DNA of 64,000 nucleotides, from NCBI RefSeq assembly GCF_001719125.1, contig NZ_CP017006.1, forward strand, positions 2,246,384 to 2,310,383, read 5' to 3'. Under the pieces are notes generated by a model. That model was not told the DNA's origin. It did no database searches and saw only the letters and a list, made by a program, of their open reading frames with translations. This stretch comes from Sulfolobus sp. A20. Its GTDB lineage: Archaea; Thermoproteota; Thermoprotei_A; Sulfolobales; Sulfolobaceae. Positions 1 to 64,000 of the stretch are shown piece by piece; within the stretch, counting starts at the first letter, position 1; the number at the start of each line of letters is the position of its first letter. The position numbers and the translations under genes are program-made.

Positions 1-50
1 TATTGTCAGAGTTGGACTTCTGAGGAGGAAAAATAGATGTAGGTATTCAA

Positions 51-252
51 AGAGAGGGATATATTAATAATATTTTTAGGTTATTAAAATCTACAAACAT
101 TATAGCGTTGTCTGGAATAAGAAGGAGAGGAAAATCGACGATACAATTTTCAAAGAAGCTTATCGATAATGGAATTGATAGCAACGATACACGCTCATAA
201 TTAGACTTGATGATGAAATCTCGCCTTTTAGTGCTGAGAGGAAGTCAGAGTA
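51..252 (+). pseudogene. Remnant of an archaeal AAA-type ATPase (Walker A region)
   Basis: Conceptual translation from about 51 gives a stretch ending in SGIRRRGKST, the Walker A motif typical of archaeal DEXX-box ATPases (consensus GxRRxGKST), followed by a stop. A frame change then gives IIRLDDEISPF, matching the strand that follows in these ATPases. There is no start, and everything beyond about 250 is lost. The intact relative in this window is the ATPase at 34863-36047. The rest of 1-394 holds no gene that I can see except the promoter of the next gene. Confidence 0.6.
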
Positions 253-363
253 GTAGACGTGAGGATATAATCAATTATTTTTACCAGCTCGTATTTATCT
301 ATTGATTAAATTTCCTTTAATTACTTTTTATAAAACAAAATTTATTTAGTATATTCTAGACAA

Positions 364-374
364 ACTTATAAACA
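364..374 (+). promoter_or_regulatory. TATA-like box of the rhodanese gene
   Basis: The sequence cttataaac lies about 26 bases before the ATG at 395, the spacing expected for a leaderless transcript in Sulfolobales. Confidence 0.5.
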
Positions 375-394
375 CTGTTAAAGTATATTAGCAT

Positions 395-802
395 ATGCAA
401 GTGGTAGAGCAATACGCCTCACCATTTTATAAAAACATAATTGATTTACCTCCATCGATGGTAAGAAAGTTGTGGAAGAAAAATCAAGTAATAATATTAG
501 ATGTTAGAACACCAGAAGAATATGAAGATCATCACATACCCGGGGCATTATTAGTACCGTTAGACTACTTGGAAATATTGGCAAAGTATATTCCCCAACA
601 TAAGGACGTAGCAGTGTTCTGTGAGCATGGGAATAGGGCAAGATATGCGACTTATGGAATGCCACATATTTATAAGAGAAGGGCTTATTACGTGATAGGA
701 GGAATGGCTCTATGGATGGCTATGGGGTATGAGGTTGAAAGAGGAATGGATGAGAACGGAATAAAATGGCAGGAGTGGTTAGAAAAAGAATTTAATCAGT
801 AA
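395..802 (+). CDS. Single-domain rhodanese (sulfurtransferase)
   Basis: The 135-residue protein is a lone rhodanese domain. It shows LDVRTPEEYEDHHIPGA (residues about 35-51), the cysteine loop CEHGNR with the expected persulfide cysteine at C76, and the closing GGMALW...GYEV segment. Rhodanese domains move sulfane sulfur from thiosulfate or persulfides to acceptors. No signal peptide or membrane segment is seen, so it should be cytoplasmic. The ATG at 395 fits a leaderless start. It stands alone, but the window also holds TusA, DsrE, YeeE and DoxD genes, so a role in sulfur relay is reasonable. The physiological acceptor cannot be told from sequence. Confidence 0.9.
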   Translation: MQVVEQYASPFYKNIIDLPPSMVRKLWKKNQVIILDVRTPEEYEDHHIPGALLVPLDYLEILAKYIPQHKDVAVFCEHGNRARYATYGMPHIYKRRAYYVIGGMALWMAMGYEVERGMDENGIKWQEWLEKEFNQ

Positions 803-808
803 AAATTT

Positions 809-1408
809 TTATGAAAACTTCACTGTTATCGTCTTCTTTCCTTCAACCCTTACTTTATCTCCCTTACTTATCTTATAAGGTCCTATGAACACTCCTAAGG
901 AGACGTAACCCTCCATGTTAGGTTTAACTACATCAGAAGGATTATAAGTAGGACCTCCTTCAGCTACGAACTCATCGTTGATTATTAACTTAAACGTTCC
1001 AAAAGGTGGCTCTATCTGCTTACCTACATACAATCTTCCTGCAAATGCGTCATCTGCTATGATATAATGTTCCCCTAAATCCCATGTATTAAACCTAGTA
1101 GCAGGTATCTCAAGACCTAGAAACGTCTTCTCTACTTTACCATTCTTTACTAGAGCTATTATCTCAACCTCCAATTTATGAGTCTTAAACCATAAGTCAA
1201 TCTCGTTGTTAAACGTGATCATGGGTTTTGTTAATACACCAATTGCCTTACCTTGTAGAGCGATTTTATATCCACCTAAACCTTCATTCTCTACTAACAT
1301 TCTAGAGAATTCATTATATACTTGCAATGCCTCATCTTTCTCAAGAGGAAAAGGCTCAATTTCTCTTCTATTCTTATACGCTTCAAAGAGCATCTCAGCT
1401 TTATTCAT
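809..1408 (-). CDS. 2-keto-4-pentenoate hydratase-like protein (FAH superfamily)
   Basis: The protein resembles the 2-oxopent-4-enoate hydratase / 4-oxalocrotonate decarboxylase (MhpD) group: an N-terminal LLEAYxxRxxI-like segment ([16 protein letters not shown]), a central core, and a C-terminal SLGVFIGP segment. I place the start at 1408 (MNKAEMLF, 199 residues). The open frame runs 25 codons further upstream, but that extension is hydrophobic and lacks family similarity, and an A/T-rich TATA-like stretch lies about 27 bases before 1408. Family members use about 260 residues, so this one is short. These enzymes act in catechol meta-cleavage or related oxoacid pathways. No partner genes lie nearby, so the substrate is unknown. 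Confidence 0.7.
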
Positions 1409-1590
1409 AGATATACGAATAGTAAATGAAAATAAAAAGCTTAAGATCGTTTTCTGCAATATAAGAATATTATAATACAGCAATAGATGAATTAATGAGT
1501 ATTTTTAATTTCAATATTCACAATAAAATCGCTCAACCATTTTGAATATCGAGAAAAGTAATATATTCTCCTATTTCACTAACTAGATGA

Positions 1591-3624
1591 ATGCAATCTC
1601 AAAGAGTTAGACAAGACTACATGGTCATATTAGCTTACGTCATCCTTCAAATAGTAATATGGCTGAAGGGAGGATTATGGTACGGAGGTGATCAAGGTAC
1701 ACTATCATTTCCCTATGTCCCGGAGTCAAATTTCATTAATAACTTATTTTACGCCATATCCAATTTCCCTTTTCTATCTGGTCCTACAATCTCTGCCCCT
1801 AGCATATGGTTTAGTGGGGCTTTCGCTTTATTTAATGCACTTCGATTCTATTATAGTGAATACCTTTTATTGATTTTACTCTTCTTCCTCGGAGCATCTT
1901 ACATGTATAAAATAGTAACCCCTTACCTTAGATATAGGGATAATGTGATAACCCCTTTAATAGTAAGCATAGTGTACATGACTAACTGGGCGTTTTACTT
2001 CTCTGATTATAATGGACTAGCCGGGATAGTAATACTCACCAACGTGTTTCTTTACTCTCTGTTTCCACCACTGATTTATTACTTGAAGAAAGCCTTCGAG
2101 GAGACTAAAATGTTGAGTAAATTGAGATATTACGGCATATTGATTATCCTCTTCTGTATAATAGGGGGAATATCTAATTTTGCGAACTTCGGGGAAATAG
2201 TAGGTTTTCTAGGAATATTGATAGTAGGTCTCTTTATATTTAATAGATCAAAAATAAACTTAATAAACCTATTTCTAATTCCCATATTCTTCATCTTAGC
2301 TAATGCCTATTGGCTTTTCATAACTGTGCCTACGGTAAACTCTTTCTTGAATGATTCGAGTTTTCTTCAATTATCCTATCAATTCTTTGTGAGCAATTCA
2401 AGACCCTTTGCTTACGTTTTCTTAGGAATATTTCAAGTAAGTAAAACTTTAATCCCTTTTCTGATTCTCACCGTACCCTTAATACTTATTCCATTCATCT
2501 TAGCTTACAAGGATAAAAATCTGTTATTTTGGGTAATACTGTATTTAATATCTGCAACCTTCGCCTCAAACTTAGACTCACCTTTCGGTGAAGTATATAA
2601 TTACTTATTTTTACACTTTAAGTACTTTGTAGATTTTAGAACACCTACAGTAGCTCTTTTTTGGATTCAAGGACTAATACTATCCATTATAATTCCAGTT
2701 GGCTTATCCTACGTTATTAACGAGTTTAATAGAAAAAAGCTTACTTCTCTACTTTTTCTCCTCTTAGCCATTTTAGCTTTCTTCCCATCTGTCTACGGTC
2801 AAGGGTTAGCTATAATTCATGTCCCAAATTATTTCATAAAAACTGTGAGTTATATAAATGATGAGCAAGGAAATTTTAACGTCTATGCAATTCCCCAATC
2901 CTATCTCTGGACACAAACGGATTGGTATTATGGAGTTAACCTTCTTCCATTATTTTTAAATAAACCAGTCTTCATAGGTGGAGGATACGATTACGCTAAT
3001 CCTGCCTTAGGTTATATTTATCATTTAATAAATGATAACTTGTTTACATACAATGCATCTAACATAACTTTTCTTAGGAATCTCCTCTTCATTATTAACG
3101 TAAAATACTTAGTGATTCAGGGTGATGTAGAGGGTTTTGTTTTCGAATCTCGTTACATTTCTAATCTAGAGAATTACACTCAACTGTTCTCATTAGCAAG
3201 TAATTTTACCCCTTATTATGTTTATAAAGTCAAAGTTAATTCCTCTCTCATCTTGGGTACTAACTATAATATCTCTAACCTTACATTAAAAGATTTAAGA
3301 TATATTAACTTATCTCAAATATTACATCCGATTAGGTACTATGAAGTAAATCCTTCTCTTTACATTATCGTTAATAATACTTATAAGTACGTAGTATTTC
3401 TTTATGCCTATAATCCTCAATTCGTAGTTACCAATTCTACCTCTCACTTTCAATTCATTTATGCTAACGCTTATGCTGTGAACTCCAGCTATGTGGAAAT
3501 TGTGAATAAAGATTATTATGTAAATTATAAGATATATTTTGAAATTATTCTGACATTAATAGTGGGAGTTATCTTCATTTTCGTTGAAAAGCTTATTAGA
3601 CGATTATCCTTTTCATTATTATGA
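1591..3624 (+). CDS. Large multi-spanning membrane protein, GT-C-like
   Basis: The 677-residue protein has about a dozen hydrophobic segments in residues 10-420, then a roughly 220-residue outside domain rich in Asn-Xaa-Ser/Thr sequons, and one final membrane helix with a basic tail. The early acidic loop ([10 protein letters not shown]) and the layout of membrane core, exposed domain and the phrase NVKYLVIQ resemble GT-C type glycosyltransferase-like proteins of archaea. The protein starting at 61798 has the same layout (LGVQYVAF). Family and substrate are not identified. Its stop overlaps the start of the M61 peptidase by four bases (ATGA), so the two are co-translated. Function is an inference. 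Confidence 0.6.
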
Positions 3625-5108
3625 TCTTCACAGTAAAGCCTAGAAATAGGTATTTAGAAATTTTAGCAGAAGGTAAAGAAGGAGTAATAACTTTTCCCAC
3701 GTATGTTCCAGGTTCATACGTGATAAGGGATTTAGAGAGAAACGTTGTGGAAATAGAAGGATTTAGAATTTCTAAGAACAAGTTCTACGTTAAAGACAAA
3801 TTTAAATACTTATATTACGCCTCAAGTAAGGATCAGAGAGAAGCCATTTCCACCAACGACTACTTATTTATTAATCCCCCCGCAGTATTTCCTTTTCAAG
3901 ACTTGCATGAAAAGTATTGTGTAAAGGTTCTAGTTCATTGGAATGTGGTCACTACATTAAAGAAAGAAGGAGATTATTATTGTGCTGAAAACTACCATGA
4001 GTTCGCTGATTCACCAATTGAAGCTTCTCCCTATTTGAGGGAATTGATAATAGATGATTATCACTCCGTTTCAACAATTGATGAGATAGATGAGGAAATG
4101 ATAAGAAAAATAGTAATGGAAGCTGATAAAGTGATCAAGCCTAGTAATAAATATGTTTTTCACTTCAGAAGATCGGATAAAAACTACGGCGGTATTGAGC
4201 ACAAGAACTCATCAGCCATAGTCGTATCGTGGGATAGGAAGGAGTTAGCTGTACTCTTCGCTCATGAATACTTTCATAGACTTAACGTTAAGGTTCTAAT
4301 ACCTAAGGACTTAGAGCACAACTACGAGAGGGAAGTATATACTGATCTCCTTTGGTTCGCTGAAGGCTTCACTGATTACATGGCTTTGTTAATCACGTTG
4401 AGAAGTAATCTGATCAAGCCTAACGAGGGGTTGAAGAAAATACTTAATTCTCTTCATAACTTAACCTTCCCAGGGAGTAAGAGAGTGAGTCTCTCTGAAG
4501 CATCTAAAACGGCATGGATAAAGTATTATAAGCAAGACGAAAACTTCCTAAACTCATCAGTATCATATTACGATGGTGGCTTAGCCTTAGGATTTTACAC
4601 TGACCTAAAGCTGATTGAGAGGGGTAAAAGAATAGATGAAGTTTTCATTTCATTACGAGATAAGGGTAAATACACTTTTGAAGACTTAGACAGAATCTTA
4701 ACCAATTTGGGATTTGATGAACTCTACCTAGCATATAGACCGGCTTATGAGATATTTAAAGCTTTAAGGGACTATATACACTTAGAGGTTTTTGATAAGG
4801 ACAAACCATATTATGGAATTATCCTAGATGGAAACAAAGTGAGGTTTGTGGAGGATGATTCCCCAGCAGACTTTGCTGGTTTAATGCCAGATGACCAAAT
4901 CATTAGTATAGATAATACCGCAAAACCCTTAGAAGTAAGGGAAAGTGTTATCCTACACGTGTTAAGGGAAGGTAGGCTAAAAGAGATCACGTTAAGAGCT
5001 GGTAAAAGTCCAGGGCATTCGTTAAGGGCTAAACTTGATGGGAAAATAGCTAAAGCTATATTTAATTCGGATATAATTGAAGCTGAATACGTGACTAACG
5101 TTATATAA
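3621..5108 (+). CDS. M61-family glycyl-type aminopeptidase with PDZ domain
   Basis: The 495-residue protein has the full M61 signature: GGIEH at 190-194, the zinc motif HEYFH at 215-219 and the third zinc ligand in WFAEGFTDY (E248). A PDZ domain follows near residues 400-465 ([23 protein letters not shown]). M61 enzymes are zinc metallopeptidases that remove small N-terminal residues. No signal peptide is seen. The ATG overlaps the stop of the upstream membrane protein, which shows translational coupling. The biological link between the two is unknown. Confidence 0.9.
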
Positions 5109-5117
5109 CTTTTTTGT
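5109..5117 (+). terminator. T-rich stretch after the M61 gene
   Basis: Six consecutive T residues directly follow the stop codon, as is common at archaeal transcript ends. This is weak evidence without RNA data. Confidence 0.3.
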
Positions 5118-5149
5118 AGAATATCTTATTAAAAAGACCGTAAATGAAC

Positions 5150-5185
5150 TGACTTCCTCCAAGCCGTAAATGGCAAAACTTTCCT
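5150..5185 (-). repeat. Palindromic IS200/IS605-type end repeat
   Basis: On the minus strand it reads as a short palindrome (gccattTacggc type) followed by ggaggaagtca, the shared 3' edge of the family. It lies just after the M61 gene. Confidence 0.6.
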
Positions 5186-5189
5186 CAAC

Positions 5190-5480
5190 TTTATACTTAT
5201 CTCCTCCCATCTTGAAAGGCTATAGTTCCCATAGACCTATTCGAAGGTTTATCTCCTTCATAGCCGTTTTTAATACACGCTTCATTCGTCCAGTGATGGT
5301 TAGGTCCTCAGCTACATTACCCCTTTCTCTGGACTTATATTTACATGTACTGAGGAGCATTCTCATCTACCCTCTATGGCTTCCCTCCAAGTTCATCAAA
5401 TACCTTGAAAGTTGCCCATCTTTTTTATCAACCTCTTTAGCACAATATCCATGAGCTTAAAGTGTTTACTAACAACTAAG
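5190..5480 (-). pseudogene. Degenerate coding remnant, transposase-like
   Basis: On the minus strand this stretch reads as protein in alternating frames: LMDIVLKRLIKKMGNFQ, then after stops KYKSRERGNVAEDLT and ITGRMKRVLKTAMKEINLRI. The basic, helical character and the IS end repeats on both sides suggest a decayed transposase gene. I do not recognise the family. The plus-strand open frame in the same place looks like a shadow. Together with the flanking repeats this accounts for most of the 574-base gap 5109-5682. Confidence 0.3.
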
Positions 5481-5518
5481 GCACAAGAATAACCTTTAAG
5501 ATTGTTTATTCAAACTTT

Positions 5519-5543
5519 ATCCCCTGCCTTAAAAGGCTAGTTA
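5519..5543 (-). repeat. Partial copy of the palindromic IS-end repeat
   Basis: It contains cctgccttaaaaggc, the palindrome core of the family, without a clear GTCAGA edge. Confidence 0.4.
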
Positions 5544-5579
5544 TTTTTTATTAGTATCTAAAATATTTACAAAGTTATG

Positions 5580-5611
5580 AAAACCTCGCCCTTTAGGGCA
5601 AGGAGGAAGTT
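5580..5611 (+). repeat. Palindromic IS200/IS605-type end repeat
   Basis: It reads aaacctcgccctttagggc followed by aaggaggaagt, a near-consensus copy. It lies about 70 bases before the MupG-like gene. Confidence 0.7.
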
Positions 5612-5682
5612 GTTTCGATAAAGGGTGTTTCCGTTGAACATGAAAAGAAAAAGTAATATACTAATCACACATTTCTCCAATT

Positions 5683-6696
5683 ATGAAGAAGATTGGGTTT
5701 TCGATATTTCCGGGATGGAAGGAGATTAAGGAGGAACAGATTAAGTTAATGAAAATAGCTAGAGATTATGGCTTTTCTGAGATCTTCATGGGTATAGGTC
5801 CCGGAACACATTGGAAAACACCAGTTAGAGAAGCTTTTGAAATAGCGAAAGAATTATTAAGGGGCGCTGATGACTATTACGCTTTTCTAGATATTAATCC
5901 AGAAATTTTGAAGGAACTCAACTCCTCTCCGAGAGATCTGTCTAAGTTTAAAGAGGCTGGCTTTAAGGGAGTTAGGGCTGATTATGGGTTCAAGAAGGAA
6001 GAGATAGTTGAAATGAGTAGGCAATTAATCGTCGAGCTGAATCCAATGTTAGTAACTAGAGAAGAATTAGAGTATATTACAAGGAATGCCGATCCAGAAA
6101 GAGTAAAGGCCATACATAATTACTACCCTGTTATATACTCTGGGATTTCTAGAGAGATTTTTCATGAAAAGAATAGATTGCTTAAGGAGAAAGGTATTGA
6201 AATAGGTGCTTTCATATCCACGCCTATGTTTAACTTGAGAACTACATTAGAAATATTGCGATTTATAGAACCATTTGATTCCGCAAACTACCTTTTTAAA
6301 TACGTTGATAGGGTGTTAATAGGGGACCCAATTCCTAAAGAGGAATGGCTAATCCAAGTTCAAGAAGTAGCTAGATTAGAAGGGAACGTTGTGAGGATAA
6401 AGGTTTACAGAGAAGATGTGATTGAATATTTGACTAAAAACAAGTTTAGGGTGGAAGATGAGGATAGAGAATACGCTATTGTAGCAATAACTGATCAGCA
6501 ATTTCCCCTTAACTGTAAGTGTTATACTAAAATATTTAGGAACTCCGTAGCTTTGAGGGGAAGAGATATATGGATATTTACAAGGGACTTAGACGTAGCA
6601 CCTTTTAACTTAATTGGAGAAATAGACGATATTAACTTAGAAATTATGAAACTTCTAAGGGGAAAGTTAATTAACTTTAGGCTAAAAGAAAAGTGA
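5683..6696 (+). CDS. MupG/DUF871-family protein (6-phospho-glycoside hydrolase-like)
   Basis: The 337-residue protein has the layout of the DUF871 (MupG) family: a TIM-barrel with GFKGVRADYGF (about residues 93-103), ELNPMLVTREEL, the characteristic HNYYPVIYSGIS (about 146-157), EKNRLLKEKGI and VLIGDP, followed by a C-terminal small barrel-like domain. In Gram-positive bacteria MupG cleaves 6-phospho-MurNAc-GlcNAc during murein recycling. Archaea have no MurNAc, so the substrate here must differ. A TATA-like box (about 5651-5663) sits 26 bases before the ATG. The gene converges on the RadA-like gene with one base between stops. The family call is firm; the function is open. Confidence 0.85.
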   Translation: MKKIGFSIFPGWKEIKEEQIKLMKIARDYGFSEIFMGIGPGTHWKTPVREAFEIAKELLRGADDYYAFLDINPEILKELNSSPRDLSKFKEAGFKGVRADYGFKKEEIVEMSRQLIVELNPMLVTREELEYITRNADPERVKAIHNYYPVIYSGISREIFHEKNRLLKEKGIEIGAFISTPMFNLRTTLEILRFIEPFDSANYLFKYVDRVLIGDPIPKEEWLIQVQEVARLEGNVVRIKVYREDVIEYLTKNKFRVEDEDREYAIVAITDQQFPLNCKCYTKIFRNSVALRGRDIWIFTRDLDVAPFNLIGEIDDINLEIMKLLRGKLINFRLKEK

Positions 6697-6697
6697 A

Positions 6698-7543
6698 TCA
6701 CTCCTCTTCTTCCTCTATTACTCTTCTCTCTTTACCTTTAAGTTCAACCTGTTCTACAGATTTCTTCATCTCCTCAATTTCCTCTTTGCTTAACGGCAAA
6801 ATCGATGCAGAATTTGGAGCTATCCTAAGATATTTATCCCACTCAACTACTATTCCGTTGTCAGCTATCTCCATAGGGTGTCTAACCATAGATATTTTAG
6901 TATCCCTCATCTTCCACACAATTATTGACCTATATAACTTACCATCTATTTCATCTAAGTCTAGCCTTATTATTCCATCAACAGCGTGTTCAACACCTGG
7001 TCCTCCAAAACCTCTTTCACCTACAGATACTTGGCTAACGAAGAAAGCTGTACAACCTAAGCCTGATATGACTCTCTTCAACTTCATTACAACACTTCTA
7101 GCCATGGCTGGTTTAGTTAAATAAAGCGTACTGACTGAGTCAATAGCTAATCTAGTTGCCTTAATATCCTTTATTGCTTGTCTTAATACTTCAGAAAGTT
7201 CATCTACACTGTCAACTTGTTTGACAACGTATTTTTCTCTTTGAGCAATACTTCCAACTCCTCCAGTAAATGCATCAACTATTGCAAACTTTCCATCCTT
7301 TTCATATTTCATCACGTCCCAATTGAAGTGCTTAAAACTCCTTAAGACGGATACTGGATGCTCCTCTAAGGTGACATAGATTCCAGCCTCATCTCTAACC
7401 AATCCATTATATATAAACTGTTTAGCTGCTATTGACTTCCCGGTTCCAGGGCCACCGGAAAGTAATACAATGCTCCTTTCCGGAATACCACCATACAATA
7501 TCTCGTCTAGTCCGGGAATGTAAGTCCTTACCCTATCTACCAT
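6698..7543 (-). CDS. RecA/KaiC-superfamily ATPase (archaeal RadA paralogue)
   Basis: This single-domain RecA-like ATPase has 281 residues: Walker A GGPGTGKS at 30-37, catalytic glutamates E60-E61, Walker B LAID at 132-135 and KaiC-type phrases ([29 protein letters not shown]). The C-terminal 20 residues are highly acidic (VIEEEEE). In Sulfolobales several such RadA paralogues exist; some modulate RadA strand exchange and others act in signalling. The sequence does not decide which applies here. The start codon is followed by the canonical VDRVRT N-terminus. It is probably a single-gene unit. Confidence 0.85.
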
Positions 7544-7697
7544 GTTATAATTATCATGAGAGTTAACTTAAAATTTTACTCAAGTTAGATCGTATAGTAT
7601 TCTATAAAGAGGATTCAAATTAGAGTAATCCTGTTCAAAATTAAAAAACGCCTAAAACGTTCAATCTGAACTGTTTATTCTCTTTAACAATAAATTT

Positions 7698-7737
7698 GAC
7701 CTCACACTGAAGGGTAAGGTTTGCCGTTCTTTTATCA
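7698..7737 (-). repeat. IS-end repeat (left-end type) abutting a stop codon
   Basis: On the minus strand it begins TGATAAAAGAACGGCAAACC, matching the copies at 14318 and 33348. Its first three bases are the TGA stop codon of the CorA-like gene, so the junction lies at the stop. Confidence 0.75.
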
Positions 7738-8466
7738 TAGCCATCCAATTTTTCTCAAATAAATCGTTAACAATATTCCAATTAATACTAAAGGAATGGT
7801 AAAATATACAAAATTTAAAGTCATGAAATTAGAGGGTAAGTTCACGAAGCTTACAGCGTATATACTCGCTATTGCCGTAATGGGTAGAAAGATAAAGGAT
7901 ATGGAAGTTAATTTCTTTATAATTATATTTAAATTATTCTGTATTTCAGTTAAGTATATGTTGTATAGATCAGATTCCCTTGTGACCAATATTTCAGCCC
8001 TATCATAGGCGAATAAGCAATCCTCTTCGACTTCCTTATCTAAGAATTTAGACAACTTCTTCACCACATAATATAGGGATGAAGAATCGGAATAGAGCGT
8101 AATTATTGAGGAATGTATTGATATTATATTTGAGGTATCAGTTATTTTGCCCTCAGCAATCCTTTGGAATAAATCTTCAATTCTTTTGTGAAGTTCAATT
8201 CTCTTAGAACCAAACTCGTAAAGAATACCGTATATAACCTCTTTCATTATTTCTGTTACGCTACATTCCTCTGCATTCTTCGCTAGGCTAGCCAGAAACT
8301 CAGAATGAAAGACTATCTTCTGATTATCTATTGTAATATAATTAGGCGAATTATTAAAATCTATCCTTATAAAATACTTGTCATCGTTGTGGATAACCCT
8401 ATGAACGTCTACTTCGTCCTTGGGAAAGTCGTTAGGTAACGGGTACACTTCTAGATTACATTTCAT
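7735..8466 (-). CDS. CorA-like membrane protein lacking the GMN motif
   Basis: The 243-residue protein has a soluble, largely helical N-terminal part and two C-terminal membrane helices, with the CorA-type lead-in FIFLPITAIASIYAVSF. CorA magnesium channels carry YGMN at the end of the first helix. Here the corresponding place reads IYAVSF, so the selectivity motif is missing. The N-terminal domain is also shorter than in standard CorA proteins of about 310 residues. A divergent transporter or a non-transporting relative is possible. The C-terminus KIGWL ends exactly where an IS-end repeat begins, so the original tail may have been altered. Confidence 0.65.
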   Translation of the reverse strand: MKCNLEVYPLPNDFPKDEVDVHRVIHNDDKYFIRIDFNNSPNYITIDNQKIVFHSEFLASLAKNAEECSVTEIMKEVIYGILYEFGSKRIELHKRIEDLFQRIAEGKITDTSNIISIHSSIITLYSDSSSLYYVVKKLSKFLDKEVEEDCLFAYDRAEILVTRESDLYNIYLTEIQNNLNIIIKKLTSISFIFLPITAIASIYAVSFVNLPSNFMTLNFVYFTIPLVLIGILLTIYLRKIGWL

Positions 8467-8600
8467 ATACCTTATAATTGAAAGAGGGGAATTTAATTTT
8501 GAGCATAAAACTTGTTTATCCTCTCCCTTAAACTCATAAGCTTAGATAATCATGACTAAGTTGGATCAAACTTAAATGCAACGAAAAATATTCTTATATT

Positions 8601-9479
8601 ATGAAAAGAGGCATAAGTACATTAATAAAAGGAAAATATACAATGGACGGTGCCGGTGTAAAGCTGTACAGAGTCTTCGGAGGACCTAGAACTGTTAATT
8701 TAACTGATCCTTTCCTATTACTAGACTTCTTTGGCTCATCAGATCCATCTGACTATATTGCCGGCTTTCCGTGGCATCCTCACAGAGGCATTGAGACAGT
8801 AACGCTGTTATATAAGGGGAAAGTAGAGCATCAAGACAGTGAAGGAAATAGGGGTGTAATTTATCCGGGACAGTCACAGTGGATGACTGCAGGGAGTGGT
8901 ATCTTTCATGAAGAGATGCCCATGCCATTAGAAGGTTGGGAAATTGTGAAATACAATCAGAAGCCAGAGGAGATGAATGGGCTACAATTATGGATAAACT
9001 TACCATCCTACATGAAGATGACTGACCCAGTTTATAGAGATGTAAAACAAATTCCTAAGGAAACTTATGATTTCGGAACTATTCAAATACTTGCTGGAGA
9101 ATACAAAGGTTTTGAAGGTCCAGTAAGGGTAAAAAGTCCAGTTGATCCCACGTATTTTGACATAGTTCTAGATGGGCAGGTAAAAATACCGGTAAAGAAC
9201 GGCTACACTGTTCTAGTATACGTGGTTAGCGGGGATATTAATACAGCTAACACTTCCGTAGGGGAAGGGACTTTAATCGTATTTGATAGAGAGGGAGACG
9301 AAGTGGATATAAGTGGTAAAGGTAGATTCATCTTACTTTCTGGCAAACCTATTAACGAGCCTGTAGCCTGGTATGGTCCAATAGTTATGAACACTGAAGA
9401 TCAGATAATGGAAGCTTTAAGAGATTTGAGAGTAGGAACTTTCGTAAAGAAGAAAAGACCTACATTTGAAGAATTCTAA
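8601..9479 (+). CDS. Pirin family protein
   Basis: The 292-residue bicupin has the pirin N-terminal metal site intact: FPWHPHRG gives H59 and H61, and GIFHEEMP gives H103 and E105. Pirins are iron-binding cupins; some bacterial and human members oxidise quercetin. The size and the C-terminal cupin (FDIVLDGQVKIPVKNGYTVLVYVVSG in the middle of the second half) are normal. A TATA-like stretch (acttaaatg) about 27 bases before the ATG supports a leaderless start. It is a stand-alone gene, and the natural substrate is unknown. Confidence 0.92.
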   Translation: MKRGISTLIKGKYTMDGAGVKLYRVFGGPRTVNLTDPFLLLDFFGSSDPSDYIAGFPWHPHRGIETVTLLYKGKVEHQDSEGNRGVIYPGQSQWMTAGSGIFHEEMPMPLEGWEIVKYNQKPEEMNGLQLWINLPSYMKMTDPVYRDVKQIPKETYDFGTIQILAGEYKGFEGPVRVKSPVDPTYFDIVLDGQVKIPVKNGYTVLVYVVSGDINTANTSVGEGTLIVFDREGDEVDISGKGRFILLSGKPINEPVAWYGPIVMNTEDQIMEALRDLRVGTFVKKKRPTFEEF

Positions 9480-9486
9480 TTTTTTC
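9480..9486 (+). terminator. T-rich stretch after the pirin gene
   Basis: Six consecutive T residues directly follow the stop codon. It is a candidate archaeal terminator only. Confidence 0.3.
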
Positions 9487-9518
9487 TAGAATATTCTCAT
9501 CAAGGCTAAATATTGAAA

Positions 9519-9650
9519 GCTCTAAACCTAATCGGAGAAGATATAGGTAACGCTAAATTAATGAGGGATGATAGAGAGAAAAAAATAATGTACTCAATTC
9601 CTCAGCCATAGCTTGAATTTTTTCCAAGGACTGCAGTACTAAAAAGGTGA
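9519..9650 (+). pseudogene. Short unrecognised coding remnant
   Basis: One frame reads ALNLIGEDIGNAKLMRDDR, then KKIMYSIPQP, a stop, and LEFFPRTAVLKR before a second stop. The composition looks protein-like, with no start codon. I do not recognise a family. The rest of the 345-base gap 9480-9824 is AT-rich and shows nothing else. Confidence 0.25.
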
Positions 9651-9824
9651 GAAGTTTAGTCACTAGTAGAAGCAATCAGAATTCTAGGACGTTTGCTTAC
9701 GTAGATGTATTTAATGTACTCCTCCCTTACCCTCTTCCTTATATACTCACCCTAAAAGCACTCTCCTACAGTATAAAAATTTATATCAAAATAACTATAT
9801 CATTAACTCTTAATGTAATAAAAG

Positions 9825-10568
9825 TTAAGGTTGGTAATTTAACGTAGCGTAAATAATCGTATTATTATCCAACGTAAGCTTTATTTTATAATATCCTCCT
9901 GGTTTTAAGCCAGTGGGAAGGGGAGGAAACGTTATTGTAACGAAATTTGTTCCACTATTTAATTCCATAGGTGAGATGTTTAACGCGTGTAACTGGAACT
10001 CCTCTAATGTAGCATCTAAAATCCGCGCTTTAAAAGGGGAGTTAATCGTAACGTTAGCAATATTTCCTTTTAAATTACCCATAGCTTGCAGCTGTTGCCC
10101 TTGCATAGTTGGCTGTACATTAGATGCTGGTGTATAACTTCTCAATATTTCTCCTATCCCTATGTAGGCTAATATATAACCTATAAAAGCCACTATACCT
10201 ATAGGTATAGCACCTAAAATTCCACCTATTTTGGTATTACCATTGTTAAATTTATCTCCTATAGAATATATTGCTATTCCTACAAAGATTATACCTAATA
10301 TGTCCAGAAATGGAATTGCTAAGAATATAGCTCCTATTTTGCCTAGTCCCATATTATTTACAGAAGATGAAAGACCAGAGAACCCACCATAAAGTCTTAT
10401 TAGCGATAATATACCTATTATTAGGGCTATAATGAATAGAATTATTCCTATCACAATATTTGCAAAAAATCCTATCAGTGCGATAAATCCTATAAAAACC
10501 GTTATTATGGCGTACAATAAACCTTCTCTCACTTTTACTAGAGACGAATAAATTAAATCTGTAGCCAT
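9825..10568 (-). CDS. DUF973-type membrane protein
   Basis: I start this at 10568 (MATDLIYSS), 24 codons into the open frame, because a TATA-like stretch (tttttatattt) then sits about 25 bases upstream. The 247-residue protein has an N-terminal amphipathic VREGLLYAIITV segment, four to five hydrophobic segments to about residue 145, a Gln-rich linker, and a C-terminal beta-rich domain (FVTITFPPLPTGLKPGGYYK). This matches the archaeal DUF973 family of unknown function. The C-terminal half probably faces outside. The gene lies just downstream of the ECF transporter genes on the same strand but has its own promoter. Confidence 0.75.
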   Translation of the reverse strand: MATDLIYSSLVKVREGLLYAIITVFIGFIALIGFFANIVIGIILFIIALIIGILSLIRLYGGFSGLSSSVNNMGLGKIGAIFLAIPFLDILGIIFVGIAIYSIGDKFNNGNTKIGGILGAIPIGIVAFIGYILAYIGIGEILRSYTPASNVQPTMQGQQLQAMGNLKGNIANVTINSPFKARILDATLEEFQLHALNISPMELNSGTNFVTITFPPLPTGLKPGGYYKIKLTLDNNTIIYATLNYQP

Positions 10569-10666
10569 GTTATTATATAATGAATAGAAATATAAAAATC
10601 CTCTATTAAGATTCATTGCTTTTAACCGAAAAAATAACATGACGTTTAAATTACAAGGTAAAAAAG

Positions 10667-11602
10667 CTATAGCCCAGTATATGGGATTGTCCTACCAAAT
10701 CCTAGTACATTAGCCAAAACGGCTAGGACAATTAGCAATATTATTACCCCCCACATAATTTCATCGTACTTAGTGAAAGGTATTTCAACTAGGCTAGTCC
10801 TACTATTATAAGCCCTAAATCCCCTAGTGTCTACGGAAATAGCTAAATTCCTAGCATTCCTCGCCAAATATATTATCGTTGGAGGGATAGCCAGAATCGC
10901 AGCTATTAATAAGTAGAACGGTCTCAGGAAAAACGGCTTACCGTATCCAAAACCTCTTAAGAATTGCATCTTAACGGAAGTATCGATTAGGTCGAAGATT
11001 TTTGGAACTGTTGTAAACGCTACAGTTAAGGCGAAAGTAATAGGTAATGGAACTCTAATCTTATTAAACATCCTAAAGAGGTCAGAAGCAGTAGTGGTAA
11101 GGATTAGTATCAGAGACGCTGTTATTACTGCAGCTATTCTAAAGGAAACTTGTACACCATAAATCAACTGTTGAAGAGTTAAATATGGTTCATAGCCAAA
11201 GAATTCAAAATAAGTTGGCCAAGTCCAAATTATCGTATTTCCGCTTAATCCAGCCAATTGTAATACAGAGTAGGTAGTATATGGTGCCACAGACCACGTA
11301 CCTCCTATTACGGTTGACAGGAACAAATAAAAGGCATACATGAATTTCCTCTTACCGTCATTTAATGTTAAATAAGATAATAATAATACCAAAGTTAGAA
11401 TAGCTCCTATCCACCAAACTGTTACTGAAGCAACTATCATGACGATAATTCCAAAAACAATCTTTGTCAATGGGTTTAATTTGTAATAAAATGACTTACC
11501 ATTCTCATACCTCGTTATTTCCACAAAACCCTTAATTCCTATTAGTAATAGTACTATTAAAGCAGGAATGACTGATCCATAAAGGAACAATATCCAGCTC
11601 AC
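10667..11602 (-). CDS. ecfT: ECF transporter transmembrane component (EcfT)
   Basis: The 311-residue protein has five to six membrane helices and the EcfT hallmark arginine-glycine coupling motifs in the cytoplasmic helices (LRGFG and VDTRGFRAY), which contact the ATPases. It follows the ATPase gene by 19 bases on the same strand. In ECF (group II or stand-alone) systems this subunit couples ATP hydrolysis to toppling of the substrate-binding S component. Together with the next two genes it makes a complete transporter. Early membrane-segment motif YKLNPLTKIVFG is typical of EcfT. Confidence 0.88.
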   Translation of the reverse strand: MSWILFLYGSVIPALIVLLLIGIKGFVEITRYENGKSFYYKLNPLTKIVFGIIVMIVASVTVWWIGAILTLVLLLSYLTLNDGKRKFMYAFYLFLSTVIGGTWSVAPYTTYSVLQLAGLSGNTIIWTWPTYFEFFGYEPYLTLQQLIYGVQVSFRIAAVITASLILILTTTASDLFRMFNKIRVPLPITFALTVAFTTVPKIFDLIDTSVKMQFLRGFGYGKPFFLRPFYLLIAAILAIPPTIIYLARNARNLAISVDTRGFRAYNSRTSLVEIPFTKYDEIMWGVIILLIVLAVLANVLGFGRTIPYTGL

Positions 11603-11621
11603 TAATTGTTGAATTACAGGG

Positions 11622-13199
11622 TTAATGGCTATGATTTCTCATCACCTCATACTCTGTAGGCGGATAAATGCCTAAATCCTCTATTCCTTCACTCATGAAA
11701 AGCTCATCTGGTTTGCCAATTTTTACAACTTCGCCATTGCTCATAATGTATATTAAGTCGCAGAATTTGTCAACAAATCTTGAATCATGAGTTACAACAA
11801 GTATAGTATAACCCATCTCTCTTAACGTTAAAAGCTCTTTGCCCAACATTTCTCTATGATACCAATCTTGACCACTAGTCGGTTCATCCATCAATATAAT
11901 CTTAGCTCCAGAAGCTAAAACAGAAGCCATGGCAACTCTTCTCCTCTGCCCCATAGACAAGATTAGGGGATCTTCCTCCTTTATCTTCTCCAATGAAAAT
12001 ATCTTCAAGAAATGATTAAGCTTATCTTCAGAGTAAACCTTGTGATTCTTCATTGTAAAAGTAATTTCATCCTTAACCTTTCTCTTCACGAATATTAGAT
12101 CGAAGTTTTGAGGTAAGTAAGCTACGTATTTACCCCTTTCTATTATATGCTTTTTGCTGATATCCTCACTATTGACAAAAATCCTTACATCGCTCTTCAA
12201 CTTCCTATCCAATAACCCCGCAATTGCCTTCAGTAAAGTGCTCTTCCCAGCCCCATTCCTTCCCATTAATGCTACTATCTGACCACCTTTTAACCTCAAC
12301 TCAGTGTCAACTATTCTCATCCCTTCCTTAGTGTAGACCTTAACCTTAGCGTAAAATACCTCATCTCCTCCATCTCTCCTAGATGGGATAGTATGCTTGT
12401 ACCCCTTTAATAATTCCTCATCAATCTTCGTTGCCCCAAGCTTCTTCAAATGTAAGTAATGCTCTGGAATTTCTATGCCTTCGCTTGAAAGTTTATCAGA
12501 ATATTCTATTATTTCATCTTTATGAATATCTAATTCTATTTTACCATTGTTAACTAGGATGACCCTATCGACATATGGCAAAACTCTGTCTACCTTGTGT
12601 TCTACAATTATCAGACTCCTCCTCTCCTCTCTAAATGCCCTTAATAAATCGAAAACTTGTTTAGTCCCTTCTGGGTCAATATTTGAAGTTGGCTCATCTA
12701 GGATTAGTGCTTTGGGATCTAAAGCTAGGATTGATGCTAGAACTGTCCTCTGTAATTCCCCACCGGATAATTTACTTATCTCTCTCTCAGCTAAGTGAGT
12801 AATACCAGTTACTTTTAACGATTTGTAAACCCTTTCCTTAATTTCCATAGGTGGATACATCAAGTTCTCTGGTCCAAAAGCTACTTCATCTATAACCTTA
12901 TAATTAAAAACTTGACTTTCTGGGTCTTGCAGTAGAGTTCCAACATACTTACTCATTTTGTGAATTGGAGTAGTTTTAACATCGTTTCCAAAAACTACTA
13001 CTTCTCCCTTTTCCTCAGCGCGTATTAAGTGGGGAATAACCCCGTTTATAGCATTTACTAAGGTTGATTTCCCAGAGCCTGATCTTCCTACTATTAATAC
13101 AGCTTCTCCTTCCTCTATTTCTAAATGATCTACAGTCAGACTAGGCCTTATGTTACCTAGATACGTTATTGAAAGATTTTTAACTTCTACAAATTTCAT
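11622..13199 (-). CDS. ecfA: ECF transporter ATPase, fused A and A' subunits
   Basis: One 525-residue polypeptide carries two complete ABC ATPase domains. The first has Walker A GRSGSGKST (38-46), Q-loop QDPESQVF, signature LSGGE (144-148) and Walker B LILDEP (165-170). The second has Walker A GRNGAGKST (313-321), signature LSMGQ and Walker B ILMDEP. Bacterial systems usually encode the two ATPases separately. The fused form is common in archaea. The start overlaps the end of the S-component gene by four bases, which indicates one operon with the order S, AA', T. Confidence 0.93.
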   Translation of the reverse strand: MKFVEVKNLSITYLGNIRPSLTVDHLEIEEGEAVLIVGRSGSGKSTLVNAINGVIPHLIRAEEKGEVVVFGNDVKTTPIHKMSKYVGTLLQDPESQVFNYKVIDEVAFGPENLMYPPMEIKERVYKSLKVTGITHLAEREISKLSGGELQRTVLASILALDPKALILDEPTSNIDPEGTKQVFDLLRAFREERRSLIIVEHKVDRVLPYVDRVILVNNGKIELDIHKDEIIEYSDKLSSEGIEIPEHYLHLKKLGATKIDEELLKGYKHTIPSRRDGGDEVFYAKVKVYTKEGMRIVDTELRLKGGQIVALMGRNGAGKSTLLKAIAGLLDRKLKSDVRIFVNSEDISKKHIIERGKYVAYLPQNFDLIFVKRKVKDEITFTMKNHKVYSEDKLNHFLKIFSLEKIKEEDPLILSMGQRRRVAMASVLASGAKIILMDEPTSGQDWYHREMLGKELLTLREMGYTILVVTHDSRFVDKFCDLIYIMSNGEVVKIGKPDELFMSEGIEDLGIYPPTEYEVMRNHSH

Positions 13200-13969
13200 T
13201 GTCCAACAGCCCTTGAAACTCTGAGGGCTAATAAACCTGCAATTATAGTTATTATAACATCCCCCGGTATGAAAGCTATTAAGTCAAACGTCACGGTTTG
13301 CCAATTGACTATAGCTCCATATAAGAAAGGTCTGAAGAAGGCTAGGTAAAATATTGGATCTGGTATAGCAAAAAGTATTCCTAGGACTATTCCCTCCACT
13401 ACTGCCAAAATGGTTTGTCTTCTCCTCAAGCTCTTCAGAACTATCTCTTCGGGCTGATTTGTATTATTTGAAGGCTTTAATCCAATACCAAATATCTTTC
13501 CTCCCGTTAATGCTATCATAAGGTCTATAAATAAGCCATAAGTTAGAGTTTCGTATATAGTGAAGATTGGTTCTCCTCCAAAACCATAATGAAATAGGTC
13601 ACTTAATATATTATAGATAAGTAGGGACAGCATCCCAGAACCTACTTTTCTGACTAAACCCACGAAGATCAGAACTATTAGAATCCTTCCCCAAAATCCT
13701 ACGCCTATAAATGGGGAGGAGGGTAGTACCCTACCTAAGTAAGACCCTATGTAGAACTCCCACGCTACACCTAAGGCTGCACCGACTGCTATGTACACTA
13801 AGTCTAAAGTAGTAAATTGCTTTAATCCCCCATATTTTTTACCTATATAGAACACGAAGAATAAGGCCAGAACGAAGTATACTACAACTATCTCCCAAGG
13901 TATTTCTCCCGGTACGTTGATTTCACCTTTTATCCCGTTAAAACCCATATTTACCATTATTATTTTCAT
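13196..13969 (-). CDS. Putative ECF transporter S component (substrate unknown)
   Basis: The 257-residue protein has about six to seven hydrophobic segments and sits first in the ECF operon. The segment TTLDLVYIAVGAALGVAWEF resembles the N-terminal helix of S components (substrate-binding membrane subunits), and another conserved-looking stretch is SLLIYNILSDLFHYGFGG. No signature assigns it to biotin, riboflavin, thiamine, cobalt or another substrate. Thiamine-precursor (HMP/thiazole) or cobalamin-type substrates are possible but unsupported. Start codons at M1, M5 or M8 are all plausible. No riboswitch was recognised in the 742-base upstream gap. Confidence 0.7.
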   Translation of the reverse strand: MKIIMVNMGFNGIKGEINVPGEIPWEIVVVYFVLALFFVFYIGKKYGGLKQFTTLDLVYIAVGAALGVAWEFYIGSYLGRVLPSSPFIGVGFWGRILIVLIFVGLVRKVGSGMLSLLIYNILSDLFHYGFGGEPIFTIYETLTYGLFIDLMIALTGGKIFGIGLKPSNNTNQPEEIVLKSLRRRQTILAVVEGIVLGILFAIPDPIFYLAFFRPFLYGAIVNWQTVTFDLIAFIPGDVIITIIAGLLALRVSRAVGQ

Positions 13970-14311
13970 CTAATAAACTTTATCTATAAAAGAAATGAAA
14001 ACTATATAGTATTATATATAAATATTGATTCTACTTCTTTTAATACTTTTTAAGCCGTATTTAACATTAACGTAAAGTCCACTTTTTTATAAAAATTTCA
14101 AACGATACTACTAATTTCTGAAAGATTTTAGTATTACATTTTGATATAACCAAAAAATGTGCTTGTAGTCTCTAGGAAAAATTAAGGATAAAGCACATTC
14201 CTTAACCTCTTAATTTACAAAATGGGGAAAATTAGCGAGGAGAAAGTAAGCAATAATTAATTTAATAAATCAGAGAGGGAAAGCCTCTCTATCAGTTAAG
14301 AATGCACACGT
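13970..14311. other. Gap without a recognised gene
   Basis: This AT-rich stretch upstream of the ECF operon should hold its promoter. I see no open frame with protein-like composition, no structured RNA and no repeat copy until the IS-derived unit at 14318. Confidence 0.4.
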
Positions 14312-14317
14312 TAAAAA

Positions 14318-14365
14318 TGATAAAAGAACGGCAAACCTCACCTTTTAAGGTGGGGAGGAGGTCAG
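14318..14365 (+). repeat. IS-end repeat, near-consensus full copy
   Basis: It starts TGATAAAAGAACGGCAAACC, passes through the cttttaagg palindrome loop and ends GGGGAGGAGGTCAGA. It is followed without gap by a tnpB 3' fragment. Confidence 0.8.
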
Positions 14366-14443
14366 ATCATTGCTATCATGAACTTATATGGTTCTCTGAG
14401 CCTCTCGACTGTTCCTCAAGTGAGAATCGATGAGGGGATCTAA
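14366..14443 (+). pseudogene. tnpB 3' end fragment
   Basis: The in-frame reading IIAIMNLYGSLSLST, then VPQVRIDEGI and a stop, matches the C-terminus of the TnpB fragment at 42022-42330 ([16 protein letters not shown]). All upstream tnpB sequence, including the catalytic core and zinc ribbon, is absent and is replaced by the end repeat. After it, to 14711, I see no gene. Confidence 0.7.
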
Positions 14444-14711
14444 TGGTCAGAGTAAGCATAACAAGATAAGAGGCCAGTGAAATTCCATCCAAAGTGTAAA
14501 ACGTCGGTCTATCATTAAAAAGGAAATCAATTCTATTAGCCTTAAACCAGAATAAATAATTTATTTAAAAACACGTTTTGTGCAATAAAAATTCAATTCA
14601 TACCAAATCGTTGTTGTCACTCTTATCTCTTTCAAAAATTTATGTAGCCTATATATTTCAATATATTCCTATAGAATTAAAATTTAATAACCCAAAACAT
14701 AATTTTATGTT

Positions 14712-16277
14712 ATGAGAAAAGTAGGAATAATAATCCTTTCGTTCGTCATATTAATTCTACCTTCAATTCACTTAAGTATAGGAGTTAATAATAATACAGT
14801 TACGCCAATAAAGCATATCATAATAATCATTCAAGAAAATCACTCGTTTGATAATTTATTTGGCACTTATCCGTTTGGTTATCCTCCAATAGTTAATAAT
14901 ATCACACTTTCGGTAATGGAGCCAGTAGGACTTTATGATAACTACACGCAATTACTAAATTCAAAGAACAGAGTGTTAACTTATATCTCAGTCCCAAACA
15001 TACCTTGGTTACCAATATTAGGTTACTCACATCCTTATTACGCTAATGCTAACTCTACGGTTGATCCCAATGAAGGATGGACTACATATCACGGTGATTA
15101 TTGGTTTGATACTCCAAACGGTTTTGTTCTCTATTCTGGCCCACAATCCTTAGCGTATTTCTCGTATCAGCAGTTGTCTCCCCTTTGGGATTACGCTGAG
15201 GAATACGTTTTAGCTGACAACTATTTCGCTCCAGTCATGGGGTTAACAGAACCTAATAGAATAGCGTACTTAACAGGGTTTCCACCACCGTTTTATAGTG
15301 ATGATGCAAGTTCTGTAATCCCAGTAAATGAAAGTATATTCTATCAGCTTAGCTCATATAACATTAGTTGGATGTATTACGTTTATGATTATCAAGGTGG
15401 AGTACCTTGGCCTCTAAATGCTTTTACTGGAATATCTGAATATAGGTCACACTTCGCTGGTTTATCACAGTTTTATTACGATTTGAAGAGCGGTAATTTG
15501 CCAGAAGTATCATGGGTAATGTTTTTAGGGGGAGGGAGTGATATGTACGATATGCATCCACCAGCTAACCTATTATATGGAGAAGAAAAATTAGTTGAGG
15601 TGATAAATGCAGTAATGGAGAGCAAGTATTGGAGCTCTACAGTCATTTTTATAACTTTTGATGAGGGAGGCGGGTATTATGATCAAGTAATACCACCCGC
15701 AATAAATCATTATGGCTTAGGTCAAAGAATTCCGTTATTAATAATTTCACCTTACGCGAAAGAGGCGTATATTAATAATTATACACTATCCGGTTACACA
15801 CTATTAGGCTTCATCGATTATAACTTTCATCTACCGTATATAACGAGTTTGGCAGAGATGGGAGTTGATGGATTATTACAAAGCTTTAACTTCTCTATGA
15901 AGCCTAGACCACCTATAATATTGACTCCAGAGAATTGGACTTATCCAATTCCCTTACAATACCCTATTCATTACGGATTCATCGCTATTGTACCTCAGTA
16001 TAGGGGTTACGCTCAAGTATACAACATGCCAGAAATGAGCTTTCTATTACCACTAATAATAATCTCGTTTGCCCTACTATTAGCTTCTTTCAAAAAGAAA
16101 GTACTATTGTTGCCGTCTTTTATTATCTTCTTATTAACTTTAGGAATATCAGGCTACGTTTATGAGACTAATAACATATATCAGTATGTTAGTGAATATT
16201 ATTTAGCATCATCACTTGTAGGCTTCTTAATAACAAGTTTAATATTAGCTAAGAGAAGATATAGTCTTTCTAGATGA
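14712..16277 (+). CDS. Secreted membrane-anchored phosphoesterase (phospholipase C / acid phosphatase family)
   Basis: The 521-residue protein begins with a signal-like hydrophobic segment (residues 5-24), then the family start KHIIIIIQENHSFDNLFGTYP (metal-binding E42, N43 and nucleophile-region S45). The other family blocks are present: GLTEPNRIAYLTG and ITFDEGGGYYDQV with a later glycine-rich RIPLLIISP. Two membrane helices close the protein (about 440-515), so the catalytic domain faces outside. Members hydrolyse phospholipids or phosphate monoesters at low pH. The real substrate is unknown. A TATA-like stretch about 25 bases upstream fits a leaderless transcript. It stands as a single gene. 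Confidence 0.88.
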   Translation: MRKVGIIILSFVILILPSIHLSIGVNNNTVTPIKHIIIIIQENHSFDNLFGTYPFGYPPIVNNITLSVMEPVGLYDNYTQLLNSKNRVLTYISVPNIPWLPILGYSHPYYANANSTVDPNEGWTTYHGDYWFDTPNGFVLYSGPQSLAYFSYQQLSPLWDYAEEYVLADNYFAPVMGLTEPNRIAYLTGFPPPFYSDDASSVIPVNESIFYQLSSYNISWMYYVYDYQGGVPWPLNAFTGISEYRSHFAGLSQFYYDLKSGNLPEVSWVMFLGGGSDMYDMHPPANLLYGEEKLVEVINAVMESKYWSSTVIFITFDEGGGYYDQVIPPAINHYGLGQRIPLLIISPYAKEAYINNYTLSGYTLLGFIDYNFHLPYITSLAEMGVDGLLQSFNFSMKPRPPIILTPENWTYPIPLQYPIHYGFIAIVPQYRGYAQVYNMPEMSFLLPLIIISFALLLASFKKKVLLLPSFIIFLLTLGISGYVYETNNIYQYVSEYYLASSLVGFLITSLILAKRRYSLSR

Positions 16278-16315
16278 TATTTTTCATATTTTAATAGGTA
16301 TAACAACTTATGCAT

Positions 16316-16354
16316 CTGACAAAAGACAAGCTCTCTCCTTTAGGGCGGAGGTCA
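16316..16354 (+). repeat. IS-end repeat
   Basis: It reads TGACAAAAGACAAGC, then ctctcctttagggcgg and AGGTCAG. The following sequence to 16547 contains only a weak coding-like trace near 16400-16481 (ALFDGLHSEVNGALKKINKV) in one frame. Confidence 0.7.
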
Positions 16355-16547
16355 GTTCCTACTCTAAAAGCCCTTTACTTATTAAAGAGTTAAATCCTTT
16401 TTGCAGAAAAAGCTCTATTTGATGGACTTCATAGCGAAGTTAATGGTGCTTTGAAAAAGATAAATAAGGTAGAACGTTGAATAGACTCTTTCCTTTCTAG
16501 TTTCATTTAACGGGGTTAGCTTCAAGCGTTTATATTAGAAAGAGGCT

Positions 16548-17126
16548 CTAGGTAATTTTCTCTAACAATTTCTCGAAACCTTTTACATCCCTTAATGGTC
16601 TTGCGGTAGTATTCCTAGTCACAGCCAGTATTTCAGCGACAATAGATAAGGCTATTTCTTTCTCGGTTTTTGCCCCTATGTCTAGTCCTGCAGGTAATCT
16701 GAGATTTCTGAGCTTCTCTCTTTCAATTCCTGCCTGCATTAGTCTCTTCAGTATAACCTCAGCTCTCTTCAAGCTCATAATAACAGCAATCTCTTTAGCC
16801 CCTCCTAATATTGATTTCATGATAGCCCAAGTATCATAAACGTGCCTAGTTGCCACTACCACATAGTTGTCCTTAACTACTTCATCCGGGATTTGGAAAG
16901 TAGTTCCCTTTATTACCTCATCTGCCTCATAAGAAGCTTCATCTGCAAATGGATCAACCACGATTACGTAAAAACCTAAATCTTTTAAGTATCTAGCTAT
17001 GAAAGGGGCTATCCCTAAACTCTTACCAGTACACTTGCTAGCATCAACTCTCACGGTATCTCTATCACAGAAAACCGGTTCCTCCATTTCAGCTTCTCTA
17101 CTTGACGAGAATATTACTATCTTCAT
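16548..17126 (-). CDS. Short XdhC/CoxI-type protein (Rossmann domain only)
   Basis: The 192-residue protein carries the C-terminal half of XdhC/CoxI: a nucleotide-binding-like region (YVIVVDPFADEASY), VVVATRHVYDTW, and the hallmark LRLPAGLDIGAKTEKEIALSIVAEI near the end. XdhC proteins help insert sulfurated molybdenum cofactor into xanthine dehydrogenase or CO-dehydrogenase-like enzymes. The usual N-terminal XdhC domain is absent or reduced. I start at 17126 (MKIVIFSS) because upstream codons derive from IS-element sequence. No molybdenum hydroxylase gene is nearby. It may be a natural short form or one truncated by the IS element. Confidence 0.75.
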   Translation of the reverse strand: MKIVIFSSSREAEMEEPVFCDRDTVRVDASKCTGKSLGIAPFIARYLKDLGFYVIVVDPFADEASYEADEVIKGTTFQIPDEVVKDNYVVVATRHVYDTWAIMKSILGGAKEIAVIMSLKRAEVILKRLMQAGIEREKLRNLRLPAGLDIGAKTEKEIALSIVAEILAVTRNTTARPLRDVKGFEKLLEKIT

Positions 17127-17340
17127 AAAACTAATTACGCCTCGAAGGTTATTAAACTTAATCTCTGAACTCCTCACTTCTTTAAAGGTTCCCTTAGTGC
17201 TCTTCATGGGCTTATGGTTTACCACCTTCATTTTCATCACTTTACAGTTGGCATGCTATTTAGCACTTATCCGCAGCAATTGTTAAGTACCCCTTTTCTC
17301 TCACTTCATCCTTTTCTGGACCTGCTGACTTTCTCCTTGT
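17127..17340 (-). mobile_element. IS200/IS605-type right-end remnant upstream of xdhC
   Basis: On the minus strand aaggtggtaaacca, agcactaagggaacc and a degenerate gaggagttcaga edge match the right-end unit at 29152-29256 (aaggtggtaaacca, cacactaagggaact, gaggtcaga). The element's coding frame is broken here. The unit ends about 35 bases before the chosen xdhC start, so it may now supply the 5' region of that gene. Confidence 0.55.
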
Positions 17341-17448
17341 CATAAGGCTTTCCTCAACTCTATAATTTTTATGATCGATAAAAGGTTTAACTACATTTCC
17401 TCAACTTTAACATCTAACGATCTGGGAAAAATGATATAACTTTAGATT

Positions 17449-18531
17449 GTGCTATTTTATGTCGTGAATAAAGGAATAATAATATTGTCTCTAGTTCTAA
17501 CCACTTTAGCCCCTGGAATACTAGCTTCTCTCCACTTTTCTCCCTTCATAACTGTTTTTTCTCTCGTTTTGGGTTTGGTTATAGCATTCCTGACATATTC
17601 CTTAATAAACGTTAATTGGGATTATGAGGGCTTATATAATTACGTTAAAACGTTAAAGAAGAACGTTTTATCTATTTTATTCCTAATAAGCTGGATAATA
17701 AGCTATTACTTATACGTTATTTATACGTCAATATATGTGTCTTACTACGTACTCAACTTAGATGGCTTAAGTGCAACACTTGTTACTCTTTTAGTTTCTT
17801 TAGTTGCAATAGGATTGAGTTTAAGTAAATACTCGTATTACGCCTTTCCCGCAATAGCTTTTTCTCAGATGGCCTTAGTCTTGCCCATAGGATGGAAATT
17901 TAGCGTAAGTACAGTTCCTGTCCAACTATCTTCACTGTTCTTGAACATATTATCCTCATCCCTAGTAGTAGTGTGTATAACCCTTTCCACCTTTGTAAGA
18001 TTTGAGAGAAAGTTCTCGTTTTATGTTCTATTAGGGTATGGTATTTCCTCTATTTTCTTATTGTATGGTTCTTTTTTAGTACAGAATAGTGTTGCAGTTT
18101 ATGGTACAGCTTTAGGTAATATTGGTTTAATATTTGCGGAATTTTTCATGCTAAATAATCTTTTATCTCACGGTTTTAACGTGAGTAGGAGAACAATTTA
18201 TATTTTAGGTTTAGTAGCCGTTATTGCCTCACTCATAGGCAATGTTAACTACACTCTCTTTTACAACTCTTTGATTTACCCTTCAGTTACATTATTATAC
18301 GTTAGTTTATTTGTAGCCTTTCTCTCAATTTTCAGTTTATATAGAAGATCAATTTTGCACATAGTATTGGGAGTTATCGCCCTCACCCTTTTTGCTTACG
18401 GAGATTATAGTGTGATTTCCAGTGCTAGAGGGATATTCTTTCTAGAATCAGTCACATCATTAATCCTCATTATACTTCTGTCCATACTGCTTTCTAGGGA
18501 GAGACGCTTAGCGAGAATTCTAAAGGGATAA
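17449..18531 (+). CDS. Polytopic membrane protein, permease-like
   Basis: The 360-residue protein is almost entirely hydrophobic with ten to eleven predicted membrane segments and short loops. The start is GTG at 17449; GTG at 17464 is an alternative. The rhythm LSLVLTTLAPGILASL then long helices resembles amino-acid permease (APC)-type transporters but lacks a motif that proves it. No neighbouring enzyme hints at a substrate. The protein ends with a basic tail (RERRLARILKG), consistent with a cytoplasmic C-terminus. Confidence 0.55.
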   Translation: MLFYVVNKGIIILSLVLTTLAPGILASLHFSPFITVFSLVLGLVIAFLTYSLINVNWDYEGLYNYVKTLKKNVLSILFLISWIISYYLYVIYTSIYVSYYVLNLDGLSATLVTLLVSLVAIGLSLSKYSYYAFPAIAFSQMALVLPIGWKFSVSTVPVQLSSLFLNILSSSLVVVCITLSTFVRFERKFSFYVLLGYGISSIFLLYGSFLVQNSVAVYGTALGNIGLIFAEFFMLNNLLSHGFNVSRRTIYILGLVAVIASLIGNVNYTLFYNSLIYPSVTLLYVSLFVAFLSIFSLYRRSILHIVLGVIALTLFAYGDYSVISSARGIFFLESVTSLILIILLSILLSRERRLARILKG

Positions 18532-18584
18532 GAAAAAAGCAAGCCAGTTCGAATAAATAAAGCCTCATCGTTTGTGCGAGTAAG

Positions 18585-19739
18585 TCAGCCTCCTTTCCTT
18601 CTCACGTATTTAGTCGGAAGGAGTAACAACAACACCACTGCTAGAGTTATGATAACGACATACAATACTAAACCCTCTGACGGTAACGAACTTGTGGTAT
18701 ATGATAACGAACTAAAGTTAATAGAAGAGTTAACGTACTCTGCGATAAGCTTCCCGCCCTCGTCTATGTACACAGTCTCAGGGCAAGGAAGATAAAACAC
18801 CTTCGACTTTACACCGTCTATTTCCACGGGTTGGGGAAAAGTCAATTCTATTTTCTTCTCTAGGATAAATGTATAGTTTATGGTCATGAATGGGCTTAAC
18901 TTATCTCCAATTTCAAATGAAGTTTGATTTTCGAAAAAGCGTTGATTGTTTAAAACCCATAAGCTGTTTGGAGGGAAAGTATATACTGTGTTATTGACTA
19001 TGACAACACTGAAGTTATACAGTAGTTGAGGGCCAGAGACGTTACCATATACAACCCAGACCTTTCCGTCGTAAAAATACGCCTTACCGTTAAAGGCTTG
19101 TTCTCCAGTGTTTGGAAAACCGCTATAAACTACTGGTGGGACATACCAGCTTCCATTGTACTCGTAGAAGGTTGCTATTGATATATTAAAACCCTTAGCC
19201 AGATAAGCTGTCTCCCCATTCCCGTATCCCCCTACAACAGTCCCAATAGTATAACCGTCATATATTATGTCCATAAACTTTCCTTCCAAGACGTAACTCT
19301 TATTGAAGGTTGAGGTCCCGTTTGATGCGTAAAAGGTTATTGTGGTTATGTTTCCCTTTGGAGCCCAAATAGTGGTCAAGTTTATCTCACTTCCTATAAG
19401 GTAGGAAAAAAAGGAGACGGTAAAGTGCCCGTTATAGTAAATACTAGTAGTCCACATAGATTTATTGATAGTTAAAGGTTGTACTACATTCTGGACGAAC
19501 GTGTCCTCTCCGTTGATATTTAGGTTAATATTCTGTTGTATGGAGATCGACGGTGAGCCAGACGTTACAGATAAATTATACATTTTTATTATAGACTGGA
19601 TTCCGTTCATTCTCACGTATCCAAATTCATATCCATAGTTTGTAGGTCCATAAATTATCTCTTGAGTGGAATGAATCGAGATTGACGAAAGGCATAAGAG
19701 AAGTAGCGTAAGAAGCAAGGCGACTGTCTTAGTATACAT
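18585..19739 (-). CDS. Thermopsin-like (peptidase A5 family) membrane-anchored protein
   Basis: The 384-residue protein has a signal peptide (residues 1-24), a large beta-rich outside domain with many Asn-Xaa-Ser/Thr sites, and a C-terminal membrane anchor with a basic tail (KYVRRKGG). Several phrases follow the thermopsin pattern: NINGEDTFVQNVVQ (family: LN...yWvQNV), GTVVGGYGNGE, and GFPNTGEQAF. Thermopsins are acid proteases outside the cell in Sulfolobales. The catalytic residues of this family cannot be confirmed by eye, so activity is not certain. A T-rich TATA-like stretch lies upstream of the ATG. Confidence 0.7.
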   Translation of the reverse strand: MYTKTVALLLTLLLLCLSSISIHSTQEIIYGPTNYGYEFGYVRMNGIQSIIKMYNLSVTSGSPSISIQQNINLNINGEDTFVQNVVQPLTINKSMWTTSIYYNGHFTVSFFSYLIGSEINLTTIWAPKGNITTITFYASNGTSTFNKSYVLEGKFMDIIYDGYTIGTVVGGYGNGETAYLAKGFNISIATFYEYNGSWYVPPVVYSGFPNTGEQAFNGKAYFYDGKVWVVYGNVSGPQLLYNFSVVIVNNTVYTFPPNSLWVLNNQRFFENQTSFEIGDKLSPFMTINYTFILEKKIELTFPQPVEIDGVKSKVFYLPCPETVYIDEGGKLIAEYVNSSINFSSLSYTTSSLPSEGLVLYVVIITLAVVLLLLLPTKYVRRKGG

Positions 19740-19831
19740 TATATTAATCTACTACCTTGAGAAGTTAAAAAACATTTATTTTTAGACTGTTGCAAGTTAT
19801 TTCTCTCCTAAGTTTTAGTTGTGCTTAAGTT

Positions 19832-20125
19832 AGTTAATGACTTCAAAAAGATCTTTAAGATCTATAATGCTTTCACTGTAAGCTTTCTTGAGTCTAATTC
19901 CGTCTTCACTGTTCTCCTCTTTAGCAAATCACTTGATGACTACTGAAGAATCTACAACTGCCAATCCTTCTCTTTCTCTCGATCTCTCACCGTCTAAATA
20001 AGCATAAAACTGTTTAGCTCTAATAGGCACTCTTTATTCTCTCTGTGTCTTCCCTTTTAGTATTCTTTCCCTATATTCCTCTACAATCACGTTTACGAAT
20101 TTGAGGAAATTCTCGTTCTTTAGGG
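19832..20125 (-). pseudogene. Dead VapBC toxin-antitoxin pair
   Basis: On the minus strand the antitoxin tail reads NENFLKFVNVIVEEYRERIL, then KGKTQRE and a stop. After a short gap the PIN-toxin start reads GLAVVDSSVVIK, a TGA where VapC has tryptophan, then FAKEENSEDGIRLKKAY and LFEVIN, then another stop. The N-terminal PIN aspartate is preserved but the rest of the toxin is gone. This fills most of the 555-base gap 19740-20294; an IS-end repeat fills the remainder. Confidence 0.65.
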
Positions 20126-20162
20126 CGTAATTTAAACTCTTTTCTCTTCATCCATCTATCTT

Positions 20163-20189
20163 CCTTTAGGGTTTGCCGTTCTCTTATCA
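20163..20189 (-). repeat. IS-end repeat (left-end half)
   Basis: On the minus strand it reads TGATAAGAGAACGGCAAACCC then taaagg; the 3' half with GGTCAGA is missing. Confidence 0.6.
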
Positions 20190-20261
20190 CTAAAATAGCT
20201 CCTCAATCGTCATATCTTCTCATGTAGAAGAATTATAAAAGAGGGAAAGGGTATCTCTTTA

Positions 20262-20274
20262 GTTATTTATATGG
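20262..20274 (+). promoter_or_regulatory. TATA-like box before the TusA-like gene
   Basis: The stretch gttatttatatgg is centred 27 bases before the ATG at 20295, the leaderless spacing. Confidence 0.5.
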
Positions 20275-20294
20275 CAATGGATAGTTTATATTAA

Positions 20295-20513
20295 ATGAAA
20301 ACTACATTAAACCTAATTGGCTTATGCTGTTCCGTTCCTCAAATGTTGGTTTATTCCAAGTTAAAGAAATTAAGAGAAGGTGATGTACTTGAAATTATCG
20401 TAGAAACTAACAGCTCGCAGGAACAAGATATAATAAAAGTCTTAGAGTACTTTCGTGTAAATGTACACGTCACTAGAAAGGGAGATACCACAATTTATAC
20501 CGTGATAAAATAA
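20295..20513 (+). CDS. Small TusA-like protein with altered CPxP motif
   Basis: The 72-residue protein has the TusA fold pattern: LIGLCCSVPQMLVYSKLKKL (residues 6-25), then a loop and two beta strands. TusA proteins carry persulfide on the cysteine of CPxP. Here the motif is C-C-S-V-P, so the reactive cysteine could be C11 or C12 and the first proline is missing. It lies just upstream of a canonical tusA gene and starts the sulfur cluster, with its own promoter. It may be a sulfur carrier with changed partner choice, or a non-catalytic partner. Confidence 0.7.
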   Translation: MKTTLNLIGLCCSVPQMLVYSKLKKLREGDVLEIIVETNSSQEQDIIKVLEYFRVNVHVTRKGDTTIYTVIK

Positions 20514-20604
20514 TTAAGTAATTTTCACAATAAGTAAATCAAAGGTATTTAAATCCTCAAATTTTAAATAAGCTAATTCCTTCTCATTTATTTAGGTGTT
20601 TGAA

Positions 20605-20856
20605 ATGAGTGAAGAGTTAAAGTTAAGACAACCAGATGAAATTCTTGACGTTAGAGGGGAGTCTTGCCCAGTTCCGGAGATGATGGCGAGTAAAAAACTT
20701 AAAAAGATGAAAGCTGGTCAAATCCTTGAAGTTTTAACGGATCATCAGCCTGCTGTAGATGTTACTTTACCTTCACTTTGTAAATCTCAAGGTTATCCTT
20801 ATGTTATTATAAAAGATGGTGAGGTATATAAGTTTAGGATACTAAAGGTGGGTTAA
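20605..20856 (+). CDS. tusA: TusA-family sulfur carrier protein
   Basis: The 83-residue protein reads [20 protein letters not shown], with the canonical CPVP persulfide cysteine, and [19 protein letters not shown] typical of the family. TusA relays sulfane sulfur between enzymes, and in sulfur-oxidising archaea between DsrE and the Hdr-like complex. I start at ATG 20605 rather than GTG 20596 because the sequence taggtg lies eight bases before the ATG as a ribosome site. The YeeE/YedE gene follows after four bases, with GGTGGG ahead of it, so these are one operon. Confidence 0.92.
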
Positions 20857-20860
20857 TAAG

Positions 20861-22087
20861 ATGCCAGCTATGGTATTGAATCCCGTTTTTTCCTACAGTT
20901 GGTCAGTTGTTTTTGCAGTCTTTGCATTATCTGGCTTTATCCTAGGTTGGACTGCCCAAAGGGGAAACTATTGCTTCGTAAATGCGATGACCTCAATCTT
21001 CACCGTTAAGAGCTATGAGAGGTTTGGTGCTTTACTCATACTTTTTGGGCTATCAGCGTTAGGGGCTGGAATATTAGTAGGATTGGGAATAATACCAGCT
21101 AGTGATCAATACTATTTCAATTACTTTGCAGGCTGGTATATTTTAGTAGGCTCATTTATTTTTGGTTTTGGGGCAGCATTAGCTGGGGGTTGTAATTTAT
21201 CAATGCTGTATAGGGCTGCTTCTGGATATGTGCAAAACTGGATAGAGTTATTTGGTATGATGATTGGTACTTATATTTTCGCAATAGGAATATGGCCATT
21301 CCAATTGGTCACTATGGAAAAGGGAATACTATCTACGACCTCTGGTGGTTACATAGAGTACGTTCCTTATCTATTGTTTCATAACGTGTCTGATACATCT
21401 GTCCTCATAACGGCTTTTATTTTCGGAATACCCCTTATAGGAATAGGTTTATACTTGCAACGTTATACGAAGATGAAATGGGGGCGTAGCGGATTTGGCT
21501 TACCATCCTTATCAGCTATCAAATCCTTTGGAAATCTTCCATTTCCAACTGTGCCTTCACAAAAGGTTAAATTAAGTCAAGAGGCTAAGGATATGTTGCT
21601 CCTTAGAAAGCCCTATGGGACTAACTTATCAACCATAATTCTAGCCTTGGATATGATTATGGTTTTCATAATAGGGGCAGGATATACTTTCAACTACTTA
21701 GTTATTACTTCCTCAGATGGTGGAAGGTTCTTTGAGTATTTATTAATGTTGGGTAATGTTCATCTCTTTTTGAATACTCCTTGGTTTAATGACTCATTAC
21801 CGATAGTTGACCCTAGTGTATTAATGGTAGTCATGCTATGTGTAGGAGCTTTCCTGTCCTCTTACTTAAGTGGAGACTTCAAGATAAGAATTCCTAGGGA
21901 GAAGAAGAGATTGTTAATAGGCTTTTTAGGTGGAGTTTTAGTGGGCATAGGTGTTAGAATGGCTTTAGGATGTAATGTAGGTTTGATGTGGACAAATTTC
22001 ACACAACTAGGTTACGATGGGATTATATTCCTTTTTGGAATGCTAGGCGGAGTTTATTTAGCAGTTAAGGTTCAAGAGAGGTTATGA
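20861..22087 (+). CDS. YeeE/YedE-family transporter (thiosulfate/sulfur import)
   Basis: The 408-residue protein has about ten membrane helices and the three conserved cysteine blocks of the YeeE/YedE (DUF395) family: GNYCFVNAMTS near residue 36, AGGCNLSM near 110 and ALGCNVGLMW near the C-terminus. Characterised bacterial relatives import thiosulfate through a relay of cysteines. It follows tusA by four bases, which matches the common pairing of YeeE with TusA/YeeD. It probably supplies reduced sulfur to the TusA protein. Confidence 0.88.
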   Translation: MPAMVLNPVFSYSWSVVFAVFALSGFILGWTAQRGNYCFVNAMTSIFTVKSYERFGALLILFGLSALGAGILVGLGIIPASDQYYFNYFAGWYILVGSFIFGFGAALAGGCNLSMLYRAASGYVQNWIELFGMMIGTYIFAIGIWPFQLVTMEKGILSTTSGGYIEYVPYLLFHNVSDTSVLITAFIFGIPLIGIGLYLQRYTKMKWGRSGFGLPSLSAIKSFGNLPFPTVPSQKVKLSQEAKDMLLLRKPYGTNLSTIILALDMIMVFIIGAGYTFNYLVITSSDGGRFFEYLLMLGNVHLFLNTPWFNDSLPIVDPSVLMVVMLCVGAFLSSYLSGDFKIRIPREKKRLLIGFLGGVLVGIGVRMALGCNVGLMWTNFTQLGYDGIIFLFGMLGGVYLAVKVQERL

Positions 22088-22090
22088 GAA

Positions 22091-22546
22091 ATGCAGACAG
22101 TTAGGAGACTCCTAGCTCCAATCGTTTTGTCATTATTCGCTATAGGTTGGTATAAGTTCTCTGAAATTTATCTAACTAGTTCAAATAGTCTAGCCTTATC
22201 TAATGGAAACTTAGCAGTTTACGTAATTCCACAACAATTTGAGGGATATTTAACCGCAACCTTATGGATATGTTATTTCTTAGTATTTGTAGGTTTGTCA
22301 TTATTCTGGTATAACTTAGTTAAAATAGTACAGCAAGCTGAGAACGTTAAATCATCTTTTGGTGTCATTGACCTCATATCTCCAATAGCTATAGCCTTAG
22401 AGATAATGGGACTATTCGTAATAGGTAATTCAATAATAGGTGGAAACATGTTTGTTAGGTTAGCTGGTTATACTTCGGTAATAGCATGTCTAATGTGGTT
22501 CTGGTATTCCTTTGTTAAATATGTGAGGGTGAAGGTTCTTGCGTGA
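22091..22546 (+). CDS. Four-helix membrane protein of the sulfur cluster
   Basis: The 151-residue protein has four predicted membrane helices (about 8-24, 56-78, 95-115 and 122-142) and short loops. I do not recognise its family. The stop overlaps the downstream DsrE start by eight bases and the upstream gene ends three bases before it, so it is translated together with the sulfur transporter and DsrE. It may be an accessory subunit of the transporter; that is inference from context only. Confidence 0.6.
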   Translation: MQTVRRLLAPIVLSLFAIGWYKFSEIYLTSSNSLALSNGNLAVYVIPQQFEGYLTATLWICYFLVFVGLSLFWYNLVKIVQQAENVKSSFGVIDLISPIAIALEIMGLFVIGNSIIGGNMFVRLAGYTSVIACLMWFWYSFVKYVRVKVLA

Positions 22547-22901
22547 ACTATATTCTTTCTTTATGGTCTCTGGAGAATTAGAAAAATTGTACATGGGATT
22601 CATAACCGCTATTGGTTATGTTTCAGCAGGAAGTAGAGTTTACATGTTCTTCACAATGGACGCGTTAAAGGCTTTAACAAGAGAGGTTGAAAAAATTTCA
22701 TTGCCAAACGCTAAACCATTAAAGTATTATATCGACAACTTGTTAGAGTTGGGAGAGGATGATGTTGAAATAGTAGCCTGTGAATTTGGTATGAAGGTAA
22801 AAGGTATAAAGGAAGAAGATCTCTTGTTTAAGGTTAAGATTAGTGGAGTCTCAGAGTTTGCCCTTAAGAGTTCAGAATCTAAAGCAGTACTAGTTTTTTA
22901 A
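22539..22901 (+). CDS. DsrE-family protein
   Basis: The 120-residue protein has the DsrE pattern: first strand LYSFFMVSG, the [10 protein letters not shown] helix and [20 protein letters not shown], in which the cysteine is at the position of the persulfide-carrying residue. DsrE proteins accept and pass sulfur with TusA. TTG at 22539 is the likely start because the first strand lies before the next ATG. It is the last gene of the tusA operon, and its end overlaps the convergent TusA-fusion gene by four bases. Confidence 0.85.
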
Positions 22902-23854
22902 CCTTCGTGTGTTAAATAATAAACGTTAATCATGCCCTCTAGTCCCATTATGTAATAAAAGGCTTCTTCATCAAATAATCTTACGTTGTCAGATTCTAAC
23001 CTAGCAGACAATAATTTGCCGTCCTTAAACAGACCCGTAAAAAGCCATCCTCTACCCTCTGGAGAGGCTACTATTAATTTTAAGCCTTCTACGTTAAATA
23101 GATCATTAGTGATCTTGTTTACCTTATCTTGCTTGATAATCTTATCGAAATAAGTATATAATTTAGCTATTTGTTTCTCATCTCTCATAATATTTTTCAC
23201 ATCGTTTAAGTCAATTTTTAATGAGTCACTCTCTATTTTACCACAAATGAATATAAAAGAAGCATAATCTCCCATGTTCCTCACCTCGTATCTGCAGTTG
23301 AAAATTTTAGCCACCTCCGGTAAGGTGTAAATTATTGCTCCAGGATGATCTACTAATACTTCTATCGGATCGTAGGGCTTAGAGCTCATTATAGCTTTCT
23401 TAGCCTCAATCTCTGGTACTGGACAAACAGTCCCCCTTAAGTCAATCGTCTTTACGGGTTTAGTTCTAAATAACTCAAGAATAAAATTATTACTACTCTT
23501 GTTAACTACTGTTACCGTTTTACAAATATACTTTGCGTACTCCTCTAAGTTCTTGGCTATCTTCAACTCTATGGCGGATAAAGCTAAACGTAAGACTGGC
23601 GAGGCATTGACGTTTATCTCAGCTTCTCCTTTTTTATTAAATTTTACATTTATGTAAAATCTTCCATCATTTTCTATTATGCTTATGGAATCGCTTTTAA
23701 CGTTTACTAAGACATTAAAATTTTTCTTTAGTATACTCATCTTAGCAGAATAACCGAAGTCGAGCTTCTTCACCTCTCTCAATAAAAATAATCTTCCGTA
23801 CTTCTCCACGTCTAGGATAGGACTGTAATCGTTAATGTTTAGCTTAACAATCAT
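22898..23854 (-). CDS. Three-part protein with an internal TusA domain
   Basis: The 318-residue protein has a TusA domain in the middle (about residues 133-205): [19 protein letters not shown] with persulfide cysteine C144 and [18 protein letters not shown]. The N-terminal 130 residues and C-terminal 110 residues are of a kind I do not recognise. No membrane segment is seen. Its position opposite the tusA-dsrE operon suggests it works in the same sulfur relay. The C-terminal phrase [20 protein letters not shown] may be a sensing or binding domain. The TusA assignment is firm, the rest open. Confidence 0.8.
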
Positions 23855-24313
23855 TTCTGTTTATTATATTGCATTAAAAGGTATATAAATCATACAAATT
23901 AGTGCAACCTATTTTTAAGTTAATAAATGAAATAGTGTTTAATAAGGAACTTATTTTAAAAACCTAGAAGAAATCAGGCTTGTGATGAAGACTAAATCCT
24001 TCTTTTAAAACTTGATAAGTCACCTTATGAAGTTCCTGCCTAGGCTCTTCTCTGACTTACAAAGGTGAGGAAAACCTTGCCCTTTAGGGCGGGGGAGAAG
24101 GCATATAATTTTTAAACCTATCTCATACCTTCCAAGAAGGTAGAGTGGGGAGGGATAAGGGAATCATAAGGCTAATTGTATCTCTTATTCGTAACCTTCT
24201 TATTATCTCCCCTACTCAGATACTCAAGAAGGAGGGTTCTATTAACTAAGGAATAAGATAACTTAATCTATAATTTTGCACAAAAATGAAAAAATGGGTT
24301 TATAAATAGGTTA
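23855..24313. other. Gap with one IS-end repeat and a short palindrome
   Basis: Apart from the repeat at 24066-24102, this 491-base gap holds a small inverted repeat near 24127-24142 (taccttccaagaaggta) and no protein-like frame. Confidence 0.4.
24066..24102 (+). repeat. IS-end repeat
   Basis: It reads aaaaccttgccctttagggc then gggggagaagg; the GTCAGA edge has decayed. Confidence 0.65.
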
Positions 24314-24324
24314 GATTTTTATGC
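24314..24324 (+). promoter_or_regulatory. TATA-like box of the propeller-DoxD operon
   Basis: The stretch gatttttatgc is centred about 27 bases before the ATG at 24346. Confidence 0.5.
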
Positions 24325-24345
24325 ACTAATTATTTAACACAAGAT

Positions 24346-25542
24346 ATGAATTATAAACTACTCCTCTTGATAGGGTTCTTGGTTATAATAGCTATAGGTT
24401 TTGGAGCAGCTTATTTAATGTTAAAACCCTCAACCACTACAACAATTACACCTACTATTACTTCCTCTACATCAACGTCAACGCCAGTAAACAATAACTT
24501 CTATTTCCTCGTCTTGACACAAAAAGGTATCGGAATGATAGTGAATCCATTCTCTACATCGTCTTCATTTCTAGGCTTCCAACACGTTATTAACGTTTCA
24601 ACTAATGTACCGACACAAGTCTATTACTGGGAGGAATTACCTTACAACTCCATGATAAACCTGAACCAAATAGTTTTAATGCCGTTAAATAATGGTACAG
24701 TGTATGCTTTCAATACTTCAAATATGAAGGTAATAAAAAGCTTCACAGTGGGCAACTCAATTGGGTTTATTGGAGTCGCTTATTCCCCAGATATGAGATA
24801 TATCGCAATAGCTGATGGTCCGTCTGGAGTAGTAGAAGTTATCAACGCTAACACCTTACAAGTTATGTGGAGTCAAAAATTCGTTTCACCTACTGGAAGG
24901 ACGTACTATCCGTGCGATATAAGATGGGATCCAGCCAATCCAGATATAATACTAGTCCCAATGAGGTTTAACAATAGTGTAGATGAAATAAATGCTACAA
25001 GTGGAGAAGTAATTAAAGTGTTATCAGCCTCACCAGGTTCCCAGCCTTACATGTTAAGCCCAAATACTCAAGGCAACATGTTAGCAGTTGAGTATGCTGG
25101 CAATAATTCTATAGGTTTCTATTCTCTTCCAAACTTAACTTTATTAGGGATTGTGAAGATGCCCGGAAGCTTAGTTCCCCAAAGAGGTGTGTTCACACCT
25201 AATGGTGAATATTATTTAGAAGCCCCATCAAATGCTAATCAAGTAGTAGTCATCTCCACTTCATCATTTAACGTAGTGAAGAACATAACTTTGCCTCAGA
25301 CTTCTTCCCCAGGATTAGCTGAGATAGGTTTAACCCCTGGAGGAAGCTATGCGTTCGTGATAATCCACGGTAATGTTCAGACTGGGGGTATTATAGTCCT
25401 AATATCCCTATCCTCTTTAAGTGTAGCATATGAAGTTCCTTTAACCACTGCCCCAGCAATAGCATTGCCAGTTCAAGTTTCAACGGGTAACTATTTAGTA
25501 AATAACGTCCTGTTACCTCCAGTGACTGGATTACACTGTTAG
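24346..25542 (+). CDS. N-terminally anchored extracytoplasmic beta-propeller protein
   Basis: The 398-residue protein has one N-terminal membrane helix (5-26), a Ser/Thr-rich stalk (28-48) and a repeated beta-propeller domain. Repeats such as [34 protein letters not shown] and [20 protein letters not shown] resemble YVTN/NHL-type blades. It ends in Cys (GLHC). It opens a three-gene operon with a membrane protein and a DoxD-like protein. The role may be binding a sulfur compound or docking an electron-transfer partner outside the cell; that is inferred from neighbours. Confidence 0.75.
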
Positions 25543-25550
25543 GTGATAAG

Positions 25551-26468
25551 ATGAGGAAGGCAATCAATCCTATTTTCTATTTTTTCATATTCTTTGATGC
25601 TACCGTAATTTTACCAATAATAGTTAATGGTATAAGAATTTTGGAATTGTGGTACTCTCCCTTATCAGATACTGGACAAGCTACATTTCTTTATCCCTTC
25701 CTTACATTCTCTATTGTCAGCCTAATTCTATCATTAATTATAGGGACAATCTTGTATAATAGGAAGGGGAATAGGTTTATCCTAATCAGAGGTCCAATGA
25801 GGGTTAGAAGCGTTATAAGGGCTATCCTCAAAGATAAGATAGGTAAGTTACTAGTATTAACCTATTTTATTTCATACTTAATCTCCTTTATGATAACCTC
25901 TGGGATTTTAATTATACCCGGGATAAACGTAGATTCCTATTTCACTTCTCTTACAGTTACGAGTTACGAAGGTTATGGTATTAACGTGATAAATTTAATA
26001 GGCAATACTTACCTCGTCTTAAATCCACTACTCCTAGTTTTTGGAACTCTTGTAGACATATTCCTAACCCTTTCCCTCATACTCTCATACTACATTATAT
26101 CGCTAATATACGTTTCATTAAATCTTTATAATTTCCCCATCCCTAAAACTCTTAGAATCTATGGCTTAAACGTTACGGGTGGTTTCCTAACTGCCTCCGT
26201 ACCTTCTATAGGCACTATAGCTGGAATATGTTGTTTAACGCCAACAGCAATAAATTCCCTACTTTATCTATCGTCAGCCACGTTACCAATTACCAAGGGA
26301 TTAGCGTGGAAATACGGAACTTTCTTATTTGGAGCCTGGACTGGGGGGATATTGCAAGCCTTCATGTTAGCGTCTCCAGTTTTAATAGGAGTAATTATAT
26401 CATCTATATCATTATATTACATTTACGTAATATCTAAACGTATAAATGAAGTGATGATAGGTGAGTAG
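25551..26468 (+). CDS. Polytopic membrane protein with a conserved-looking Cys pair
   Basis: The 305-residue protein has seven to eight membrane helices. A segment [20 protein letters not shown] near residues 221-240 has adjacent cysteines in a membrane loop. The ribosome site ggtgat precedes the ATG by a few bases, overlapping the end of the propeller gene. Its own end overlaps the DoxD-like start by eight bases. I do not recognise the family. Context suggests a membrane partner in sulfur-compound oxidation or metal handling. Confidence 0.6.
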
Positions 26469-27000
26469 GGTTTTCACTTCTGACGAAATTTGGAACACTA
26501 TTGTGAGGATATCCTTAGCTTCAATATGGCTTTATGCAGGAGTTATAGGTAAGCTACTTAACCCTGGATTCCTAAACCCTAACTCTAATCAATACGTCGG
26601 ATTGACCATACAATACTTTTCACAAGGCTCAATAATTAGGGGATTCTTATACGCTGTAGCTTTTCCCCATCCTATACTCACTGGTATTCTAGTCATGATA
26701 GGAGAAATAAGCTTTGGTATAAGTCTTCTGTTAGGCTTAGGTGTAAAGCTGAGTTCTACAACTGCCTTTTATACTAACCTAATTTACTTCTTATCGGCTT
26801 CTTGGACAGGGGCAGAAGAATACGGATTGAATTTATTAATGATGATCTTAGACGTATACTTTATAATTTATGGGGGGAGTAAGTACTGTTTGGACAATTT
26901 TTTACCCAAGAGTATAGTAAATAACACGAAAATTTGCCTAATAACAGGTTCAGTTATTTATTTAGGAGTCGTCATCTTCCTCTTCTTATACGGATTATGA
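26461..27000 (+). CDS. DoxD/DoxX-like membrane protein
   Basis: The 179-residue protein has four to five membrane helices and the DoxD-like opening [22 protein letters not shown] followed by FFYAV-type and [15 protein letters not shown] segments. DoxD is a subunit of the thiosulfate:quinone oxidoreductase described in Acidianus; DoxX relatives have other roles. GTG at 26461 is the start, inside the end of the upstream gene. No separate DoxA gene is nearby, so the partner may be the propeller protein or absent. Confidence 0.75.
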
Positions 27001-27086
27001 TCTTTTTAATTAAATAAAATCCTTATAGAAAAGCTTAAACACAATAAATCTCGCCAACTCAATTCAAAAATGGAAAAAATTAGTTT

Positions 27087-27509
27087 TTAAAAGAAAGTTG
27101 CAAGGGCTCCACCGAAACTGCCATTGAGAACGTTAAACGCTATAATTAATCCTATATACGTTTGAATATAAGGTACGACAAATGCAAATGGCAATAAGGA
27201 AAATGCTAAATATCCTAGAGAAGTGTAAATTCCTATTTTTCTTACTTGTCTTAAGTTTGATTCAGCTACCTTACTCCTTAATGGACTAACGAAGGCTATG
27301 AAGAGGGCTAAGACTATTAATTGTATGATACCTAATGCGGGGGAAATTATTAGCGAAGCTATTGGAGATATTTGTATAACGGTTGGGGGATAAAAGGCTT
27401 TAACTATTAGTGCCAATACTCCCATGATAATAGTTAAAATAAAACTATATCCAATACCCGTTAACACGTTCCAGCCTAAAATCCTACTTGTTGCCTTCTC
27501 CTCCACCAC
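27087..27509 (-). CDS. Four-helix membrane protein of the SPFH unit
   Basis: The 140-residue protein has four membrane helices (about 17-38, 48-75, 92-110 and 117-138). It starts at GTG 27509, 26 bases inside the end of the SPFH gene, so its translation depends on that gene. I do not recognise the family. Its place suggests a membrane anchor for the SPFH protein. Confidence 0.6.
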   Translation of the reverse strand: MVEEKATSRILGWNVLTGIGYSFILTIIMGVLALIVKAFYPPTVIQISPIASLIISPALGIIQLIVLALFIAFVSPLRSKVAESNLRQVRKIGIYTSLGYLAFSLLPFAFVVPYIQTYIGLIIAFNVLNGSFGGALATFF

Positions 27510-28404
27510 TGCTAGTCTGCCCTCCTCCTAACACTTGCCTCAATAACGTCTGCAGTTGAGGTAATTGTTGCTGACCAGCTCCGGGATAAGTGAATGGCAA
27601 ATATCCTCCTATTACTATGCTAGATAATTGTGGGAAGTAAGGAACTCCTAATGCCATATTTACACTTGAAGGATCTCTACTCTCTGCTAATATCCTAGCC
27701 AACCCCATTCTTACAGCATCATAAATTTCTATCCCTAAATCCCTTAACTGTAGAATTCTCCTTAACTCTGGATCTTGTGGAATCAGCTTAGTTATCCTCA
27801 CTGATATTAACTCTATTCCAATCTCTGCTAAGAACGTCTTTAATCCCGCTGTAACAGCCGTTGATATGTCAGCGAACTTCTTGAACACTTCGACCAATTT
27901 AACATGGTTTAATACTTGGCTAACCTCTTGATCTATTATAGGAGATATATACATAGCTAAATCAGCATCCTTAAAGTACTGAGCTCCAAACTGAATGTTG
28001 GTAACTAACAAAGAGGGATTAGATACTTTATAATACACAGCTACCTCATACTCTAGGGGAACTAAATCGTCAGTCTGACTCACTCCGGAAACTCTAACCT
28101 CATGTCTAGTTAAAGAGACGAAATAGACAATACTATCGTATGGAAGTGCGTTATACCTAAATTTTGATAATATGGAAGAAAGAGGATTTTGAGGAGACTG
28201 AACGTTATGTGTACCAGGCTGTAAAACAGCTTGAACTTGACCTTGAATTATTACTACAGCGTTTTCAGTGGGCTGTACGATTATTATCGACTTAGAGGTT
28301 ATATTTTCTTTAGGATATCTGAAGACTATTACATCCGGAGCCATGTAAGATGCTCCATTTTCTAACTCAGTACTTATTACTTGTCCTCTGATTGAAATCG
28401 ACAT
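27484..28404 (-). CDS. SPFH/band-7-like protein
   Basis: The protein begins MSISIRGQVI (start 28404, with aagtgat upstream as ribosome site; ATG at 28419 is an alternative). The phrase SIIIVQPTENAVVIIQGQVQ then LQPGTHNVQSP matches the start of SPFH domains of the YdjI/virion-core type, and the remainder follows SPFH topology (EVAVYYKVSNPSLLV, GIELISVRITKLIPQ). The C-terminal 60 residues are Gln/Gly-rich and likely disordered. SPFH proteins form membrane-associated rings or scaffolds. It is the middle gene of a three-gene unit. Confidence 0.78.
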   Translation of the reverse strand: MSISIRGQVISTELENGASYMAPDVIVFRYPKENITSKSIIIVQPTENAVVIIQGQVQAVLQPGTHNVQSPQNPLSSILSKFRYNALPYDSIVYFVSLTRHEVRVSGVSQTDDLVPLEYEVAVYYKVSNPSLLVTNIQFGAQYFKDADLAMYISPIIDQEVSQVLNHVKLVEVFKKFADISTAVTAGLKTFLAEIGIELISVRITKLIPQDPELRRILQLRDLGIEIYDAVRMGLARILAESRDPSSVNMALGVPYFPQLSSIVIGGYLPFTYPGAGQQQLPQLQTLLRQVLGGGQTSSGGGEGNK

Positions 28405-28445
28405 ATTTATCACTTCCATTTTTGAGTTCAAATTAAAAAATTTTT

Positions 28446-28922
28446 CTATCTATATTCTTGTGGGAAAAATAGCTTATCTCTAGAAATTAATACTTGTCTT
28501 ATCTGATTTAATAGCAGGGGAATTTGCTCTAAGTTATCAAGAGATGAAGACAAGTTATAAACTTGATTTGCTAAGGAAATCATTTCCAAATCATTTTTAA
28601 CTATCTCATCTAATTGCTCAGTCTGAATCTTATACCTAGCATAAACATCAGCTCCTCCACCTTGAGAAGATAAGATGATTCCAATCAAAGTTCTAATCTC
28701 AGAAATTATGAACTCTATACGCTTAAGTATAGGAGAAAACGGATTTGATGAAACTATTTGCGATTCGATCATTGACAAGTTATTAATCGCATTTTGTAAC
28801 TTAGAAATAGTAGATTGTCTAATTAGAAAATCGTCTTGTCTAATTAAGTCCTTTACCTTATATCCCCTATAGCCTGGCACAAGGAGTTGTAATTGTTCCA
28901 AAGGTGTTAGTTCTTTAGGCAT
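28446..28922 (-). CDS. Helical protein of the SPFH unit
   Basis: The 158-residue protein starts at 28922 (MPKELTPLEQLQLLVPGYRG), where a TATA-like box at 28943-28952 lies 26 bases upstream. The upstream 17 codons of the open frame are therefore not used. It is almost all helix, with a repeated hydrophobic rhythm (SKLQNAINNLSMIESQIV). The opening LLVPGYRGYKVKDLIRQDDFLIR looks conserved but I know no named family. It is the first gene of the unit, with an SPFH gene 41 bases downstream. Confidence 0.6.
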   Translation of the reverse strand: MPKELTPLEQLQLLVPGYRGYKVKDLIRQDDFLIRQSTISKLQNAINNLSMIESQIVSSNPFSPILKRIEFIISEIRTLIGIILSSQGGGADVYARYKIQTEQLDEIVKNDLEMISLANQVYNLSSSLDNLEQIPLLLNQIRQVLISRDKLFFPQEYR

Positions 28923-28942
28923 ACATATGAATTCCAGTTGTA

Positions 28943-28952
28943 ATTTTAAAAG
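28943..28952 (-). promoter_or_regulatory. TATA-like box of the SPFH unit
   Basis: On the minus strand cttttaaaat lies about 26 bases before the ATG at 28922 and decides this start. Confidence 0.5.
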
Positions 28953-29009
28953 TTTATGGTCATTCAAATACAACTATATTGTAACAGCTTAATATAGCCA
29001 TAAACTTAC

Positions 29010-29040
29010 AAAGTAGGGAAAGCCTCGCCTTGGGAAAAGC
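29010..29040 (+). repeat. Partial IS-end repeat
   Basis: It contains gggaaagcctcgcct, the left arm of the palindrome, without the right arm. Confidence 0.4.
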
Positions 29041-29151
29041 TTTTAGTGAAGGAAAATCATTGAGGGAAGTCAAAAAGAGGTAATGAGAATGTCTTCCTCC
29101 TCAATAATAGCCTTAAGGAGAGTGGGGAAAAGGGATAGGGTAATATGGCTG

Positions 29152-29256
29152 AAGACCAAGCTTTCGCTGAACGAATGGGCGTAAAAGCCCAGTAGCTATG
29201 AAGGTGGTAAACCAGTTAACCACACTAAGGGAACTCTCTAAGGGGAAGAGGTCAGA
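29152..29256 (+). mobile_element. tnpB 3' end with right terminus (second subtype)
   Basis: One frame reads KTKLSLNEWA, a stop, then KPSSYEGGKPVNHTKGTL and a stop, followed by aggggaagaggtcaga. It looks like the C-terminal tail and right end of an IS200/IS605-type element different from the one at 42022. It shares aaggtggtaaacca with the unit at 17127-17340. The remaining gap to 29451 shows no gene. Confidence 0.55.
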
Positions 29257-29451
29257 CATCCTTTCCACACTTCATAAAATTACGTTTAATCTTTCTCTCA
29301 CGAGTGTAGAGAAAATTTTAGTGGAAAATGCTCGTTATACTTTTCACTTATTCCAGTGTTTAGATCTCAGCAGCTTTTTATTTTAGAGGCTTTTTAATCT
29401 TTATACATGAATTATATCTCAAAAAATTTTGATAAAAAATTTTAGATCAAT

Positions 29452-29727
29452 TCATTCCCACTTAACCTTATATTCATGATAAGGAGTCTCATCTGATGCC
29501 TCTTGTATAGCCTCTTCAATCTCCTTTTTATCCACTTCTCCTTTGTACCTTATAGTTACGTGAGCGATGAAGTGACTATAATCTGGCTTGATTGATATCT
29601 CCTCTATCCCTTTAACAGTTTTTAACGCTCTCCTAACCTTATTAACACAGTTATCACACGTCACACCTAACACTTGAAAGCTCATTTCTTTTCCTAGATT
29701 AGCTAATATCTTATCTATTCCACTCAT
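29452..29727 (-). CDS. Heavy-metal-associated (HMA) domain protein, CopZ-like
   Basis: The 91-residue protein has a ferredoxin-like HMA domain with the metal-binding loop GVTCDNCVNKV (CxxC at about residues 24-27), preceded by a short N-terminal helix. HMA proteins carry copper or similar soft metals to transporters and regulators. The standard motif is MxCxxC; here the leading residue is Thr, as in some archaeal members. No copper ATPase gene lies in the window. Confidence 0.85.
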   Translation of the reverse strand: MSGIDKILANLGKEMSFQVLGVTCDNCVNKVRRALKTVKGIEEISIKPDYSHFIAHVTIRYKGEVDKKEIEEAIQEASDETPYHEYKVKWE

Positions 29728-29933
29728 ATGTTTATATTGTTTAATTTGGTTAATAAACTTTAAATTCCTCTACTTTAACTCATTTAGGATAATTCTATAA
29801 TTTGAGAAATTACGTTTAATTATCAGTCCACTCTTTTAAACATAATACTATCTATCATTGAAGATTTTATGGCTTATTAAACGTTAAAAATGATCGTGAA
29901 AACGTGTTTTAGCATTAAACATTTGAGAAAAAT

Positions 29934-30536
29934 TCATGAAGAATTAATTTCTCTCCTAGGTAACTCCCAGTTAAACCTTATGGCTAATATTCTTAACGTT
30001 AGTGTTATTAAGAAGGAAAACTCCAATGCGCTAGCTTCATTAAAAACACTTCTTACAGCGAAGTAGATTAATGAACCTATTATGGCTGCAGTAGCGTAAA
30101 ATTCCCTTCTTAATACCAGAGGAGTCTCATTTGATAAAATGTCCCTTATAACTCCTCCTCCTACAGCTGTAATTGTACCTATGAACATTACTAATAAAGG
30201 ATTTGGAGAGATCGAGTAAGCTAACGACGCTCCAGCTGAAGCAAATGCAGCTAATCCTATAGCGTCAGCGTAAATTAGTGGTTTTTTAACATTAGTAAAA
30301 ATCTTATAGAAAATGAAAGTGGCGAGACTTGATAAAAAGGCGGTTAGAGGATAGGGATAGTAAACTAAGTTAATAGGGGGAGTCTTCCCTAATAATAAAT
30401 CAGCAATTATCCCTCCTCCCAAAGCCGTGGAAAAGCCTAAGACCAATACCCCCAAAATATCCATGTCTTTCTTAATTCCTTTTAAAGCTCCAGAAATCGC
30501 GAAAGCAACTATTCCTAACGTAATTAAATACTTCAA
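29934..30536 (-). CDS. TRIC-type cation channel (UPF0126 family)
   Basis: The 200-residue protein has seven membrane helices in two similar halves. Each half has the family motif: GGGIIADLLLGKTPP in the first and GGGVIRDILSNETPLVL in the second. Prokaryotic TRIC proteins form trimers of potassium-permeable channels. In the first repeat the usual Arg of GGGxxRD is Ala. It is a single gene with spaces on both sides. Confidence 0.85.
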   Translation of the reverse strand: MKYLITLGIVAFAISGALKGIKKDMDILGVLVLGFSTALGGGIIADLLLGKTPPINLVYYPYPLTAFLSSLATFIFYKIFTNVKKPLIYADAIGLAAFASAGASLAYSISPNPLLVMFIGTITAVGGGVIRDILSNETPLVLRREFYATAAIIGSLIYFAVRSVFNEASALEFSFLITLTLRILAIRFNWELPRREINSS

Positions 30537-30767
30537 ATATCACGAGATGATAAGAATTTTGAAAAATTAAAAAGTTTGCTCTTAAACTCTTTTGAAACTA
30601 ACAATAAAGCTCTTCAACAAACATGAAGCCCTTTCTACTGTACTTTTGATCCCCTCCCGCATTACCTTCTTTTTATCAATACTTCTTATCAGTAATTGTA
30701 GCCCTTTTAAGAGTGATTGCGAAGAGTCTTTTGGAAAATTATCACTTAAAAAAGTTCCTAAATAACT

Positions 30768-32402
30768 TTAATCCATACGCTTACAGTGGGAGGAGACGAA
30801 CTCTACAATTCTTTTAACGGCATCAACTTCATTCTCCTTCTTAGCAAATCCGTGCCCCTCATCCTTATATATCTTATATTCAACATCCCTTCCCAATTCC
30901 TTTAACTTATTTACAACCTGCATTGTTTCCTCAGCAGGACATCTAGGATCGTTTTCCCCCGCTAATAACAATAGGGGTGACCTTATCTTGTCCACAAAGA
31001 ATATAGGAGATCTATCCCTTAATAAAGCCTCATCATTACCTATTTTTATCTCATCGTATTGTTTTAAATACTCCCTTTCAAACTGCTTTTCAGTAAACCA
31101 ATTAACGAAAGGCACAATTGCAACAGCCGAACACCAAATCTCTGGATACTTAGTTATAGCCATCATGGTTAGATAACCACCATAACTCCCTCCAACTACT
31201 GCTACCTTGTTCACTCCTAACACTTTAACAGCCTCAACTACATCTCTTAAATCTCCTCCACCTAAGTCCTTATCATTAAGGTGATTAAATCTCCTTCCAT
31301 AACCAGTGGAACCCCTATAATTTGGGCATACTACTTTAAAACCGGCTTTAACTAGAAACTGTATGTCCGTATTAAATGACTCAGTGCACTCCCAATCCGG
31401 TCCACCGTGAATATAAACTACTCCCTTATCTTCGTTTCCCTTTGAGTAAAGTAATGCGGTTATTTCTAAACCGTCAAATGACTTATACTTAACCTTATTC
31501 GGCTTTACGAATTCGCTTGTCTTAATACCATTCATCGAATCAGTTATTCTCATAACTTTAACTCCATCATAACGATATAAGTCATAGCTCCTATTATAAG
31601 TAGATGCTAAGAAGTATAAGCTTTCATCAACATTCAGAGAGCCTATCAAACCACCTTCGAAAATAACTTTATCATCACTCTTAAGCATAAATGTTCCTTC
31701 AATGTCCTCTACATAAAATAACTTACCCTTAAAGAACGTAGCTTCGAGCTTATCATGATTGGATTTAATCAGCCATTTCTCTCCTTCCTTCCACATACCT
31801 ACGTTAAAGAAGTCATCCTTGTTAGAAATGAAGATAATACTCCCATCATCTCCAACACAATTATTACTTGCAGGGTACTCCTCAGAGTTGGGAAATGAAA
31901 TTATATTCTCTCTAACGTTTCTCTTCAAGTCGAATATGATTAAGTCATTATCATATATCCCTTGAGAATAAACTACTTTGTTTTTGTCAGAACAGTAATC
32001 CGTTACGGGAAGTTCTCCTTCACTAATTTTCATAATTTCTCCATTATCATACAAATATAAGTGTAGGGTTTTCCCATCCCTATTTGATATAAAGAGGAAC
32101 TTATATTCATCTATAAAGTAAGGTGATGAATTATCATATTTATCAGTCAATATTTTCTCTAACTTTCCGTCCTTCTCTCTTAACCATATTTGCCTAACCT
32201 CTCCTCCATTAGGGTCTATAACTAAAGCTAACTTCTTATCATTAACCCACTTAACTTCATCAACATATCCATCAACACTGATCTCTCCCTCATTATGTAT
32301 ATATGCTATAGGTTTATCTTTCCAAATTACGTAAGCTAACTTTCCCTTAATGACATCAAAGTCATATACGGGCTTTAACTTGAAGAGGTCATCAAACTCC
32401 AT
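30768..32402 (-). CDS. Acylaminoacyl-peptidase-like S9 family serine peptidase
   Basis: The 544-residue protein has an N-terminal propeller (to about residue 310) and a C-terminal alpha/beta-hydrolase with the nucleophile elbow GGSYGG, the oxyanion region YIHGGPDWE, the acid in LAGENDPRCP and the histidine in DEGHGF. This is the S9 prolyl-oligopeptidase/acylaminoacyl-peptidase pattern. I start at 32402 (MEFDDLFKLK); the 16 codons before it are hydrophobic and not family-like. It probably degrades peptides in the cytoplasm. Confidence 0.9.
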   Translation of the reverse strand: MEFDDLFKLKPVYDFDVIKGKLAYVIWKDKPIAYIHNEGEISVDGYVDEVKWVNDKKLALVIDPNGGEVRQIWLREKDGKLEKILTDKYDNSSPYFIDEYKFLFISNRDGKTLHLYLYDNGEIMKISEGELPVTDYCSDKNKVVYSQGIYDNDLIIFDLKRNVRENIISFPNSEEYPASNNCVGDDGSIIFISNKDDFFNVGMWKEGEKWLIKSNHDKLEATFFKGKLFYVEDIEGTFMLKSDDKVIFEGGLIGSLNVDESLYFLASTYNRSYDLYRYDGVKVMRITDSMNGIKTSEFVKPNKVKYKSFDGLEITALLYSKGNEDKGVVYIHGGPDWECTESFNTDIQFLVKAGFKVVCPNYRGSTGYGRRFNHLNDKDLGGGDLRDVVEAVKVLGVNKVAVVGGSYGGYLTMMAITKYPEIWCSAVAIVPFVNWFTEKQFEREYLKQYDEIKIGNDEALLRDRSPIFFVDKIRSPLLLLAGENDPRCPAEETMQVVNKLKELGRDVEYKIYKDEGHGFAKKENEVDAVKRIVEFVSSHCKRMD

Positions 32403-32450
32403 GTTAATGTATATAGTAAAAAGAAGTATTAAAAATAGCCCTTTCCTCAA

Positions 32451-32757
32451 CTTTAAGCGTTATGCCAATAATATGTACTTGGTTAACATCAAACTAGACA
32501 AGGATCCGTGTTGAGGTTAACAATGCCTTATTTTCCCCTTCCTAAAAAACTTCCTCTCTTTAGAGCTAATCACTAGCCTAATTATTCCTAACTCAACATT
32601 ACTAATAGCTCTACTACTCACAAAGAAGAGAGAAAAGGGAGTTTAAATACTTTTAATTCCTGCGTTAAGGGCGAACCTCATCTTATACCTGCGAGTTTTA
32701 AATAAGACCTTTTAATTCCTTAAAGGGTTAATGTATTACGATATGACAATAAAATGT
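32451..32757. other. Gap without a recognised gene
   Basis: AT-rich sequence between the S9 peptidase and the ATPase remnant. I see no protein-like frame and no structured RNA. Confidence 0.35.
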
Positions 32758-32929
32758 AAATGATACATTATACTTTGCCTCTGCATAAAACATAAGCGAG
32801 ATCATTGGGGATGTGATCTTGTAGTACCACCTAGCCCTCCTCTTCTCCCCATATATTGAAAGCTTCTCCATGTTTACTAGCGTTTTTAAATAACAGCTAA
32901 TAGTTGAGGAGGTAACGTTAGATCCTGTT
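32758..32929 (-). pseudogene. Fragment of a DUF234-type ATPase, paralogous to the gene at 34863
   Basis: This stretch matches 35217-35394 almost base for base (for example tagccctcctcttctcccca in both), with a nine-base deletion and several substitutions. It corresponds to the winged-helix and early C-terminal part of the intact ATPase. It shows that a second copy once lay about 2.4 kb away and has decayed. Confidence 0.75.
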
Positions 32930-32940
32930 GAATGAAGGGT

Positions 32941-33185
32941 GGTAAGCCTTTCTTCTTCAGTAATGAAAAGAATAAAACTTCATTGTTTTTCTGCAATACT
33001 GCTTGAGCGTCAACGCCTAATTCACCTTTATACTTCTCATAATACTTGTCCCAAGTACCCTTGAAGTCCTACTCTTTTTCTGTTGGAAGAACTGTTGTCT
33101 TCTCTCGTAGTTTACCTCGTTCCACATCTTAGCAAATACGTCAGCTAACTTAATTAGTTTCCTTTACTGAAAACTGTTAGGGAAT
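32941..33185 (-). pseudogene. tnpB N-terminal remnant
   Basis: On the minus strand the frames read KLADVFAKMWNEVNYERRQQ and, after a frame change, KYYEKYKGELGVDAQAVL-like sequence; this is the N-terminal part of TnpB. No catalytic domain remains. The left-end repeat lies about 125 bases upstream at 33310-33348. Confidence 0.6.
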
Positions 33186-33309
33186 AGTCTAACTACGATT
33201 GTGCGGAAGCTCTGATATTGCAGGAGTAATGATCGGCTCCTCATCTTCTTGAAGTTGACCAGAAGGGAGTGTCATAGGAAAAGGTGGGAAAAAGAGTTTA
33301 AAGACATTT

Positions 33310-33348
33310 ACCCCGCCTTAAAAGGCGAGGTTTGCCGTTCTTTTATCA
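33310..33348 (-). repeat. IS-end repeat in left-end position
   Basis: On the minus strand it reads TGATAAAAGAACGGCAAACC then tcgccttttaaggcgggg. It sits upstream of the tnpB N-terminal remnant on the same strand, which identifies this form as the left end. Confidence 0.75.
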
Positions 33349-33455
33349 CGTTCATCGTAATTATACCAAATAGTAATTATGGGAAAAAGTTTAAATCTGG
33401 CCTTTAAAACGATCTAAGCTAATAATAAGTCTTTGTCGTCCTTATTTTTCCTTTC

Positions 33456-34463
33456 TTATGTTGTTTGTCCTTCTCTTCCTTGTTCTCCTAAAATCTTCTG
33501 AATTATCTTAATTATTTCATCTATGTAGTTTACCGTAGCGATTATTCCATCTCCTGCTTGCGATAAAAACTCTGCTAGCTCTTTCTGCCTAGATGGATTG
33601 TCTTTAATGAAGTCTGCCAACGACTCTTCCGCTAACTCCTTAAGCTGCTCACTATTAACCAGGTCGCTCAGAAGTATGAAGAATGGGGATGTCACGCCTT
33701 TAGTCACGTATGAGCCCAGGAAGGATTTAAGTCTATCTAGATAGAGCTCGCGCGCCGACATCGTGGTGTCGATCAGCCGGATCACGTATTTTATGCTTAA
33801 TTCCCTATCTGCGACCCTTGGCAGTTCATTCAACGCAAGTTTGTACGTCTCTTCATCTATCGTCTTCTCCTTCAACAACTTCTCAAGGACTTTTGCATTT
33901 ACTGCGATATACTGTTCTTTCACTATTTTATACATCTCTTGGAGTATCGAGTTGAGCTCGTCTTGTGTATCACGCAATACCTTTTTATCTATACCTTGCT
34001 TTAGGATCCAGATGCCCTTTGAACCTCTTGTAGAATTGTAGTTATCCGCGATCTTCTTCAACGTGTCAAAGAACCTTTTCCTTAGTCTGGTTATCTGTCT
34101 CGAGTACTCAGCATTTCTCACTTTCGTAATTTTCTCGGTATCTTCGTCCTCTTTTGTCTCAACCTCCGCAGCAAGGTCTTGCGAGGGAAGAACGAAGTCA
34201 ACGAGAGTGACAGGGACTTTTTCAATCCTTTCAAGCAACGACGAAAGCTCCTCATATTTCTTCAACACTTCAAGAGGTAACTTATTTAAAAGCTCGTACA
34301 AAACATCAAATTTCCGGTTGAGATAACTATATAGTTGTATTAATCCATCAGCAACGCCGTCGAAGTTCTTCCTGGCGAGGTTCGCTCTTATATCATTTAT
34401 TATATTGAGTATTTTTTGTGATTCCGGAAGCATAGTTTCCGGTCGTCTATTCTCTTTATCCAT
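33456..34463 (-). CDS. Unrecognised helical protein of unusual base composition
   Basis: The 335-residue protein is almost entirely helical and charged, with leucine-rich rhythm suggesting coiled coils (about 40-90 and 125-215), an acidic segment near 105-115, and a C-terminal hydrophobic-amphipathic stretch (ATVNYIDEIIKIIQKIL). I do not recognise it. Its DNA includes runs such as gctcgcgcgccgacatcgtg, clearly more GC-rich than neighbouring genes, which suggests recent transfer, perhaps from a virus or plasmid. It lies between IS scars on both sides. There is no membrane segment and no enzyme motif. Confidence 0.55.
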   Translation of the reverse strand: MDKENRRPETMLPESQKILNIINDIRANLARKNFDGVADGLIQLYSYLNRKFDVLYELLNKLPLEVLKKYEELSSLLERIEKVPVTLVDFVLPSQDLAAEVETKEDEDTEKITKVRNAEYSRQITRLRKRFFDTLKKIADNYNSTRGSKGIWILKQGIDKKVLRDTQDELNSILQEMYKIVKEQYIAVNAKVLEKLLKEKTIDEETYKLALNELPRVADRELSIKYVIRLIDTTMSARELYLDRLKSFLGSYVTKGVTSPFFILLSDLVNSEQLKELAEESLADFIKDNPSRQKELAEFLSQAGDGIIATVNYIDEIIKIIQKILGEQGREGQTT

Positions 34464-34522
34464 ACTACTTACATCCGAATGAACGTTTTTAAATTTTAAA
34501 AATACAGATTTGGTATTATCTC

Positions 34523-34560
34523 CCTCCTGCTATAAAGGGCTAGGGGTTCTGCAGAGGTCT
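34523..34560 (+). repeat. Possible decayed IS-end repeat
   Basis: It contains ctgctataaagggctagggg and, further on, gaggtctga, loosely like the family. Weak. Confidence 0.25.
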
Positions 34561-34748
34561 GAAGCTCTATTCCCCTTTGTCACTTCGTCTGACGTTACGA
34601 GGAAGGAAAGAGGTTTTCAGTACGTTAACGGTTTTCTTTAATTTTCTTTTTCCCAATTTTATAACATGTTCCCCTCTCCTTGCTAATTCCAGAGGAAAGT
34701 GGAGAGATTATCCCAGCTGTTGGTCTATCGCTGAACTAATAGAGTAAG

Positions 34749-34829
34749 GTGGACGTTAAAGCCCCAAATGAACAAATCAATGTGAACCGCCCTAAGGGGA
34801 TCTTTAGGGCGTTGAGGAAGTTAGGATAA
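34749..34829 (+). mobile_element. Right-end remnant of an IS200/IS605-type element
   Basis: An open frame reads VDVKAPNEQINVNRPKG, then IFRALRKLG and a stop, and the DNA ends ctttagggcgttgaggaagt, a variant of the repeat's 3' half. The rest of the 399-base gap 34464-34862 shows nothing else. Confidence 0.4.
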
Positions 34830-34862
34830 GTTCATTAGGAGCGTTTCCTTAGCCTTTAATCC

Positions 34863-36047
34863 TTAATAAATAAGCTCTGAAACATTTCGCTTAAATACTT
34901 CTTCAGCGTAATTAATCAACTCCTCAGGTCCTAATTCTTCATCAGCATTAAAGTTCGGCCTCTCCTTTAAACTTATTAAACCAGCTTTAGGAATTCCAGC
35001 ACTTCTTATCCTCTCTATAGCCCTCTCCGCATCAGCCCTGCTGAACTCACCGATCTTTACCTCATACCCTATAATTGGTCTATTTTTCTTCAACAACACT
35101 ACGTCTATATCCTCATAAGGAGAATACGCAAAGGTCGCATTGTATTTTTCAGCCAAAAGTTCACCAATGGAGAACTGGATTTCTCTGCCCAGAGGTAGTT
35201 CTCCAACATCTTGAGTAAAGGATACATTATACTTTGCCTCAGCGTAAAACATAAGTGAGATGATTGGGGATGTGATCTTATAGTACCACCTAGCCCTCCT
35301 CTTCTCCCCATATATTGGAAGCTTCTCCACTAAACCCATATTTACTAGCGTTTCTAAATAACTACTAATAGTTGAAGGAGTAACGTTAAACCCTCTACTC
35401 GTTAGGACCCCCGAAATCGTCGAGGTATTCCACTCCCCCTCTGCTAAAGATAACAGTACTGCCTCGTATAAATTTGTCAACTGCCTCTCCTCTTCCTCAA
35501 ATATCTCCCCAATTAACGCTTTTGTGACCGTGAAGAGTTGGTAAGCCTTATCCCTTAAATCATCGATCCCCCTTACGAAGTTTATAGTCCAAGGATCTCT
35601 ATAGATCATTGAGAGAAGAGGGTCTTTAACTTGGCTTAGAGTATCGGAATATTTTATGATATCAATCTTGAAAGGTAAAACGAGACCTAATAGAGGACTC
35701 TTCTTATCGAGAACTTGCCTAGAAATCCTAAAACTTGAACCAACTAATATTAACCTACCTTTAGGGTGAGCCCCAGCTAACCCATCCCAATACTTCTCCG
35801 GCATCCTCTGAAACTCATCAATTACTACTACCTTATCATTATTTAGGTATTTTATCGCATGGGAGAAAGCTTCGTCAAGTCTCTTGAAGCTTCCATCTAA
35901 GTAGTATGCTTGAAGGTCTCTGGTTATTATAAAGTAGATGTCGCTCTTAACGTACTTTCTTACAAGGAAGGATTTTCCCACCTTCCTCCTCCCATATATC
36001 AAAGTCCACGAGTCAATCTTCTCAAGCTCTTTATATTCTCTTCGCAA
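34863..36047 (-). CDS. Archaeal AAA-type ATPase with winged helix and PD-(D/E)XK-like C-terminus (DUF234)
   Basis: The 394-residue protein has Walker A GRRKVGKS (about residues 19-26), Walker B VVVIDEFQ, a winged-helix region (TISGVLTSRGFNVTPSTISSYLETL lies within 205-240), and a C-terminal DUF234 domain with a nuclease-like pattern (EDIDVVLL then IIGYEVK). These ATPases belong to the STAND-like archaeal class of unknown role. Only a TTG start at 36047 is available: upstream codons (YFGENITTEIL) look family-like but lack a start and meet a stop, so the original N-terminus may be damaged. Confidence 0.8.
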   Translation of the reverse strand: MRREYKELEKIDSWTLIYGRRKVGKSFLVRKYVKSDIYFIITRDLQAYYLDGSFKRLDEAFSHAIKYLNNDKVVVIDEFQRMPEKYWDGLAGAHPKGRLILVGSSFRISRQVLDKKSPLLGLVLPFKIDIIKYSDTLSQVKDPLLSMIYRDPWTINFVRGIDDLRDKAYQLFTVTKALIGEIFEEEERQLTNLYEAVLLSLAEGEWNTSTISGVLTSRGFNVTPSTISSYLETLVNMGLVEKLPIYGEKRRARWYYKITSPIISLMFYAEAKYNVSFTQDVGELPLGREIQFSIGELLAEKYNATFAYSPYEDIDVVLLKKNRPIIGYEVKIGEFSRADAERAIERIRSAGIPKAGLISLKERPNFNADEELGPEELINYAEEVFKRNVSELIY

Positions 36048-36144
36048 TATTTCCGTGGTAATATTTTCACCAAAATATTTTTATGAAAATATAATATTTA
36101 AATCTTTTTATAGGTAACGTAATCCTATCTTACGCATTTTTACA

Positions 36145-36179
36145 CACGAAAAAACCTTTAAGGCGGGGAAGAGGACAGA
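36145..36179 (+). repeat. IS-end repeat
   Basis: It reads aaaaaacctttaaggcgggg then aagaggacaga; the left arm of the palindrome is shortened. Confidence 0.6.
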
Positions 36180-36263
36180 TCCATAAGACTTCATTACACT
36201 CATGCATAGTTCTTTCTCATATTTCTCTATATCGAATTTAGTTCTATAGAAAATATGTAGAAA

Positions 36264-36276
36264 AAGCTTATTACTT
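36264..36276 (+). promoter_or_regulatory. TATA-like box of the SixA-Ppx-Tmk-CHAD operon
   Basis: The stretch agcttattacttt is centred 27 bases before the ATG at 36297, giving a leaderless operon start. Confidence 0.55.
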
Positions 36277-36296
36277 TTCGACACTCTTACTATCAT

Positions 36297-36773
36297 ATGC
36301 TAAACTTAATAATTGTTAGACACGGTGAAGCTGAACCTCAAGTTGATGGGGTTAATGATAAAGATAGAAAATTGATTAAAAAAGGAATAAAGCAGATGAG
36401 AAGGATAGCTAACTTCCTAGATGAGATGGATTACACAATTGATAGAGTCATGACCAGCACTTTGATTAGGGCTTACCAATCGGCAGAAATAATTTTAGAT
36501 GAGCTGGGTGAAGATGATAAAAAGATAGAGAGTTTAGAGGAGCTAAACCCAGATAAGGATCCAATGGAGTTTTTAGGTAAACTCAAGGAAATGGACAATT
36601 CCACCCTTCTTATTGTTGGTCATGAGCCCTACTTATCCCAACTCATTAAAAGTATATCAGGGGGAAACGTTGAGATCAAGAAGGGAGGATTAGCAATAGT
36701 GGAGTATGACTCTAAAGAAGGGAGGGGTCAGCTAAAGTTACTCCTAAACCAAAAGGTTTTGAAGCTGGTTTAA
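36297..36773 (+). CDS. SixA-type histidine phosphatase
   Basis: The 158-residue protein has the small histidine-phosphatase pattern: RHGEAE (residues 8-13, phospho-histidine H9), the second arginine in STLIRAYQSAEI and the second histidine in LLIVGHEPYLS. Its size equals that of SixA. SixA removes phosphate from histidine residues of signalling proteins; other members act on small molecules. It opens a five-gene operon, and the ppx gene starts directly after its stop codon. In this context it could act on polyphosphate-related or phospho-histidine substrates; that is inference. Confidence 0.85.
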   Translation: MLNLIIVRHGEAEPQVDGVNDKDRKLIKKGIKQMRRIANFLDEMDYTIDRVMTSTLIRAYQSAEIILDELGEDDKKIESLEELNPDKDPMEFLGKLKEMDNSTLLIVGHEPYLSQLIKSISGGNVEIKKGGLAIVEYDSKEGRGQLKLLLNQKVLKLV

Positions 36774-38009
36774 ATGCGATATGCAGTAATTGATACTGGG
36801 TATAATTCAACTAGGTTATGTATTTATGATCTATTTCCAAATAAGACGTTCAGGATTTTAGGCTCACAGAAAGCCTATCTAAGATTGGGAGAAGGAGTTA
36901 AGGAAGGTTTACCAATACCAGCGGAAAAAGTAAGTGAAGCTGAGAGGGTATTTAAGTCATTTAAAACGATACTCGACAAGAAGGGGATTAACAACATAAA
37001 ACTAGTCGGGACGAGTGCCTTTAGATATGCGTCAAATGGAAATCAAGTGGCTGAACTATTGTCAGAAATTATAGGAGCTAAGATGAAATTATTATCTGGT
37101 GAGGAAGAGGGCAAATTCTCAGCAATGGGTAGTTTAAACACATTACCAGTCGATTCCGGAGTTATATTTGACTTAGGTGGAGGATCCCTAGAGGTAGTTT
37201 ACTTCTCTTCAAGGCAAATTAAGGAAGTTTATCACTTTCCTCTCGGAGCCTTGAAGTTAGCTAAGGACTTCAGTGATGAGAATGAATTGAGGAAGAAGGT
37301 AAGAAATGAGCTTTCAATTCTGAAACCCAGTAATGGGGTTATTATTGGTTCTGGAGGTAATGTTAGGGCTTTAGGAAAGATGGACGCAAAACTCTCAGCT
37401 TTTCCCATAAAGTCAATTCACGGGTACGAGCTATACATTAAACAAGTTTCAAAGTACTCCAAAGTTCTCATGAATCTTGATGCAGAAGAGAGGAGCAATT
37501 TGCCCGGCATTGGTAAGGAGAGATCTTACACGGTACATACTGCCTCCGTGATAATTGAGGAGTTGGGAAAAATTTTAGATAGCTCAACCATACTCATCTC
37601 GTCCTTTGGTTTAAGAGAGGGCGTACTAATGGAGAGTATTATAGAAAATCCTAGAGAGAAATGGCTTGAAGCTTTTGCTAATTGGTTTAACGTTGATCCT
37701 CCGTGGGAAGTTTATAATTACTTTGACGATTTTTATATGAAGGTAACCTCATATATACTGGCAGTTATCAAGATGACCGGATTTTTAGATCCTTACGACA
37801 CTTGTTACAAATTGCTAAGAGATATAACTATTCCAGGCTTTACAGCGAAGGAAATACTCATGATATCCTTATTATGTAAAGCCTCGTCTGGGAAACTGAA
37901 GAAGAAGAACTTAGGACCTCTTAGAAAAGTGTTGAATAAGAACAAACTTCTAGATAAAGGTAAGGAAATAAGGAAAATAGTAGAGTCATCTGTGGCTGGT
38001 GTCTTATGA
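36774..38009 (+). CDS. ppx: Exopolyphosphatase / GppA-family phosphatase
   Basis: The 411-residue protein has the Ppx/GppA ASKHA fold: phosphate-1 loop [25 protein letters not shown], the catalytic [12 protein letters not shown], phosphate-2 loop [20 protein letters not shown], then a helical C-terminal part (HD-like core not obvious). Ppx cuts terminal phosphate from polyphosphate; GppA converts pppGpp. Archaea generally lack pppGpp, so Ppx is the more likely role. The gene starts with no gap after sixA and overlaps the thymidylate kinase by four bases. Confidence 0.9.
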
Positions 38010-38638
38010 GAGGTATGCTCATAGCGTTTGAAGGCATAGACGGTTCTGGGAAATCTAGCCAAGCCTCATTGCTAAGGGATTGGTTATCAAAGAAGAAATA
38101 TACGTATTTGACTGAGTGGAACTCCTCAGAGTGGATTCACGATATAATAAAAGAGGCTAAGAAGAAGAACTTACTAACCCCTTTAACTTTTAGTCTAATC
38201 CACGCCACTGACTTCGCTGATAGGTATGAGAAGTACATTTTACCCATGTTGAGTTGTGGTTTTATAGTAATCGCTGATAGATACATTTACACTGCCTACG
38301 CTAGAGATACTGTTAGGGGAGTGAACATGGAATGGGTTAAGAAGTTATATAGTTTCGCCATTAAGCCAGATATAATCTTTTACATTAGAGTTCCCCCGGA
38401 GATAGCGTTAAAGAGATTAAAGAATGCTAGAAGGCAAATAAAACCCGCTGAGGCTGGAGCTGACGTCTTCCCAAACTTAACCCCAGAAGAGGGTTTTCTA
38501 AAATATCAGTCAGCTATAACTGAGGTTTACGATAGGATAGCTGAGGAAAACGGTTTTACAATTATAGAAGGGGTTAGAAATCCTAGAGAAGTCCAAAAGG
38601 AGATAAGAAGGAAAGTGATGGAAATATGGGAAAAATAA
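38006..38638 (+). CDS. tmk: Thymidylate kinase
   Basis: The 210-residue protein has P-loop [12 protein letters not shown] (about residues 8-19), the DR-type motif [13 protein letters not shown], and the LID-region [18 protein letters not shown]. This is the dTMP kinase family. It overlaps ppx by four bases and the next kinase-like gene by 13 bases. The motif set is complete, so it should be an active NMP kinase. Placement between a polyphosphatase and a CHAD gene leaves room for a phosphate donor or acceptor other than the classical pair. Confidence 0.88.
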
Positions 38639-39252
38639 TAGCCATTGAAGGGATTACCAACTCTGGTAAGACTACCCACGTGCTTAGCCTTAAGGATTTC
38701 CTTGAAGATAAAGGTTATGGTGTAATAACTTTCGGAATACTCTCCTCAAAGCTCTTATCTGAGGCAATAATTAACGTTAAGAGGGAAATATTTTACCAGA
38801 GAAGAACGTTATTCCTAGCTTACGTAACTGACTTAGCTGACCAAATTGAAAACGTTGTTAAACCAGCCTTAGACTCCGGTTTTATAGCAATTGCCGATGG
38901 CTACACTTTAACCTTAGAGGCTTGGGCTCTAACGAGGAAACTGGATAAGGAGTGGGTTGAAGGAGTCCTCTCAGCTCTACCAGTAGCTAATCTCTCAATC
39001 TCACTGATATCTCCACCAATGGAAATAATAAGAAGAATAATTAAAAAGAAAGGCTTTTTAGACCCCTTAAGTGAGAGCATTGACTTGAGCATTAAAGATG
39101 ACGTATTTCTCTCTTACAAGAAGTACATTAACGAATTCCAGCTTTACTTGAAGTCAATCTCAAAAAACGTAATCGTAACTAAGGGAAATGTAGACGAAGT
39201 AAATGATAGTATACAAAAATACGTGAAAGAGGTATTAGAAATTGAAACCTGA
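38626..39252 (+). CDS. Divergent second thymidylate-kinase-like protein
   Basis: The 208-residue protein keeps the P-loop ([13 protein letters not shown], about residues 6-18) and the overall Tmk length, but the DRY-type motif reads [11 protein letters not shown], with Arg replaced by Gly, and the LID arginines differ ([14 protein letters not shown]). It is therefore unlikely to be a normal dTMP kinase. It is directly coupled to tmk upstream and to the CHAD gene downstream. A regulatory subunit or a kinase with another substrate, possibly a polyphosphate-linked one, are the main options. Confidence 0.8.
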
Positions 39253-39871
39253 GGAATACGCTAACTTACACTTAAGCGAGTTCCTCTCCTATTCTGGAAT
39301 ATCTGAGGACGAGATACATGATGCTAGAGTAGAGTTAAGAAAGTACTTAACCATTGCTAAAGCAACCTATAAATTGCACTTGAAAGCAGAGTGTATAATA
39401 AGAGCTAAAAAGATAATGAGAGGATTAGGAAAAGTGAGAGACATGGACATAATGTTCTGCGTAAAGCTCAATGAAAGGGACAGATTAGCTAAAAAAGTTG
39501 TTAATTCCTTCATCTCTTTGAGAAACTGTTACTTACCAAAAATTTTCGGAAGTAGATTGATCATAGCTGAAAAAATTTTCTTGAATTACAATACATTAAA
39601 GGTAGAGGAAGAGTTTCACTCTATTAGGAAAATAATAAGGGAGACGAGGTTCTTAATGGAAAGTCTGAACTTAGACTCCTCTTTACTGAAGGAGATTTCA
39701 CAAGAGTTGGGAAATATGAGGGATACCTATTTATTTAACGTTAAGTGCTTAGGGAAAAATGAAAAACTCGATAAGGTTAGGATTAATGAGCTCAAAGAGA
39801 AGGCTCTAAAGGACATTCAGCATAAGTTAAACTCAACTGAGTTTTACCACCTACACTTAAAAAATTTCTAA
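39242..39871 (+). CDS. CHAD domain protein
   Basis: The 209-residue protein has CHAD-type histidine and arginine-rich helices: EIHDARVELRKYLTIAK (family vHxxRVxxRRxR), IMRGLGKVRDMDIM (family lGxvRDxdV) and a C-terminal repeat of the unit with LGNMRDTYLF. CHAD domains bind inorganic polyphosphate and localise to polyphosphate granules in bacteria. TTG at 39242 overlaps the upstream gene by 11 bases. It closes the operon; its presence makes polyphosphate the most natural common theme. Confidence 0.85.
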   Translation: MKPEEYANLHLSEFLSYSGISEDEIHDARVELRKYLTIAKATYKLHLKAECIIRAKKIMRGLGKVRDMDIMFCVKLNERDRLAKKVVNSFISLRNCYLPKIFGSRLIIAEKIFLNYNTLKVEEEFHSIRKIIRETRFLMESLNLDSSLLKEISQELGNMRDTYLFNVKCLGKNEKLDKVRINELKEKALKDIQHKLNSTEFYHLHLKNF

Positions 39872-40078
39872 ACCTTAATTGACAAGGGAAAAAAGATAAA
39901 AAATGATCAGATAAGATCTATGAGAATTGAATAATGAATAAAGAAGCTATGCGACAATGAAAATTTTTCATTTCGTATAAATATTAGCAGTTTAGAAGGC
40001 TTTTCCTATAATTTGAAATAGCTACTATTATAAAACGGTTATATTCAATGTGACAATAAATTCTAACCGTATACGCAT

Positions 40079-40088
40079 ATTTATATAC
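40079..40088 (+). promoter_or_regulatory. TATA-like box of the small membrane gene
   Basis: The stretch atttatatac is centred 26 bases before ATG 40110 and decides that start over the GTG at 40050. Confidence 0.5.
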
Positions 40089-40109
40089 TTAGTTAATAGT
40101 ATTCCTCAC

Positions 40110-40304
40110 ATGAGTTGGAAGGACAATAATACCGATAAAATGTTGGTACCCTTAGTGGTTACTATAATAGCCATTGGTGTAATAGCCTTAGCTTACTTGG
40201 GGATTCCCAATGGTAATAGCTTAATGGTTCTCTTCCTTGTAGGAGTGCTCTATGTTGGAATATCTCTACTCATATTTTTCAAAGTGAGTCGTAAAGAAAG
40301 TTAA
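40110..40304 (+). CDS. Small two-helix membrane protein
   Basis: A 64-residue protein (MSWKDNNTDK start) has two membrane helices (about 11-31 and 37-57) and a basic tail (KVSRKES). The longer reading from GTG at 40050 would place the TATA box inside the gene, so I reject it. The function is unknown. The M20 peptidase gene follows 77 bases later on the same strand. Confidence 0.6.
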   Translation: MSWKDNNTDKMLVPLVVTIIAIGVIALAYLGIPNGNSLMVLFLVGVLYVGISLLIFFKVSRKES

Positions 40305-40381
40305 TCCAAAGCCCTTAAAATATTTCTTCTAACAAAAATCTCGAGGACAAGATTTTTCAACTCTCTCATCTCATTAAATAC

Positions 40382-41656
40382 ATGGACAAGATCCAAGAAC
40401 TGTATGAGTTCTTAAAAATAGACACAGTTTCAGCTAAGGGAAGGGGAGAAGAGGGCGCTAAATTCATTGCAGACTACATGAATGACCACGGAATAGAGGC
40501 TGAGATAATAAGACATAAAGCAGTTAATCCATATGTTATAGGGGAGATAAACCTAAAAGCGAAGAGAACACTCCTCATCTATAACCACTACGATGTACAA
40601 CCAGTAGAACCATTAGATAGGTGGAACACTGACCCTTTTACCCCAACAGAAAAGGACGGTAAGATTTTCGCTAGAGGAGTTGCAGACGATAAGGGGACTC
40701 TGATGGCTAGGTTACAGTCAATAATAGATTTGATGAAAGATTCAAAGCTAAAAATGAACATTAAGTTCATCTACGAAGGAGTTGAAGAGATTGGAAGTCC
40801 GTTCATTGACGACTTCTTAAACGATTATAAGGATAGGCTTAAGGCTGACTACATACTATGGGAGGGGGCTGGAAGGGGGGCTGATAATTCACCAGAAATA
40901 GTGTTAGGAGTTAAGGGACTACTTTACGTTGAAATTAGGGCTAGAACAGAAAAGGACTTACATTCGATGTACGCTCCAATAGTCAGAAACCCAGCGTGGG
41001 AAATAGTTTACTTCTTATCTAAGATAAGGCAGGAAGATGGAAAAGTCAACATAAGGGGGTTTTACGATAGAGTGAAGTGGCTAAGTGAAGACGAGGTGAA
41101 GTACTTAAAGGGTCTAAAGGAGGAGATGGAAAAAGCGTTAGGACAAAGGATAGAGGATGACTTCATGAGAAAACTCGTAGAGAACCCCACATGTAACATT
41201 GACGGTATTTACGCCGGGTATACTGGAGAGGGGTCAAAGACCGTAATACCATCTTACGCTTTCGCCAAAATAGACTTTAGGTTAGTCCCAGATCAAGATC
41301 CAGAGGAGATACTTAACGAGCTGAGAAGAATATTGCCCAATAACTTAGAGCTCAAGGTTTGGGGTAAGGTCAGACCATATAGGACTTCGATAAACAGTCA
41401 AATAGCCAAATCATTAATATCATCAGCAGAGAAGGTCTACAAGGTTAAACCTACAGTTTTACCTAATTCTCCGGGAACTGGACCTATGGAATCATTTGCG
41501 AGAATCTTGAACAACAATCAGGTAGCTGATGGAGTAGGAGTTGATTATACCGGTTCGAACATACATTCTTTCAACGAGCACATATATAAGGAGGATTACT
41601 TTAGAGCAATGGAGTGGATGAAGGAATTAATATTCGAATTGCAAAAGAGCGATTAG
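40382..41656 (+). CDS. M20-family metallopeptidase (dipeptidase/carboxypeptidase-like)
   Basis: The 424-residue protein has M20 zinc-site motifs: NHYDVQPVEP (metal His and Asp), ARGVADDKGTLMA (bridging Asp), YEGVEEIGSP (catalytic Glu-Glu), and a C-terminal histidine in SNIHSFNEHIY. Length and dimerisation-domain position are normal. Such enzymes remove terminal amino acids from small peptides or acylated amino acids in the cytoplasm. Substrate preference cannot be read from sequence. Confidence 0.9.
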   Translation: MDKIQELYEFLKIDTVSAKGRGEEGAKFIADYMNDHGIEAEIIRHKAVNPYVIGEINLKAKRTLLIYNHYDVQPVEPLDRWNTDPFTPTEKDGKIFARGVADDKGTLMARLQSIIDLMKDSKLKMNIKFIYEGVEEIGSPFIDDFLNDYKDRLKADYILWEGAGRGADNSPEIVLGVKGLLYVEIRARTEKDLHSMYAPIVRNPAWEIVYFLSKIRQEDGKVNIRGFYDRVKWLSEDEVKYLKGLKEEMEKALGQRIEDDFMRKLVENPTCNIDGIYAGYTGEGSKTVIPSYAFAKIDFRLVPDQDPEEILNELRRILPNNLELKVWGKVRPYRTSINSQIAKSLISSAEKVYKVKPTVLPNSPGTGPMESFARILNNNQVADGVGVDYTGSNIHSFNEHIYKEDYFRAMEWMKELIFELQKSD

Positions 41657-41667
41657 AGCGGGAAGAG

Positions 41668-41900
41668 CTGACTTCCTCCTCATCGATTCGTGTTTACATC
41701 TCTCATATGTCGAGAGGGTAAGAGAACCATATAAATTCATTACCGCAATGACGTCACGGTCGTTCTCACAATCAATACAACCTTTGGGCTACTTCCACCA
41801 TCTTATTACCGCAATAAGTAGAGGGTCAACATACACTACCTTTAGCCTATGATGGAAAAAGACCTTTTTTCCGAATTTAATAATACTCTTATAGAACAAC
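41668..41900 (-). pseudogene. tnpB 3' fragment, minus strand copy
   Basis: On the minus strand it reads [18 protein letters not shown], a stop, then [20 protein letters not shown]. It is the zinc-ribbon and C-terminal part of TnpB with most cysteines deleted. The DNA ends with gatgaggaggaagtca, the right edge of the element, 12 bases after the M20 gene. It mirrors the plus-strand fragment at 41960-42330, giving an inverted pair. Confidence 0.7.
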
Positions 41901-41913
41901 CCTCACGTTTTAA

Positions 41914-41959
41914 CAAAGGAAGGACAAGCCTAGCCCTTTAGGGCGGGGAGGAGGTCAGA
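41914..41959 (+). repeat. IS-end repeat, full copy
   Basis: It reads taacaaaggaaggacaagcc, tagccctttagggcgggg and AGGAGGTCAGA. A tnpB fragment follows directly. Confidence 0.8.
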
Positions 41960-42330
41960 TAGCAAAGTCATTTAGTGTTTCAGCCATCTTCTTAGAGGAC
42001 TTAAACAACCTCATAAAGAGCGTGAAGAAGTTACCAACAGAGTTTAGGGATAAACTCTACTTGATGCAGTACCGTAGACTTCAGTACTGGATTGAGTGGC
42101 AGGCTAAGAAACATGGGCTGAAGGTAGTGTATGTTGACCCACACCATTCCTCTACTCGCTGTCCTAAGTGCGGGAAAGAAATGGAAGAAGCGGGACATAG
42201 GTGCTACCATTGTCCAAGTTGTGGTTATGAGAACGATAGGGATGTAATTGCGATTGTGAACTTGTATGGGAGGGGTTCTCTGACCCTCTCGACTGCCCCT
42301 CATATGAGAGATGTAGTCCCGAATCGATGA
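41960..42330 (+). pseudogene. tnpB: TnpB C-terminal fragment with zinc ribbon
   Basis: The open frame carries [20 protein letters not shown], then [20 protein letters not shown], the zinc ribbon CPKCG...CPSCG (two CxxC pairs) and [20 protein letters not shown]. This is the end of the RuvC-like nuclease and the zinc finger of an IS200/IS605 TnpB (about 400 residues when whole). The first catalytic aspartate domain is missing. A GTG at 42022 opens a 102-residue frame, but it is unlikely to be functional. The end repeat at 41914-41959 replaces the N-terminal part. Confidence 0.85.
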
Positions 42331-42366
42331 GGGGAACCCTCGCCATTTATGGCGGGGAATAAGTCA
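42331..42366 (+). repeat. Right end of the tnpB element
   Basis: Directly after the tnpB stop comes ggggaaccctcgccatttat then ggcggggaataagtcag. It is the right-end form of the palindrome. Its last bases supply, on the other strand, the TGA stop of the propeller gene. Confidence 0.8.
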
Positions 42367-43431
42367 GTTTCTACTCCTTAACCACAGGACTACTCCAATG
42401 ACCACTAATATCGCTACTACTACGCCGATTATTATGTAATAAAAGGTAAAGCTCACACCAGTGTTAACAGACGAAGGAGTTACTCCGAGTGAGGGAAAGT
42501 AACTTACTTGGTTAGACCCATAATCCATAACGTACACGTAGTGATTCTGGGGATCGTAAACTACCCCGTTAGGGGATTGTCCCACTGTTATTAGATACTT
42601 CACGTCTCCACTATAGTTAATGAAAGCCACTTCATCGCCGTTATGGGCTAATGACAATACTACGTAGTGGTCAGCTGGATCGTAAATCATCTGGCTATAC
42701 CCGTTTATCCCACCGGAGATAAAGGTAGCTACTCCTATTATCTTATGGTCGGTAAGGTTAACGAATTCCACTTGTTGTTCATAAGTCGCAATAGCTAATA
42801 TATCTGGAGGTACGAAAGCCATGGCATCAACCGTAGTATCGTTTATCGTGAAATTGTCAACTATCTTAAAATTCGACAAGGAAATACCGTAGATTAGATT
42901 ACTCTGATAAGCCCCAACATAAACAACATTAGTATAATTATCGTAGGCTAGAGCTTGAGGACCCGGCATAACGTTAACCTTTTCCGTACTCAAGTTCTTA
43001 ATGAACCATACAGTATTTCCATAGGACGCGGTAACAATTAGGTAACCGTCAGCGTAACATACTGCAGGGTATTTTCCAATATGAGATATATTCACAACAC
43101 CTACCTCTTGCCCGTTAGGTGTTAGCCTAATTACTGGACCTTTCTGATAAACTACGTATAGAAGTCCTCCTCCCGCAGCTATCCTAAAGGGTACGGCACC
43201 AGAATAGCTTGGTAAATTATAAGTCGATACAACAGAGTTATCTTGGACTACAGCTAGCTTTGAAGCTCCCTGTAACACGACATACATTTTACCGTCATAG
43301 TAAATCCCATAACTAGGGTTACCCCCTATATTTATTGCAGAGACTGTCTGAGATACTACTGGCGTTAAAGAAGATAGAAGCAATATCATTGTTAATACCA
43401 ATATTATTACCAACCTTACATATCTTCCCAT
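42364..43431 (-). CDS. Secreted beta-propeller protein with C-terminal anchor
   Basis: The 355-residue protein has a signal peptide (about 5-28), a YVTN-type beta-propeller (GIYYDGKMYVVLQGASKLAV, AYDNYTNVVYVGAYQSNLIY, VYDPQNHYVYVMDYGSNQVS) and a C-terminal membrane helix with basic end (LRSRN). The propeller faces outside. Function is unknown; such proteins in Sulfolobales are often cell-surface components. The last codons run into the IS right end, so the present stop may not be the original one. Confidence 0.8.
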   Translation of the reverse strand: MGRYVRLVIILVLTMILLLSSLTPVVSQTVSAINIGGNPSYGIYYDGKMYVVLQGASKLAVVQDNSVVSTYNLPSYSGAVPFRIAAGGGLLYVVYQKGPVIRLTPNGQEVGVVNISHIGKYPAVCYADGYLIVTASYGNTVWFIKNLSTEKVNVMPGPQALAYDNYTNVVYVGAYQSNLIYGISLSNFKIVDNFTINDTTVDAMAFVPPDILAIATYEQQVEFVNLTDHKIIGVATFISGGINGYSQMIYDPADHYVVLSLAHNGDEVAFINYSGDVKYLITVGQSPNGVVYDPQNHYVYVMDYGSNQVSYFPSLGVTPSSVNTGVSFTFYYIIIGVVVAILVVIGVVLWLRSRN

Positions 43432-43584
43432 ATGGAAATATAACCAGATAATTATATTTAAACTTTTTCATAAGTTTCTTTTTAAAACAAATGGGGTCAA
43501 AATTTAAAAAACCATAGCAGTTTAGTTATCAGTATGATAACAATGTATCCATACATAATTTCCTCAAGCACGTTGAAAGAGAAA

Positions 43585-43615
43585 TGATAAGCACCACCCT
43601 TTAGGGTTGGTCAGA
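43585..43615 (+). repeat. IS-end repeat, shortened
   Basis: It reads TGATAAGCACCACCC, tttagggt and TGGTCAGA. Confidence 0.6.
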
Positions 43616-43678
43616 TTAGCTTATCCTCTTTTTATAGACTTTTGGACTATTTCAAAGCATGTTTCTATAAAAACTTAT

Positions 43679-44290
43679 CTAGAATACTTTTGTTAGTATT
43701 ATCGTTATAAGAGTCGCTAATATGCTCCCTAAAAATCCGAAGAAATACATTCTCATATCACTTCTTAAATCATCTATCCTCTTATTAATTCCATCAAACT
43801 TAGCATCAACATAACTCCTCAAACTCTCTATTTCACTCTTAGTATCAATTCTAAGATTCTCGATATCTTTTCTAGTCTCGCTCCTCTGATCTTCAATCTT
43901 CTTAATCATTTCATTCCTCAATTCCTCTATATCCTTCTTTTGCATACTTTTTATTTCCTCTATATCCCTCTTCAACTCAACCCTCAAAGCATCAATCTTT
44001 TTTTCAGTCTCACTCTTTAGACTCTGTATCTCATGCTTCATTTCATTCCTTAGACTCTCTATTTCTTTCCTCATCTCTTCCTTTAGACTCTGTATCTCAT
44101 TCCTCATTGAGTTACCTTGATCTTCTATATCCTTCTTTGTAGCGATGTCCCTTATAATACTATTAAGTATTAACATTCTAACCTCATCATTCCTAGCAAT
44201 CCCAATTGCAACTTTCCTCACTAACTCATCATACAACTTCTCATCCTTGCTTATCTCATCTAATAGTTCTCTTGCAACACCCACACTCAT
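43679..44290 (-). CDS. Tail-anchored protein with eleven hendecad coiled-coil repeats
   Basis: The 203-residue protein has an N-terminal helical head (1-53), eleven consecutive 11-residue units at about 54-174 (for example EIESLRNEMKH, KIDALRVELKR, DIENLRIDTKS, EIESLRSYVDA) and one C-terminal membrane helix (about 180-202). An 11-residue period predicts a right-handed or straight coiled coil roughly 18 nm long. The cytoplasm-facing rod would be fixed to the membrane by its tail. I do not know the family name; similar short proteins are common in Sulfolobales. Its role could be a spacer or scaffold. Confidence 0.7.
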   Translation of the reverse strand: MSVGVARELLDEISKDEKLYDELVRKVAIGIARNDEVRMLILNSIIRDIATKKDIEDQGNSMRNEIQSLKEEMRKEIESLRNEMKHEIQSLKSETEKKIDALRVELKRDIEEIKSMQKKDIEELRNEMIKKIEDQRSETRKDIENLRIDTKSEIESLRSYVDAKFDGINKRIDDLRSDMRMYFFGFLGSILATLITIILTKVF

Positions 44291-44324
44291 AAATTCTCAT
44301 CAAAGTTAATAAAGATATTTCAGA

Positions 44325-44585
44325 GAGAGGGGTTCCGAAATGTATAGTCCTATTATCATACTCTTTTCATACTCAATGAACCCCTTTACGTAATTTGTAC
44401 TGATCTCTTCTTCAAAAAGTTAGCCCTACTTACTCTCACGTTAGTAGACACTATCGGAATCCCATCGGATCAAAAGCAATGACCATCGGTGAATGAACCT
44501 CTCGCATGAGATTCACGAAGTTTTCGCTACCGTATTGAACATTCTTCTCATCTGCAATACTTGCAATTTCATCGTACTCACCACA
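44325..44585 (-). pseudogene. Decayed gene of unknown family
   Basis: On the minus strand frames read CGEYDEIASIADEKNVQYGS, FVNLMREVHSPMVIAFDPMG, then IPIVSTNVRVSRANF and NYVKGFIEYEKSMIIGLYIS. The frame changes twice. It has protein-like character but I do not recognise the family. With the two repeats below it explains most of the 689-base gap 44291-44979. Confidence 0.4.
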
Positions 44586-44591
44586 GTGTAT

Positions 44592-44640
44592 TCTGACCTT
44601 TTCCCCGCCCTAAAGGCGAGGCTTGTCATTCCTTTTGTCA
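44592..44640 (-). repeat. IS-end repeat, full copy
   Basis: On the minus strand it reads TGACAAAAGGAATGACAAGC, the palindrome ctcgcctttagggcgggg and AAAAGGTCAGA. Confidence 0.8.
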
Positions 44641-44864
44641 GGATTAGTGACTTACCCCTTTAAGGGATTATTCTGTAATCATTTGGCTCTTTCAGCTTTT
44701 GACTTAAAAATTAATGGCAAAAATATTGAGCAAATCATAGTTAAGGATCAGGCTAAAAAGGTTTTTCCACAACATTAAATTAATCTGAAGATCCTCTCAA
44801 CTGGGACTGAATGCATCATACATCGTCTACTACGCAGTACTAATAAGTGTTTAAAAAGCGAGAA

Positions 44865-44896
44865 TCTGACCTCCCCGCTAGAGAGGCTTTCATCAA
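44865..44896 (-). repeat. IS-end repeat, shortened
   Basis: On the minus strand it contains gaaagcctctctagcgggg then AGGTCAGA. Confidence 0.6.
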
Positions 44897-44979
44897 CTCT
44901 GTAACTCTCAGCAGACTATACCTATCACAAGAGTAATGACAATAAAGTTAATGAAATAGTCTCCTTAATAGTAATTTAA

Positions 44980-45858
44980 CTACGAAGGCTTAGATTTTTC
45001 AACCTTATAATATGAAAGGAGCTTCTCCTTAACCTCTTGGTAATCTGAGTTACTCCTAACATAATCAGCCCCAATAGTCCATAGCTTACCATACCTACTA
45101 TAGTATATCCCAATGTTTTCTATATAAGGAAAATCGCTATACCTTGACCTAGCCTCGTCAGCTAACATTAAATAACCTACTAATTGGGACCAAGTGTATT
45201 CATCTAATTTCATTTCCTTGGTTGTCTTTACGTCTATCATCGTATTCCCAATTATCAAGTCGACGTCTGCTCCCCCAACTAGACTAGATACTTCCCTAAA
45301 GTCTGGATTTAACAAGTATTTTCCTTTACCGTTCTTTAATTCGTCTGGGACAATGTTGTACAGATCTATGAGGTCGTCTATATCCCTCTCATCTACTGGC
45401 GCATCTACGTCATCGTACATACTTGCCCTATATATTGAGTCAAGCCTAGCGAAACTTATGGTCAGCTCCACGTATCGTCTGGTTAATTTACCGTTAGCCA
45501 AGTATTCCTCTTTTTCCTTAAGGTATTCTTTCACTACTCTCTCTATTGACCTCAGATCGTCTTTGCCTAGAGTTTTATTTTTCAATTCTACTTTTCCAAA
45601 TAGTTTTATTACGTTTTCAACGTACTTAAAGCTATGTAATCCTATTATTGAGACTTCCACGGCATCAGGGTGCAGAAATTTAAGGTAGGACCTCAAGAGG
45701 TAATCAAAAGCTGTACCTACTATAGAGTAATTTTTAGTCTTAGGTTCGACTATGCAATTCCTAGAGCCTTGAAAGTAGTCTTTCGGGATAGGAATGGCTT
45801 CAACTATAACCCTTGCGAAACCGGCTCTAATGATTGAAGTAAGACTCAAATTACCCAT
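44980..45858 (-). CDS. PD-(D/E)XK nuclease-superfamily protein
   Basis: I start this at 45858 (MGNLSLTSIIRAGFARVIV, 292 residues); the 57 codons upstream overlap an IS-end repeat and do not look native. The C-terminal half has the restriction-like core VGGADVDLIIGNTMIDVKTT (Asp then Asp-Xaa-Lys) and the RecB-type WSQLVGYLMLAD motif. This matches PD-(D/E)XK_1-type nucleases. No helicase, methylase or Cas gene is next to it. A role in defence or repair is possible but unproved. Confidence 0.7.
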   Translation of the reverse strand: MGNLSLTSIIRAGFARVIVEAIPIPKDYFQGSRNCIVEPKTKNYSIVGTAFDYLLRSYLKFLHPDAVEVSIIGLHSFKYVENVIKLFGKVELKNKTLGKDDLRSIERVVKEYLKEKEEYLANGKLTRRYVELTISFARLDSIYRASMYDDVDAPVDERDIDDLIDLYNIVPDELKNGKGKYLLNPDFREVSSLVGGADVDLIIGNTMIDVKTTKEMKLDEYTWSQLVGYLMLADEARSRYSDFPYIENIGIYYSRYGKLWTIGADYVRSNSDYQEVKEKLLSYYKVEKSKPS

Positions 45859-45979
45859 TTTATTATTGGAAACACAAAATTTAAGCTTAAATGATATAAA
45901 CGGTTTATGGTAAGAGTATAACATAGAGACGTATAGACATAAGAAGTTTAATAAATAGAAAGAACCACTATTTGCGAAG

Positions 45980-46008
45980 TGACGAAAGCCTAGCCGGAGG
46001 AAGTCAGA
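45980..46008 (+). repeat. IS-end repeat, shortened
   Basis: It reads TGACGAAAGCCTAGCC then ggaggaagtcaga, lacking the loop of the palindrome. Confidence 0.6.
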
Positions 46009-46025
46009 TACTAATAATAGCTTTC

Positions 46026-46058
46026 TCAAACCTTACCAGCTCTTCGGAGGAGGTCAGA
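46026..46058 (+). repeat. IS-end repeat, right half
   Basis: It reads caaaccttaccagctcttc then GGAGGAGGTCAGA, 20 bases after the previous copy. Confidence 0.55.
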
Positions 46059-46382
46059 AGGGAAAACTCGACGAATTTATAGCATAAACCAAGTTACGTC
46101 GACATCTGGAGCAGTTTGGCAGGACTACTTGTAGTGAGGTATATAACACGTGGATCTGAAGATAATGAGGAGTAGTACAAGGAGAGTTAAGGAGTGGTAT
46201 AGCATCCCTTGATTACCTAAAACGACATTCTGTTTTTCAGATCACAAAATGTATTACCGTTTTTCTTTCAGTAAATTATTTGATGTACGCTAATTAGACA
46301 AAAAACGTGACGGCATCTCACTTAGCGACAACCACGATATGGTAACTGAAGGCTGATTCAACTCATCTAAACGCACAGATGT
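46059..46382. other. Gap without a recognised gene
   Basis: No protein-like frame is seen. It lies between IS debris and the structured RNA at 46383 and may hold its promoter, but I see no convincing TATA box at the expected distance. Confidence 0.35.
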
Positions 46383-46444
46383 GGCGGGGGGATGATGAGA
46401 GGTTAGCGAGCTGTGAAGATCCCGTGTGAGCCTGACCCCCCGCC
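46383..46444 (+). ncRNA. Probable C/D box small RNA with a long GC clamp
   Basis: A perfect nine-base-pair terminal stem (ggcgggggg at 46383-46391 with ccccccgcc at 46436-46444) directly encloses a C box ATGATGA (46392-46398) and a D box CTGA (46432-46435). This is the archaeal C/D guide RNA architecture (kink-turn next to the terminal stem), total 62 bases. An internal C' box-like TGTGAAG lies at 46412-46418; the D' box is not clear. The 13 bases before the D box (atcccgtgtgagc) would be the guide for 2'-O-methylation. It is a GC island in very AT-rich sequence. The target is unknown. Confidence 0.65.
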
Positions 46445-46572
46445 ATTTATTTAAACACCCCCATGTACTTATTTAAACTTTTCTCATATTTTCTCCACTA
46501 GAAGGTTTAAAAGAGAGAAAAAGGAGTGTTTCCCGACCTATTCTTCGTGAGATCTTCCTTTTTTATCTAAAC

Positions 46573-46618
46573 TGACTTCCTCCCCACCCTAAAGGATAAA
46601 GGCTCCTTATCTTTTGTG
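46573..46618 (-). repeat. IS-end repeat
   Basis: On the minus strand it reads tcacaaaagataaggagcc, then tttatcctttagggtggggaggaagtca in two parts. Confidence 0.65.
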
Positions 46619-46625
46619 ACGTATT

Positions 46626-46802
46626 CGTATACCTCAGAGGTATTTCGGATCAGAATCAGAACCTCACGGTATTGCTGATGGTATAGGTCACTTAGGAGGT
46701 GCTGTAGGTCCAACTATCTTCTACTCTGGAAATCAGCATTTAGCCATGCTTAGCATAGGAATTGTCGCGTCCTTAGCTGGTCATTCTAAGGTGGGAAGTT
46801 AA
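46626..46802 (+). pseudogene. 3' fragment of a major facilitator (MFS) transporter gene
   Basis: One open frame reads RIPQRYFGSESEPHGIADGI, GHLGGAVGPTIFYSGN and LAMLSIGIVASLAGHSKVGS with a stop. The pattern RxxGxxxGIxxxxGxxGGxxGP is the MFS sugar/dicarboxylate transporter signature before the last helices. No upstream part is present; it begins right after an IS-end repeat. The following 46803-46995 shows no gene I can support; an open frame at 46858-47058 runs through a repeat copy and is doubtful. Confidence 0.65.
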
Positions 46803-46995
46803 GACAACTGGTTGAACAAATAAGAATTCCTTTAGCATAAATAGCAGGGCTTCCTTTGTGAGAATAAAATTTTATGAAATTGTTGTTAACACAGTGACGT
46901 TAAGGGAAAACATAATGAAGAGAGAAATAAAGAAAATTGTTAACGTATTGGAAAAAACCTCTTCCTTTTTAGTCTCTTCTAATGGAGTAACTCCC

Positions 46996-47037
46996 ACAAA
47001 GGTTAGACCTCGTCATTTATGGCGGGGAGAAGGTCAG
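46996..47037 (+). repeat. IS-end repeat
   Basis: It reads acaaaggttagacctcgtc, atttatggcgggg and AGAAGGTCAGA. Confidence 0.7.
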
Positions 47038-47149
47038 AAATTGAAGAACACTTTTTAGCCCTAGTGAAGACTTTCAATGGTACACTTCATTATAAATAAA
47101 AATTAATAAATAATCAAGACTTATAATTAATAATCTTTCCTCAAACCCT

Positions 47150-49285
47150 TTAGAATATGCTTATGATATAATCCATTCTAGGTCTCTTACTAGGATCTGG
47201 ATTAGTAGTGAGCAAAATAACCTTTCTAAAATTATCTGGATAAGCGGAAAGAGAGGCTATTAACCCACCACTATAATATCTCATGTACTTCTCCTCAGCT
47301 TCCTTCAAGATATTCAAGAACCTACTCCCATTCCTCATATAATCATCTAAAGCATCATCCATCAACTTGACCAACTCTGGGGGATTAAAAGACCTCCTAG
47401 TCAAAGCCGTGTAAAGAGAAGCCCCAAAAGAGAACACATCCATTGATGGGTCAGCCTTGCCAAGTATAATAGCCTTGACTTGATCAATAGAACAGTACTG
47501 TGCAGTATACTGCGTAACCCTCTCCCCAACCCTCTTGGCAGAACCCAAATCCCCCAACTTAACCTCAGCATTACCATTAATCAAACTATTATAAACCTCC
47601 TCACCAGTCCTACCCAAAGGCCTACTAAAGAAAACGTTCTGAGGCTTAACGTCCAAGTGAACATAACCACTCTTGTGAAGATAATCCAAAGCCTTACCAA
47701 CCTTAAAGAACACAACCCTGAGAATATCAACCCAACGGGAGGAGAAGAATATCACATCCTCATTAATTAGACCACTCAAACTCCCACCACCCATGTACTC
47801 CATAACAATAGCAGGAGGATTAGACAAATAATACTTAACCTCACCCGTCTCAATCCTTTTCAACAAATTCATATCAAGGAAAATACCAAATATTCTAACA
47901 ACATTACCACTACCCTCAGACAACCTTTGTAAATTCGAAGACTCCTTATAAATATCCTCAAAAGTCAGCTTACTAACCCTCGTAGCTTGCGTAGGCGAAT
48001 AAGAAAGTATAGGAATCTTAATAGCATAATAATCATTACCAGACCTAGCCAACAAAACATAAGAAGTCCCACCCATCCCCAAAACACTCTCAACAGTATA
48101 ACCATAAACCTCCTTCCCAACCCATAGATTAGCATCCCACTTATCAAGACTAGGTAAAGGAGAAGGTTGGATTGAAGATGGAGAAGGGATTTTTTGAATT
48201 ATTGAGTGCTTGACTAATATTTCCTCAGCCTTATCCCTTCTATTATCCCTTATCTTAGGATTATAATAAATATACTTAGCTAACCTTATCGCATTATTCA
48301 CACTAATCTTATCCAAGAACTCTAGAAAACTATCTGCGCTCTTAGGAACTCTTCCAGTATTGATTATACAATCAATTATACTACTAAAATTACACGTTAT
48401 TTTTTTATAATCTAAAGTATAATTATTCATGACCCATATTGCCCCTCCACACTCCCCATCATCAACCAATTGAGAGAATATATTCTCTATTGCAAATCCA
48501 TTAGCCTCCAACTCAGAAATGTACATTCTAGCCGCTGCGTAATTTCTATTACGTAATGCTTGAATCAGAGCGTTATAAACGTCATAGTTTTGCGTCATAC
48601 TAGATGAGACAGAAGACTGTCCCCCAATTGAGTAAGTTTGACTCCCATTAGATGCGTCAAAAACCAGCCAACCGAAGCCTATAATATTTAATAAGGAGAA
48701 GAAGGGGAAGGAAACCAGCATAGCCTTAACCTTATTCTCTCTATAAAACTCAATACCTGCTATGACTTGCCCAATAACGAAAAGTAGAGCTTCAGATATC
48801 GAAAAGAGTGAATAAAATGTAGGATCAGAGGAGATATTCGATACGATAAACGCTTGTATAATACTATTGCTTATTAATGAAATTGATGATATGAGAACTC
48901 CCTTAGACCTCCTATAAAGGTAAGCAAATATCCACCCAGAGATTAAGTTAACTAACCCTCCTAATTGAAGAAGAAAACTGTTTCCTCGTATAAGTTGTAA
49001 AATAGATAAATTTAATACACTCACTGGGTTTTCGAATATAGCGTAGACAATTAAGCTAAGCCTAACGATCTCATTATTGTTAACTACACTACTAGAATAT
49101 ATAATCGGGCTATTTGTAGTGTTCACGACGTTAAGAACGTTGTTAAAAAGGTCACCCCTAATTGAACCGCTAACTATTGCTGGTAAGAAGCCCGAGACAA
49201 TGTAATAGAAAGTAGTATAGATAAAACTAAACACTGCTATGAAAGCTGAAAATGCTACTCTATCATCACTTGAACTGCTCGACAT
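47150..49285 (-). CDS. Membrane-anchored eukaryotic-type Ser/Thr protein kinase
   Basis: The 711-residue protein has an N-terminal membrane region with about six helices (residues 10-225), a helical repeat-like region (about 235-360) and a C-terminal protein kinase domain from about 395. Kinase motifs: glycine loop LGMGGTSYVLLA, lysine in YYAIKIP, catalytic loop HLDVKPQN, and DLG in place of DFG, then YTAQYCSIDQV and DVFSFGASLYTAL. The kinase should lie in the cytoplasm and the membrane part may sense signals. It resembles the group of membrane kinases in Sulfolobales. No phosphatase lies next to it. Confidence 0.88.
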   Translation of the reverse strand: MSSSSSDDRVAFSAFIAVFSFIYTTFYYIVSGFLPAIVSGSIRGDLFNNVLNVVNTTNSPIIYSSSVVNNNEIVRLSLIVYAIFENPVSVLNLSILQLIRGNSFLLQLGGLVNLISGWIFAYLYRRSKGVLISSISLISNSIIQAFIVSNISSDPTFYSLFSISEALLFVIGQVIAGIEFYRENKVKAMLVSFPFFSLLNIIGFGWLVFDASNGSQTYSIGGQSSVSSSMTQNYDVYNALIQALRNRNYAAARMYISELEANGFAIENIFSQLVDDGECGGAIWVMNNYTLDYKKITCNFSSIIDCIINTGRVPKSADSFLEFLDKISVNNAIRLAKYIYYNPKIRDNRRDKAEEILVKHSIIQKIPSPSSIQPSPLPSLDKWDANLWVGKEVYGYTVESVLGMGGTSYVLLARSGNDYYAIKIPILSYSPTQATRVSKLTFEDIYKESSNLQRLSEGSGNVVRIFGIFLDMNLLKRIETGEVKYYLSNPPAIVMEYMGGGSLSGLINEDVIFFSSRWVDILRVVFFKVGKALDYLHKSGYVHLDVKPQNVFFSRPLGRTGEEVYNSLINGNAEVKLGDLGSAKRVGERVTQYTAQYCSIDQVKAIILGKADPSMDVFSFGASLYTALTRRSFNPPELVKLMDDALDDYMRNGSRFLNILKEAEEKYMRYYSGGLIASLSAYPDNFRKVILLTTNPDPSKRPRMDYIISIF

Positions 49286-49411
49286 CTCAATTTTTTATGT
49301 GAATAACATTTAAAAAGGATTTCGGTCATTAATAGAAATATCATTTAATAAAAGTTTCTGAGGAAATAAAAATAACACAAATTAGTGCAAGTCCCATCAA
49401 ACATTAAAATT

Positions 49412-49456
49412 ATACTCCTCACTGCCTAAAGGGCGAGGCTTTCCTTAACTTTGTCA
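49412..49456 (-). repeat. IS-end repeat, most downstream copy
   Basis: On the minus strand it reads TGACAAAGTTAAGGAAAGCC, tcgccctttaggcag and tgaggagtata. No copies occur after this point. Confidence 0.7.
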
Positions 49457-49485
49457 TTCCAAGCTGGGGAGTTAAGACAACTGGG
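49451..49485 (+). repeat. Second copy of the MFS-gene tail
   Basis: The stretch tcattccaagctggggagtt then aagacaactgg matches tcattctaaggtgggaagtt and aagacaactgg at 46782-46813, the end of the MFS fragment. It is a short duplicated scar. Confidence 0.5.
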
Positions 49486-49518
49486 ATATATCTCTTGAAA
49501 AAGTCAGATAATAAAAAA

Positions 49519-50079
49519 TTAACACAAGTCATCACCATAGTTAAAGTTAGCGTTAGAGTCCTTCAACAATGGTAAGTTCTTATCCTTCTCCGATAATATA
49601 AAATTTTCAACCTTATACCACTTCACGCCAACTTCCGGATCATCATAACGTATTCCAGAATCGTACTCCTTAGCGAATTCCCTAGTAACTAAATAAACTA
49701 CATGGGAGTCCTCTAATGCCAAAAACCCATGTGCAAAACCAACGGGTATCCATAAAAGCTTACCCGGCGTTAACTCTGCATAAACCCATTTTTTATAATA
49801 AGGCGAACCTTTCCTTAAGTCAACAGCAACATCGAATATTTTACCAGATATCACAGTAACCAACTTACCTTGAGGTATTGGCTTTATCTGAAAGTGTAAC
49901 CCCCTTAACACTCCTTTCTTCGAAAAGGAGTGATTAATCTGTACGAAGTTGCAGGGAATATACTCTTTGAACTCGCTCTGCTTATATAACTCCTCAAAGT
50001 AGCCCCTATCATCAGAGAACTGCTTAGCCTCTACTAAGATAACTTCCGGTATCTCTAAACGCTTAAACTTAAAAGGCAT
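49519..50079 (-). CDS. rmlC: dTDP-4-dehydrorhamnose 3,5-epimerase
   Basis: The 186-residue cupin has RmlC hallmarks: DDRGYFEELYKQSEF, QINHSFSKKGVLRGLHFQ (catalytic histidine in GLHFQ), DVAVDLRKGSPYYKKW and WIPVGFAHGFLALED. It epimerises C3 and C5 of dTDP-4-keto-6-deoxyglucose. A perfect ribosome site GGAGGTGA (50085-50092) overlaps the rmlB stop codon, five bases before the ATG. It is the last gene of the rmlD-A-B-C operon. Confidence 0.95.
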   Translation of the reverse strand: MPFKFKRLEIPEVILVEAKQFSDDRGYFEELYKQSEFKEYIPCNFVQINHSFSKKGVLRGLHFQIKPIPQGKLVTVISGKIFDVAVDLRKGSPYYKKWVYAELTPGKLLWIPVGFAHGFLALEDSHVVYLVTREFAKEYDSGIRYDDPEVGVKWYKVENFILSEKDKNLPLLKDSNANFNYGDDLC

Positions 50080-50084
50080 TTAAG

Positions 50085-51041
50085 TCACCTCCATGGTAAA
50101 TCGTCCTTGAAGAACTTATCACTCAACATTGGCTCCCACCACCACTTATTGTTAAGATACCACTCCACTGTCTTTTTCAGCCCTTCCCTCAAAGGAGTTA
50201 CCTCATATTCTATCGATGGCTTCATACAGTACCTCCTATCATGCCCGGGTCGATCCTCAACGAACTTCACCCTAACCTCCCTGCCCATTATCTCACCTAT
50301 CGTCATCACAACGGATAGGTTAGTCATAACCTGTTTCCCAGGTAAATTGTAGACATCACCATCCCACTTAGCGAACTTCTCTATTATATCAGCGATTATC
50401 CTCGCAGTGTCCTCAACGTATATCCAGTCCCTTTCTTGTTTCCCATCACCATAAATAGGTATAGGAAGACCCAGCAAAGTCCTAATTATCGTCTTTGGTA
50501 TCAACTTCTCAGGGAATTGCCTAGGTCCGTAGTTGTTTGAAGGTCTCACAATGACTGCCTTAACCCCATAAGTCCTAACGTAAGCCTTTACGAACATATC
50601 AGCTGAAGCCTTTGACGCACTGTAAGGAGAAGAGGGTCTTAGGGGTGAACTCTCATCTGCACACTGTTCATCTCCGTATACCTCATCAGTCGAAATATGA
50701 ACGTACTTGAAACCGTATTTCCTAGAAGCCTCCAAAACGTTTATAACACCTAGGACGTTAGTCTCCACGAAATCCTTTGGGGAGTAAATAGACCTATCTA
50801 CGTGCGTCTCAGCTGCGAAGTTTATTACCACATCTACCCCTTTAGAGAACACCACATCGAGGGAACTTATATCCCTAATATCTCCCCTTACGAAAACGTG
50901 CTCAGTCCCCTTTAAGTTCTCTAATCTCCCTGCATAAGTTAAGGCGTCAAAGACATATGGTCTTATCCCCCTCTTGTTCAGCTCCCTTACGAAGGCAGAG
51001 CCTATGAACCCTGCCCCTCCTAGGACTACAAAGTTAACCAT
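50085..51041 (-). CDS. rmlB: dTDP-glucose 4,6-dehydratase
   Basis: The 318-residue SDR protein has the NAD site VLGGAGFIGSAFVREL, the catalytic YSASKAS (Tyr-Xaa3-Lys), HISTDEVYGD and VRPSNNYGPRQFPEKL. This converts dTDP-glucose to dTDP-4-keto-6-deoxyglucose. The start lies 16 bases inside rmlA, with gggtga as ribosome site. The family and pathway step are firm from the four-gene context. Confidence 0.95.
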   Translation of the reverse strand: MVNFVVLGGAGFIGSAFVRELNKRGIRPYVFDALTYAGRLENLKGTEHVFVRGDIRDISSLDVVFSKGVDVVINFAAETHVDRSIYSPKDFVETNVLGVINVLEASRKYGFKYVHISTDEVYGDEQCADESSPLRPSSPYSASKASADMFVKAYVRTYGVKAVIVRPSNNYGPRQFPEKLIPKTIIRTLLGLPIPIYGDGKQERDWIYVEDTARIIADIIEKFAKWDGDVYNLPGKQVMTNLSVVMTIGEIMGREVRVKFVEDRPGHDRRYCMKPSIEYEVTPLREGLKKTVEWYLNNKWWWEPMLSDKFFKDDLPWR

Positions 51042-52072
51042 GAGTTTTCACCCACTATTAACTTCTGCCACCTATTACCCCTCTTTATGGTCACGTTACT
51101 CCCGATCAAGGAGTCCATCAGATAGACCCCTCCTTCAACACTCACGTTATCCAAGACCACACTGTGTTCAACTTCACTATCCTTTATCGAACAATTATCC
51201 CCTATTGAGGTGTAAGGTCCTATATATGAGTTTACAATTTTAGACCCCTTGCCTATATATGCAGGACCCCTCACAGTACTGTTCTCTATTGTAGCATTAT
51301 CGTCTATGAAGACCCTTCCCTCCACGCTTGAGTTTATTACCCTCGATGTGGTACTCAAACTCCTCGATATCTTGCTGTCTAAGAGGAAAGCGTTAGCCTC
51401 AAGTATGTCTGTAGGGGTACCAGTGTCCTTCCACCATCCTTCAACTATTTCATAGCTTACATCAAAGCCCCTATCTATGAGACCTTGGATCGCGTCAGTT
51501 ATCTCCAGCTCACCCCTCCAGCTGGGCTTAAGCGTCTCTATCACGTCAAAGACGTTCTTATCAAAACCGTAAACGCCGACTAAGGCTAGGTCAGATAGCC
51601 TCTCCTTAGGCTTCTCTACGAGCTTGACCACTTTACCTTCCCTTATCACGGCAACACCAAATCGGGAGGGGTCTTGCACCCTAGCCAGCAATATTGAGGC
51701 ATTTGAGCCAAAGGAGGAGAACTTCCTCAAGTCGTAGTTCACTATGTTATCCCCTAAATACACTATGAACTTCTCTTCCTTCACCAAATCCTTAACCTTA
51801 TAGACAGCGTCAGCCAACCCCCTAGCCTTACCTTGATAAATGTACGTTATGTTTACGCCAAAACCCCTCCCATCTCCGTAGTACTCTATTACTTTGTTGG
51901 GCATATTATCCCCCAATACGACGATGACATCGTGAATCCCCGCATCACGTATTTGTTCCAATACCCACTGAGATATGGGCTTTCCAGCAATCTTAATCAA
52001 CTGCTTTGGTCCAGTATGAGTTAAAGGTCTAAGCCTAGTCCCCTGCCCACCGTGGAGAATTACTGCCTTCAT
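51026..52072 (-). CDS. rmlA: Glucose-1-phosphate thymidylyltransferase, long form with beta-helix tail
   Basis: The 348-residue protein has a nucleotidyltransferase domain (MKAVILHGGQGTRLRPLTHT, PKQLIKIAGKP, VYLGDNIV, VEKPKE) and a C-terminal left-handed beta-helix (hexapeptide repeats from about residue 245, such as GSKIVNSYIGPYTSIGDNC). Typical bacterial RmlA is about 290 residues without the helix; the archaeal long form is common. The usual LAGG start reads LHGG. The ATG overlaps the rmlD stop (ATGA). It makes dTDP-glucose. Confidence 0.93.
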   Translation of the reverse strand: MKAVILHGGQGTRLRPLTHTGPKQLIKIAGKPISQWVLEQIRDAGIHDVIVVLGDNMPNKVIEYYGDGRGFGVNITYIYQGKARGLADAVYKVKDLVKEEKFIVYLGDNIVNYDLRKFSSFGSNASILLARVQDPSRFGVAVIREGKVVKLVEKPKERLSDLALVGVYGFDKNVFDVIETLKPSWRGELEITDAIQGLIDRGFDVSYEIVEGWWKDTGTPTDILEANAFLLDSKISRSLSTTSRVINSSVEGRVFIDDNATIENSTVRGPAYIGKGSKIVNSYIGPYTSIGDNCSIKDSEVEHSVVLDNVSVEGGVYLMDSLIGSNVTIKRGNRWQKLIVGENSWLTL

Positions 52073-52893
52073 TTCACCACCATATACTTTAAGTTCTCCT
52101 CTAATGAATAGAAGTCTATAGAGACTAACCTCTTAGCCTTGCTTATATCCAGAGAGGAGTCGAAAGGTCTCTTAGCTACCCAACCCTTTATCTCATCAGT
52201 TTCCTTTACGTTTTTCGGCAAATTATAAGCCTCTGCTATCCTTAAGGCTAACTCATAACGTGAGACCCTCTCACCTGCAACGTTTATAACACCAGTCTTC
52301 CTTATCTCTATCAACTCCTTTATAGCCTCAGCTAATAACTTTGCTGAAATAGGGGAATAATAGCCCTTGAAGGCTAAGACTTCTTTCCCCTCCTTAAGCG
52401 TTTTGTAAACAAATATCGGAAAGCCCTTATGCTTAAAGACGCCTGAAGTCCTAACTACGAGAGAATCATCATAAGACAAAGCATAGCCCTCACCCACTAA
52501 CTTTGAAATACCGTAGTAGTTTATTGGGTTAGGTGTGTCAGATTCTGCATAGTTACCCCTTTCTCCGTCAAAGACATAGTCGGTACTCACGTGGACTAAG
52601 TATGCCTCTGTTACCCTAGAAGCCCTAACTATGTGCTTTACCGCCTCAGCGTTAACCTCAAAGGCCTTATCTTTATCCCTCTCACACCCATCAACGTCTG
52701 TATAAGCTACAGCATTTATTATAACGTCTGGCTTGACCTTAAGTATAAAGTTTTCTAGGAGGGGGAAGTCAGTGACGTCGATCTTTACCCCACCTATGAC
52801 TTCTGAAGAGGAATAAGTCTTTATAGCGTTGGGGAAGAGCTTAGAAAGCTCAGAGCCTAACTGTCCAGAAGCCCCCAGTATCAGAACCTTCAT
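52069..52893 (-). CDS. rmlD: dTDP-4-dehydrorhamnose reductase
   Basis: I start at 52893 (MKVLILGASGQLGSELSKLF), 13 codons into the frame, because the Rossmann strand begins there. The 274-residue protein has DVDGCERDKDKAFEVNAEAV, HVSTDYVFDGERGNY and the YYGISKLVGE Tyr-Lys pair. It makes dTDP-L-rhamnose, the last step. It is the first gene of rmlDABC; a T-rich upstream stretch should hold the promoter. Confidence 0.94.
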   Translation of the reverse strand: MKVLILGASGQLGSELSKLFPNAIKTYSSSEVIGGVKIDVTDFPLLENFILKVKPDVIINAVAYTDVDGCERDKDKAFEVNAEAVKHIVRASRVTEAYLVHVSTDYVFDGERGNYAESDTPNPINYYGISKLVGEGYALSYDDSLVVRTSGVFKHKGFPIFVYKTLKEGKEVLAFKGYYSPISAKLLAEAIKELIEIRKTGVINVAGERVSRYELALRIAEAYNLPKNVKETDEIKGWVAKRPFDSSLDISKAKRLVSIDFYSLEENLKYMVVK

Positions 52894-53006
52894 GTTGTTT
52901 AATACTCTTAATAAACAAAAATGTTTTTCCATTCACCGTCCAGAACATAGCCTTAACTCCTCACCCAGTTAACAGTAAACCACAATTATAAAACTGCACA
53001 CCTTTT

Positions 53007-54419
53007 CTATTTACTCAAAACCCTTAAGACCTTATAAACAAACGCTAACTTTTGAGGCAAAAAACCCTTTATCAACTCAACGTAATCCCTCTCAATTATT
53101 CCCAAGAACTTGAAAATTAAGATTAATGTCAAGAAGAGTATTAAGTCCAACCACCTAGGGTCTATGAAGACCTCATAAACCCCAACTAGGGGAATGATAG
53201 ATAGAATTACGTATTCTTTAAAAGTCGGAAAGAAGACCTTAGTCCTCAAGGCGTAAAAGACAGTGAAGAGAGAGCTGACTATAGCCACAATGACTTGAGA
53301 AATAGCCCCACCAATTATTCCAATCCTAGGTATGAGCAGAAATGAGGTGATCAAGACAGTTGAGGCGTTTAGCACAGTGAGGACAAGGAACGGGCGTAAA
53401 TCCCTCTTAAAAGCCACAATGAAATTAGTCAAAGAGCTAATAGGGAAAGGCAAAACTGAGGCCATAAGCAATAAGGTGAAGGCGGGAATTCCAGAGGCGT
53501 AGTCTGGGAAGAAATGGGTAATAATTATCTCACCTAAAGGTACGGATAACATTATAATAAGTAAAGTGAGGAGAGATGTAACCCTAAAGGAGATGGAACT
53601 CATTCTCCTCTCATCCTTACCTAAAGCCTTGTAAAAGGACGCGGTCGGTAAAATGACGTTAGACAGAGAGCTTAAGAACATTGATGGCACTGAGGCGACT
53701 AAGGCTGAGAACTGGTAGATGCCTAAATAATAAGAGCCCAAGAGGTATGCAGTAGTGACCCTGTCACCCTGTGATGACAAAAAACCAGCGGTGTTAGATA
53801 GGAACAACGGTAGACCCTCCCTGAACGCTCTTTTTAAGAAGTTGAAGTCGAAGTGAGGGGCAATTAGCTCGCCCAACTTCCTCGTTAAGAAGATGTAGTT
53901 TAGAGATACAGATATCACTCCTCCTGTAGTCCATACACCTATAAACATGTAGATGTCACGCATTAGTACCGCTATAATTGCTACTCCCCACCTGATGATG
54001 ATGAATGTAATGCCAGTGATTGCATTTTCAGTGAACATGTCCATCCCAACCATTATTGAGTTTTCAACGGCTGTGAACAAGTAAAGGAACAGGTAAGGGA
54101 TTGCTAACTTCACGTAAGTCGGTAAAAATAATAAGACGAGGAGGAAGGGTAAGGCAAGGAAGGGTATAGCTAGGAACTTCTCAACGTAGGGCTTATGTTC
54201 GTTTCTAGCGTAAGTGTAAGCCACTTCCCTAGTTACAATGGAACCAGGAATGAAGAAGAACACGGCGGAGACAATTACTTCCAATAGCTGTATGATCGCC
54301 ACTTTACCAAAGAACTGTGGGTTAGTGATTTTTGCAGTAACGACGAAGAAGAACAGTGCGACTATTACGTTAACTGTAGTAACGCTCAAGGACTTAAGCC
54401 AGTTCTTTATCGGGTTCAT
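53007..54419 (-). CDS. Wzx-type polysaccharide/lipid-oligosaccharide flippase
   Basis: The 470-residue protein has 12-14 membrane helices with the MATE/Wzx pattern (VTTVNVIVALFFFVVTAKIT near the start, GLPLFLSNTAGFLSSQGDRV in the middle). Flippases of this family move lipid-linked sugars across the membrane. Position beside rmlDABC and glycosyltransferases makes it the exporter for a rhamnose-containing surface glycan or N-glycan precursor. It precedes rmlD by 113 bases on the same strand with its own likely promoter. Confidence 0.85.
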   Translation of the reverse strand: MNPIKNWLKSLSVTTVNVIVALFFFVVTAKITNPQFFGKVAIIQLLEVIVSAVFFFIPGSIVTREVAYTYARNEHKPYVEKFLAIPFLALPFLLVLLFLPTYVKLAIPYLFLYLFTAVENSIMVGMDMFTENAITGITFIIIRWGVAIIAVLMRDIYMFIGVWTTGGVISVSLNYIFLTRKLGELIAPHFDFNFLKRAFREGLPLFLSNTAGFLSSQGDRVTTAYLLGSYYLGIYQFSALVASVPSMFLSSLSNVILPTASFYKALGKDERRMSSISFRVTSLLTLLIIMLSVPLGEIIITHFFPDYASGIPAFTLLLMASVLPFPISSLTNFIVAFKRDLRPFLVLTVLNASTVLITSFLLIPRIGIIGGAISQVIVAIVSSLFTVFYALRTKVFFPTFKEYVILSIIPLVGVYEVFIDPRWLDLILFLTLILIFKFLGIIERDYVELIKGFLPQKLAFVYKVLRVLSK

Positions 54420-54549
54420 TCTCTTTTCCTCTTACCTTCAATAAATTAAAGGTTTTCTATTGGTAAAGTGGTGTTTCATTACAAAGTATACCTTCTCGTT
54501 ATCAGCCTACAAAACGGCATATTTAATTAGGCAATCTAACCTCACGGAA

Positions 54550-54562
54550 AACTTTTAATAAC
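54550..54562 (+). promoter_or_regulatory. TATA-like box before the secreted protein gene
   Basis: The stretch aacttttaataac is centred about 28 bases before the ATG at 54584. Confidence 0.5.
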
Positions 54563-54583
54563 CTCATCGCGTAACTTTAGCTA

Positions 54584-55573
54584 ATGAAAATGAGGTTTAT
54601 CTTGACTTTTGCCCTCTTACTGCTTGTTGCTGGCAGTATAATCACGTTGTCCTCTACTATAGTAGTTAATTACCCCAGTAGCGCATATTTAGGGCAAGAG
54701 ATCACCATATACTTCCAGCTCTTGAACAGTTATATCAACTCCACTGATTTCCCAATAATTTCCTCTGGCGTAGAGGTCATTCACAACGGTAGCGAAGTAG
54801 CTTACACTGGGACTCCTCCTGGTGGTGGCTATTTGCTGTTTCCAGCAAACATATCTAACAATACAACCGAACTAATCGTAACGTTTGTTGGCGAGTATCA
54901 TACTTACTACTTCACTAATCTAGGAATTGTTCTTTATGGAGGTAATTTTAAACCACCTTTACCTGAAGGAGATCAAAGGTATTTTAGTTTAGTACTTATT
55001 GCTTTTAATGGGAGGTTATGGTACCATATTAATGGGAGCTGGTATAACCCTTTATCTTCTTTACCTTATTACGGTTCAGTTATAGACAATTGGATTAATG
55101 TTAGTACTCTAGTAAACTATGCAGTAGTTCTTGAGGAGCATAATGGACTTACGTTTGTAAAAGATATGTTTATAAATGGTAAGGAATTTGTAATAAACTA
55201 CTTGACCCCTGTACTTTGGAATTTCTCTTATGTAGGAATAAGGACGGATACACCTAACAACTTGATAACACCTTTAGGATTTACTGTATATTCCCCTTTA
55301 TCACATCAGCTCTACGTTATTTATGTTAACGGTAAAGAATACGCTTCTGGCTATACAAATGATTTAGGACAAGGCAGTATATCATTAAAGGTCTCCTCAC
55401 TTCATGAAGTTATTAACATAACGTTTCCTATGGTTCATGTGTATAAGATTATTACGATTAGTTCTAGTCAAGGAAATGTAAAGGTTAGCTATCCCATATT
55501 TCCATTATCTCTCCTCGGTGTCTCAATAATTTTGACGACCATCTCAGTTATGGTGTCTTTAAGAAGGAAATAG
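54584..55573 (+). CDS. Secreted beta-rich protein with C-terminal anchor
   Basis: The 329-residue protein has a signal peptide (about 4-24), a beta-rich outside domain with many Asn-Xaa-Ser/Thr sites (HNGSEV, NISNNTTE, INGSWY), and a C-terminal membrane helix with RRK tail. One phrase (FSLVLIAFNGRLWYHINGSW) suggests a concanavalin-like fold but is not decisive. I do not recognise a family. It sits between divergent flippase and downstream glycosyltransferase genes, so it may be a surface protein modified by this locus. Confidence 0.6.
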   Translation: MKMRFILTFALLLLVAGSIITLSSTIVVNYPSSAYLGQEITIYFQLLNSYINSTDFPIISSGVEVIHNGSEVAYTGTPPGGGYLLFPANISNNTTELIVTFVGEYHTYYFTNLGIVLYGGNFKPPLPEGDQRYFSLVLIAFNGRLWYHINGSWYNPLSSLPYYGSVIDNWINVSTLVNYAVVLEEHNGLTFVKDMFINGKEFVINYLTPVLWNFSYVGIRTDTPNNLITPLGFTVYSPLSHQLYVIYVNGKEYASGYTNDLGQGSISLKVSSLHEVINITFPMVHVYKIITISSSQGNVKVSYPIFPLSLLGVSIILTTISVMVSLRRK

Positions 55574-55645
55574 ATGGAATTTTTAAGCTAAACGAGAGCT
55601 ATTGAGTAGTTAAAAATATATTCTCTTGTGTTAAAACTATCAAAG

Positions 55646-56788
55646 ATGATAAGTTTAACGTTAGTGACTGAAAGATTGGGACTAGGTGGTGGCTTCTACT
55701 ATTATTTGGAAATAACTAATAGGTTGTTGAAGAGAGGATATGATGTCAAGATAGTCTCATCCGGAGGATCTCCGTGGTTCTATCCTAACAACCGTGTCCC
55801 TATAATATATCCGAAGGAGCCTAAATTGTTAAAGATTTTATCTAATATATTACAAATAAAATATAGACAAGTCCATTATTTTAGGGGATTAGACTACTAT
55901 ATAATACTATCTAAATTGTTAAATATAGATTTTGATTTTTCAAGAATTATGAGCTCAATAATCCCAGAATCTGATCTAATAATTACAGGATTACCCTCTG
56001 CTTTTATATGGAGTTTTATGTCAAAGAAATACAAGAAACTTGCCTTCTTCCCTCAAGGCTGGCCAGAGTATATTTACGTGTTGAGTCGAGATATAAGGTG
56101 GTATCTTACCTTTATTTCACCTTATGACTACTACATTGCGCTAACCGGAATAGAGACAGACCTAGTTAAGTCGACTATAAAAAGGGATGTGAAGTTCTTC
56201 GTAGTCAGCGCAGGTGTAGATACTCAGCTTTTCAAACCAAGAAGAAGGGATAATGATGACATAAAGGTCATGGTAATCCTGAGGCCAGAACCAAATAAAG
56301 GAGCTGAAGTGGCAATAAGGACATTGAACCTTTTGTCTAAGTATCTAGATTTTACAGCGGTCGTCATAGATCACGGAGTGTTAGAGAAGTTCAGAAACGA
56401 AATCCGTTTTAAGTACGAAGCATATAAACCTGTTAGCCGAGAAAAATTGGTAGAACTATACAATAGTGCCTCAGTATTTCTGTTTACCTCTAAGTTAGAG
56501 GGTTACGGTCTACCTCCACTTGAGGCTATGGCTTGTGGAACCCCCGTAGTGATGACAGACAACGTGGGCAGTAGGGCTTACGCAGTCAATGGGTACAATG
56601 CCTTAGTGGACGATACCCACTCCCCTGAGAAACTAGCGGAATTAATACAGAAGGTTATAAAGGACGAGAATTTGAGGGAAGAAGTTGTAAGGAATGGCTT
56701 TGAGACTGCAAAGATGCACGACTGGGAGAGAATAACCGATAACTGGGTGAAAACGCTTAAAGAGATAGAAGGAGAAATAAAGCGATGA
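55646..56788 (+). CDS. GT4-family glycosyltransferase
   Basis: The protein (380 residues from ATG 55646, MISLTLVTERLGLGGGFYYY) is a two-domain GT-B enzyme: an N-terminal GGG loop, and a C-terminal nucleotide-sugar site LEGYGLPPLEAMACGTPVVM with the E-x7-E motif. A TATA-like ttaaaaatata near 55608-55618 argues against the earlier GTG at 55628. GT4 enzymes transfer sugars with retention. The acceptor here is unknown, probably part of the rhamnose-containing glycan. Confidence 0.85.
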   Translation: MISLTLVTERLGLGGGFYYYLEITNRLLKRGYDVKIVSSGGSPWFYPNNRVPIIYPKEPKLLKILSNILQIKYRQVHYFRGLDYYIILSKLLNIDFDFSRIMSSIIPESDLIITGLPSAFIWSFMSKKYKKLAFFPQGWPEYIYVLSRDIRWYLTFISPYDYYIALTGIETDLVKSTIKRDVKFFVVSAGVDTQLFKPRRRDNDDIKVMVILRPEPNKGAEVAIRTLNLLSKYLDFTAVVIDHGVLEKFRNEIRFKYEAYKPVSREKLVELYNSASVFLFTSKLEGYGLPPLEAMACGTPVVMTDNVGSRAYAVNGYNALVDDTHSPEKLAELIQKVIKDENLREEVVRNGFETAKMHDWERITDNWVKTLKEIEGEIKR

Positions 56789-56794
56789 GTCTAT

Positions 56795-57760
56795 TTACCT
56801 ATTTTCGCACGAAACAATTCCTAAATAACTTATGCCAGCTGTTCTTTGAGCCTGCCTAGCTGTACACTTGTAACCTTCCTCTTCTAACTTCTTTATTAGC
56901 TTCTTATAAGAAACTCCCGTCAAGAAGGCGTGGTGTTCAAAGATTATTTTCTCAAACCCTATTTCATCGCTGTTCATTATGACGTCAACCTCACACCCCT
57001 CACAGTCTATCTTCAGCAAATAGGGATCTTTAACAAGCTCCCTCATCCCTTTTAGGGAGTATAATGGTACCTCCACGTCACCTTCACCAGTGACGTGGAA
57101 GCCCCCACTCTTGTCTAAATCAATAGTTGAAGGTACTCTTATCATACTATCTTTTGACCCTACCCCAGCGTTTATCAGGGTTACCCTATCCTCCAGCCCG
57201 TTTAGCTTGATGTTTTCAAGTGCTATCCTGTACACGGAGGGTAGTGGCTCAAATCCAACAACCCTCTTTGCTCCCTTTATGGCGAAGTACACAGCTGTAT
57301 CACCTATGTTTGCACCTACGTCTACAACTTCCCTGCCCTCAACGTCCACGTTGTATTGTTCTTGTACGAATGTCTCGAATAAAGCAACTTCATGTCCTTT
57401 CAAGAACTTTACGTTATATTTTGGATAATACCAATAGTTATCCTTCTCAATCCAACCACTAGCAGTGCGAAGTACATGTCCGGACGGGTTAGTATCTATT
57501 CTAGTGGATTCATAGTAAACTTCGTTACCCCGAATGTGAAACTTTATAGGATTAAAATAATCTGGATAGAATTGCACTAAATCCACCAGAGCACGGGCGC
57601 ACTCTAGACTACATATTCCGGAACTACCATCCCTAAATTTAATGTGAATTTCTTCGCTGCCTTTTCTCACTTGCTGAAGCACACTGAACCAGTTTTTGTA
57701 CACCTTTTGATAAATGTGAATTCTGTTAAGACTGAACGTTGTCTGATAGAAGAACTTCAT
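56795..57760 (-). CDS. FkbM-family methyltransferase
   Basis: The 321-residue protein has the FkbM pattern: VDVGANIGDTAVYFAIKGA (SAM-binding loop), VVGFEPLPSVYRIALENIKL, YLLKIDCEGCEVDVI and FEHHAF. FkbM enzymes methylate hydroxyl groups of sugars or lipids. It converges on the GT4 gene with six bases between stops. It probably adds methyl groups to sugars of the glycan made by this locus. Confidence 0.85.
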   Translation of the reverse strand: MKFFYQTTFSLNRIHIYQKVYKNWFSVLQQVRKGSEEIHIKFRDGSSGICSLECARALVDLVQFYPDYFNPIKFHIRGNEVYYESTRIDTNPSGHVLRTASGWIEKDNYWYYPKYNVKFLKGHEVALFETFVQEQYNVDVEGREVVDVGANIGDTAVYFAIKGAKRVVGFEPLPSVYRIALENIKLNGLEDRVTLINAGVGSKDSMIRVPSTIDLDKSGGFHVTGEGDVEVPLYSLKGMRELVKDPYLLKIDCEGCEVDVIMNSDEIGFEKIIFEHHAFLTGVSYKKLIKKLEEEGYKCTARQAQRTAGISYLGIVSCENR

Positions 57761-58002
57761 TATGATTAACTGCTGTATTTAGCTTAAATCTTTTTCTTAA
57801 ATACTTAGGCTAGGGCTAAGATATTTTATAAGGTACCAACACAAAATTTTAATCAAGGAGAGGGTTAAAATTCTTATAGATTTGAGAATCGATATTACAA
57901 GTTAAAAAGGGATAGATTCTTCATAACGAGATTAATATTAGTATAATAAGGTTTACAAGAAAACCTAAAAACTTATATCTTCTACTCTAAATGTGGAAAT
58001 AA

Positions 58003-59026
58003 ATGAATAAAGATAATGTTGCAATTTCAGTTATAATTACTGCTCATAACAGGAGGAAATTCTTGAAGGAAGCAATAACTTCTGCGCTAAATCAAGAATT
58101 TGACAAGGATAAGTATGAGATAATCGTGATGAAGAACTTTGAGGATCAAGAAATTGACAGTTTCATGAAGGAGAAAAACGTTAAGTCCTTATACACAGAG
58201 GAGGAAAAATTGGGAATCAAGCTAAAGTTGGCATTGAAGAATCGAAAGGAAGGATATTCTGCTTCCTAGAAGACGACAATAAGTTCCACGAGGAGAAGTT
58301 AAGGAAAGTATACCAATCATTTATGAGGTATGAGGACTTAGTCCTCTATCATATCAACAGGGTTGTGATAGACGAGGAGGGGAAGGTCTTGCTCACGCCA
58401 GAGGTTTGGGAGGAGGATTACTTCTCTGGCTACGATGAGAAGGTCTACGCTAGCTTGATAAAGAGAAGAGGCTGGGGTAATAATAGCTCCATTTGTGTCA
58501 GAAAGATAACATTGTATTAAGTCAATTAGGGCAAATTAACATATCGGTTGACTTTTATCTATTCTTAAGCGTACTGATTAACCGTAAGCCCATTCTTCTA
58601 GATCACACACCTCTCACTTATTATCGAATTCACGACAATAATGTTTCCATTGCTGCCTTTAGGGATTTAAATGCAGAGTGTAAATATAAAAAAAGATCTG
58701 GAAGACTTATCCAAAATTTATGAGTTGAGTAAACGTAATAAAGAATTTGCTTACGTATTCTATTATCTTATTTTTATCAATAAAAAGTGGAGTTACGACA
58801 TTTTCTGCGAGGATAATAAGAGACTAGAGGTGATAGCAGACAGCCTGAAGATACTGAGAAATCCCTTTCTTCCCTACTAAGTTAAAGGTTGAATACAATA
58901 GGAGTCTCTTTCCTAAACTTATTCCTTCATAGCTTCGTGAAGAATTACTTAATTAAACGAAGACTACGATATGCTGAAAAGATACCTAAGGGAATTGTAG
59001 ATAGTAAGGAGGCTGAAATTCCCTAA
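58003..59026 (+). pseudogene. GT2-family glycosyltransferase broken by frameshifts
   Basis: The first piece (58003-58269) reads VAISVIITAHNRRKFLKEAI and LNQEFDKDKYEIIV, the start of a GT2 enzyme. After a frameshift near 58255 comes IFCFLEDDNKFHEEKLRKVY (DxD-like EDD). After another near 58495 comes PILLDHTPLTYYRIHDNNVS. A third lies at the A7 run near 58688, and a fourth near 58882 leads to NLFLHSFVKNYLIKRRLRYA and a stop at 59026. Rejoined, it is one protein of about 335 residues. Most likely it is a decayed gene; sequencing error at one site is possible, but not at four. Confidence 0.75.
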
Positions 59027-59583
59027 TGCCTAACCTAAAAATGTTTTATCCTCTGTAGCTAAAAGAAAATTCTACCTAAGGGTATATCGATTTTTCCAGT
59101 TTAATCGATAGCTCTCATTTCTTAACAGTCTAAAACGATTACAGTAAAGCCTAATGGTGAAAACGTAAAAACTCTCATAGTGACATTATAAGTTAGACTC
59201 ATTGCTGGATTACAAGGGCTTTTAAGTATGGTTTATCTGGTAAACTAGAAAAGATAATGAGAAGCTATTTATAAAGTAAACACATAAACTTACTATATTT
59301 TGTATATAATATTTTATTAATAAATAATTATTTAATTTTAACATAAAAATTTAACATATTCAAATAGTTCACCATGTATAGCTAATAAGGTATTAGTAAT
59401 AAACTAAGGAAAGATCTAGAATTAGATATACTGTTCCAATTGTATCAAGAGAAAGATGGTCGTGACTATATATATTTGCTTTGCGCGACAAAGGGTTAAG
59501 TTAACCTATTGTAACATCACAGCTGGTTCTATTATCAAAATAAAAATTTTTAACATAAAGATTTGTAATCACTTTGTCTGAAA
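59027..59583. other. Gap without a recognised gene
   Basis: Very AT-rich (especially 59280-59350). One short frame near 59404-59500 reads KLRKDLELDILFQLYQEKDG without a start and may be a remnant. The promoter of the next gene (tttttaacata near 59547-59557) lies at the end. Confidence 0.35.
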
Positions 59584-60657
59584 ATGAAAGTAGCTATAGT
59601 TGAACCTATTCCAATAGATATAGCCTTGCTAGGTGGCGGTGGTGTAGTTTTTATGAACATCATTAAAACATTGAAAGGTAGGGGTCACACTATTGAACTG
59701 CACACTCCCTTGCGACCTTCGAGATTCTATAGTGCGATAGGTAATTACATAGACAAAGTAATCTCATATTCGCTGTTTAGATTGTACTCTCCCTTAATTT
59801 TCCGTTCCCCATTATTTATATTTGGAACAGCTAGATTATATCTAACCTCTTCCTATTTTAAATCATTTAGCAACTACGACTATTCAATATGCACTACATA
59901 TGACGAACTGTTTGGGCATTTTGACCTAGGTTACATACACTATCCAGCTAGAAAGTTCTTTAGGACAAAGGATATCACGAAGGTCAAAAAAATCGTAGAT
60001 CTTCTTAACTTCATTACTTCTTTTAGCTTTAAGGACAAGACTAAACGATTGCTTGCTAACTCCACGTATACGGCTAAACTACTTCACGAGAAGAGCGGTA
60101 GGTCTACAGAAGTCTTATACCCACCTGTGAAACCCATACATTGTAAGGGAGAAGAGAAAGAAGACATTGTAGTTAGCTTAGGAAGGATAGTAGAGGATAA
60201 GAAATACGAAGACGTTATTTACGTAGCTAGGCTTTTAAGCGACATAAAATTCGTTATAATAGGGAGGGTTCAAGACGAGCATTACTATAGTGAACTTAGA
60301 AGGAAAAGCCCTCCAAATGTAACTTTTGTGACTGATGCGAGTGAAGAGGAAAAACGCGAAATCCTATGTAGGTCAAAGGTCATTCTTCATGGAAAGAGAG
60401 AGGAGCCCTTTGGCATAGCAGTAGTAGAGGGTATGAGTGCTGGTAACGTCCCTGTTGTTTACAAAAACGGAGGCACATGGTTGGATATAATCTCTGAAGG
60501 AAAGTTTGGATACGGATATGAAAGAGTCGAGGAGCTTCCAGAACTAGTTAGACAAGCCTTAAACGACAACAAACTAAGAAAAGAGGTAAGGGAGAGAGCT
60601 TTAATGTTTAGCGATGATAACTTTCGAGAGAAATTTTTGAAAATAACTGGTCTATGA
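59584..60657 (+). CDS. GT4-family glycosyltransferase
   Basis: The 357-residue GT-B enzyme starts MKVAIVEPIPIDIALLGGGG. The C-terminal half has VVSLGRIVEDKKYEDVIYVA and the donor-site motif KREEPFGIAVVEGMSAGNVP (E-x7-E). The pattern resembles mannosyltransferases of the ALG11 type, but the donor cannot be read from sequence. It stands alone on the plus strand between a broken GT2 and a minus-strand GT4. Confidence 0.83.
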   Translation: MKVAIVEPIPIDIALLGGGGVVFMNIIKTLKGRGHTIELHTPLRPSRFYSAIGNYIDKVISYSLFRLYSPLIFRSPLFIFGTARLYLTSSYFKSFSNYDYSICTTYDELFGHFDLGYIHYPARKFFRTKDITKVKKIVDLLNFITSFSFKDKTKRLLANSTYTAKLLHEKSGRSTEVLYPPVKPIHCKGEEKEDIVVSLGRIVEDKKYEDVIYVARLLSDIKFVIIGRVQDEHYYSELRRKSPPNVTFVTDASEEEKREILCRSKVILHGKREEPFGIAVVEGMSAGNVPVVYKNGGTWLDIISEGKFGYGYERVEELPELVRQALNDNKLRKEVRERALMFSDDNFREKFLKITGL

Positions 60658-60680
60658 CTTATGCCTCTTACTTATCTAGA

Positions 60681-61757
60681 CTAAATAAATTCAAGGGCCT
60701 TTCTCAACTGCCTACAAGTGACACTCACGGAAAAATTATCCTTTACGAATGATCTAAGCTCAAGGTACGCCCTTTCTAATTTCATCTCTTTTATTACTTT
60801 GCTCATTTCCTCCAGCCTTACTACATACACTCCCTTGAGGCTCCTCGCTTCCTCTATCCCCTCGATTCCCTTCTCTGTTGTGATTACTGGTCTACCATAT
60901 GCCATACATTCTAGCACCTTAGTCTTCACCCCCGTACCTGAAGTTATAGGAATAATACAAGCGTCAGCTTCCTCATAGTAGGGGTCAAGAGAGTCCACTT
61001 TGCCCATTAGTTTAACGTTGGGTGGAGGTCCCTTTACTAACTCTTTCCCATCCCCTACTATTAAGAACTCTAGACAAGGTAAGTCCTTAGCCACTTCGAT
61101 CAAGTTTTCAACAGTAGCTAAGTTATTTACAGCGTACAAGTTACCTGCAAATATTAACTTCTCGATTTTGTCCCTCTTAACTTCAAAGAAGGGTATTCTA
61201 TCCACATCTATGCCGTGTACCACTGTCATCACTTTGGCTCTTTTCCAAATCCTTTTCACTAGCTCTGCGTCCCTATCTGAGACCGCAATTGTCAAGTTTG
61301 CTATAATTACCGCTAACTTGTCCAAAGTTCCCCCAATCATCTTCCTTAGCACGAAGTTCTTCACACCTCTAAGCCCTCTGGACACTTCTACTATTGAGCC
61401 GTGAAAGTCATGAATTACCTTTTTACCTAACAACCTTCCCATTAAGCCAAAGGGTAGAAATAGGGAACCCTCAAATATTACAACGTCAGACCTCTTTATG
61501 AGGTAAGAAAACTTGATGGCATTAAACAGCAACGATAGGCCTAGGAAGAAGTAATTCTTGCTTGCCCTAATTGTAACTATATTTTCATCACTTTTTTTAA
61601 TGGGTTTCTCTTTTCCTCTCCCCTCTGTTATGAACTGTATAACCTTTAAGTCCTCCTCTTTAATGCACTTAATTAAGTTAGAAACCCTAATGAGATATCC
61701 CCCTTTTGGATCTCTAACGTCCCCATAAGTTACTATTAGCACTCTCACATCTAACAT
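60681..61757 (-). CDS. GT4-family glycosyltransferase
   Basis: The 358-residue protein reads VRVLIVTYGDVRDPKGGYLI at the start, KVIHDFHGSIVEVSRGLRG and KLIFAGNLYAVNNLATVENL in the middle, and IPITSGTGVKTKVLECMAYG with VITTEKGIEGI at the donor site. This is a GT-B glycosyltransferase of the GT4/sucrose-synthase-like class. It diverges from the GT-C-like gene at 61798 with 40 bases between starts, so the two share a promoter region. Confidence 0.83.
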   Translation of the reverse strand: MLDVRVLIVTYGDVRDPKGGYLIRVSNLIKCIKEEDLKVIQFITEGRGKEKPIKKSDENIVTIRASKNYFFLGLSLLFNAIKFSYLIKRSDVVIFEGSLFLPFGLMGRLLGKKVIHDFHGSIVEVSRGLRGVKNFVLRKMIGGTLDKLAVIIANLTIAVSDRDAELVKRIWKRAKVMTVVHGIDVDRIPFFEVKRDKIEKLIFAGNLYAVNNLATVENLIEVAKDLPCLEFLIVGDGKELVKGPPPNVKLMGKVDSLDPYYEEADACIIPITSGTGVKTKVLECMAYGRPVITTEKGIEGIEEARSLKGVYVVRLEEMSKVIKEMKLERAYLELRSFVKDNFSVSVTCRQLRKALEFI

Positions 61758-61797
61758 AGGAAAAGACTTATTAATATAGTTTAACGCTTTAATAAAC

Positions 61798-64000
61798 GTG
61801 AAAAGGTTTTTAGAGAGGTATGTAGGTTATCTAGCGGGCGTTATAGTAAGCATCATAGAGTATTATATATTGTTTCACAATAGCTTAGGCCCCTCTTATT
61901 CCCTCCTACCTAAGGAAGTAGCAGAGAAGATAGCTTATAATATCCTTAACGGTGGTTCCTATACTGGGCTACACGGCATGTTTGTATTCTTACTCTCACT
62001 TCTAGGGCAAGTAAGCTTCCTCTCTACATTAGTCAACTATATTAGTGCATACTCTTCTTTTGGATTTCTATTTCTTGGTATTTTTTTCTCTTCCATATAC
62101 TTTTTAAGGAAGTACTTTAATGCAGAGGGACCCCTTTTATACATCACTTCAATTATGATATCTGTCCCAGTCCCAATAACTTGGTACGCAGTAGATGGCG
62201 TAATATACTTTTACCCCGGCTTATTTGCGGTTTCCTTAGCCTTATTTGACTACGCCTTAGACGTCTTAAAGGTTTCATTTAAGGAAGCTCTAAAACGCGG
62301 TGCGATATTGGCTTTGGCTGTAACGCTAGATTTTACAGACCCTAGGGGAATCGTTTTCTCTATCTTGACCTTTTTTGCCTATTCTCTATATTTCCTTGCT
62401 GTAAAGAGAAGTTTTAGGTACGTGATAAGCTGGTTTAAGATGTTCCTGTTCGGCTTCATCTTCTTTTTACTTCTAAACGTGAACACAATAATATACACGA
62501 AACTGATTTCACCCTTTATTTCTCTAGTAGGTGTTTCAACTGTGTATAATCAGCTTGGGATAGCCCTGCAGACAGTAAATCCTTTCTATACGTTAACGGG
62601 CGTAATGTATTGGCTGGGTCCCTCTTTCTATATCGATGCATATCACGCTATCATCATCTTTGGGGCTATCCTCACTGCCATCTCCCTTTCAGCGTTACTT
62701 ATAAGGAGAAAACCAATTGTTATCTTCCTCTCTATTTTCCTCTTGGCTGTTGCCACTTATAATTACGTTGGTTCCAGTTACCTTGGCTATTGGCTAGCTC
62801 AAACCCCTTACGTTGGTTACTTGGTTTATCTTTACCCCACTTATTTGCCGTCTTACTTGTTCGTAGCCCCGTTTTATCTCCTTTTAGGCTTCGTAATTTA
62901 TGTAGCTGGATCTAAATTGATTTCCACTAATTTCATCAATTGGAAGTATATAAAGTACTTGAAAGCAACTCCTTTGGTTGCTCTGTTTCTGATATTGGCT
63001 ATCCTGTTTTACATGCCCATAGCCAATTCCTTCGTTTCTACATATTACTCATCGCCGCCTAAGGAAGTGGTGAACAGTCTCTACGACATTGCCTACAATG
63101 ATACTGGGATTGTCTTAGCAATTGGGGATGTGAATTTAGCTAACTATTATGCAGTATTGCCTACTCTTGTTAACCCCTCCTTTGACGGTTATCTGAATTT
63201 CATGTGGTTCTCTATAACAAATTCGCCGAATCCAGCTAAGGCTTTGTCCTACCTTGGGGTTCAATACGTGGCTTTTCTTAACGATTCCAATTCCCAGTGC
63301 TTCCGTGCCGTTAACTCTAGCCCTTACTTTAGGCTAGTTTATAACCAATATAATGTTACCGTGTTCTATAACACTCTTTACTCACCCTATTGGGTTAATA
63401 AAGGAGTCTACATAGCCTTTAACTTCCCCCTAGTGATCGATAAATTGTCATCATTTAACACAAGTTACGTAGTGATCCCCTTCTATTATGTAAACGACTT
63501 ACAAGATATTCTCCCATATGTAAAGGGCTTTATAGGGTATAACTTATCACCAAACGACTTAATTCCAATGCTGGTAAACAACTCGTCCCTAATAATCACT
63601 GCCTCTAATATCTATGTTAATCAGTATTATTCAGGTGGTTGGGTTCACCAGTCTCCCTTCTGGACCCCTGATGCGTTAGACGCTATCGTAAGCGGAAATC
63701 CTTCAGTCCCCTTGACCCTGCACGTCCCTAATGGTAATTACTACGTTTACGCGATACTGAGTTTGACAACGTTAAACGGGATTTATGGCGGTGGTAGTAT
63801 TAAGTTAAAGTCCGGAGAAAGTTCAATAACTTACGAGATGTCAAACATCGCATATAACGTAAGTTGGAGCTATCTAGGGCAGTTAAGGATAGTAAACAAT
63901 ACTCTCACCTTATATGATAGAGGATTAAACGTGGTAAAAGTAGTCCTCGTGCCTGCGTCAGAATATGGAAATCTATATCAAGAAGCGTCCTCATTGCTCT
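61798..64000 (+). CDS. Large GT-C-like membrane protein, runs off the window end
   Basis: The frame is open from GTG 61798 to the window edge (at least 734 codons, no stop), so the 3' end is missing. It has about twelve membrane helices in residues 5-410, with an early outside loop and the motif LDFTDPRGIVFS, then an outside domain with many Asn-Xaa-Ser/Thr sites (NSSPYF, YNVTVF, NNSSLI). The phrase KALSYLGVQYVAFLND resembles the exposed domains of GT-C-type enzymes and of the protein at 1591-3624. Its place in the glycan locus supports a sugar-transfer role, but that is inferred. Confidence 0.7.
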   Translation, partial: MKRFLERYVGYLAGVIVSIIEYYILFHNSLGPSYSLLPKEVAEKIAYNILNGGSYTGLHGMFVFLLSLLGQVSFLSTLVNYISAYSSFGFLFLGIFFSSIYFLRKYFNAEGPLLYITSIMISVPVPITWYAVDGVIYFYPGLFAVSLALFDYALDVLKVSFKEALKRGAILALAVTLDFTDPRGIVFSILTFFAYSLYFLAVKRSFRYVISWFKMFLFGFIFFLLLNVNTIIYTKLISPFISLVGVSTVYNQLGIALQTVNPFYTLTGVMYWLGPSFYIDAYHAIIIFGAILTAISLSALLIRRKPIVIFLSIFLLAVATYNYVGSSYLGYWLAQTPYVGYLVYLYPTYLPSYLFVAPFYLLLGFVIYVAGSKLISTNFINWKYIKYLKATPLVALFLILAILFYMPIANSFVSTYYSSPPKEVVNSLYDIAYNDTGIVLAIGDVNLANYYAVLPTLVNPSFDGYLNFMWFSITNSPNPAKALSYLGVQYVAFLNDSNSQCFRAVNSSPYFRLVYNQYNVTVFYNTLYSPYWVNKGVYIAFNFPLVIDKLSSFNTSYVVIPFYYVNDLQDILPYVKGFIGYNLSPNDLIPMLVNNSSLIITASNIYVNQYYSGGWVHQSPFWTPDALDAIVSGNPSVPLTLHVPNGNYYVYAILSLTTLNGIYGGGSIKLKSGESSITYEMSNIAYNVSWSYLGQLRIVNNTLTLYDRGLNVVKVVLVPASEYGNLYQEASSLL

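Follow-up and report, generated by a model that had tools for sequence, protein, structure and literature searches.

A Sulfolobus operon of phosphatase, exopolyphosphatase, CHAD, and two thymidylate kinase-like genes that probably encodes a two-subunit PPK3-type polyphosphate kinase

The genome of Sulfolobus sp. A20 contains a cluster in which two genes resembling thymidylate kinase (Tmk) lie between those for an exopolyphosphatase and a CHAD protein, raising the question of what such kinases do in this company. The cluster is located in a stretch of 64,000 nucleotides analyzed here as a whole (contig NZ_CP017006.1, positions 2,246,384 to 2,310,383; hereafter the window), and consists of five head-to-tail open reading frames read from the window at positions 36297-39871 (Table 1). 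A preliminary description of this locus had stated that the five genes touch or overlap by 0, 4, 13, and 11 bases, and this was confirmed by the spacings of 0, -4, -13, and -11 between the successive genes. The left end of the locus in that description, position 36264, falls within the promoter box and outside any gene. The promoter box was identical in two S. acidocaldarius-like loci, and nearly all the Sulfolobaceae loci had a comparable A-rich/TTAT box at about an equal distance upstream of the SixA gene. The conserved position of the box fits what would be a leaderless transcript of the operon.

Table 1. Features of the proposed polyphosphate operon, numbered from the first base of the window.
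Feature	Position	Strand	Basis or remark
Promoter box (BRE/TATA-like GAAAAAGCTTATTAC)	36260..36274	+	Read directly; ~27 bases 5' of the SixA ATG
SixA-type histidine phosphatase, 158 aa	36297..36773	+	PF00300, TIGR00249, RHG and GHEP motifs
Exopolyphosphatase Ppx, 411 aa	36774..38009	+	PF02541
TmkA, putative catalytic subunit of PPK3-type polyphosphate kinase, annotated dTMP kinase, 210 aa	38006..38638	+	Tmk fold, intact P-loop
TmkB, probably regulatory partner subunit of PPK3-type kinase, 208 aa	38626..39252	+	Tmk fold
CHAD polyphosphate-binding protein, 209 aa, TTG start	39242..39871	+	PF05235

The earlier identification of the gene products as SixA, Ppx, two Tmk-fold proteins, and CHAD was upheld by family searches. 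SixA matched His_Phos_1 (PF00300) with an E-value of 1.9e-14 and passed TIGR00249 (95.4 bits against a cut-off of 74.5), with both the RHG and GHEP motifs present. Ppx matched the Ppx-GppA family (PF02541; E-value, 2.4e-40), with a score for TIGR03706 (212 bits) below the cut-off of 307, and belongs to the same family as the ppx product known from work on S. acidocaldarius (Saci_2018) and S. solfataricus (PMC7831078). The match of the fifth protein to CHAD (PF05235; E-value, 1.4e-5; 25.7 bits) lay right at the cut-off of 25.6, and the assignment is regarded as weak but real. Because the match is only at the threshold, the family search of the single genome gave no CHAD match although the operon's CHAD gene is present, and the absence of CHAD by that search was therefore not trusted in other genomes. 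Sequence comparison placed H26, R29, R33, and R66 of this protein at H29, R32, R36, and R69 of SsCHAD, indicating that all four polyphosphate-binding residues are kept. SsCHAD binds polyphosphate with a KD of 45 nM and needs these four residues, the replacement of which abolishes the binding, and the place of CHAD within polyphosphate gene clusters has also been described (PMC6537752).

Model searches of the whole genome detected no match to PPK1 (PF02503) or PPK2 (PF03976), and neither enzyme was found in any sampled Sulfolobaceae genome. Previous studies likewise knew of no polyphosphate kinase in Crenarchaeota (PMC6864096, PMC7831078). The preliminary statement that no Ppk is seen here thus held for PPK1 and PPK2, but not for polyphosphate kinases as such, as the two Tmk-like genes themselves probably encode the Ppk. 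We propose that the window contains a polyphosphate operon in which TmkA and TmkB form a two-subunit, PPK3-type polyphosphate kinase, with a probability of approximately 0.88.

An alternative would be to view TmkA as a second dTMP kinase of the ordinary type, TmkB as its decaying copy, and the polyphosphate genes as mere neighbors. Indeed, TmkA matched Thymidylate_kin (PF02223) with an E-value of 5.7e-27 and exceeded the NCBI equivalog cut-off for dTMP kinase, TIGR00041 (99.5 against 83.25). TmkA is the orthologue of ST1543 of S. tokodaii (PDB 2plr, 4nzy, 4rzx, and 5h70; E-value, 2.7e-104), and the predicted model of TmkA (pLDDT 89) had the Tmk fold with the ST1543 entries as the best matches (Z-score, 24.1). 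The title of dTMP kinase borne by these solved structures also favors the alternative. TmkA has the fold, the P-loop, and the DRY motif in common with thymidylate kinases (TIGR00041/PF02223), with the P-loop K16, D12, and DRY kept in essentially all of 122 TmkA sequences, but differs from them in the marker residues. The alignment of these sequences showed that TmkA carries H66, F70, R73, R100, D101, and R104, whereas the matching positions of ordinary Tmks (in TmkA numbering) are mostly occupied by F66, R70, H73, Y100, Q101, and a non-basic residue at 104; R70 was present in 48 and Y100 in all of the 50 ordinary Tmks compared. TmkA accordingly had none of the ordinary-Tmk markers F66, R70, Y100, and Q101, with H, F, R, and D instead, and the loss of these markers from TmkA in every sequence examined argues against an ordinary dTMP kinase. 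The four marker residues have a role in dTMP binding by ordinary Tmk. The motifs EWNSS (37-41) and EAGxD (149-153) were particular to TmkA. In the phylogenetic tree, TmkA was monophyletic (support 0.97), and TmkA and TmkB were set apart from the ordinary Tmks (support 0.87). A separate ordinary Tmk is already encoded elsewhere in the genome (C1:436483), which is also unfavorable to a second dTMP kinase. The search of plasmids with TmkA gave no match.

TmkB was found to have diverged further from thymidylate kinase than TmkA. It matched Thymidylate_kin with an E-value of 1.7e-7 and scored 38.4 for TIGR00041, below the cut-off of 83.25, while its predicted model (pLDDT 85) had the Tmk fold (Z-score of 23.8 to 5h70). 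In the tree TmkB was not recovered as a single clade. Every Sulfolobaceae TmkB had DGY for DRY and Gln for the ADR arginine, and the position of R100 was occupied by Trp in the Sulfolobaceae proteins. The P-loop Lys was replaced by Arg in 107 of 120 TmkB homologues; TmkB of the window retained this Lys (GITNSGKTT), and was devoid of the acidic P-loop residue and of the arginines of ADR and DRY (D12, R73, and R92). The Lys-to-Arg replacement in most of the homologues would suit a pair acting as a phosphate or polyphosphate sensor with no catalytic role, and so would the gene context at two Chloroflexi loci, where a PhoU gene precedes TmkA and, in one of them, a histidine kinase gene precedes PhoU. 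The intact P-loop, D12, and DRY of nearly every TmkA homologue, however, make a sensor extremely improbable.

As PPK2 has, like TmkA and TmkB, a P-loop kinase fold of the Tmk superfamily, their relationship was also considered. TmkA and TmkB as members or near relatives of PPK2 were ruled out by the family search and profile comparison, since they had no match to PF03976 and a profile similarity no higher than that of ordinary Tmk (hhalign probability to PPK2 of 14% for TmkA against 69% for ordinary Tmk). Kinship with PPK2 is therefore no argument for the function of the pair. PPK2 chains were absent among the 50 matches listed in the structure comparison of TmkA and TmkB, which carries no weight. 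ST1543 has been reported to be among the nearest non-PPK2 structures to PPK2 of F. tularensis (PMC4748334).

The preliminary description had argued from gene order, and this order proved to be conserved across relatives. All five genes were kept, with the same order and strand, in 26 of the 31 Sulfolobaceae genomes. This recurrence, like that of the TmkA-TmkB tandem in bacteria and archaea described below, exceeds what chance would produce. The ppx gene was interrupted at three loci (L036, L047, and L055), and at L055 TmkB was also split by an insertion of ~2.8 kb. In the genomes G119, G154, and G148, none of Ppx, TmkB, and CHAD was matched, and any match to TmkA was at the level of ordinary Tmk. 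The genome G149 possessed Ppx and lacked the TmkA-TmkB pair, and in G050 both Tmk genes had been removed by a deletion with one end in ppx and the other in the CHAD gene, which left SixA intact. The Sulfolobaceae genomes without the pair had one ordinary Tmk only, and TmkA is therefore dispensable for dTMP phosphorylation. The existence of Sulfolobaceae living without TmkA, as well as the recurrence of the TmkA-TmkB tandem by polyphosphate genes across two domains, makes a second dTMP kinase with a decaying copy very improbable.

The closest relatives of all five window genes within the set were not those of the same genus but those at two loci of another genus, g4 (L034 and L035). The identities to g4 and to the own genus were 74% and 47-48% for Ppx, 72-73% and 58-60% for TmkB, and 57-58% and 35-37% for CHAD, respectively. 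This relation was reversed for the ordinary Tmk, with 71% identity to the own genus and 53-54% to g4. The flanking genes of the window were not found near the operon at the other 19 loci. As judged from these comparisons, the operon of the window was probably exchanged between lineages as a unit. That the genes were exchanged together and lost together suggests a single functional unit.

The g4 locus L034, presumably that of S. acidocaldarius, has the corresponding operon, and its TmkA and TmkB, which follow ppx, are orthologous to the window pair, with 82% and 73% identity, respectively. In the preprint of Hofmann et al. in 2024, PPK3 of S. acidocaldarius is reportedly encoded by saci_2019 and saci_2020, two genes that lie downstream of ppx and are annotated as thymidylate kinases; their products are said to be the catalytic and regulatory subunits. 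The activity of PPK3 is said to be reversible with ATP formation favored, and true thymidylate kinase activity reportedly belongs to a separate gene. This account matches the independent findings here, including the likely roles of TmkA as the catalytic subunit and TmkB as its partner. In the window, too, ppx is immediately followed by a tandem of two Tmk-fold genes, with an intact P-loop in TmkA and a diverged TmkB, and a separate ordinary Tmk is encoded elsewhere in the genome. There was no difference of substance from PPK3 of S. acidocaldarius, to whose operon that of the window, from a different genus, is closely related.

The polyphosphate-synthesizing enzyme of Crenarchaeota was characterized in S. 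acidocaldarius by Hofmann et al. in 2024 as an "archaeal family 3 polyphosphate kinase", according to its citation in PMC11677633. The SixA-PPX-dTMP kinase-CHAD context, identical in gene order to the window, had been drawn even earlier for several Sulfolobales in a study of biomining archaea, where the section presenting this context regards the kinases as dTMP kinases without discussing a polyphosphate kinase (PMC10892726, Fig. 2). Neither the arrangement nor the idea was thus as novel as the preliminary description had supposed. Its suggestion of a Tmk-fold kinase with polyphosphate as donor or product was itself supported by the conserved order, the joint loss and exchange, the lack of PPK1 and PPK2, the separate Tmk, the remodeled acceptor site of TmkA, and the CHAD residues. 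Ppx activity and polyphosphate binding by CHAD have been demonstrated by others in relatives, as has, by the cited account of a preprint, the kinase activity.

The distribution beyond Sulfolobaceae was investigated in a sample of 398 Thermoproteota genomes, with TmkA counted at 355 bits or more and PPK2 at above 200 bits. Ppx was found in 48 genomes and TmkA in 34, each of the latter with Ppx or its remains. PPK1 was present in 11 genomes, always with Ppx and never with TmkA, and PPK2 in 20, accompanied by TmkA in 10, by PPK1 in eight, and by neither in two. Ppx and the pair occurred with neither PPK1 nor PPK2 in 24 genomes. As the pattern follows lineages, these counts do not represent independent events. 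The pair-bearing families outside Sulfolobaceae are probably ammonia-oxidizing archaea, and named records confirmed the pair in Nitrosopumilaceae and Nitrososphaerales. In many of them, SixA-Ppx-TmkA-TmkB was retained, either collinear or divergent, and CHAD was located next to these genes.

When species genomes were scanned using the TmkA alignment, at least 545 relatives were detected, and the gene context was studied for the best 80 loci, of which 65 were bacterial and 15 archaeal by the record titles. The bacterial loci among them, mostly from MAGs but including the isolate Thermanaerothrix daxensis, came from more than 10 phyla, and the groups represented were Acidobacteria, Nitrospirae, Chloroflexi, Planctomycetes, Verrucomicrobia, Omnitrophica, Cyanobacteria/Melainabacteria, Gemmatimonadetes, Deltaproteobacteria, and others. 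Archaeal carriers of the pair included ammonia-oxidizing archaea and Thermoplasmata. TmkA was followed by TmkB at 79 of the best 80 loci, and the remaining one stops at a contig edge. Within ~6 kb, these 80 loci had Ppx (44 loci), SixA (33), CHAD (33), and PPK2 (5), with at least one of the four at 57 loci and PPK1 at none. The search patterns had been built from TmkA alone, so that the gene context was not selected for. Ordinary Tmk loci had none of these neighbors within their shorter flanks of ~1.5 kb.

At the other 23 of the best 80 loci, no recognized polyphosphate gene was found within ~6 kb. This may be expected if the pair uses ATP to phosphorylate some other small acceptor, is co-expressed with genes for phosphate storage, and does not act on polyphosphate. 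This possibility is also compatible with a Tmk fold that has an altered acceptor site and resembles PPK2 no more closely than other Tmks do. The tight linkage to Ppx and CHAD, the lack of other polyphosphate kinases in the 24 genomes, and the enzyme characterization in S. acidocaldarius, as far as cited in PMC11677633, speak against it, and we consider another acceptor quite improbable. That the pair strictly replaces PPK1 is true of the Thermoproteota sample, but was dropped as a general rule because published Nitrospira genomes encode PPK1 and PPK2 in addition to the pair (PMC7078480). The pair is therefore no simple substitute for PPK1 outside archaea.

For the window, the evidence obtained here is gene order, co-loss, co-exchange, residue patterns, folds, and the absence of PPK1 and PPK2. 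We infer that the window proteins act like those of the relatives, that TmkA and TmkB assemble into a heteromer, and that SixA has a role in the system. In the proposed polyphosphate kinase, TmkA with its intact P-loop would move phosphate reversibly between ATP and the polyphosphate chain, making polyphosphate when ATP is plentiful and converting ADP back to ATP when the energy charge falls. TmkB, in which conserved catalytic residues are missing, would associate with TmkA and enhance or regulate the activity of the latter, while CHAD would hold the polymer and Ppx would trim it to phosphate.

The annotation of the window can be considered settled in that the two "thymidylate kinases" are most probably the polyphosphate kinase long reported missing from Sulfolobales. 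We are further inclined, with some reserve, to regard TmkA-TmkB as a third polyphosphate kinase family that extends across archaea and more than 10 bacterial phyla, is present even beside PPK1 and PPK2, has a conserved Lys/Arg division of labor in the P-loops, and has been hidden because both subunits resemble thymidylate kinase. An activity of the pair outside Sulfolobales is presumed here. The spread of the pair and the conserved P-loop asymmetry between the subunits may be new; the bacterial distribution was not found in the literature searched, and the preprint of Hofmann et al. may describe it. General models would label both subunits, bacterial or archaeal, as thymidylate kinase, and polyphosphate surveys limited to PPK1 and PPK2 therefore undercount. 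The pair marks a polyphosphate system in many ammonia-oxidizing archaea and bacteria. If the bacterial pairs are active, energy buffering by polyphosphate would be both ancient and widespread, and the Lys/Arg asymmetry of the P-loops would be a simple marker with which to find and dissect it.

The entire window operon was nearer to the loci resembling that of S. acidocaldarius (L034 and L035) than to the loci of the window's own genus, whereas the ordinary thymidylate kinase of the same genome lacked such closeness. Because the operon and the ordinary Tmk differed in this respect, the operon was probably moved as one unit by horizontal exchange. A TnpB-type gene remnant was also located approximately 2 kb downstream of the operon.

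Damaged operons were found in Sulfolobaceae relatives. In L054 (G050), both Tmk-like genes had been lost by a natural deletion extending from inside ppx to inside the CHAD gene, and the SixA gene was undamaged. In L055 (G151), some 2.8 kb of inserted DNA interrupted TmkB, and reading by eye indicated a putative transposase-like ORF of 333 aa and a putative TnpB-like fragment in this insert; ppx was also broken in this operon.

Coordinates of the features discussed
Feature	Sequence	Position	Match
Entire operon	window	36297-39871	
TmkA	window	38006-38638	
TnpB-type gene remnant (Cas12f1-like TNB domain)	window	42022-42330	3.4e-20
Insertion splitting TmkB	L055	7322-10084	

Within the same phylum, another lineage, f14, possessed a PPK1-Ppx cluster in place of the Tmk-pair operon (L127, L132-L134, L136, L142, L145 and L147), with PPK2 adjoining it in some loci and a CHAD-phosphoesterase-HD fusion protein lying in between in L127. 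The f51 loci L183-L185 (G338, G427 and G448) kept the TmkA-TmkB tandem, though parted from Ppx. In the Chloroflexi loci L216 and L230, TmkA-TmkB-CHAD was directly preceded by PhoU, with a histidine kinase upstream of PhoU in L216 and a Ppx domain-III/HD protein following the four genes in L230. This neighbourhood is a phosphate-regulon setting.

The window TmkA passed the NCBI dTMP-kinase equivalog cut-off even though the residues of its acceptor site differed. The general dTMP-kinase annotation is therefore probably wrong throughout the TmkA family.
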